From a virus, in IMG/VR virus record IMGVR_UViG_3300031857_001066, positions 1 through 28,034 of that record: a stretch of DNA of 28,034 nt. One strand, written 5' to 3'. The position numbers and the translations under genes are program-made. The notes under the pieces were generated by a model. The model ran no database searches, had not been told where the DNA came from, and saw only the letters and a list, made by a program, of their open reading frames with translations. Shown here one piece after another: positions 1 to 28,034 of the stretch (position 1 is its first letter; each line of letters starts with the position of its first letter).

Positions 1-266
1 TCTTTTAATTCAATCCTTACTCCGCACTCGTTATAGAATACCATTGTATCTAACTTGGTTTGGTAATACTCTGTTTGTTTCTCTGCTATTGCCTTGTACT
101 TTAGCTTTTCAAGTGTTTCATAATCTCGCTGGTAGATTAACTCGCTTATCCAAAACGATAAAGCAAAGATTGTTATTACTGCGATAATGCTTATCCATTT
201 GTACTCGTTACGCTCTCTAACGATATACTGTAATTGTTCGGGTGTGTAGTCTACTAAGTTTTTCAT
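1..266 (-). CDS. Partial small membrane protein with coiled coil, possible inner-membrane spanin
   Basis: An open frame of 88 codons starts at the ATG at 266 and runs off the left edge, so the C-terminus is missing. About 22 polar residues (MKNLVDYTPEQLQYIV...) are followed by one hydrophobic segment at about residues 24-41 (WISIIAVITIFALSFWI) and then a charged helical stretch rich in K, E and Q. One N-terminal span followed by a helical periplasmic region is the layout of Rz-like i-spanins, which disrupt the outer membrane at the end of lysis. Membrane topology is seen; spanin function is inferred and weak, because the endolysin lies some 3 kb away. The start follows an A-rich leader (AAACTAAAACC) that also precedes other starts here. 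It probably shares the promoter at 669-699 with the gene before it. Confidence 0.55.
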   Translation of the reverse strand, partial: MKNLVDYTPEQLQYIVRERNEYKWISIIAVITIFALSFWISELIYQRDYETLEKLKYKAIAEKQTEYYQTKLDTMVFYNECGVRIELK

Positions 267-299
267 GGTTTTAGTTTACTTTTTAAATTATTATTATAC

Positions 300-644
300 T
301 TATCTGTTTACTTTTAAATCTTGTTCTATTTCTTCTATTCGCTCTAAGATTGCATTTACTTGGTTATCTAAATCTTTCCATCTATTCTTTAGTCTATTCA
401 ATACTTGCTCAGCACTTATTATTGCCTCTTGTTGCTCGAAGTAGTTAGAGAATATTTTATAGTAATTTGAACTGCTAATCTTTTTAATCTTTTGTTCTGC
501 TTTTAGAATTAAGTCATCGTATTTCATTTGCTTGTTGCCTATCTCGTTTTGAAGATTCCAAAGGCGTTCTTTTTCAGTTAGCAAATCGTTTTCAATGTCT
601 ATTGAATTATCTTGCTCGGGTGGTGTTAATTCTCTTTCTAACAT
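300..644 (-). CDS. Hypothetical coiled-coil protein, 114 aa
   Basis: This is a highly charged, almost wholly helical protein. It begins MLERELTPPEQDNS and has long K/E/Q/L-rich stretches at about residues 20-60 and 70-110 that should form a coiled coil. There is no signal peptide or membrane span. The frame is open back to a TTG at 671, but I chose the ATG at 644: the TTG lies inside the -7 box of the promoter at 669-699, so it is not on the transcript, and the ATG has the A-rich leader typical of this genome. The next gene starts at 266, about 30 bases after the stop, so the two probably form a separately transcribed pair. I do not recognise the family. Confidence 0.65.
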   Translation of the reverse strand: MLERELTPPEQDNSIDIENDLLTEKERLWNLQNEIGNKQMKYDDLILKAEQKIKKISSSNYYKIFSNYFEQQEAIISAEQVLNRLKNRWKDLDNQVNAILERIEEIEQDLKVNR

Positions 645-668
645 ATCGTTTGTTTTAGTTTGATAGGA

Positions 669-699
669 CAAATGTACAAATTATTCCTTTACGTGCAAA
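669..699 (-). promoter_or_regulatory. Bacteroidota-type promoter TTTG-N19-TACATTTG
   Basis: Read on the minus strand, TTTG (699-696) is followed by exactly 19 bases and then TACATTTG (676-669). This matches the known Bacteroidota sigma-ABfr consensus of TTTG and TAnnTTTG. Transcription should begin near 662, just before the ATG at 644. It lies directly after the terminator at 762-794 and so separates a leftmost two-gene unit. Confidence 0.8.
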
Positions 700-761
700 T
701 TTATTTTTACTTTTATGGTTAATTTTAACATAACTAACTGATAATCAAAAGGAAAATTTTT

Positions 762-794
762 AAATAAAAAAACCTACATCGGTTAAAATGTAGG
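762..794 (-). terminator. Intrinsic terminator after the SPFH operon
   Basis: On the minus strand, CCTACAT (794-788) pairs perfectly with ATGTAGG (779-773) across an 8-base loop. A run of seven T with a further T-rich tract (TTTTTTTATTT) follows at once. This is a classic rho-independent terminator, 15 bases after the stop of the 47-residue gene ending at 809. The remaining sequence between 672 and 808 holds only this element and the promoter at 669-699. Confidence 0.85.
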
Positions 795-808
795 CTTATT
801 TGGGTGGG

Positions 809-952
809 TTACTTTCTTTTTAGGTAGCAAGTCAGAATAACTATTCCTAAATAACAGAATCCTAAAAACATATCGTTTGATTCATAATTAATATAAACCT
901 CTTTATATGGCTTTATTTCTATGTAGGTGCTATCCGTTAACAATACTCTCAT
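809..952 (-). CDS. Small single-span membrane protein, 47 aa, coupled to SPFH gene
   Basis: The ATG at 952 lies inside the last codons of the SPFH gene, in another frame. The frame runs to a TAA at 809, 15 bases before the terminator. The protein starts MRVLLTDSTYIEIKPYK, is polar to about residue 27, then has one hydrophobic segment (MFLGFCYLGIVILTCY, residues 28-43) and a basic end (LKRK). The 23-base overlap suggests translational coupling, so the two proteins may act together at the membrane; that is inference. No family is recognised. Without this gene, the 120 bases before the terminator would be empty. Confidence 0.65.
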   Translation of the reverse strand: MRVLLTDSTYIEIKPYKEVYINYESNDMFLGFCYLGIVILTCYLKRK

Positions 953-1454
953 TTATTAGTCTTATAGTGCGTATCTTTGCTATATCAGTAAGTGTTACTT
1001 GCTCTATTTCTACTCCGTATTTCTTTACTTCGGCTCTAATCTTTTTACTTAATAGGTTATCTAATCCATTATCTATACACTTTTCCCAATTACTATCCAT
1101 TATAATAGTTTTAATTACTCCCTGCGATATATCGCTAATTGCATCTACGCTATCAAATAGTTCTAAACAGAATATTTTAACATCTGTAATCCTATATTTT
1201 ACAACTGACTTAACCACTATGTTATGATTATCTTTTGTAACAAGTGATTGCGCTGGTAGTGTTAATGTAGTTAATAATGTGTGCTGTTGTATGTATTCAT
1301 CTATAAACGGATATTTTAAATGAAGACCTTTTTTCATTACTCGTTTAAATTTACCATTGCGCAATAGCACTGCCTCTTGATACTCTTTTATAATAACAAA
1401 AGGGTTAATGTGGTCAATAATGCTTATAAGGAAATCAATTAATTTATCAAACAT
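930..1454 (-). CDS. SPFH/band-7 (stomatin/prohibitin/HflC-like) protein
   Basis: This 174-aa protein has a hydrophobic N-terminal segment (FDKLIDFLISIIDHINPFVI, about residues 2-21). An SPFH domain follows: the strand EYQEAVLLRNGKFKRV, then KGLHLKYPFIDEY, the typical QSLVTKDNHNIVVKSVVKYR (about 88-107), and the helix and strand ending KKYGVEIEQVTLTDIAKI. Cellular SPFH proteins form rings on membranes and control proteases such as FtsH. This copy ends right after the domain and lacks the long C-terminal coiled coil. It starts directly after the exonuclease stop (TAAATG) and overlaps the 47-aa gene. It could alter a host membrane protease, protect against superinfection, or affect lysis timing; the sequence does not decide. 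The domain call is firm and the role open. Confidence 0.85.
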   Translation of the reverse strand: MFDKLIDFLISIIDHINPFVIIKEYQEAVLLRNGKFKRVMKKGLHLKYPFIDEYIQQHTLLTTLTLPAQSLVTKDNHNIVVKSVVKYRITDVKIFCLELFDSVDAISDISQGVIKTIIMDSNWEKCIDNGLDNLLSKKIRAEVKKYGVEIEQVTLTDIAKIRTIRLINESIVNG

Positions 1455-2213
1455 TTATTTAAGTTTTTTAATGTTCCAGTCGTTATAAACTTTCAATGGG
1501 ATTAAATAGTGTTTTTCGCATTCTTTACACTTCATTCTTATCTTTATCGTTCCGCTTGCACTTACCACTCTATCCTTTATCTTTACATCATATCCAGCAC
1601 AATAAGGACAATCTGCTTTATCGCCTCCACTATAAACCCCTAAATGTGTTTTAGGTTTGGCAAATCCTTCTAATTTTAAAAAGACTTTTTCTAATAATTC
1701 AACATCCCTTTTACAATAAGCAACCATATCACTCATAGCCTTTCTGCTGTTCTTTTGAATAATATCGTGCCATAACTGAATACCGCCCGTATCTTTTTTA
1801 CCTCCAAATCCTAATATCTTTCCAATAGCATCTAATCGGTTACTGTCAAACTTGAATTTTTGCCTTGAAATTTTAAGCGTATCAATAGATTTTAACTCAG
1901 GCATACTTTTATACCCTTGTAATAAGAAACGTGTTCTAATCCACTTTATATCGAAATTATCGCCATTGTGTGTTACAACCTCATCAGCATCTTTAATAAC
2001 ATCGTAAAATTTACGCATCATTTCTTTGTCGCAACCTTTATCCCATGTTAGGTGGTGTACTTTATCCGAGCCTTGCCATTTATAGCAAATACAGATAATT
2101 GCTGACTGTTTAATTATTTGGTCGAAACTTATTGAGGTTTTAAAGGAAGGTCGCCAAACCCAAGCTATTTCATAACTTGTTTCTATGTCAAAGTATAATC
2201 TTTTAAAGCCCAT
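1455..2213 (-). CDS. DEDDy-type 3'-5' exonuclease with C-terminal zinc ribbon
   Basis: This is an RNase H-fold exonuclease of the kind found in family B DNA polymerases, but without a polymerase domain. Motif I is FDIET (D9, E11), motif II is HNGDNFD (D88), and motif III is YCKRD (Y166, D170). The tyrosine in motif III makes it DEDDy. A C-terminal extension (about 200-235) has two CxxC pairs (C202/C205 and C229/C232) expected to bind zinc. The 252-aa length fits an exonuclease domain of about 190 residues plus the ribbon. It probably trims or repairs DNA in the cytoplasm during replication or recombination. It lies between a homing endonuclease and the SPFH gene, far from other DNA-metabolism genes in this window. 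The fold and catalytic residues are seen; the substrate is unknown. Confidence 0.85.
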   Translation of the reverse strand: MGFKRLYFDIETSYEIAWVWRPSFKTSISFDQIIKQSAIICICYKWQGSDKVHHLTWDKGCDKEMMRKFYDVIKDADEVVTHNGDNFDIKWIRTRFLLQGYKSMPELKSIDTLKISRQKFKFDSNRLDAIGKILGFGGKKDTGGIQLWHDIIQKNSRKAMSDMVAYCKRDVELLEKVFLKLEGFAKPKTHLGVYSGGDKADCPYCAGYDVKIKDRVVSASGTIKIRMKCKECEKHYLIPLKVYNDWNIKKLK

Positions 2214-2214
2214 C

Positions 2215-2685
2215 TTATAAATATCTTAGATTAGTTTTATTTCTTCTAAATCCAGTTAGCATATTTGATAACGTGGGTCTTTTCATGTTTAGGTATTCCG
2301 CAGCTTCATTAACAGTATTAAATATTCTGTTTGTCTTTATATCTATAAGGCTTTTTGAATTGCCATTAACACTACCTTTTTTAGGCTTCATTAAACCAGT
2401 ATCGTAAGCGTGTTTAGTATTTTCAGATGCAGTACACCACTCTAAATTTTCAACTCTATTATCTGTTTTAATCCCGTTTATGTGATTTACAAATGGTTTC
2501 TTTTCGGGATTAGGGATAAACTTTTCAGCAACTAATCTATGAACTCGATAATTTTTTTTATTAATATCTACAACATGATAGCCATGTCTACCCATATATG
2601 GCTTTAAAAATTTTTGGCTGTAATTACTATAAACACTACCGTCTTTATTGATTACATAGGTAATATTTTTGTCTTTCCACTTCAT
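2215..2685 (-). CDS. HNH homing endonuclease with NUMOD domains
   Basis: This 156-aa protein has the domain order of free-standing phage homing endonucleases. It has an N-terminal NUMOD4-like part (about 1-45, with the GSVYSN and GRHGYHVV motifs). The HNH_3 core covers about 46-95 (VHRLVAEKFIPNP, then FVNHINGIKTDN, then NLEWCTASENTKHA), with H49, H68, N77 and N80 as likely catalytic or structural residues. A C-terminal NUMOD1/helix-turn-helix part (about 112-156) binds DNA. Such enzymes cut alleles lacking them and spread by repair. It ends one base before the exonuclease start, which fits insertion at a gene boundary. The leader before the ATG repeats AAACTAAAAC. A TATGTTTG box lies upstream, but no matching -33 box is visible. 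Confidence 0.9.
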   Translation of the reverse strand: MKWKDKNITYVINKDGSVYSNYSQKFLKPYMGRHGYHVVDINKKNYRVHRLVAEKFIPNPEKKPFVNHINGIKTDNRVENLEWCTASENTKHAYDTGLMKPKKGSVNGNSKSLIDIKTNRIFNTVNEAAEYLNMKRPTLSNMLTGFRRNKTNLRYL

Positions 2686-2757
2686 ATTTTTAGTTTTAGT
2701 TTAGGCAAACATACAAATTATATTTGTTATATCCTATTTATATATGAAGTTTCAATA

Positions 2758-2904
2758 CTATTTATTTCGATTTTGCAAAATAAAGTTATACATTATGTTC
2801 ATTAGCATTGTTTCGTGCTGATTGCGAGGGGGTATAATGTTCTGTATTACTACGCTTTTCTTACTATAAACATACTCAACTATTGTTTTCAGTTTTAGTT
2901 CCAT
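2758..2904 (-). CDS. Candidate small ORF, 48 aa, overlapping the membrane gene
   Basis: The ATG at 2904 lies inside the end of the upstream two-span protein gene, in another frame, and the frame runs to a TAG at 2758. The product begins MELKLKTIVEYVYSKKS and is basic, soluble and without a recognised motif. Overlap of start and stop is the rule in this genome and the frame fills an otherwise empty 190-base gap, which supports it. It is short, its codon use is not decisive, and it could be a chance frame. Confidence 0.4.
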   Translation of the reverse strand: MELKLKTIVEYVYSKKSVVIQNIIPPRNQHETMLMNIMYNFILQNRNK

Positions 2905-3136
2905 TCTCTTTTACGCTTTGCCATGTAGTTAATCCTAAACAAGCTAATATAAACGTAAAATCAAACACTAACACTTCGCCTAAATACTCCCATTTATCGG
3001 AGTTGAACCATTTAATGTGAGTTGCTATAACTAAAATCATAACTATTAAACCACTGAGTTTCCTTGCACTATATCCGTCTTTGTTATTTTTAAGAGAGTT
3101 TAAAATATTCTCTACTATTTCTTTTAGTTTTTTCAT
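2876..3136 (-). CDS. Two-span membrane protein, second holin-like protein
   Basis: This 86-aa protein has a basic amphipathic N-terminus (MKKLKEIVENILNSLKNN), a first hydrophobic segment at about residues 27-40 (LSGLIVMILVIATH), a second at about 54-71 (EVLVFDFTFILACLGLTT), and a polar tail (SVKENGTKTENNS). Small size, two spans and a position just after the endolysin suggest a holin or antiholin. The protein encoded at 3608-3814 is also holin-like, so the pair may act as holin and antiholin; this is inferred. A tandem 23-base repeat lies just upstream. Confidence 0.6.
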   Translation of the reverse strand: MKKLKEIVENILNSLKNNKDGYSARKLSGLIVMILVIATHIKWFNSDKWEYLGEVLVFDFTFILACLGLTTWQSVKENGTKTENNS

Positions 3137-3158
3137 GCTATAACCTTAATTTATTTTT

Positions 3159-3210
3159 TAATTATCAGGCTATTGCCTTATATTTTATAATTATAAGGGT
3201 ATTACCTTAT
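3159..3210 (-). repeat. Two tandem imperfect 23-base repeats with small hairpins
   Basis: Bases 3159-3181 and 3188-3210 match at 20 of 23 positions. On the minus strand each contains a short hairpin: TAAGG/CCTTA in the copy at 3188-3210, which covers the endolysin stop, and AGGC/GCCT in the copy at 3159-3181. A partial third copy (TTAAGGTTATAGC) runs up to the ATG at 3136. The repeats lie between endolysin and membrane-protein genes and could affect mRNA stability or translation. Confidence 0.7.
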
Positions 3211-3611
3211 TTATTTATTCTTAAAACTTGTTGCCTATTGCGTCCGCTTCTGTATGATATATGAACCCAAACACCGTTATTTTCTAAAATTATTTGGTCA
3301 TATGTAAGGTTTGATTTTGCCCATTCAAATAGCTTTACATTATCCTCTATACTACCAGTTGTTAAATCAATAGCCTCTCCAAATAAATGCTGACTTGTAC
3401 TTGCTCCACCTACTGCTTTATTTACTTCTTTAGAGCGAAAAAAAGAGTTTACCTTTAAAGGTTTACCATACCATTTACGCATTGGCTCAAAGCATAATAA
3501 AGCGACTAACTTCATTGCTTTTAGTTCGTTTTCACTTGGTACATTTGGTAATTTCTTACTTGTATAAGTAGCCTCTTTAAATGTGATATGTTCGCTAATG
3601 TTTTCCATCAT
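3207..3611 (-). CDS. Peptidase M15-type endolysin
   Basis: This 134-aa protein carries the M15 (VanY/D-Ala-D-Ala carboxypeptidase-like, M15_3) signature. NSFFRSKEVNKAVGG leads to SQHLFGEAIDL, with H75 and D82 as zinc ligands, and WVHIS supplies H117 as the third. It should cleave peptide bonds of peptidoglycan at the end of infection. It has no signal peptide, so it would need a holin to reach the wall, and a holin-like gene overlaps its start. The two first codons are both ATG (3611 and 3608), and the holin stop TGA overlaps the first. Family and metal ligands are clear; the exact bond cut is not. Confidence 0.9.
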   Translation of the reverse strand: MMENISEHITFKEATYTSKKLPNVPSENELKAMKLVALLCFEPMRKWYGKPLKVNSFFRSKEVNKAVGGASTSQHLFGEAIDLTTGSIEDNVKLFEWAKSNLTYDQIILENNGVWVHISYRSGRNRQQVLRINK

Positions 3612-3814
3612 TTACCAAAGAATTTTTTTAACTGTGTTGTTGCTTTATTCCAATTAACAAGGATTAAAAATACACCCGATAAAATTGAAACACATAATAG
3701 TAATATTCTACCTATTTGCTCTATACTGTCAAGTGTTGAAGCTGCTGCCGTTGCACCTCCGATTACCGTTAAAATAACATCTATTGTATATTGTATCTTA
3801 TCTTGGTGGCTCAT
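3608..3814 (-). CDS. Putative holin, 68 aa
   Basis: This small protein has two hydrophobic segments, at about residues 10-26 (TIDVILTVIGGATAAAS) and 34-53 (IGRILLLCVSILSGVFLILV), and a basic C-terminus (NKATTQLKKFFGK). The layout is that of a class II holin, which forms lesions in the inner membrane that release endolysin. Its stop overlaps the start of the M15 endolysin (ATGA), the usual holin-endolysin cassette. It starts 3 bases after the SGNH gene ends. Function is inferred from topology and context. Confidence 0.75.
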   Translation of the reverse strand: MSHQDKIQYTIDVILTVIGGATAAASTLDSIEQIGRILLLCVSILSGVFLILVNWNKATTQLKKFFGK

Positions 3815-3817
3815 AAA

Positions 3818-5302
3818 TTAGTTTAAATAAAAGTCAATTTTAGGATAAAAGTAATTATCGGATACATAGTTATAACCCGTAATAGTCATATGAGTTTTAT
3901 CAGCACCGTAATAAATTGTATTTCTTTCTCCTACTCCGTTAACTCCATAGCTATCAACTCCTACTATACTATCGCCACCAACGTCTATTAAATCGGTTGC
4001 AAATGTGGTGTAATTGTTTCTTATTCGTGTGTTAAGTTCTTGTCTTAACGCTGGAGTCATGTAATCTCTTGGTAAGCAAGTACCAACTAAAATAATCAAA
4101 TCATTACCATGTATAGCTTTTGCTTGGTTGCAGTAATCAACTAAATGATTATAAGCACTGTCTACATTTTGACCTCCTAAATAAAAATCGTTTGTTAACT
4201 CCCAAACTACTAAAATCTTCTTAGTGTAAATATCCGATTTAACCTTACCTAATGTATTCGGGAAAGCATAGTACATTTCGTTCGTTCTTATTCCTACTTT
4301 AGCCTGACAAACCTCGTTAACATAGTTAGTACTTCCGTAATTCCTTAACGCTCTATCAACCCAATAAGCCGCCTTTGTTAGGCTATTGCCATCTATCATT
4401 AATAATTTACTTGGTACACTACCAGCATAACGCCCCCAAATATTTAAACCGTTAATTACTTCTAACTGATTACACTTTGCACCAAAGAAAGCACCCGAAA
4501 TAGTTTTATTAGAATACCCACTAAATACACCATTTACGTTCTTACAAAATAAATATACATTTTGATTAGGAATACTTGCACTTGCTTTTGCTCTTGGTAA
4601 TTTAGTTATACTTACACCGTTCTTTAAACTTTCGTATTCACTTGAATTAACGCGAGTTGAAACGTGCCATCCATAGGCTTGTAAAATTGGAGAGTAGTAT
4701 AAATCATTTGAATTGTTGCATAATGTTAGGACTGATTTTGGAATATTATTATTTTGTAAATAAACATTCAATCCATTGCTTGTTACGCTTTCAGAACTTA
4801 AATCAACCCTGCTTTGTGTTTCATTTGAATTAATATAAATACCCTTCATGCAATTATTTAACGTGTATAAAGTACTGTTGTAAGGATTGTAATTGGTGTT
4901 AATTTTAAATGTTGTACCGTTGCCATCAAAACCTTTGTATGGGATAAAACTACCTGCATAATCGCCTGAAATAGTTGCTATATGTTGCGGGTTTTTCCAA
5001 TTAACTAATGCTGCGATTTTATGATGAACATCAAACTTAAAAATACAGTCCAACGAATCCCAAACACCTTTTGCAATTAGATAATCAATTGCTTCGGAGT
5101 ATTTGTCTTTATCCTGTGCGCTTGCTGAACATCCTAATGAATCCCATTTATCAAATAATGCTTGTGCAGGACTTGAATAGGTTCGGAACGATTGTGTTAA
5201 TACTGTTGATTGTTCAGCTTGTGGTTGAACGAACTGTTGCTCTTTTTGGCATCCTAAAAAGGCTAAAATTGATAGTGCCGAGATTAAAAATAGTTTTTTC
5301 AT
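3818..5302 (-). CDS. Lipoprotein-type SGNH/GDSL hydrolase with appendage-like domain
   Basis: This 494-aa protein starts with a lipoprotein signal peptide (MKKLFLISALSILAFLGC), with lipidated C18. The next residues, QKEQ, resemble the surface-export signal of Flavobacteriia lipoproteins. Residues of about 80-290 resemble the domain of many phage fibres that begins with a LDCIFKFDVHHK-like strand and a GFDGNGTTF motif. The C-terminal third is an SGNH hydrolase: block I DGNSLT (S307), block II G337, block III LTND (N371) and block V DKTH (D468, H471). SGNH enzymes remove acetyl or acyl groups from polysaccharides. Its position after the tail fibres suggests capsule or LPS deacetylation. A lipid anchor is odd for a virion part and suggests display on the infected cell. 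Enzyme class is firm, site of action inferred. Confidence 0.82.
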   Translation of the reverse strand: MKKLFLISALSILAFLGCQKEQQFVQPQAEQSTVLTQSFRTYSSPAQALFDKWDSLGCSASAQDKDKYSEAIDYLIAKGVWDSLDCIFKFDVHHKIAALVNWKNPQHIATISGDYAGSFIPYKGFDGNGTTFKINTNYNPYNSTLYTLNNCMKGIYINSNETQSRVDLSSESVTSNGLNVYLQNNNIPKSVLTLCNNSNDLYYSPILQAYGWHVSTRVNSSEYESLKNGVSITKLPRAKASASIPNQNVYLFCKNVNGVFSGYSNKTISGAFFGAKCNQLEVINGLNIWGRYAGSVPSKLLMIDGNSLTKAAYWVDRALRNYGSTNYVNEVCQAKVGIRTNEMYYAFPNTLGKVKSDIYTKKILVVWELTNDFYLGGQNVDSAYNHLVDYCNQAKAIHGNDLIILVGTCLPRDYMTPALRQELNTRIRNNYTTFATDLIDVGGDSIVGVDSYGVNGVGERNTIYYGADKTHMTITGYNYVSDNYFYPKIDFYLN

Positions 5303-5320
5303 TGCTTATTGTTTATTGTT

Positions 5321-6277
5321 TTAAGATTCCATAGCCAATGCTTCAACGTAATGAAATACACCTGCAGGATTTGTCGCATATGTTTGTGGTGAAACTTCAA
5401 TTTCCAATGAATCCCATTTTGAAATTGCGAATGGCGTTGATAATGTTAATGTGTATGTTTGAGAAACAGTATCGTATTGCGCAACAGTTGTTATTGTTAC
5501 ACTTGTGCCTTGTGTTTTGTTATTTAGTTTGATTGTTGTTTGTTCGTTTGAACCAAGTGTTGTAGCAACAGCAATATGGCATACTATTTCATAAATATAT
5601 CCATTGATCATACTGAATTTTCTACGAAGTGCACCAGTTGCTGTTGTAGCTGTACTACCCGAAACAGCAAAAAAGTATGTGAGACCATCCGATATTGCAA
5701 GACTGGAATGCGAAAACACAATTGTTTGCGACTTTTTTAAAGTAGGTGTTAATGATTTTCCATCAGCTTTCATGTAATTAACACAACGCCAATTGCCACT
5801 TCCTTCACTTATAAATGAAGCAACATCGCCTGCTGCAGTTGTAATATTTGCACCTGTTGGCAATATTAGTGATGTTGCATTATGGGTTAATGTTAATGCT
5901 CCATCAAACTCCACAATTCTTCGTGTACCTGCTTGGATTGTTCCAAGTGCTGTAATTGTAGTTGTACCGGTAACATGAATATAGTTTCCTGTTGCTGCGC
6001 CAATATCTGTTGTACTTGCACTTGCAATATCGCTTCCCTTTTTTTCATTAATAGCACCTAAAAAGGTAGCACCGCCAGTTGTAACAAATGGAGGATAAAC
6101 CAATGCACTCCATGCGCTTGAACCGTTGGCGATTTTAAACTTACATTGATTGGTTCCATCCCAAAATTCATCACTTGTGATAAGCAATCGTTTTGCGGAA
6201 TAAACGGTTGAATCCGCTGCCCATGCAGCTGCAGTTTGAACTACTATTTGACTTGGTATGTTAAATGCTAAAGCCAT
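5321..6277 (-). CDS. Tail fibre/appendage protein
   Basis: This 318-aa, beta-rich protein is low in charge and rich in T, S, A and G. The N-terminus (MALAFNIPSQIVVQ) resembles that of the upstream 60-aa protein. Residues of about 75-170 form a shaft-like region with the stretches GNYIHVTGTTTITALGTI, RRIVEFDGALTLTHN and GDVASFISEGSGNWR, a pattern common in phage tail fibres and spikes. A beta-sandwich-like C-terminus ends YVEALAMES and may be the tip. It probably binds the host surface. It overlaps the 60-aa gene by 10 bases and is followed by the SGNH gene, which fits a receptor-binding and surface-modifying module. Assignment rests on composition and context, with no catalytic motif visible. 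Confidence 0.7.
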   Translation of the reverse strand: MALAFNIPSQIVVQTAAAWAADSTVYSAKRLLITSDEFWDGTNQCKFKIANGSSAWSALVYPPFVTTGGATFLGAINEKKGSDIASASTTDIGAATGNYIHVTGTTTITALGTIQAGTRRIVEFDGALTLTHNATSLILPTGANITTAAGDVASFISEGSGNWRCVNYMKADGKSLTPTLKKSQTIVFSHSSLAISDGLTYFFAVSGSTATTATGALRRKFSMINGYIYEIVCHIAVATTLGSNEQTTIKLNNKTQGTSVTITTVAQYDTVSQTYTLTLSTPFAISKWDSLEIEVSPQTYATNPAGVFHYVEALAMES

Positions 6278-6450
6278 TCTACGGTTACTGTTTCTGTGTT
6301 AAAATCTGATGTTGCTTGCGTATCTATTAATACACCATCTAAATAAATTTCAATATCCCCAGCACTTGAACCGCCACTTGAGTAAGTAACATTAGGCACA
6401 CTAAATACAAATGTAGCTGTTGGACTTGGTATGTTAAATACAAAAGTCAT
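6250..6450 (-). repeat. Duplicated 28-base gene-start segment
   Basis: Bases 6250-6277 and 6423-6450 are near-copies. Seventeen leading bases are identical (gacttggtatgttaaat), and both end in the start codon complement (cat). The copies encode the N-termini of the fibre starting at 6277 and the 60-aa protein starting at 6450 (AFNIPSQ and VFNIPSP). This points to duplication or recombination at the start of an appendage gene. Confidence 0.75.
6268..6450 (-). CDS. Small appendage-linked protein with repeated FNIPS motif, 60 aa
   Basis: The protein begins with two similar segments, TFVFNIPSPT and TFVFSVPNVT, about 11 residues apart. A serine/glycine linker and a beta-like C-terminus (DIEIYLDGVLIDT) follow. 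The neighbouring fibre (5321-6277) also begins with an AFNIPS stretch. The motif may be a peptide that docks appendages on the baseplate, or the gene may be a remnant of a duplicated fibre start. It starts at a TAATG junction with the upstream gene and overlaps the fibre gene by 10 bases, so it is very likely translated. The family is not recognised. Confidence 0.65.
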   Translation of the reverse strand: MTFVFNIPSPTATFVFSVPNVTYSSGGSSAGDIEIYLDGVLIDTQATSDFNTETVTVEWL

Positions 6451-6839
6451 TACAGAGCCAAAGGATTAGCAGATTCTACAATATTACAAACTACATAAGC
6501 ATCATTACCTACGTTCTGTAAAGATGAAATATAATTAGAATTGGCAGTTAATTGGACTTCTATTTCTGCATATAATCTTCCAGTATCACAAAGTACCGTT
6601 TGCGTCCTATCAACTACAAATCCTATTGTTTCGGCATCAACAATAATTATCTGCTTATCATCTCCTACTGGAGTTTTTCTAAACGTAAATAAATGTGTTT
6701 TTACATTATTATTTAACTGGTAAACATAAATATTGTAATCTTCTAAATCAGCAATAAGTATATTTGCTCCAGCAGAATCTTTTACTTCAAAAGTTCTAAT
6801 AGTTACATCAGTTCCCTTTAATATGTTTTCTACTGCCAT
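6450..6839 (-). CDS. Baseplate/appendage beta-sandwich protein, 129 aa
   Basis: The sequence alternates strands without catalytic motifs (VTIRTFEVKDSAGANIL, YNIYVYQLNNNVKTHLF, LYAEIEVQLT). It begins MAVENILKGTDV. The pattern recalls N-terminal domains of BppU-like upper-baseplate or fibre-connector proteins that take two to three short strands between DSAG-like turns. It lies between two appendage genes and shares one base with each (TAATG at both ends), so it probably belongs to the adhesion apparatus. The family assignment is tentative. Confidence 0.55.
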   Translation of the reverse strand: MAVENILKGTDVTIRTFEVKDSAGANILIADLEDYNIYVYQLNNNVKTHLFTFRKTPVGDDKQIIIVDAETIGFVVDRTQTVLCDTGRLYAEIEVQLTANSNYISSLQNVGNDAYVVCNIVESANPLAL

Positions 6840-7390
6840 TATAAATCAATTATAATATATTGTAATGCAACAGATATTGGACTATTACCAGCCACTGGAT
6901 TACCGCCAACTGTTTTTAAATAAATACCTTTATTTGCAATTATTTGAGTATCTGCTGCGCTTGTTGCTTGTTGTTGACTTCCAACACTTACCCTATCTAA
7001 TGTGAAATTTAAAAAATTACTAAAGTATAATTGATTGTCAGTTGCTGTATCGGTATAGATAGCTATGTCTAAATTAGTTGTATATGAAACACTATTAAAT
7101 CTACCAGCTAAAACAGTGCTTGACAATAATACTATACCTTTATCAGCACCAGCAGGAGCAATTAATTGAACTGGAGTAACTCCACTTGTTAAAACTGAAG
7201 CACTTGGTATTGAAACAACGGTACTATAAATATTTGTAGGACTTGCTGCATCGTCAATACTATTTAATCCGCTATCGATTATATCTTGTATAATCTCACG
7301 TACCCTTGCTGCTGTGTTTTGTCTGCTTAATTCATCAGTAATATTAGCAAGCAATGTATTTGTTAAATCTGTTCTATTCTTTACAGCCAT
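6839..7390 (-). CDS. Tail appendage protein, 183 aa
   Basis: An N-terminal helical part (about 1-46, with ITDELSRQNTAARVREIIQD) is followed by a beta-rich, low-charge region, probably a sandwich (residues 55-183). A short helical head before a beta region is common at the base of phage fibres and appendages, where the helices attach to the baseplate. It starts at a TAATG junction with the LysM gene and ends in another with the next gene. No enzyme signature is seen. It is likely a trimeric or connecting structural part, inferred from composition and position. Confidence 0.55.
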   Translation of the reverse strand: MAVKNRTDLTNTLLANITDELSRQNTAARVREIIQDIIDSGLNSIDDAASPTNIYSTVVSIPSASVLTSGVTPVQLIAPAGADKGIVLLSSTVLAGRFNSVSYTTNLDIAIYTDTATDNQLYFSNFLNFTLDRVSVGSQQQATSAADTQIIANKGIYLKTVGGNPVAGNSPISVALQYIIIDL

Positions 7391-7671
7391 TAGTTAAATG
7401 ATAAATCAAAGCTTTCATCAAATGAATTTCCAGTATTAATAACTGGATAATCTGTTGAAATACTTATATTGTTAGTACTAAAATAATTAGTCAAATCAAA
7501 CCCTTGTTCTTCGTAAGTTATTTCTAAACCTACTAAATTAGGGTAGTGTATGTTAGTTATTGTAGGGTTATCTTCAATTATTTTGTAAACAAATTCAATA
7601 CTCCCATACAATTGCAAAGAAAGGTCAAAAATTGTTTGTCCATCCTTTACTGTTACTGTTTTAGTTGCCAT
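7390..7671 (-). CDS. LysM-domain baseplate protein
   Basis: Residues of about 5-52 form a LysM domain: VTVKDGQTIFDLSLQLYGS, then FVYKIIEDNP, then LVGLEITYEEQG, which corresponds to the usual GDTL...N...L..G..L pattern. In contractile phage tails a small LysM protein (gp53-like in T4, or the Mu and P2 equivalents) helps bind the tail tube and hub to the baseplate, and does not necessarily bind peptidoglycan. The C-terminal 35 residues are acidic and Asn/Ser/Phe-rich (SFDESFDLSFN). The position next to the gp25-like wedge supports a baseplate role. Confidence 0.8.
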   Translation of the reverse strand: MATKTVTVKDGQTIFDLSLQLYGSIEFVYKIIEDNPTITNIHYPNLVGLEITYEEQGFDLTNYFSTNNISISTDYPVINTGNSFDESFDLSFN

Positions 7672-7967
7672 TATTCTATTCTATTAGCGTCAATACTATA
7701 TTTATCGTTACCCTCAACCTTAACCTCGTTTACATTGTAACTATCGCTTTCAAGTTGAACCGTAATATTCCTTTTTATAATTTGCTCCATCCCTACCGAA
7801 GCTATGTAATTATCTATACCAACTCCGATAAGTGGGTATTGTTTAAATGCTCCGAAGTAACTTTTTATAATTAAAATTACATGGTTTTGGTCGCTATCGG
7901 ATATTTTAAAATCTCCGTTTTCTATAACCAAATCTAAATCACTATCTAATGCTATATCTTTAACCAT
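7671..7967 (-). CDS. gp25-like baseplate wedge protein (Mu gp46/P2 W family)
   Basis: This 98-aa protein shows the gp25/gpW pattern: IALDSDLDLVIENGDFKIS at the start, then a helix through HVILIIKSYFGAFKQYP and the stretch GVGIDNYIAS, with a final strand (YNVNEVKVEG). This family forms the core wedge that starts the tail sheath. It overlaps the spike gene by 8 bases and the LysM gene by one base, so synthesis is coupled. The family is supported by order (hub, spike, wedge) as well as motif. Length is normal. Confidence 0.8.
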   Translation of the reverse strand: MVKDIALDSDLDLVIENGDFKISDSDQNHVILIIKSYFGAFKQYPLIGVGIDNYIASVGMEQIIKRNITVQLESDSYNVNEVKVEGNDKYSIDANRIE

Positions 7968-8478
7968 TTCCGTGCAGTACTGTTGTGTTTTCTAATTCCG
8001 TTTGTTGTGTTGGCACTAATACCGTTGTTTCCAAAGACGTTGTAGGGCTTGTAACTGCTGGAGTGCTTACATTAACGTATGGGTGTGTATGGGTATTATA
8101 TTTAGTAACTAAGTCATTTACTAAGTCTTCTAAATTGTTTAGTTTTTCTACTAAATCTCCAACCTTTACCAATCCATCGTAATTATCGCCATTTAAATAT
8201 ATCTTTTCAATATCACTGAACATTGCTACATATCCAGTATATTTATTAATCATTGTTACAACTACCGTACTGTTTACAGTTGGAATAATTACAAATCCAT
8301 CCGTATTTTGAGCCATTAACCTAACTTCTAATAGGTCAGCATCTCCATTGATAGGTTCGCAATCACAAGTATTATTTGTTGTGTCTACTGACTTTACTTT
8401 GCACAAAACAGAGTACAAAACATCGTCTGTTTTTGTAAGTTCCCTTATCGCTTGTTTAATACTGTTGTTATTAGCCAT
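7960..8478 (-). CDS. Baseplate central spike protein (gpV/gp45-like)
   Basis: The N-terminal part (about 18-95) looks like an OB-fold: VLCKVKSVDTTNNTCDCEPI, followed by VRLMAQ and FVIIPTVNSTVVVTMIN. A short coiled coil follows (DLVEKLNNLEDLVNDLVTKY), then the NTHTHPY motif (HTH at residues 130-132) and a beta-helical or threonine-rich tip. In P2 gpV and Mu gp45 an HxH motif near the tip binds iron and the trimer pierces the outer membrane. The gene overlaps the hub gene by 8 bases. OB fold and HxH motif are seen; iron binding is inferred from the family. Confidence 0.85.
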   Translation of the reverse strand: MANNNSIKQAIRELTKTDDVLYSVLCKVKSVDTTNNTCDCEPINGDADLLEVRLMAQNTDGFVIIPTVNSTVVVTMINKYTGYVAMFSDIEKIYLNGDNYDGLVKVGDLVEKLNNLEDLVNDLVTKYNTHTHPYVNVSTPAVTSPTTSLETTVLVPTQQTELENTTVLHGNG

Positions 8479-9457
8479 TTAGTTTTATTCCTATTTCAAT
8501 GTCTTGTTTGTAACCATCTTCGGTATTAAAAGACCTTTTTACACTTACCACTTCATACGTTCCATTCTTTTCGGGTATCTTATCGCTTACTAATTTGCAA
8601 GCGTCCCCATGTCTAATATAAGGCTCTCCGAATGTTTTAAACGAACCGCTAAATCCCTCATATTTCCACTCAGCTAACTTTAATTCTGCGAACTTTCTTA
8701 ATGCTGTTTCTGTTGCGTTTTGAGTATGGAATGTTTTTAAAGCACCATCTTCATCGCCTACTTCAACTTCTGTTTTACTGTTATCACTTGAATTTATAGA
8801 TACCGCCTTTACTTTCAATCTCATGTCTTCTTCACGTTGGTATTCTAAACTTGAATCATCTATTATGCTTTCTTCAAACTTAAATTCAATCGTTTGTGTA
8901 TCGCTTGCATCGGACGCTAAACCGACATTTAAAACACCATCAACAAAGTAACTATAAAAACCATAATCACTTTTTAACGTGTCCAATACTTGTGCTACAC
9001 TTGCATTGCTTATTTTAAAACTACCCAAATTAACTTCTAATAAAGTTCTAAAATTTACAACCGTACCAATTATATCAGTAAGCAATTGTTTTAGCGTTAC
9101 CGTTGTTTTAGAATACTTCGGTATAATAGTTTGTTTTAAAATAAACATATTATCTTCACACTCCAATACTATTGGTGTTTTTGGACTAACCTTTGTTATG
9201 TAACCATTAAACACCGTTCTAAGGTCAGGGAAATAGCCTAATTCAATCTTAACACTATCCCCTCTTTTAAAAATACTATTCAATCCAACAGCTATTGGCT
9301 TACCATCAAAATTTAACTTTCTCGGTATAGTGATTTTTGCAGTTTCTGTTAAATTCTCATAACTGCTTTCAATTTCTACACTATTAACAAAGTCAAATAC
9401 TATTTCAGTACCATCCGTTTTACTCGTAAATGTTATTTTGCTATTTAGTCTTAACAT
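8471..9457 (-). CDS. Baseplate hub protein (Mu gp44/P2 D/T4 gp27-like)
   Basis: This 328-aa protein has the hub pattern. It starts LRLNSKITFTSKTDGTEI with repeated strands, then KRGDSVKIELGYFP and TVFNGYITKVSP (a typical gpD/gp27 first barrel), VLECEDNMFIL, and a second barrel near the end with GEPYIRHGDACKLVSDKIP and TYEVVSVKRSFN. The hub joins tail tube and spike. Its position directly upstream of the spike and downstream of the tape measure and DUF6046-like genes matches contractile-tail order. Family is assigned from pattern and order. Confidence 0.8.
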   Translation of the reverse strand: MLRLNSKITFTSKTDGTEIVFDFVNSVEIESSYENLTETAKITIPRKLNFDGKPIAVGLNSIFKRGDSVKIELGYFPDLRTVFNGYITKVSPKTPIVLECEDNMFILKQTIIPKYSKTTVTLKQLLTDIIGTVVNFRTLLEVNLGSFKISNASVAQVLDTLKSDYGFYSYFVDGVLNVGLASDASDTQTIEFKFEESIIDDSSLEYQREEDMRLKVKAVSINSSDNSKTEVEVGDEDGALKTFHTQNATETALRKFAELKLAEWKYEGFSGSFKTFGEPYIRHGDACKLVSDKIPEKNGTYEVVSVKRSFNTEDGYKQDIEIGIKLNG

Positions 9458-10131
9458 TATATAAATCTTGGACTTGCTTTAGATGTTCCTGCTGTTGTAT
9501 TTTGTGTTTGGCTCTTAATCTCAAAAGGTGTTTCACTTAAACAATTAAGTTCAAACGGTTGTACGTTTCTCATCCCCTCTACTTGAGCAAAAGAATAATC
9601 CTTAATTACTATATCTTTAATCCCAAACATATTGATATATTGAGATGCAATAGAAATAGGTGTAGGTGCATCGCAAAAATCTTTCAATCTTTTTACATCT
9701 TGCTCAGGATAGTAATCTTGTGCAGCCGAAGTTATAACACCCTTAATATTTATTGTGTAATCCCCATCACTAATATACTCTTTTATAGTTCCGTTTCTAC
9801 CTTGTATTGAAGTCGTTATAATGTTTTTACTTTGGTTTATATCACACAGTGCCACTCCAAAATGAATGGTATCTAATGTAATCTTTTTACCATCGTACGC
9901 AATATAATTCATTCCCATAAACGTAAGAACGTCAAATACTGGCAACCCAAAGAAACTATTTTGTTTATCCCTTTGTCCATCTTCTTTAGCTAACTCCTGC
10001 AAAGTAGCTACATTACCACCATTTACTTGATAAAATTTAGGCTTAATAAAAGATAGTCCGAAGTTCTTTAAAATTAACTCCGATTGTCCTTTAGGATTAA
10101 AACCCTCATTTAATGTAAAATTATTATTCAT
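9457..10131 (-). CDS. Tail tube initiator/baseplate protein, DUF6046-like
   Basis: This 224-aa protein sits between tape measure and hub, the place of Mu gp43 and T4 gp48/gp54-like tube-initiator proteins. Residues of about 60-215 hold the typical stretches FFGLPVFDVLTFMG, ITTSIQGRNGTIKEYISDGDY and INIKGVI, then a P-rich link and FELNCLSETPFEIK. The GRNGTIKEYI pattern is one I associate with DUF6046 baseplate proteins of Bacteroidota phages. One-base TAATG overlaps join it to both neighbours. The DUF name is from memory and should be treated as probable only. Confidence 0.7.
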   Translation of the reverse strand: MNNNFTLNEGFNPKGQSELILKNFGLSFIKPKFYQVNGGNVATLQELAKEDGQRDKQNSFFGLPVFDVLTFMGMNYIAYDGKKITLDTIHFGVALCDINQSKNIITTSIQGRNGTIKEYISDGDYTINIKGVITSAAQDYYPEQDVKRLKDFCDAPTPISIASQYINMFGIKDIVIKDYSFAQVEGMRNVQPFELNCLSETPFEIKSQTQNTTAGTSKASPRFI

Positions 10132-11660
10132 TATCGAGTAATCATATTTAAATCGTTTACACTTTCTAACAATACTTTAGTTACTTGCTCTTTTATTTGA
10201 GCATAACCGCCTTGTATGTTTTGTGTGCTTATTTCTAATTTCTCTACTAATTTTTCAATGTTAATAGTCAAGCTTTGTGGTCTTGCTCCGCTTACTTCTG
10301 TTCCGCTACCTAATCCCTTACCGCTTGCATTTCCGTTTGCATCAACTCCACCAGTAGCCCCCATTGAACTGCCTAAAGCACCGCCTATACCATTCTCTGC
10401 ATTGAACTCTTTTTTACCTTTAATTATTCCGCTTAATGCTGCTCCTTTTTGTATTCCATCAGCTTCGGAAAACTTCATTAAAGCCTCTTTCATTTTATCT
10501 TGGTTACGTGTTAAAACAGATTCTAACATTAATCCAATACCTTGAAAGTTAAGTTTAATAACCTTGCCCATGTTTGAAAACACATTTAAGAAAGCGTAAA
10601 CACTCTCTCTAAATCCGCTAAACTTATCCCATAAATAGGTTATTCCATCTACTAAAGCCAATACCCACCCTAAAATTGGCACTGCCTTTATTGCTTGTCC
10701 TATACCTTGTATTCCACGTTTTAAGAATCCAGCAGCAACAGCACTTTTACTCATACCCATAGCCATTGCTCTTTGTATGAGTGCAAATGATGAACTTTGA
10801 ATAGTAGCTAATTTTAACTTAATATAGTACGAACCCCACAATATAACTGCCATTTTAATAAGTGGAATCAATGCTTTAAATACATTAAGCATCATTGAAA
10901 GTCCTTTAACAATAGTAAAAATAGCAGGCTTTAAAGCATTAAATACGTCATAAAGTAAAAATGTGAATTGGTCTTTTAAATTGCTTATTTGACCGCCTAC
11001 TGTTTTGCTTTGGTTTTCTAATCCTTTAAAAAACATACCGCCTTTTTGACTTGCCTTTGCAAAAGAATCAGTTAATTGCTCATAAGTAACATCCATCTCT
11101 TTTAACTCAGCAACACTTTTACCAGTTGACTTAGCTAACATTTGATAAATAGGAATACCAGCAAATGCAAACTGTTTAACGTCCATTGCACTTGCCTTGC
11201 CTAATGTTTTTATCTGCTGTAAGTTTACAGCCATTCTACTCAATTCATCAGTACCGCCACCAGTAGCAGCAATAGCATTCCCTAAACCTAATACATCAGT
11301 TCGTGCTTGTCCAGCACTTACACCAGCACCAATAAGTAAGCTATTTGCTTGTACCAAACTTGCAACGTCAAACGGAGTACTTGCAGCATCTTTTTTAATC
11401 TGTTCAAATACACCAGCAGCCTTTTGTGAACTACCTAATAGCGTTTCTAAACGCATACGCATTGAATCAAACTGAACACCAGTATCTAATACAGATTTCC
11501 CTAATGCTCCAACTCCTAATCCTACTGCTAATGTTTTTAACTTACTTCCTAAACTGTTAAATGAACTATCTAATTGCTGCGTTTGCTTAATTGCAGCATT
11601 CATCTTACCAGTAAATAAGTCTTGAAGTGAAAGGGTATATTTTAAATTCTGATTACTCAT
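10131..11660 (-). CDS. Tail tape measure protein
   Basis: This 509-aa protein has the composition of a tape measure: an N-terminal helical part with the phage TMP core (SVLDTGVQFDSMRMRLETLL, then a Gly/Ala-rich section ending FAFAGIPIYQMLAKSTGKS), a hydrophobic middle with membrane-like segments (about 240-345), and a Gly/Ser-rich section before a final helix. It sets tail length and probably escorts DNA through the inner membrane. With about 0.15 nm per residue, the tail would be roughly 75 nm, a short myovirus tail. It starts inside the end of the frameshifted chaperone frame and ends in a TAATG with the next gene. Identification is strong. Confidence 0.9.
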   Translation of the reverse strand: MSNQNLKYTLSLQDLFTGKMNAAIKQTQQLDSSFNSLGSKLKTLAVGLGVGALGKSVLDTGVQFDSMRMRLETLLGSSQKAAGVFEQIKKDAASTPFDVASLVQANSLLIGAGVSAGQARTDVLGLGNAIAATGGGTDELSRMAVNLQQIKTLGKASAMDVKQFAFAGIPIYQMLAKSTGKSVAELKEMDVTYEQLTDSFAKASQKGGMFFKGLENQSKTVGGQISNLKDQFTFLLYDVFNALKPAIFTIVKGLSMMLNVFKALIPLIKMAVILWGSYYIKLKLATIQSSSFALIQRAMAMGMSKSAVAAGFLKRGIQGIGQAIKAVPILGWVLALVDGITYLWDKFSGFRESVYAFLNVFSNMGKVIKLNFQGIGLMLESVLTRNQDKMKEALMKFSEADGIQKGAALSGIIKGKKEFNAENGIGGALGSSMGATGGVDANGNASGKGLGSGTEVSGARPQSLTINIEKLVEKLEISTQNIQGGYAQIKEQVTKVLLESVNDLNMITR

Positions 11661-11838
11661 TTTTATCTTGTAGCGTTCCGTTAAACTTTAATACAAAAAA
11701 CATTTCAGATACCAGCTTACAAAACTGATTATCAGTTAGTTTATCTACATTAATATTTGGATAATAAAAACGGAGCATTGCGGTATTTTTTAACACCTCC
11801 TGCTCCGCTATTTCACTTGAATACTGGTTTAATTTTTT
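11653..11838 (-). CDS. -1 frame extension of tail assembly chaperone (GT-like product)
   Basis: This frame has no start of its own. It is reached if ribosomes slip back by one at 11844-11838 and then reads 61 codons to a TAA at 11655-11653, just inside the tape measure start. The extension begins KKLNQYSSEIAEQE and ends NGTLQDKNE. Fused to the first 107 residues of the chaperone it gives a protein of about 168 aa, the usual relation of lambda G and GT. The GT part recruits tape measure and tube protein. A conserved open frame ending exactly at the tape measure gene is strong support. Confidence 0.8.
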   Translation of the reverse strand, partial: KKLNQYSSEIAEQEVLKNTAMLRFYYPNINVDKLTDNQFCKLVSEMFFVLKFNGTLQDKNE

Positions 11839-11844
11839 TTTAAA
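11771..11844 (-). promoter_or_regulatory. Programmed -1 frameshift site: slippery TTTAAAA and downstream hairpin
   Basis: On the minus strand the chaperone codons GTT TTA AAA place T TTA AAA in the correct phase for a -1 slip (11844-11838), followed by more A. The run of nine A makes slippage likely. Thirty bases on, CGGAGCA (11807-11801) pairs with TGCTCCG (11777-11771), and an inner GGTGTT/AATACC stem can extend the hairpin. The spacer is longer than the usual 5-9 bases, so the hairpin's part is uncertain. Confidence 0.75.
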
Positions 11845-12158
11845 ACAGCTTCCTTTTTTCTTAACATTTCTACAATAGGAGTTTCACAGGACATTAAAGC
11901 CTCATCATTTTGGATAATCAAACTTAATTCATCGCCTCCAATATAACAAGATTTTAAACACGCTTCAACAGCTTTTAAAGGGTCATTTCCAGTTGCTAAT
12001 TTACTTACCATTGCGTAAATCATACGGTCAGGCTTCTTTAAATAAATCGTTGCAAACTCTGTTTCTTCATCGTTTAAAGGTGCTTCAATAGTGTAAACTA
12101 TCTTATGCTTCCCCTTTAAGCTGTTTAATTCCAATTGTAATTCTTCTTTAGTTTTCAT
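11829..12158 (-). CDS. Tail assembly chaperone (lambda G-like)
   Basis: This 109-aa protein lies between tail tube and tape measure, the fixed place of tail chaperones. It begins MKTKEELQLELNSLKGKHKI, has a beta-like section (IVYTIEAPLNDEETEFATIYL) and helices with DRMIYAMVSKLATG and NDPLKAVEACLKSCYIGG, and ends ...EAVLKKN. The end is the slippery site for the -1 frameshift described at 11771-11844. It should coat the tape measure before tube assembly. The start has the leader AACTAAAACTAA. Function is assigned from order and the frameshift, not from sequence similarity. Confidence 0.82.
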   Translation of the reverse strand: MKTKEELQLELNSLKGKHKIVYTIEAPLNDEETEFATIYLKKPDRMIYAMVSKLATGNDPLKAVEACLKSCYIGGDELSLIIQNDEALMSCETPIVEMLRKKEAVLKKN

Positions 12159-12180
12159 TTAGTTTTAGTTTTAATAGTTA

Positions 12181-12606
12181 TTATGCCCAATCAATATGAG
12201 AAATAATAAGTTCCAACTCAACTGGAATAGAAGTGTCGCCAGTTGCGGTTTCTCTGCTATTCTTTTTGAATCGTACATTTCTCAATTTATGAATACGTGG
12301 TGTTAATGCAGAATCCAAATAAGCTACGATAATATCGAACTCAGGAATATCCATTACCAAACCATTTGGTGCTACTGATTGCAAATTTTCGATTTCTTCC
12401 ATCAACAAGGTTACGCTTGCTGTTGGCTCAATCTTACCATATCCACGAGATACTGGTCTACGTCCAGCACCATAAATATTAGTCATATCTTGAGTTTCAT
12501 CATATTTTATTGCAGTTACACCAACGATAGGCACACCCATTACATTCATTGTAATGTCGCTCCATTCGTAGCTTTTACCGTTAATTAAAGGTTGTATGTT
12601 ATTCAT
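12181..12606 (-). CDS. Tail tube protein
   Basis: This 141-aa protein lies between sheath and chaperone, where the tube gene sits in myoviruses. It has repeated strands with the pattern YEWSDITMNVMGVPIVGVTA and IKYDETQD, then IYGAGRRPVSRGYGKIEPTA, a common early motif of tube proteins that resemble the T4 gp19/P2 FII fold, and a last strand pair (TSIPVELELIISHIDWA). It forms stacked hexamers through which DNA passes. Length is near the expected 140-170. Assignment is by pattern and position. Confidence 0.85.
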   Translation of the reverse strand: MNNIQPLINGKSYEWSDITMNVMGVPIVGVTAIKYDETQDMTNIYGAGRRPVSRGYGKIEPTASVTLLMEEIENLQSVAPNGLVMDIPEFDIIVAYLDSALTPRIHKLRNVRFKKNSRETATGDTSIPVELELIISHIDWA

Positions 12607-12625
12607 TTTTTCTTAATGTTTTTAA

Positions 12626-14131
12626 TTAAATACTTACTGCAAAGCCTACGTTTACTTCGATATTATCTGCACTTCCTAATGGTACAATAGATACTGAAAT
12701 CTCTAAAGTTGATGTGCTTAATACATCTTGTGTAGGGTCAATTGTAACGCTAAAAGCACTTACCTCTGCATCTCTTTGCATTACATCTAAAGCACGTTTA
12801 CAAAGTGATTCAAAATAAGCTATTACATCATCTGTAAGGCTTCCATCTTCGTTTACTTTTATAGGACTTGCTAAAGCTGGCAATAAGAAAGTACGCATAC
12901 CTCTAATTGCTTTGTTGATAGTTCTATTGTTATTGATACGAGAATAATCAGAAGTTATTAAAGTTGAAGTATAAGGATTGTTAAAATAACTACCAGTTAA
13001 ACCAATATGCTTTCTTAAAAATACAAATCCTTTTGCGTCTAAATTATCAATTGAACCATCTGAAATTACATTGTAAACTTGACCGTTTGCAAAGTTCAAA
13101 GTTTCATACTCTGTATTCGCTACGTTAAATTTAGATACCCATGCAATTGATTCGCTTACTTTTGCAAATGCTACTGCTCCTAAACAAGTACCTAAACATC
13201 CGATACTTTTGTTAGTTGCTTTCCACAACTTATAACCTTTTGCTGCACCATCTTGTCCAAACATAACAGATACGTTTTGTGAACTTAAAGAGTGTGTAGT
13301 TGTTAAAGCTGTTAAGTCAGCAGTGCCAGCAAAGTCAGGATTGTAAAGAATCTCTAAAGGTTTGTGATTTGCTTCGTTGTTTGTTGCTTGTGTTTGTAAT
13401 AAAGTTACTGTTCCAGTTGCATAAGCAGCTTGAGTGTAAACACCTAATTGGCGAATAGCACCTAAAGCGTAATTTTGCATTGTTGTAACCTCTGCAAAGT
13501 CAGCAGATACAGCATAAATACCAATATATAGATTTCCTTTAGGTTGTAATCTAAAGTATTCCCCTACGTGATAGTGCATAATATCAATTGTACTTGCAAC
13601 ACCTACTACTACGTTTTGTGTTAATGTTCCTGCAACAGTTCCAGTTAATGTAGCTACATAAGGAGTACCACTATTTAAGAAGATACCCTCAGTTTTTGGT
13701 GCTGTAATTGTTACCGTTGCTGTTGATGGACTTGCACTATAACCATGTGTAGACGTACCTAAGTTAATCTCTGCTGCTAAACGTGCTGCCGAAGTTGTTA
13801 AACTTGTGATATCTGCTGTTACTTGTGTATAATTAGCAATTGTTACTGCGCCCTCAATTCCAGTTACTACTAATTTAACAGTATCGCCTACTGCTCCTTT
13901 ATTAGTTACTTCAAAGGTTGCTGTTGATGCTGTTGCACCAGTTCCTACATTAGTAATACCTAATGCCTCCGCTTCTGCTAAACTAAAAACTTGTTTAATT
14001 CTGTTATTAGAACTAAAACCAGTTGGTAAAGTAGCCGAAGTGTAAAATAAAAGTGCTGAGATATGGTCTTCGCCTGCTAATGGACGTCCTAAACCTCCCT
14101 GACCTTTAATAAATACTACATCGTTTGCCAT
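12626..14131 (-). CDS. Tail sheath protein, DUF2586-like, with inserted beta domain
   Basis: The 501-aa sheath forms the contractile outer tube. The N-terminus (VVFIKGQGGLGRPLAG, HISALLFYT) and C-terminus (RINNNRTINKAIRGMRTFL, ESLCKRALDVMQRDAEVSAF, then strands to the end) fit sheath proteins of Bacteroidota phages. Between them, residues of about 65-185 carry an extra domain made of Thr/Ala/Gly-rich strands (GAVGDTVKLVVTGIEGAVT and STATVTITAPK), probably a beta-sandwich facing outward. The gene is followed by the tube gene 20 bases on. DUF number is from memory; the sheath call is strong from length, position and the C-terminal domain. Confidence 0.85.
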   Translation of the reverse strand: MANDVVFIKGQGGLGRPLAGEDHISALLFYTSATLPTGFSSNNRIKQVFSLAEAEALGITNVGTGATASTATFEVTNKGAVGDTVKLVVTGIEGAVTIANYTQVTADITSLTTSAARLAAEINLGTSTHGYSASPSTATVTITAPKTEGIFLNSGTPYVATLTGTVAGTLTQNVVVGVASTIDIMHYHVGEYFRLQPKGNLYIGIYAVSADFAEVTTMQNYALGAIRQLGVYTQAAYATGTVTLLQTQATNNEANHKPLEILYNPDFAGTADLTALTTTHSLSSQNVSVMFGQDGAAKGYKLWKATNKSIGCLGTCLGAVAFAKVSESIAWVSKFNVANTEYETLNFANGQVYNVISDGSIDNLDAKGFVFLRKHIGLTGSYFNNPYTSTLITSDYSRINNNRTINKAIRGMRTFLLPALASPIKVNEDGSLTDDVIAYFESLCKRALDVMQRDAEVSAFSVTIDPTQDVLSTSTLEISVSIVPLGSADNIEVNVGFAVSI

Positions 14132-14148
14132 TTAAAATATTTTTAAGA

Positions 14149-14415
14149 TTATTTCTTTTTGTTTGATTTTGTAGGTTTCTCAACCTCACTTTTTGGCTCT
14201 GCTACTTCTTCTTTAGTTTCTGCAACTACTTCATTAAGTTTTTCTGTTTCGCCTTTGAATACAAAAATCTTAACATTTCTGTCAAGCGCATTTTGTCGCA
14301 TTACTGCTATTTCATTGTTTAAATAAACACCACCATCTCCAAGTACACATAATGTTTTAACATCATCTTTACTCAAATAAGGTTGCGCTAATTTACTTGC
14401 AAATTCATTTGTCAT
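14149..14415 (-). CDS. Small head-tail or capsid-associated protein, 88 aa
   Basis: The protein has a compact N-terminal part (residues 1-55: FASKLAQPYLSKDDVKTLCV, LGDGGVYLN and NVKIFVFKG) and a highly charged, disordered C-terminal tail of K and E (EEVAEPKSEVEKPTKSNKKK). It sits between capsid and sheath genes, a place often held by head completion or tail assembly proteins. No motif decides. Its start follows an AAACTAAACTAAA leader, and the hairpin at 14434-14461 lies just upstream. Confidence 0.5.
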   Translation of the reverse strand: MTNEFASKLAQPYLSKDDVKTLCVLGDGGVYLNNEIAVMRQNALDRNVKIFVFKGETEKLNEVVAETKEEVAEPKSEVEKPTKSNKKK

Positions 14416-14433
14416 TTTAGTTTAGTTTAAATA

Positions 14434-14461
14434 AGCACACCCGAAGTTAATCGAGTGTGCT
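14434..14461 (-). terminator. Hairpin after major capsid gene, likely attenuator
   Basis: On the minus strand AGCACAC (14461-14455) pairs with GTGTGCT (14440-14434) over seven base pairs across a 14-base loop, followed by TTATTT. It starts 12 bases after the capsid stop. The T run is weak, so it may be a partial terminator that lets some transcription continue into the tail genes, giving more capsid message than tail message. Confidence 0.6.
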
Positions 14462-14472
14462 ATAAGTTATTA

Positions 14473-15396
14473 TTAGTTAGCTTGAACGATTGCTACGATA
14501 CCTTTTTGGTCAGTACGTAACTTCGCTGCTCCATGCATTACTAATGCAGAGAAAATAGAACCATAATACTCAGGTTTATCTTCATCATAGAACACATCAG
14601 TAGTACCTAAAGCCTTACAAACAAATGATGGATGGAATGCTAAACAAGCCATGTTATCAGTTGTTGCCTCAGTTGTTGGAGTTCCATCAGCATCAACAGC
14701 TTTCAATGCTGGAGTACCTGAGTTATCATAAACAACAACTGATGGACGTAAGATAATATCAAAGCCGTGAATACGATTTACAACACCACTTGGTAATGCA
14801 GATGAACCGTAAGATTGTGCTTGGTAAATATCTTGGATTGCTAACAATTGACCGTTATAAATGTCAGATGGCATAACCAAAACACGACCGTTTGCTGGTA
14901 CGTTTTGAGCATCTAAAATTCCTTTTGCAGCAGCAATATCAGCTAAAGTGATAGCCAAACGAGTTGATGTTGCAGTAGGTGCTAATGCAGCAGATGATGC
15001 AGAACCAGTTGTTTTACGGTATGTTCCTGCTCCTGCTGGCGCCCATGCGTAAAGTGTTTGGTTACCGATTACATCTCCTAAAGTAGCAATGTGTTGTGAT
15101 AATACTGATTGACGTTTTGCATAGTTAATTTGCAATTCTTCAATGTTAGTTAATAAGATAGGGTCAGTAGTGTATTCTGCCATATCATAAGTTAAATCAG
15201 TGTCAGTACGTTGAGAAATAGCTGCTGGTAATACTGTTCTATTTTTCTTAACTGCTGGATTTGCTCCTGCTTGTGGTACGTGTACCGTTTTGTTGCTAAT
15301 CCACATTGAGTGGTCAGTAGCTCTATTTACAAATTCGTTATTAGCGAATAATGTTTCTTGGATGTCTGCAATCCAAACTTCTTTTTGTAATGCCAT
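14473..15396 (-). CDS. Major capsid protein, HK97-like fold
   Basis: The 307-aa protein is the expected coat: N-terminal helix (MALQKEVWIADIQETLFANN), an extended arm with HVPQAGANPAVKKNR, a middle section (ELQINYAKRQSVLSQHIATL, LADIAAAKGILDAQNVPANG, GRVLVMPSDIYNGQLL) and an A-domain with ending FSALVMHGAAKLR. The pattern VLVMPS and the order protease, decoration, capsid support an HK97-fold coat of the Bacteroidota Mu-like group. It has no large N-terminal delta domain, so scaffolding is probably supplied by the protease tail. A hairpin follows the gene. The call is strong from position and pattern. Confidence 0.85.
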   Translation of the reverse strand: MALQKEVWIADIQETLFANNEFVNRATDHSMWISNKTVHVPQAGANPAVKKNRTVLPAAISQRTDTDLTYDMAEYTTDPILLTNIEELQINYAKRQSVLSQHIATLGDVIGNQTLYAWAPAGAGTYRKTTGSASSAALAPTATSTRLAITLADIAAAKGILDAQNVPANGRVLVMPSDIYNGQLLAIQDIYQAQSYGSSALPSGVVNRIHGFDIILRPSVVVYDNSGTPALKAVDADGTPTTEATTDNMACLAFHPSFVCKALGTTDVFYDEDKPEYYGSIFSALVMHGAAKLRTDQKGIVAIVQAN

Positions 15397-15429
15397 TTTG
15401 TGTTTGTTATTTAATTATTATTATTTGGA

Positions 15430-15765
15430 TTAATCAATTTGAATTTTTGCTCCCATTGGCAAAAAGATAGTACCATCGTACCAAAATCCTTGTGTCCAAG
15501 TTTTACCAGCTACGCCAGTTACTACTGGTGCATCAATACCAGTACCGAATGTAAATGTTTCAGTTCCAGTTGTTTTTACTTTAACAAATAAAGTTGCTCC
15601 TGCTTTTAATTCAGAAGACAAAGTTAAATCTAATGTACCGTTACCAGTTAAGGTAGTTAAAGAAGATACATAAGTAACATCAGCATCAATTGTAAGTGCT
15701 GTTGTTCCAGTTGCTGCGATTGCAGCCACTTTTGCTGCACCGAATGGGTTGTTAATTGTTGCCAT
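15430..15765 (-). CDS. Capsid decoration-like protein, 111 aa
   Basis: This is a small beta-rich protein with low charge (AATGTTALTIDADVTYVS, SSLTTLTGNGTLDLT, AGATLFVKVKTTGTETFTFG, TQGFWYDGTIFLPMG). It lies between protease and capsid genes, the place of decoration or head fibre proteins (gpD-like) in many phages. The sequence ends YDGTIFLPMGAKIQID, like many short phage surface proteins that display a beta-prism or trimer. It probably stabilises the capsid or decorates its surface. Function is inferred from position and composition. Confidence 0.6.
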   Translation of the reverse strand: MATINNPFGAAKVAAIAATGTTALTIDADVTYVSSLTTLTGNGTLDLTLSSELKAGATLFVKVKTTGTETFTFGTGIDAPVVTGVAGKTWTQGFWYDGTIFLPMGAKIQID

Positions 15766-15768
15766 GTT

Positions 15769-16878
15769 TTATTTTTGTTTTTTATAAAATTCGTTATACA
15801 TATTTTCGTAAGTTTCAGGAGATGAATTACGGATTACTTCTAATCCTTTTGCATCTTTCTTTTCCCAATCTCTAATAGTCCAAGAAGAACGGTCTTCTGA
15901 ACCTTTCTTTGTTACTACGTTTTTAAAGTCAAATACCTTTACTGGCTCTTTAACAGATTGTTTTGATAGCATATTTTTAACTGCTTCAAAATTCACTTTT
16001 GCCAATTCAATTGTAGCTGCTTTGTCTTCTTCTTTTACATTAAAAGAGTTTACCATTTCTTCGATAGATGCAAGTTTATGTGCTTCTTTCTCAGCTTCGA
16101 TAGTTGTTAGTTCAGCTTCTTTTGCTGCTAACTCAGATTTAATTCTCTCGTTTTCAGCTTGCATTTCTTCAAGTGAATTTTTCAACTCACTAATTTTAGA
16201 TACTACAATTTCTTCGCTTGAATTTTCATCTAATCCTAATTTGTTTGTGATTAAATTCATTTGTTTTTTCGGGTTTATTAATTTATTATAAATTAAAGCC
16301 ATGTTGTATAGGCTTTCACTGGTATTCATTTTGATTTTTTTGCCACTTGATACAATAACATCTACCATTCCTTTTTCTTTAGCAGTCTTTGCATCTAACC
16401 ACGTTTCAACATCCATCATTTTAGAAATAGTATCTTCATCTTGTGAAGTTCTATTTTTTAAAACAGTTACTAATGTATCTTTCACTAAATTAAGAACAGC
16501 TTTGTCAGAACCTCCGCTTGGATTGTGTAGCATTAATGTACCGTAATCCATCATATAAACCTTTTTACCACACATTGCAATAACTCCTGCAATTGAAGCT
16601 GCTAATCCATCTACATAAGTATCAACTGGAATAGCACTATTTAAAATTGAGGATATAATAGAATAACCATCCATTACATTGCCTCCGATTGAATTTATAC
16701 GAACATTAATTTTGCTACACTTATCTTGTAAGTATTGCATTTCGTATGCAAAATAACTGCCATCAATACCATAAGTGATATTCCCATTCTCATCAACAGA
16801 ACTACCTATTTGGTTGTATAATAAAATAGTCGCTTCTGAATTATCGTCTGCTATATTTTTTATGTACTTAAATTGCAT
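15769..16878 (-). CDS. Head maturation protease (ClpP/S14-like) with scaffold-like C-terminus
   Basis: Residues of about 15-185 form a ClpP-like serine protease: INSIGGNVMDG, then the nucleophile in GLAASIAGVIAMCG (S95), H118 in MLHNPSGG, and a likely acid D162 in WLDAKTAKEKGMVD. Residues of about 205-290 are a coiled coil (ISELKNSLEEMQAENERIKS and onward), which suits scaffolding, and the end is charged. It should shape the prohead and then cleave scaffold. An ATG at 16260 (M207) lies exactly at the border and could start a separate scaffold, as lambda Nu3 does within C; this is inference. The gene shares its upstream region with the divergent regulator promoter. Confidence 0.88.
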   Translation of the reverse strand: MQFKYIKNIADDNSEATILLYNQIGSSVDENGNITYGIDGSYFAYEMQYLQDKCSKINVRINSIGGNVMDGYSIISSILNSAIPVDTYVDGLAASIAGVIAMCGKKVYMMDYGTLMLHNPSGGSDKAVLNLVKDTLVTVLKNRTSQDEDTISKMMDVETWLDAKTAKEKGMVDVIVSSGKKIKMNTSESLYNMALIYNKLINPKKQMNLITNKLGLDENSSEEIVVSKISELKNSLEEMQAENERIKSELAAKEAELTTIEAEKEAHKLASIEEMVNSFNVKEEDKAATIELAKVNFEAVKNMLSKQSVKEPVKVFDFKNVVTKKGSEDRSSWTIRDWEKKDAKGLEVIRNSSPETYENMYNEFYKKQK

Positions 16879-16903
16879 AATACAATATTAATTATTATAT
16901 TTG
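16872..16903 (+). promoter_or_regulatory. Promoter of plus-strand cassette, TTG-N20-TATATTTG
   Basis: TATATTTG (16896-16903) is a perfect TAnnTTTG -7 box. ATTG at 16872-16875 gives a -33 box with a 20-base gap, close to the Bacteroidota consensus of TTTG and 19 bases. It overlaps the start of the protease gene on the other strand. Transcription should start near 16910, before the ATG at 16943. It is the only strong plus-strand promoter I found next to a matching gene. Confidence 0.75.
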
Positions 16904-16915
16904 CTCCAATTATTC

Positions 16916-16932
16916 AACTGTAACAGTTTTAA
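16916..16932 (+). promoter_or_regulatory. Candidate operator of the RHH regulator
   Basis: AACTG-TAA-CAGTT (16916-16928) is a perfect 5-base inverted repeat just after the predicted start of transcription, and is followed by TTAA. The word TGTAACAGTTTTAA (16919-16932) recurs exactly at 23785-23798, upstream of the head operon. Position and symmetry fit autoregulation by the ribbon-helix-helix protein encoded next. This is inference. Confidence 0.4.
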
Positions 16933-16942
16933 AACAAACAAC

Positions 16943-17194
16943 ATGAAATTTGTAACCGACTTTGTAGGACTAAGATTAAGGCTTAGCGAAAAACTTAAAT
17001 TAAACTACGTTAAAACAACAACGTACTTATCTTCAGAAACTAAAAACAGATTCCTAAACGATTGTATTTATCGTGGTGTTAGAGAATCCGACTTAGCAAG
17101 GGAAATAATTAAAGCACATTATAAAGTGTTAGAACAAAATAACATTAAGGCAGGAAAACCTTTTTGTGAAATAATTAAAGAACTGAAAAAATGA
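16943..17194 (+). CDS. Ribbon-helix-helix (Arc/MetJ-like) DNA-binding protein
   Basis: This 83-aa basic protein begins MKFVTDFVGLRLRLSEKLKL. The central part has the ribbon-helix-helix pattern: strand KTTTYLS, helix SETKNRFLNDCIYRG, turn VRES, and second helix DLAREIIKAHYKVLEQ (about residues 21-60). Such dimers bind operators by the strand. The frame is open upstream to a TTG at 16901, but that lies in the promoter, so I chose the ATG at 16943, which has an AAAACAAACAAC leader. Its stop overlaps the next start (ATGA). It lies on the plus strand in the middle of minus-strand structural genes. It likely regulates its own cassette and perhaps others. Confidence 0.78.
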   Translation: MKFVTDFVGLRLRLSEKLKLNYVKTTTYLSSETKNRFLNDCIYRGVRESDLAREIIKAHYKVLEQNNIKAGKPFCEIIKELKK

Positions 17195-17316
17195 AATACC
17201 TAATATCAGTTGATGGACGTTCTATTTACAGTACAATAACTAACAAAGTGGTAATTACATTCCCTAAAGGCAAAGAGTTATACGCTCGTGCTTTTTGTGA
17301 GTGGTTAAATAAATAA
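17191..17316 (+). CDS. Hypothetical 41-aa protein of the plus-strand cassette
   Basis: The ATG overlaps the stop of the RHH gene (ATGA), and the frame ends with TAA at 17316. The product begins MKYLISVDGRSIYSTITNKV and ends FCEWLNK. It looks like a small beta-rich domain with an amphipathic last helix, and no signal peptide. Translational coupling suggests a partner of the regulator. No family is recognised, and it is too short to assign a role. Confidence 0.6.
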   Translation: MKYLISVDGRSIYSTITNKVVITFPKGKELYARAFCEWLNK

Positions 17317-17320
17317 AACT

Positions 17321-17479
17321 ATGAAAAAACTATTATTAATTTTTGCAAGCACTATACTTATTGCTTGTGAAAAAGACGAACCAATACAACCTGAGCCAAA
17401 TATAAACCTTACAGATTGGGCAAATTATGGTAACACTACGTTTCAAGTAGATACAACTATAATATACACTAATCCATAA
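17321..17479 (+). CDS. Small lipoprotein, possible surface or exclusion protein, 52 aa
   Basis: MKKLLLIFASTILIAC is a classic lipoprotein signal with a perfect lipobox (LIAC, C16). The next residues, EKDE, match the K-(D/E)2 type of surface-export signal known in Flavobacteriia lipoproteins, so the mature protein of 37 residues may be displayed on the cell surface. It is proline- and asparagine-rich and acidic (PIQPEPNINLTDW). Small phage lipoproteins such as Llp of T5 block receptors or exclude other phages; lambda Bor is another lysogenic lipoprotein. The gene follows the 41-aa gene by 4 bases and is followed at once by the terminator. Lipidation is strongly predicted; the exclusion role is inference. 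Confidence 0.75.
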   Translation: MKKLLLIFASTILIACEKDEPIQPEPNINLTDWANYGNTTFQVDTTIIYTNP

Positions 17480-17481
17480 AT

Positions 17482-17515
17482 AAGCCCCTCGCAACCAATC
17501 AAGGTGGAGGGGCTT
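17482..17515. terminator. Bidirectional terminator between convergent units
   Basis: AAGCCCCTC (17482-17490) pairs with GAGGGGCTT (17507-17515) over nine base pairs, GC-rich, with a 16-base loop. It is 2 bases after the lipoprotein stop and 23 bases from the end of the fibre gene on the other strand (17539). In the minus direction it is followed by ATTTAT, in the plus direction by GTAAC, so it should work best for the minus strand but may stop both. Confidence 0.8.
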
Positions 17516-17538
17516 GTAACGAGCAGAAAACTAAAAAA

Positions 17539-18396
17539 CTACTCGCTAATTCTTTTTGCTGTAAAATATACAACATAAGCTAACACTTGTGCTGTATCTT
17601 GTATTGCTTTTAATTCGATATAATCAGTACTCCCATTCAATAGGACTATGTAAGTTCCCGATGCGTGTCTTGTGTCATCTGAGCCAACATAATCACTTAC
17701 ACCGCCAATAGTTCTAACAGTTGAACCATTCTTTTGTATTACTAATTGATTTGTAGTTGCACTAACAGCACTGCCAGCATTTAAAATATAATGTGCTGAT
17801 ATTTCATAATATCCCGATTTAGTTGGCAAAAATCTGCCAGTAGCACCATTTAACCACCCATTAGGGTCTAATTCATCTGTTGATAATGGCAGTGTTGTAG
17901 TTCCAGTTGCACTTGAACCTGAGTAAGCCCCTTGTGCAAATGTTCTATAAAAACTATCTTGTGCAAAATCTAAATCATCATAATCAAAATCAGCAGAACC
18001 ACTAACACCATCACTCAATACAATTGTTTGTATTCTATGTACATTTCGTGCTATACCATCCGTAAATGTAACTGGGTCTATTGATGTATCATAAGTTACT
18101 GTGATAGTTCCAATAACATCATTTACTGGAGTTCCACTATAACCCGAGCAATAGTACATTTGCCCATCGTAAAAAATCCATCCTTCAGGAATAACATAAG
18201 CAGGAGGCGTTCCAGTATTTCTTAATCCACTGATTGCATAGAAACCTAATCCGCTATAATTCCTATCGCCTATAATTGACTTACATACACTATCAAATAT
18301 GTTAGTATAACTGTTTTGTAAGAATTGTAACGACTTACCAGTAAAAGGTTGCTGTATGTTCGGGTCGCTAATAGCACTTGTTAAAATTGTATTCAT
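17539..18396 (-). CDS. Tail fibre with C1q/TNF-like C-terminal domain
   Basis: This 285-aa protein begins MNTILTSAISDPNIQQPFTG. Its N-terminal region (about 1-110) includes AYVIPEGWIFYDGQMYYCSG, a pattern of phage fibre or baseplate attachment parts. The last 100 residues (about 185-285) have the C1q/TNF jelly-roll pattern: GRFLPTKSGYYEISAHYIL, LVIQKNGSTVRTIGG, GTYIVLLNGSTDYIELKA and VVYFTAKRI. Such trimers bind receptors. The gene is the last of the head/neck operon before the terminator. The start is 5 bases after the preceding stop. It is a second appendage, separate from the one at 5321-6277, which suggests two receptor-binding systems. Confidence 0.7.
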   Translation of the reverse strand: MNTILTSAISDPNIQQPFTGKSLQFLQNSYTNIFDSVCKSIIGDRNYSGLGFYAISGLRNTGTPPAYVIPEGWIFYDGQMYYCSGYSGTPVNDVIGTITVTYDTSIDPVTFTDGIARNVHRIQTIVLSDGVSGSADFDYDDLDFAQDSFYRTFAQGAYSGSSATGTTTLPLSTDELDPNGWLNGATGRFLPTKSGYYEISAHYILNAGSAVSATTNQLVIQKNGSTVRTIGGVSDYVGSDDTRHASGTYIVLLNGSTDYIELKAIQDTAQVLAYVVYFTAKRISE

Positions 18397-18401
18397 AGTT
18401 A

Positions 18402-19070
18402 TTAATATGTTAAAACATTATATGTAATTCCGCTTAATACGTAGTTATCCGCAAAGCCTCTTATTATATTTTCTCTATTTGTATTGTTTGTATCTAAAGC
18501 GTTAAAAACTAATAATGGCACGTAAATAGTAAACGCATCACTTTCATAACTATATGAGTTGCCTAAATAAAAGTTTTGGAAGTTTGAGTTCCAAGCCATT
18601 GTACTTGATGTTTCTCCACTTTCGCCTAATAAAAATGCAGTGCCATAAATAGTGTTATTTGTTATGTATATTTGAGGGTCTGCACTTGGCACATCAAACC
18701 ATCTATTTAAAGCATACTCAAATAATACCTTTCTACTATCGTACTTTATACGCTCTCTTACTCCTATTCTATTATCTAAAATCTTAACCCAGTAATTTGT
18801 ATCTGTTGGTAAATTACCAGTACTCGCCTCAATACATTTATAAACAGCACGATTCGTGTAATACACCTCATCTCCTACTGAATATGCTGTACTATTATCG
18901 TATATTGTTGCTATACTCCCATTTGCATAATCTTCAAAAGCTAAATTCCTTAATCGTTGCAATGGTTTAGTTACAACAGTCCCCCACGCTAAATGTAGTG
19001 ATTGTCTTAATATAGGAGGGTATAATTTCTCCCATAATAAACTAAAATCTATAACATAAATATCGTACAT
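18402..19070 (-). CDS. Baseplate/tail-region protein with a CBM5/12-like module
   Basis: This 222-aa protein lies after the baseplate J-like gene, the place of Mu gp48. The N-terminal 50 residues (LLWEKLYPPILRQSLHLAWG and KPLQRLRNLAFEDYA) are followed by a module at about 57-97: STAYSVGDEVYYTNRAVYKC, then PTDTNYWVKI. It matches the CBM5/12 (chitin-binding type 3) pattern of YxxGDxVxYxxxxYxCxxxxxxxxPxxxxYW. The rest is of unknown fold. The same module occurs in the 279-aa adaptor. It may bind carbohydrate, or be a robust small structural module. Module seen; function inferred. Confidence 0.6.
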   Translation of the reverse strand: MYDIYVIDFSLLWEKLYPPILRQSLHLAWGTVVTKPLQRLRNLAFEDYANGSIATIYDNSTAYSVGDEVYYTNRAVYKCIEASTGNLPTDTNYWVKILDNRIGVRERIKYDSRKVLFEYALNRWFDVPSADPQIYITNNTIYGTAFLLGESGETSSTMAWNSNFQNFYLGNSYSYESDAFTIYVPLLVFNALDTNNTNRENIIRGFADNYVLSGITYNVLTY

Positions 19071-19915
19071 TAACTCTCAGGTGTAAATGTTAGTTTGTCA
19101 ACAAATGTATTACTTGCTGTATCTTCTTCTACAATATATCCTGCAAATGTTGGGTATTTATTGTATATCGTTGCGTTACTTTGTACTAAATAAGTCTTAT
19201 TAGCAAATACTGTTGCATCTGCACGAATAGCCATATCGTTAATAATAACGTCTGTTACTCCTGCTACGTTTTGTATTGCATCGTATAAAGATGAAACACG
19301 TACATTACCATCAAAAGGAATATTAGCTAAATATTCATTAATAGCATCTATAACTGTATCACTTATTACACTTGAATATTGCCCATTATAGAAAATCTCA
19401 GCATCTAAATATAGCTTATCCGAAGCCAAAGATATAGGACTATATTGTACTCCTGCAAAACTAATATCATCTAAATAACCACCAAATGCACTTAACTCTG
19501 TTGAACTCAAAGCACTTGGAGGGTCAGATTTAGCAACCTTAACACTTACTACCTTATTCGGCAAAGTCTTAACGCTACAACGTGTTATAATCTGTAAATC
19601 AGTATCTACTATTGTGTATGTTGGTACAAAATTAACCAGCGTAATAACTTGAGGGTCTGTTGCTGAATATTGAAACTCTAAAGCTTTTGATTGTACCCAT
19701 CCATCAGTACCAGCAACCGCATTGTTTGCTATTGTTTCTAATTCTACTTTAAATAAATCCCATAGCTTCTCATGCGCCCAAATAGAAGAAGCAATAATAT
19801 ACTTCCATAGTGTATAGATAGCAGTTTGGCTCGGACTATTTAAACCACTTAACGAAGATTGCAACGCTTGTTCTGCGTCCATCTCTGCTATTATTTCATT
19901 TATCGTTCTTGCCAT
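19070..19915 (-). CDS. Baseplate J-like wedge protein (Mu gp47/P2 J-related)
   Basis: The 281-aa protein has an N-terminal helical region (about 1-70, with ALQSSLSGLNSPSQTAIYTL and WKYIIASSIWAHEKLWDLFK) and a beta-rich middle part. A C-terminal section has YLANIPFDGNVRVSSLYDAI and NVAGVTDVIINDM, the typical J-like ending in which a helix-strand pair follows the P-F-x-G-x-V-x-x-S motif. J proteins form the wedge that connects the baseplate ring. It lies before the fibre genes and after the tail terminator-like gene, and shares one base with both neighbours. Confidence 0.8.
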   Translation of the reverse strand: MARTINEIIAEMDAEQALQSSLSGLNSPSQTAIYTLWKYIIASSIWAHEKLWDLFKVELETIANNAVAGTDGWVQSKALEFQYSATDPQVITLVNFVPTYTIVDTDLQIITRCSVKTLPNKVVSVKVAKSDPPSALSSTELSAFGGYLDDISFAGVQYSPISLASDKLYLDAEIFYNGQYSSVISDTVIDAINEYLANIPFDGNVRVSSLYDAIQNVAGVTDVIINDMAIRADATVFANKTYLVQSNATIYNKYPTFAGYIVEEDTASNTFVDKLTFTPES

Positions 19916-20394
19916 TATAAGTTAGCTAATGTTGTTAATGTTGGTGTAACTACTGGTGTTGCTATTACATCTTTATTCGGTCTAATATCGTCTGCAAAGT
20001 CCTTACCCGTTGTTTTATAATCAGTTTCATATACTTGTACGTTTGAATGATTATAATTAGGTCGCTCATCTACTCTTAATAATCTACTGAAATATTCGTT
20101 TCTAAATCTATTTACTACTTTGTATAAATCTTGTTTCAATCGTAAAATATCAACATCTTCATCTTTGTAGCTTTCAAATCCTAAATGTGTTGTTACAGTC
20201 ATATCAAACTGTTGAACACCTTGTGAAAGTTCTTTAAATCCGTTTGCTTGGAATTGTAACAAACAACAAGGGTACAAAAAAGCATTCTCTGTACTCTCAT
20301 TTTCAAACTGATTGTTAAAAAGCCTTACCGTTTTTATTTCTGGTAATTCTCTTTCAATCTCTTGTTTTAATGCTATGTATAATTCCTTTTCCAC
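19915..20394 (-). CDS. Neck/tail protein, possible tail terminator, 159 aa
   Basis: This protein starts MEKELYIALKQEIERELPEI with a helix, has strands (IKTVRLFNNQFENEST, YPCCLLQFQANG, QQFDMTVTTHLGFES), helices (DVDILRLKQDLYKVVNRF) and a strand with VQVYETDYKTTG, and ends in a threonine-rich tail. Size, alpha/beta order and place after the gpG-like protein fit a tail terminator or neck protein (Mu gp37-like), which stops tube growth and joins tail to head. I cannot confirm the family. One-base overlaps with both neighbours show that it belongs to the operon. Confidence 0.55.
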   Translation of the reverse strand: MEKELYIALKQEIERELPEIKTVRLFNNQFENESTENAFLYPCCLLQFQANGFKELSQGVQQFDMTVTTHLGFESYKDEDVDILRLKQDLYKVVNRFRNEYFSRLLRVDERPNYNHSNVQVYETDYKTTGKDFADDIRPNKDVIATPVVTPTLTTLANL

Positions 20395-20855
20395 TACTTA
20401 AATACGTTTACTATTCTACTATCTAATTTCGCTCTCAATTGTCTTATCAACTTATTTGAGTGTCCTATAAATTGACGTTTAGGCATTTTAAACCTATGTT
20501 TACCAAAAGCCTTCCCATAAAGCCCATCGTTATGAATTTGAGCATAAGGTAAATCACTACCTACAACTATACTTCTATAACTTTTACTAATTACTCTTAC
20601 ACTACGTCTTAAATCTCCAGTCTTTACTAATATCGCTCTACTGCCTAAACTTTTACGTCTTACTCTTGCAATGCCTCCACTAATCTCATTCTTTCTCGGT
20701 TGCCACCTTTGTATGCTATCATCTTCAAAGCCTTGATTTCTAAATGACTTAACAAAATGATTCTTTGCATCAGTACCCATAACCGTAATAAATGCAGTTA
20801 ATGTCTTTTGCAATTTCACTTGCGCCATTTGTATTTTTCGTGCCTCGTTTGCCAT
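20394..20855 (-). CDS. Virion morphogenesis protein (Mu gpG-like)
   Basis: The 153-aa, strongly basic protein follows the Mu F-like gene as in Mu. It shows the Mu G/phage_tail_S pattern: KNHFVKSFRNQGFEDDSIQR, then WQPRK, ILVKTGDLRRSVRVIS, SIVVGSDLPYAQIHNDG and PKRQFIGHSNKL. The GDLRRS and YAQIHNDG motifs are typical for this family, which joins head and tail or completes the tail. Length is near the usual 150. Overlaps of one base with both neighbours support coupled synthesis. Confidence 0.85.
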   Translation of the reverse strand: MANEARKIQMAQVKLQKTLTAFITVMGTDAKNHFVKSFRNQGFEDDSIQRWQPRKNEISGGIARVRRKSLGSRAILVKTGDLRRSVRVISKSYRSIVVGSDLPYAQIHNDGLYGKAFGKHRFKMPKRQFIGHSNKLIRQLRAKLDSRIVNVFK

Positions 20856-21664
20856 TACTTCGGTAAAGGTAATTCAAAATTCGTTTTTGCAAATTCTTTA
20901 TCTTGTTTAGCTACTTCAAAGTATGGATGCTCCTTTGTAAATATCTGTTTACTTTTACCGCTATTAAACCTAAATAATGGATGAACAGCATCGTCTATAA
21001 CCTTTTTTTTACCTCTTAAATCGGTATTAACCGCATCATAAGTCTGTAAAACAACGCAACGGCAGTTCCATGAATTTGGAGGATAATTCGTATTCCAAAA
21101 CTTATCATCTACTGGACGTATAATGTTATCCAATGCAGCGTGTTCAGGTCTTACTCTACCATCTCCAACCGTTTCATATTGCAATTGTGGATAAATACTT
21201 TTTTCTCTTTCAACTTCCATCCATAAACGTGCTGACCTTGCTTGTGCTATTGCACTATTATACTCAGCAGTTAGGTAGTTCTTATTGTAGGTGTCAAATA
21301 CCTTGCTTGCATCTTTTTGAAACTCGCTAAATGGCTTAAAACCATTTCCACTACTAATCAAAGAACTTATTTCTTTCGTTTGTTGGTAATTCTTCGCAGC
21401 TGAAAATATATACGTACTCTCACGTAGGTTAAATAACATATCATAGTCAGGCGTTCCCCACTGCGTTCTAATAAGTTCTTGACCAAATCCACTATAAACA
21501 CCATCAGTTAATTTACGTGCTACTTTATAATAATAATTAATGTCTAAACTGGTACTTGTTACAATACCATCATAAACATCTTTTAAAAACTTATTTCTTT
21601 CTTCTTCACTAAAAATATCTAATAAGTTTTCACTGCTATTTGTTACTCCGCAGATTTTACACAT
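20855..21664 (-). CDS. Minor head protein (Mu gpF-like)
   Basis: This 269-aa protein follows the portal as in Mu. The diagnostic part is at about residues 163-205: YETVGDGRVRPEHAALDN, RPVDDKFW, then YPPNSWNCRC with C201 and C203. It matches the phage Mu F/SPP1 gp7 head morphogenesis domain, a protein inside the head near the portal that may be injected with DNA. An N-terminal pair MCKIC adds two further cysteines that might bind metal. Length is shorter than Mu F, which is over 400 aa, so this is a compact form. It overlaps portal and gpG-like genes by one base each. Confidence 0.88.
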   Translation of the reverse strand: MCKICGVTNSSENLLDIFSEEERNKFLKDVYDGIVTSTSLDINYYYKVARKLTDGVYSGFGQELIRTQWGTPDYDMLFNLRESTYIFSAAKNYQQTKEISSLISSGNGFKPFSEFQKDASKVFDTYNKNYLTAEYNSAIAQARSARLWMEVEREKSIYPQLQYETVGDGRVRPEHAALDNIIRPVDDKFWNTNYPPNSWNCRCVVLQTYDAVNTDLRGKKKVIDDAVHPLFRFNSGKSKQIFTKEHPYFEVAKQDKEFAKTNFELPLPK

Positions 21665-22890
21665 TAGCTATAATATTCGTCCAACTTATTTTTAACACTT
21701 TGAATGCTTCCAGTATTATCAACAGCCTTTTTAGTTACTGGTGTACCGTATTCTTTTTCAATATAAATAGGGTCTATATCGTAATACTTCAATAACTCTA
21801 AATCTATTTTAGCTTTTTCTTCATAGCTAAACTTATCTTCTTCTTCGCTCTCAATCCTTAATCCTTCAAATCCTAAACCATGAAAATTTAACAATGGAAC
21901 TAACTGATAAGTAAAAATACTGTCCAATAGCATTTCATCAGCTTCGCCGTACATCTTTAATACTCGTTCGTGTACATTTGCACTTCCCGAATAGCTCTTT
22001 TCATCTGTTGTTCCAGTTTGCCCTAAAATAAGTTTAGATAACTCACTATTGCAACGGTCAATCATTTTGTCGAATACATCAAAAGCGTCTGTTCTATTAC
22101 TTTCTACTAACTCTATTAAATCATCGGTATCAAATACACCATAAGCAGAAACCCCCATATTTTTAAGGAAGTTTTCCATATTGCTACGTGTAACTTCATC
22201 TCTTACATTTGTTTTACCAATACGTATTGGAGTACCAAAAATCTCTGTATATTCTGCCCATGCTTGCATCGCTCCCTTTTTCCATAGAACGTATGGTGCT
22301 GCCTTTGCTAACAAACCTAAATCTCTCTTTTGTCCTACGCCAATAACCCATCCTTTATATTTTGCATCTAAAAAGTTTTCACCAGTTATTGCTGCTGGTG
22401 TTTCTACTACTATATCAAATTCTTGCTTAACGTATTGACGTGGCACTAAATCAATAGTTCTAAAAACATCGTTTTCTAATGCTCCAAACTGAATTAAGCT
22501 AAAACCGTAAAATATACTATCTAAACTTAAATCAATAAAATCGTAGAACCATTTATGTTTAAGTAGTTCTGTTTTATCTTCTACTTCATTACCAGCTTTA
22601 TCAACTACCTTATACTCGCTTTGCAATATTTGGTATTTACGTGTAGCAATTAGGCCAGTTAAATGAGCATCCAACATTACATCTTTATACAGTCGGTATA
22701 ACTCTTGTCTATTAGGATAGTGTAAGCTTTCCGCTTGCAACATTGCTGCTCTCCAAGTCCCTATATCTTGACGTGTACGGTGTAATGTTTGTTCAAACTT
22801 AACCGTACGCTGAATATTAGCTTTCTGAGGCAAATTTTGTGTAACATTTGCAACCTTTGTAAATGGTATATGTAATCCGAATACTTCCAT
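21664..22890 (-). CDS. Portal protein (DUF935, Mu gp29-like)
   Basis: This 408-aa protein carries DUF935 features: RTRQDIGTWRAAMLQAES near the N-terminus, ELYRLYKDVMLDAHLTGLIA and TRKYQILQSEYKVVD (about 58-95), DFIDLSLDSIFYGFSLIQFG, and GLLAKAAPYVLWKKGAMQAW with AEYTEIFGTPIRIGK (about 190-225). DUF935 proteins are the portals of Mu-like phages, forming the dodecameric ring through which DNA enters. Overlap by one base with both neighbours and order (portal, F, G) match Mu. It is shorter than Mu gp29 (about 510 aa). The call is strong. Confidence 0.9.
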   Translation of the reverse strand: MEVFGLHIPFTKVANVTQNLPQKANIQRTVKFEQTLHRTRQDIGTWRAAMLQAESLHYPNRQELYRLYKDVMLDAHLTGLIATRKYQILQSEYKVVDKAGNEVEDKTELLKHKWFYDFIDLSLDSIFYGFSLIQFGALENDVFRTIDLVPRQYVKQEFDIVVETPAAITGENFLDAKYKGWVIGVGQKRDLGLLAKAAPYVLWKKGAMQAWAEYTEIFGTPIRIGKTNVRDEVTRSNMENFLKNMGVSAYGVFDTDDLIELVESNRTDAFDVFDKMIDRCNSELSKLILGQTGTTDEKSYSGSANVHERVLKMYGEADEMLLDSIFTYQLVPLLNFHGLGFEGLRIESEEEDKFSYEEKAKIDLELLKYYDIDPIYIEKEYGTPVTKKAVDNTGSIQSVKNKLDEYYS

Positions 22891-23729
22891 TAGTACGTGT
22901 TTGTGTTTTTAGTTACGCTACCATAACGAATACTTACTCCCTGCTCAGGTATAATAACTGGTAATTCTGCTGTTACATCTCCGCTTGATACTTTCTTTAA
23001 CCATCCTATTGCGCCTCCAGTTTGCAAAGCATTACCGCCATCATAACGTACATATCTTAACTCAGGTATGTTACGTGGGTTAATTCTGCTATGTAAATGG
23101 TAAAGTGTAATATCAATTAGGTAAGTAACAATAAGTTGATTTCTATTATCGCCTTTTGTCCAATATGTTGTATTCTCAGGATAAAAACCATCAAATGAAT
23201 AAGTCGCTCCTGCTGTCCAATAACCAGTATCAGTTGGTAAATGTGCTAAAGATTCAGCTATACAAGTATAAACAACATCGTTATACCAAACATCATCTCC
23301 TATTGCGTATGTTGTTGAGTGGCTATATTCTGATTCATTAGTCTTAGCATAGTAAAGACTTTTATCTTCACAAATGTAAGTCCAATTAGTTGCAAATGTA
23401 GGGACAACGCCAGTACAGCCTAAAATGTTCTTGTAAAGTTTACCCTTATAGGCTACTCTATCATCCACTACATAAGCAACATTAACAGCGTACTCCGCTG
23501 CTGTATATTCTACTAAATTCTTACCGTAGTAAGTTGCATCAATATCAAATTCGCTTGTATCGGTAAATATCTTTGAAGTAATGTATCGTTGTGCTAAGTA
23601 GCTAATCATTTCTGATTGTGCTGCTTGCTCTACATAATGGCGAATAGTATCATCTTCTTCAATTATTTGAAGTATGTTACTTTCTTGAATTTGTCTTAAA
23701 TAATCTTGATTTCGTAAAAGACGTGCCAT
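22890..23729 (-). CDS. Mu gp36-like (DUF1320) head adaptor with inserted CBM5/12-like modules
   Basis: The N-terminal part (about 1-66: IIEEDDTIRHYVEQAAQSEM) and C-terminal part (about 197-279: LIVTYLIDITLYHLHSRINP, ALQTGGAIGWLKKVSSG) resemble a gp36-like adaptor, where the D-I-x-L-Y-x-L-H-x-R stretch is typical. Between them lie carbohydrate-binding-like modules. One covers about 75-119 (VAYVVDDRVAYKGKLYKN, NWTYI), and a clear CBM5/12 copy covers about 133-171 (TTYAIGDDVWYNDVVYTC, PTDTGYW). A partial copy follows (PENTTYWTKG, 184-193). These may reach outward from the head-tail neck to bind sugars, or act as spacers. The gene is the first of the head operon after the promoter region at 23742-23805. 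Adaptor identity is moderate; the modules are visible. Confidence 0.7.
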   Translation of the reverse strand: MARLLRNQDYLRQIQESNILQIIEEDDTIRHYVEQAAQSEMISYLAQRYITSKIFTDTSEFDIDATYYGKNLVEYTAAEYAVNVAYVVDDRVAYKGKLYKNILGCTGVVPTFATNWTYICEDKSLYYAKTNESEYSHSTTYAIGDDVWYNDVVYTCIAESLAHLPTDTGYWTAGATYSFDGFYPENTTYWTKGDNRNQLIVTYLIDITLYHLHSRINPRNIPELRYVRYDGGNALQTGGAIGWLKKVSSGDVTAELPVIIPEQGVSIRYGSVTKNTNTY

Positions 23730-23741
23730 TGATTAGTTTTA

Positions 23742-23805
23742 TTAAGTATCAAAATTAAAAATAAATAATGTTATTACTAAATAGTGTAACAGTTTTAATA
23801 CTTAA
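23742..23805 (-). promoter_or_regulatory. Inverted repeat and possible promoter upstream of the head operon
   Basis: TTAAGTATCAAAA (23742-23754) and TTTTAATACTTAA (23793-23805) form an inverted repeat with 12 of 13 matching positions and a 38-base gap. Inside it, on the minus strand, TAATTTTG (23757-23750) fits TAnnTTTG, with TTAG at 23780-23777 as a weak -33 box 19 bases upstream. TGTAACAGTTTTAA (23785-23798) is identical to the word at the RHH promoter. The region may serve as promoter and operator of the head operon. Confidence 0.45.
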
Positions 23806-25240
23806 CCTTACTGTTAAATGTGTTTTTACCTATTGTCCTACTAACTGGATTGCGTCCATGTTGATACATTGAAAACTCGGTACTGAATGCAGCACATAAA
23901 AAATAGTCCATACCATCGGTAAAATGTCCGTATTTCTCATAACTTACTCCACTTTCCTTATCCTTTGTCTTTTCCTTAAACTTTGTACCATCGCTATCTT
24001 CTTTTAAGAATAGCAAGTCATTTATAGTTAGCTTACACTTATCGGATATTAAAACATTAACACCCTCAAAACCCTCGTAAAATACTGAATTAATAAAATT
24101 ACCACGTACAACTACTGGGGGGTGCTTACTTAATACCCTGCTAACTGGTCTATAATCTTTTAACTGTAATTCGATTACCTTATAATCGTTGTGTCCTTTT
24201 TCGCTTCGTGTATCCTCGTTCTTACCACTTGGGTCGCCATAAATAAATAATCCTGCACTATGGCTCATGTATCTACGTGTAAACTCATCACAAATACCCT
24301 TTGTGTTGTTATAAGGACTTGCACACGCTATTTCATCAATACAATAAGCTACCTTGCCGACTATTTGCCACACCGTAGCAGTCATGTAAGGATTGACGTT
24401 AAAATCGAATGTTAAATGCAATGCTAAGTCAGGATTGTAACCTATTACATTAGTTGTATTTTTTGCCCTATCAAATAACTTGTAAAATAGACCGCCCGAC
24501 TGTTTATTCCCCCAGTACCCCAAACAGTAAATAGTATAATAATACGGATTCTTAATTTGTAAGTCCATTAAGAACGCTACAAATGTATTAGGCAACCATT
24601 TATTATCTTTATACCAACTATGGTGTACTGTATATGTTAAATCTACGCTTGTGTTATCATCTATCTTTAACGGTGTAACGCTACTAAAACTACGCTCTAC
24701 TTTATCGCCAAAGAATCGTTTATAAAACCAGTGGTCTTTATAATCTCCCTCAACTTCGGGATTAATACTAAAAATCTCTTGTAAATACTCAGCTTTTTGA
24801 GTTCGAATAGAGGTTGTTATAGTAATAAAGTCATTTTCTGTTGGTATATCTTCTTCATACCATACAGCAGAGGCATCTTTAATCGACTTTAATTTAGTTG
24901 TATCATCGCAACCTCTCGCAATGAACATATTGCCATTTTTACAATGTATTTCTAAAGGTTGTAGTTTAAATTCAAATAGGTCTTGAAGTCCTAATGTGTA
25001 GATAGTATCTTTTAAGTTCTGATAACTACTATCTTTTATTGATGAATAGGTATTTCTTACTAATATACATCTGAAAAAGTCCTCACTTAAACATCTATAA
25101 ATCATTTTTTTAGCGGCAAAGTCAGACTTAGACGAACCACGCCCACCATAGAGAATTAAGTATCTATCTTTATTCTCTACAAGCGGTATAAATGATTCGT
25201 TTATTAAATACTTCCAGTTGCACCACTCTACATTATACAT
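23795..25240 (-). CDS. Terminase large subunit
   Basis: This 481-aa packaging ATPase-nuclease has all main motifs: Walker A GGRGSSKS (residues 32-39), Walker B AVWYEE (125-130), and nuclease acids in LTFDFNVNP (D279), LFIYGDPSGKNEDTRSEKG (D336), and a late aspartate in FTDGMDYFLCA. It belongs to the Terminase_3/PBSX-like group. It translocates DNA through the portal and cuts it at start or end of packaging. It starts at a TAATG junction with the GIY-YIG gene, so expression may depend on reading through the homing endonuclease. It ends inside the upstream region of the head operon. Call is firm. Confidence 0.95.
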   Translation of the reverse strand: MYNVEWCNWKYLINESFIPLVENKDRYLILYGGRGSSKSDFAAKKMIYRCLSEDFFRCILVRNTYSSIKDSSYQNLKDTIYTLGLQDLFEFKLQPLEIHCKNGNMFIARGCDDTTKLKSIKDASAVWYEEDIPTENDFITITTSIRTQKAEYLQEIFSINPEVEGDYKDHWFYKRFFGDKVERSFSSVTPLKIDDNTSVDLTYTVHHSWYKDNKWLPNTFVAFLMDLQIKNPYYYTIYCLGYWGNKQSGGLFYKLFDRAKNTTNVIGYNPDLALHLTFDFNVNPYMTATVWQIVGKVAYCIDEIACASPYNNTKGICDEFTRRYMSHSAGLFIYGDPSGKNEDTRSEKGHNDYKVIELQLKDYRPVSRVLSKHPPVVVRGNFINSVFYEGFEGVNVLISDKCKLTINDLLFLKEDSDGTKFKEKTKDKESGVSYEKYGHFTDGMDYFLCAAFSTEFSMYQHGRNPVSRTIGKNTFNSKVKY

Positions 25241-25851
25241 TAGGCATAGATAAAGTTTGTATTGTTAATCTTACTTCCATTTAACCTACCCTTGAGTGTA
25301 TTATAGTTTAATCCATATAAATTAGAAACACTTTTTAATGAATCATAGAACACGCCAGTTGCGGTATCTAATACAACCTTATTGTTATAATAAAGGAAAT
25401 TTGGATTATTTTTAGCTAAATCTCTAAATACTAATAACTCTTTTTCAGAAAACACCTTATTGCTATATAAATTAACCATAGTAGCTTTCTGTTTTTCAAC
25501 TACACTATTAGGTCTTTTTTTGCCTCTCAACGAATTAGCTATCTTTTGCTTGTGTTCATCTGTTAATAAACTTGAACGTCCACCATAAGCTAAATTAAGA
25601 CCATCATTTAGAGAATTAAATTTATTTATATAATAAACCTCTAAATCGTTTAGTTCACTTGCTAAACACTTATGTATTATCTCAAATGAATGAGCGTCCC
25701 ATCCGTATTTTTTAATAGAATTTAGTATCTTAGTCTGCTTTTTACAATTAGCCGACTTGTATTTATAGAGCCTCTTTTCAATCTCTATGCTTTGTCCTAT
25801 ATAAACTTTACCGCTTGGGTTGGTAATTTTATAGATTCCTACTGTGTACAT
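25240..25851 (-). CDS. GIY-YIG homing endonuclease between terminase genes
   Basis: This 203-aa enzyme begins MYTVGIYKITNPSGKVYIGQ. GIY (5-7) and YIG (17-19) are at the correct distance, R27 follows in EKRLYK, and E71 lies in LNDLEVYYINKFNS. The C-terminal half has DNA-binding NUMOD repeats: TDEHKQKIANSLRGKKRP (NUMOD3, about 97-114) and a NUMOD1-like end (LKSVSNLYGLNYNTLKGRLN). It is a free-standing homing endonuclease, now sitting between small and large terminase genes, joined to the latter by TAATG. The target may be a terminase allele without it. Identification is firm. Confidence 0.92.
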   Translation of the reverse strand: MYTVGIYKITNPSGKVYIGQSIEIEKRLYKYKSANCKKQTKILNSIKKYGWDAHSFEIIHKCLASELNDLEVYYINKFNSLNDGLNLAYGGRSSLLTDEHKQKIANSLRGKKRPNSVVEKQKATMVNLYSNKVFSEKELLVFRDLAKNNPNFLYYNNKVVLDTATGVFYDSLKSVSNLYGLNYNTLKGRLNGSKINNTNFIYA

Positions 25852-26057
25852 AGTTTTTCTTTATGCTCTCTTTTGTATAACCACTTTAAATGATTAACAT
25901 TATTAGCTTGAAAGTACTCTCCATCAGCTTTTAACTTGAAAAAGAATACACCTCCACTTAACACTCCCTGACAACGCTCGTTAATGCTAAATGCGATAGT
26001 CTTATTAACTATCAATGGCACGAAGCCTAAATCCATTAATTTATCACTCGTTATCAT
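25839..26057 (-). CDS. Hypothetical 72-aa protein
   Basis: The product starts MITSDKLMDLGFVPLIVNKT and has alternating strands (KTIAFSINE, GGVFFFKLKA) and a basic helix at the end (NNVNHLKWLYKREHKEKL). It overlaps the small terminase gene by 14 bases and the GIY-YIG gene by 13 bases, which makes real translation likely. Small alpha/beta proteins of this kind with a D-K-L-x-x-L-G-F start are common in Bacteroidota phages. I do not know the function. Confidence 0.6.
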   Translation of the reverse strand: MITSDKLMDLGFVPLIVNKTIAFSINERCQGVLSGGVFFFKLKADGEYFQANNVNHLKWLYKREHKEKLCTQ

Positions 26058-26322
26058 CTTTTGGGTGTTTTACTGTAATTACTTTTGAATCCAAAGACCC
26101 ACTTAATTCTGTTTTCTTAGGAGCAAAGAATTGTGCAAATTTAGCGTAAATATCTAAATACTTCGCAGGGTCATTTGTCCTAACATACTCAAACGCTTCT
26201 TGTAGGTTTGGCACTTCGCCCTCTAAAAGAGAAACGAATAACTCCTGAGCCTTCTTTACTGGCTCAGAAGTATATCCTTTTTGTTTCCCCCCCGTTTTGG
26301 GTATTCCTTTTGGTCTTGCCAT
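26044..26322 (-). CDS. Probable terminase small subunit
   Basis: This 92-aa basic protein begins MARPKGIPKTGGKQKGYTSE, a basic start with an AT-hook-like RPKG, typical of the small terminase-related proteins of Bacteroidota phages. Helices follow (VKKAQELFVSLLEGE, LQEAFEYVRTNDPAKYLDIY). It precedes the large terminase gene by two genes and fits the expected place. The small subunit binds packaging DNA and recruits the large one. The usual helix-turn-helix cannot be confirmed by eye, so assignment rests on position and start. Confidence 0.65.
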   Translation of the reverse strand: MARPKGIPKTGGKQKGYTSEPVKKAQELFVSLLEGEVPNLQEAFEYVRTNDPAKYLDIYAKFAQFFAPKKTELSGSLDSKVITVKHPKDDNE

Positions 26323-26362
26323 TGTTTCTATTTATTTCTATTTAGATTGATTCTAAATAATA

Positions 26363-26638
26363 TTAAAATGGGGTATCTAAATCATCCGCTTGTTGAAACT
26401 GAGGTACGCTTTTGCTACCATCTTTATCTGTGTTAGGCTTCCAGTTATCCACTTCTAAATAGTGAGTAGGCTTTCCCTCTACTTTGTCTTTCTTTTCTTT
26501 TACAACAAGGTTAACCCATCCGTTTGTAAGATTAGCCTTTAGTTTATCAATATCACTCTCAGAGAATGAAATTTTAGTAAGTTCGCCAAACTTAGTTGGG
26601 ATAATCTTACCGCTTCCAATAAATACTTTGTCGCTCAT
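26363..26638 (-). CDS. Putative single-stranded DNA-binding protein
   Basis: This 91-aa protein has an N-terminal beta-rich part (VFIGSGKIIPTKFGELTKIS, WVNLVVKEKKDK, THYLEVDNWKP, about 4-68) that could be an OB fold, and a flexible end with QQADDLDTPF. The acidic, proline-phenylalanine tip is like the last residues of SSB (DDDIPF), which recruit partner proteins to single-stranded DNA. The protein is shorter than cellular SSB (about 110-180 aa). It follows its own promoter at 26662-26691 and lies near the RusA gene, which fits DNA replication or recombination. Role inferred. Confidence 0.6.
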   Translation of the reverse strand: MSDKVFIGSGKIIPTKFGELTKISFSESDIDKLKANLTNGWVNLVVKEKKDKVEGKPTHYLEVDNWKPNTDKDGSKSVPQFQQADDLDTPF

Positions 26639-26661
26639 TTTTATTTAGTTTTTAGTTAGTG

Positions 26662-26691
26662 CAAATATACACAATTTATTTAATATCCAAA
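26662..26691 (-). promoter_or_regulatory. Promoter TTTG-N18-TATATTTG before the SSB-like gene
   Basis: On the minus strand TTTG (26691-26688), an 18-base spacer and TATATTTG (26669-26662) match the Bacteroidota consensus, with the spacer one base short. The promoter overlaps the end of the 58-aa gene. The start should be near 26655, followed by an AACTAAAAACTAA leader and the ATG at 26638. It allows strong separate expression of the SSB-like and terminase genes. Confidence 0.75.
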
Positions 26692-26852
26692 CTTTTTTTA
26701 AACATTTCCTCTCTTAACTCAATTTCTTTTGCTATATTTCTAATAACTCCGCTTGAAAAATATGTTTGCGCTGGCTCTCTTTTATCAGATAGCATCCATT
26801 CGTATAGCTTTTGAGATTCTGACTCTTCATCTATTATTATCTTGTTTCCCAT
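26676..26852 (-). CDS. Hypothetical 58-aa acidic protein
   Basis: The ATG at 26852 follows a good promoter, and the frame ends at a TAA at 26676. The product begins MGNKIIIDEESESQKLYEWM, is helical (IRNIAKEIELREEMFKK) and charged, without membrane span. Own promoter and A-rich leader (AAAACAATAAGC) support it being real. No family recognised; it may be an early regulator or anti-host factor, which remains speculation. Confidence 0.6.
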   Translation of the reverse strand: MGNKIIIDEESESQKLYEWMLSDKREPAQTYFSSGVIRNIAKEIELREEMFKKSLDIK

Positions 26853-26873
26853 TGCTTATTGTTTTAGTGGTTA

Positions 26874-26904
26874 TAAATGTAGTTATTAATCTTTTAAGTA
26901 CAAA
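26874..26904 (-). promoter_or_regulatory. Promoter TTTG-N19-TACATTTA before the 58-aa gene
   Basis: On the minus strand TTTG (26904-26901), an exact 19-base spacer and TACATTTA (26881-26874) differ from the consensus TAnnTTTG only in the last base. It lies 7 bases from the end of the RusA-like gene. The predicted start is near 26867, before the ATG at 26852, leaving a leader of about 15 bases. Confidence 0.65.
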
Positions 26905-26910
26905 ACATTT

Positions 26911-27222
26911 TTAGTAAAAAAAGAAAAAAATATATTCATTGCCTTTAGTTACTACTGTTTTCTTTACCGTTAACTCTGTTATATTCCTATCGTTTATTCC
27001 GTATTTCTTTTGCAATATATCCAAAAAAGGTTTCAATGGGTTGTCAATATCGCTTAACTTACTACTCATACCAAACTCAATGTTTAGCTTGTTAGTTATA
27101 TCTATGTTATTAGGTAACAGATAGATACATTCTAATTCGTAACTTTTGTATTTTTCAGTCTTAAATCTTCGACCTTGCCAGCATTCGTTTACCGATAACG
27201 GTTTAATATTTACCTTTGCCAT
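26911..27222 (-). CDS. RusA-type Holliday junction resolvase
   Basis: This 103-aa protein matches the RusA pattern. It opens with NIKPLSVNECWQGRRFKTEK and has the active-site stretch SDIDNPLKPFLDILQKKYG (D58, D60, K64, D68) followed by INDRNI (D78), the counterpart of the D-D-x-x-V motif in the family. RusA dimers cut four-way junctions, used in phage recombination or to clear branches before packaging. It overlaps the HNH gene by 20 bases. Length is a little below the usual 120. Its odd end, EYIFFFFY, comes from the A-rich template and needs no special reason. Confidence 0.85.
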   Translation of the reverse strand: MAKVNIKPLSVNECWQGRRFKTEKYKSYELECIYLLPNNIDITNKLNIEFGMSSKLSDIDNPLKPFLDILQKKYGINDRNITELTVKKTVVTKGNEYIFFFFY

Positions 27223-27466
27223 TCATATAGTTTAAGTGTAATTCTTTTAACATTTCCTTGTATTGTTTCTTATCCCCATACATTATATGGCAACCCCTAC
27301 AAACTGCTTGTAAATTTTCGATAACGTCCTTTTTCTTAGAGCCTCCCATTCCACGAGCCTCGATATGGTTTATATCAACCGCCTTTGCTCCGCATAACTC
27401 ACAAGGTATAAAGTCGGCTGTTGTGAAACCGAAATAGTCTAAATATATTTTAGTGTGGTTTTTCAC
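27203..27466 (-). CDS. HNH endonuclease
   Basis: This 87-aa protein has the compact HNH core. CELC (C22, C25) and CRGC (C56, C59) make a zinc site. The active part is DINHIEARGMGGSKKK (H34), then ENLQAVCRGCH (N51, H60). No NUMOD or other DNA-binding domain is present, so unlike the protein at 2215-2685 it looks like a phage-housekeeping nuclease. HNH proteins next to terminase genes in other phages nick DNA during packaging; here there are several genes between, so packaging or recombination with RusA are both open. Family call is firm, role inferred. Confidence 0.88.
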   Translation of the reverse strand: MKNHTKIYLDYFGFTTADFIPCELCGAKAVDINHIEARGMGGSKKKDVIENLQAVCRGCHIMYGDKKQYKEMLKELHLNYMNGKGKY

Positions 27467-27472
27467 TTCATT

Positions 27473-27688
27473 TTAAAATGGTAATGTTTCTTCGATTATT
27501 TCTACTCTATTTGCAAACTTTCTTAACTTTACTAATCCGTATCGCTTACCTTTTTCATCTATGCAAACCCTACCGTTATAATACTTTTCTTTTAATTGCT
27601 TTCCATCTGAATTATACCAATTACCATTCTGAAAATATCCAGCAAAGTATGGTAAAAAAGTGTAGCGTATTACAGTTAAATTGTTCAT
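27473..27688 (-). CDS. Hypothetical 71-aa protein
   Basis: The product begins MNNLTVIRYTFLPYFAGYFQ and shows short strands and turns (NGNWYNSDGKQLKEKYYNGR, VCIDEKGKRYGLVKLRK). It is basic and has no signal or membrane span. The pattern NSDGKQ/IDEKGKRYG resembles two copies of a short beta-hairpin. The start lies after an A-rich leader, and the HNH gene begins 6 bases after its stop. Function is unknown. Confidence 0.6.
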   Translation of the reverse strand: MNNLTVIRYTFLPYFAGYFQNGNWYNSDGKQLKEKYYNGRVCIDEKGKRYGLVKLRKFANRVEIIEETLPF

Positions 27689-27730
27689 ATTTAATTAAAT
27701 AAATGTAGTGTTTATTCTGTTAGCCATTAG

Positions 27731-27916
27731 TTAGTTGCAATGCTTCCAATCGCACACAAAAGACTTCGGTATGTATAAAAATAGTTGCGTTTCTGTCATT
27801 TGTGGACATTTGAAGCGTTGAATAACGCAACTAATGCTTACCCAAAAAAGCACTGCAACTAACAGCACATAAGCAAAAGCAAGGGTGCTGTGGTAAAATG
27901 ATGATTTGTTTTTCAT
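27731..27916 (-). CDS. Small single-span membrane protein with C-terminal cysteines, 61 aa
   Basis: A short basic start (MKNKSSFYHS) is followed by one hydrophobic segment at about residues 11-31 (TLAFAYVLLVAVLFWVSISC), then a short region with cysteines C30, C37, C55 and C60 (VIQRFKCPQM and SFVCDWKHC). It looks like a small inner-membrane protein with a cysteine-rich outer part. The start follows an A-rich leader (AAAAACAGAATTTAAT). No family is recognised. Frames of this size occur by chance in AT-rich DNA, so confidence is moderate. Confidence 0.5.
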   Translation of the reverse strand: MKNKSSFYHSTLAFAYVLLVAVLFWVSISCVIQRFKCPQMTETQLFLYIPKSFVCDWKHCN

Positions 27917-27986
27917 ATTAAATTCTGTTTTTAAATTAAATTTTCGTTTTCTAAATCCTTGCCTTCGCTTATCTGCAAACCGTTAG

Positions 27987-28034
27987 CTACAATAGATTAA
28001 CCGAGAGTATCTTATCAATATCGGTTGGATGTAT
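27987..28034 (-). CDS. Possible 3' end of a gene cut by the window edge
   Basis: On the minus strand the frame from the right edge to a TAG at 27987 gives IHPTDIDKILSVNLL, which could be the end of a protein. A second frame stays open just as long, so the reading frame is not certain. From 27917 to 27986 I see no feature other than the leader of the next gene. Confidence 0.25.
   Translation of the reverse strand: MHPTDIDKILSVNLL

Follow-up and report, generated by a model that had tools for sequence, protein, structure and literature searches.

A conserved gene for a probable RHH-type regulator, with a replaceable cargo slot, beside the head protease gene of uncultured, probably flavobacterial phages

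Why should a phage that keeps nearly all of its genes on one strand place a short run of genes on the other, between a head gene and a tail gene? The window (the whole stretch of DNA analyzed here, 28,034 bases long) is a virus fragment of 33% GC whose genes, nearly all on the minus strand, include those for a terminase, Mu-type portal, minor head protein, head protease, capsid, sheath, tape measure, and baseplate, several of them named by eye from reading frames. A plus-strand cassette of three genes sits between the head protease gene and a tail-fibre-like gene, both on the minus strand. The first-pass annotation read this cassette as a moron with its own promoter and terminator, ending in a surface lipoprotein that suggested superinfection exclusion or lysogenic conversion. 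The cassette itself is real. All three open reading frames are present, the first two overlapping through ATGA (17191-17194) and the third following after a 4-base gap (17317-17320), and purifying selection acts on all three genes. It was also rightly called the sole plus-strand unit: the 28-kb fragment holds no other plausible plus-strand genes, and its remaining plus-strand reading frames of at least 60 aa overlap longer minus-strand genes. The features of the locus are as follows.

15769-16878, minus strand: head maturation protease gene, the divergent neighbour (Pfam CLP_protease, 1.4e-21; PHROG head maturation protease, 2.7e-43)
16873-16903, plus strand: predicted Bacteroidota-type promoter of the unit, by motif; TTG (16873-16875), N20, TATATTTG (16896-16903), predicted start about 16908
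16883-16890, minus strand: candidate -7 box of the head-protease operon, from relatives; TAATATTG, differing from TAnnTTTG at one position and set back to back with the box on the plus strand
16916-16928, no strand assigned: operator-like dyad AACTGTAACAGTT, +9 to +21 of the predicted start, from conservation of GTWAC
16943-17194, plus strand: gene for an 83-aa, probably RHH-type DNA-binding protein, core gene of the unit, from its retention in relatives and an AlphaFold model
17191-17316, plus strand: gene for a 41-aa protein, accessory by comparison of relatives
17321-17479, plus strand: gene for a 52-aa lipoprotein (mature part CEKDEPIQPEPNINLTDWANYGNTTFQVDTTIIYTNP), accessory, predicted surface-exposed; lipobox LIAC, surface signal 17366-17380
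17480-17517, no strand assigned: GC-rich hairpin between the lipoprotein and fibre genes, probable terminator (dG -23.1 kcal/mol, z -5.2)
17539-18396, minus strand: tail-fibre-like gene running towards the cassette; an identity map shows its 3' half (tip) exchanged among relatives

Elsewhere on the minus strand, the gene at 930-1454, late in the gene order, reads by eye as an SPFH/prohibitin-type membrane protein, and, again by eye, those at 2215-2685 and 25240-25851 resemble homing endonucleases (HNH and GIY-YIG) among structural and replication genes. A 494-aa lipoprotein encoded at 3818-5302 (minus strand) has a weak GDSL-lipase match (E 0.0027), and its signal, CQKEQ, misfits the surface-export rule discussed below.

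A search with the protease returned 9 loci and a search with a protease alignment 62 viral loci, 54 of them readable, that is, with enough sequence upstream of the protease. These belong to uncultured phages that probably infect flavobacteria. On the opposite strand, 51 to 75 bp from the protease start, an RHH-type gene is found in 52 of the 54, and it is retained down to 51% protease identity. In L076 the gene is broken by apparent frameshifts; in L067, the only such relative among the 54, the whole unit is absent, with no regulator and no -7 box, and the fibre gene stops 33 bp before the protease. One viral hit, L014, came up in the RHH scan apparently by chance, as its sequence has no such unit, and the only RHH relatives found among described phages were insignificant Klebsiella matches. 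Between the window and the close relative L007 the RHH gene has a dN of 0.005 and a dS of 0.23 (dN/dS about 0.02), and in RHH-only loci dN/dS is about 0 to 0.05 between close pairs, the most diverged pair reaching about 0.27. Because strong purifying selection persists even in the 25 loci with nothing behind it, the RHH gene is, as judged from these comparisons, a core gene of the group and not a moron, and the unit as a whole does not behave as dispensable. In five contigs (L059-L063) the protease frame itself is odd, with no ATG, GTG or TTG before the conserved FKYIKN (in-frame codons TAA TTT TGT TAT ATC GAA AAT TTT AAA), possibly reflecting a non-standard start.

The 83-aa protein has no Pfam, PHROG or NCBIfam match, and the case for the RHH type comes from its alignment and its model. 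An RHH-type protein should have a beta strand, two helices and alternating DNA-facing strand residues, and the two sources together give this pattern. Across 23 aligned members a strand (positions 22-29) precedes two helices, with DNA-facing residues at 24 (K/R), 26 (T, invariant) and 28 (mostly Y or R). The AlphaFold model (mean pLDDT 81) places helices at 32-44 and 48-65 after the strand region, in strand-helix-helix order, the strand staying unpaired in this monomer model. About half to most of the PDB fold matches of the model are RHH proteins (MatP, VapB, ParG, CopG, ParD, TacA), none with an E value below 0.7 and none significant. We assign the protein to the RHH type with good, if not final, confidence.

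The intergenic region points to what such a protein might do. The first-pass annotation had proposed a Bacteroidota promoter for the unit, and a predicted one is indeed there: TTG-N20-TATATTTG fits the flavobacterial consensus, whose TAnnTTTG occupies -12 to -5 in F. psychrophilum (PMC9723704), and L005, L006, L007 and L008 (51% identical) share the TTG-N20-TAnnTTTG spacing. Just past the predicted start, all 30 distinct intergenic sequences have a GTWAC core, where shuffling would give 3.6, and it lies mostly 15 to 16 bases past the -7 box. In 19 of the 30, the two bases on each side are symmetric, yet they differ between groups, the dyad reading AACTGTAACAGTT in the window and AGTGTAACACT, TAGTAACTA or TTGTTACAA in other groups, and the flank type tends to track residue 28 of the RHH protein. 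As RNA the dyad does not fold (z 0.3). Two further copies in the window are at chance level. A second box faces the other way: CAAAnnTA-N3..16-TAnnTTTG occurs in 27 of the 30 sequences, where about 0.001 would be expected per sequence, though the 30 are related to one another, so that neither these counts nor those of GTWAC are independent. Taken together, the pattern suggests an autoregulator that faces the head operon.

The acr-aca operons of Pseudomonas Mu-like phages (Aca1, JBD30) offer a parallel, with a small autoregulator, an inverted repeat at its own promoter, and exchangeable accessory genes (PMC9410906); in the present phages autoregulation would be of the same kind. Those operons differ in that their regulator is HTH rather than RHH and comes last rather than first, and here the unit lies on the opposite strand. 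The cargo here is also predicted to be exported, which argues against an intracellular CRISPR inhibitor.

One could go further and see the protein's main task in switching late genes through the divergent head-protease promoter, with the cargo merely using the plus-strand promoter. The back-to-back boxes speak for this, above all in L008, which keeps them though their distance to the start codon differs, as do the lack of such a box before the protease of the unit-less L067 and the persistence of RHH-only units. So does the site in Winoviridae. In the flavophages FPSV-S1 and lotta8-1 an opposite-strand pair adjoins the protease in the same place and direction, again with a small DNA-binding-type gene first, but that gene is nonhomologous, HTH-like by eye rather than RHH (no Pfam match), its 166- to 169-aa partner is not exported, and the promoter-proximal repeats are others. 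That unrelated genes of DNA-binding type occupy one position is an argument that a regulator is needed there. (In the gap before this pair, both of these phages, at loci L015 and L016, carry direct repeats, GTCTTTA-4 nt-GTCTTTA, 11 bp apart and overlapping a TAnnTTGY box.) Against a switch that acts mainly on the head genes, no conserved -33 element precedes the protease on the minus strand, the window's own minus-strand box carries its mismatch, and read-through from upstream could serve the head genes. In most sequences the predicted head-operon start would fall on the protease start codon itself, giving a leaderless message; this is a prediction only, and its unusual position speaks against the reading preferred below. 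We regard a switch acting chiefly on the head genes as possible but doubtful.

What lies behind the regulator varies far more than the regulator does. Cargo types could be read from the relatives, a few loci being too short to tell. Besides the loci with nothing there, 19 carry a 170- to 204-aa protein with a Sec-type signal peptide (read by eye) and one a 65-aa membrane protein; the lipoprotein occurs in the window and in two loci, as a homologue in L006 and nearly identical in L018. L007 has the 41-aa gene alone, and L005 has a 54-aa gene followed by noncoding DNA; in L005 and L006 an unrelated 50- to 54-aa protein takes the place of the 41-aa protein. The 41-aa gene has a dN/dS of about 0.25 (window versus L007) and the mature lipoprotein one of about 0.09. 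Comparison with related phages therefore upheld the moron label only in part: the unit has its own predicted promoter, and its downstream genes, the lipoprotein among them, come and go between close relatives, but the RHH gene, present at this site in almost every readable relative and often without cargo, does not fit the label. The noncoding stretch that replaces the lipoprotein gene in L005 (5190-5535, minus strand) runs for about 350 nt without a plausible gene and contains a long hairpin, AGCAGAGTCTA...TAGACTCTGCT (z -3.2), with no Rfam match above threshold.

The lipoprotein carries the lipobox L-I-A-C followed by C-E-K-D-E, with C-S-K-D-E in the L006 homologue. Both agree with the optimal surface-export signal C-X-K-(D/E)2-X defined experimentally in Capnocytophaga, while the consensus derived for F. 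johnsoniae in the same study was SDDFE (PMC5080379), so that the fit is to a related family member and not to Flavobacterium itself. The earlier reading of a perfect lipobox followed by residues resembling surface export signals of Flavobacteriia is borne out to this extent, and the lipoprotein is probably accessory and surface-directed. It has no relatives in described phages; 22 of its residues (LTDWANYGN.TF) match inside a phage fibre-like protein (L087:1588-1662, L088:2726-2800), which we judged a chance resemblance. With the signal peptides of the longer proteins, the cargo appears to be envelope-directed in almost every phage that has any. By eye, a C-terminal segment common to the exported cargo recalls a T9SS sorting domain; however, no NCBIfam model for such a domain matched in 12 members, and the predicted structure was of too low confidence for use (pLDDT 48).

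The claimed terminator stands less squarely. A strong hairpin is present, and its stem is kept with changed bases in L005 and L006, but it lacks a U-run on the plus strand. A U-rich tail lies on the minus strand, clearest in L006 (GUUUUUAU), which makes the hairpin a probable terminator at least as fit for the fibre-gene strand.

The lipoprotein gene ends next to the fibre gene, and changes in the two coincide. L007, close to the window (96% DNA identity in the RHH gene), lacks exactly the lipoprotein gene, keeps the hairpin, regulator and protease, and has another fibre gene. The regulator, second gene and fibre start of L006 are close to those of L005 (83 to 86%), and its mature lipoprotein and fibre tip to those of the window (86% and 80%, respectively). 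L005 lacks the lipoprotein and carries another tip. Both losses of the lipoprotein (L007, L005) coincide with a changed fibre tip, and L006, which kept it, has a tip that is still window-like. Such joint change allows a receptor-blocking role like that of T5 Llp; it also fits simple linkage, and adjacency alone could produce it. Across the whole set the association of cargo with fibre tip is weak (partial r 0.10, permutation p 0.04), and a strict pairing fails: L027 and L069 share 92% of tip residues and only one of them has cargo. A C1q-like hint (E about 0.05) appears solely on the fibre tips of relatives.

T5 Llp and Cor of the T1 group are likewise small phage lipoproteins; the gene here adjoins the fibre gene, and its product, like them, would act in lytic growth. 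Llp alters the receptor FhuA such that the receptor-binding protein no longer binds (PMC9586334). It does so from the periplasm, in hosts of another phylum, whereas the window lipoprotein has a surface-export signal. We found no sequence relationship, the one match being PHROG 1119 (Cor) at E 0.41 over residues 1-34, mostly signal peptide.

Lysogenic conversion found no footing. Ten contigs, several of them fragments, contained no integrase, and two scans of 84,980 bacterial and archaeal genomes, with the protease and RHH alignments, revealed no relatives within their reach. Phages of this group are probably lytic, as the more distant pippi-group phages have been described to be (lytic only; PMC7077304). 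Superinfection exclusion is possible, because the cargo appears envelope-directed in almost every cargo-bearing phage and the lipoprotein was lost only together with a changed tip.

The reading we prefer, at about even odds (roughly 0.5), is a core regulator with a replaceable cargo slot. Comparison of relatives gives the conserved place, regulator and control region, and from these we infer that the RHH-type protein binds the GTWAC-centred dyad just past its own start and represses itself. Since the same small region seems to carry the head-protease -7 box, the regulator may also time head-gene expression, of which we are less sure. Comparison likewise gives the variable cargo and its export signals: genes behind the regulator are lost or exchanged, and cargo of any size would go to the host envelope. 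In the window the cargo would be the 41-aa protein and the lipoprotein, the latter most likely made during lytic infection, reaching the cell surface, and masking or altering the receptor of the neighbouring tail fibre. A bolder version makes the RHH protein the late-gene switch of a large uncultured flavobacterial phage group: placed where two divergent promoters overlap, it would silence its own antisense unit and switch on the head operon, and that unit would also encode an exchangeable surface protein that blocks the receptor and is matched to the neighbouring fibre tip; this we consider speculative and distinctly doubtful.

That the entire three-gene cassette, regulator included, is a dispensable add-on inserted in a late operon seems unlikely. 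The unit's own predicted promoter and hairpin, the variability of the lipoprotein and second gene, and L067, where fibre and protease genes close up, would suit such an insertion, but a regulator kept in 52 of 54 relatives, and alone under strong purifying selection in 25 loci, would not. RHH antitoxins commonly precede overlapping toxin genes, and the ATGA overlap recalls a toxin-antitoxin or anti-defence operon with the 41-aa or 50- to 54-aa second gene as toxin or inhibitor; with RHH alone in 25 loci, second genes unrelated between close relatives, and no PADLOC or Pfam match, this is quite improbable. Outer spanins are common among the small lipoproteins that phages of Gram-negative hosts encode, but a lysis or virion role for this one is the least probable of all, as its gene is cleanly missing in L007 and does not lie beside the endolysin- and holin-like genes at 3.2 to 3.8 kb.

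Two other systems resemble the preferred arrangement of core regulator and cargo slot. In the immI region of P22 (arc, mnt, sieA), RHH regulators and a superinfection-exclusion gene also lie among late genes. A description of P22 sieA is available (PMC10883804). P22 is temperate, however, and its immI controls an antirepressor; none of these was found here. The second system is that of the variable T9SS cargo genes of a cryophage that infects Bacteroidetes. Their secreted products are exchangeable, carry recognized T9SS sorting domains, and have been proposed to act in exclusion or competition (PMC7468147), whereas the exported cargo of our relatives resembles such a domain by eye only.

Little is known of late-gene control or competitor exclusion in Bacteroidota phages. 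At this site a core regulator and a candidate operator come with a cargo slot in which proteins predicted to be directed to the envelope repeatedly turn up. The comparable gene pair at the same site in the cultured lytic Flavobacterium phage lotta8-1 makes the regulatory idea accessible to laboratory work. If the preferred reading is true, screening the slot would be a direct route to the exclusion proteins of Bacteroidota phages.
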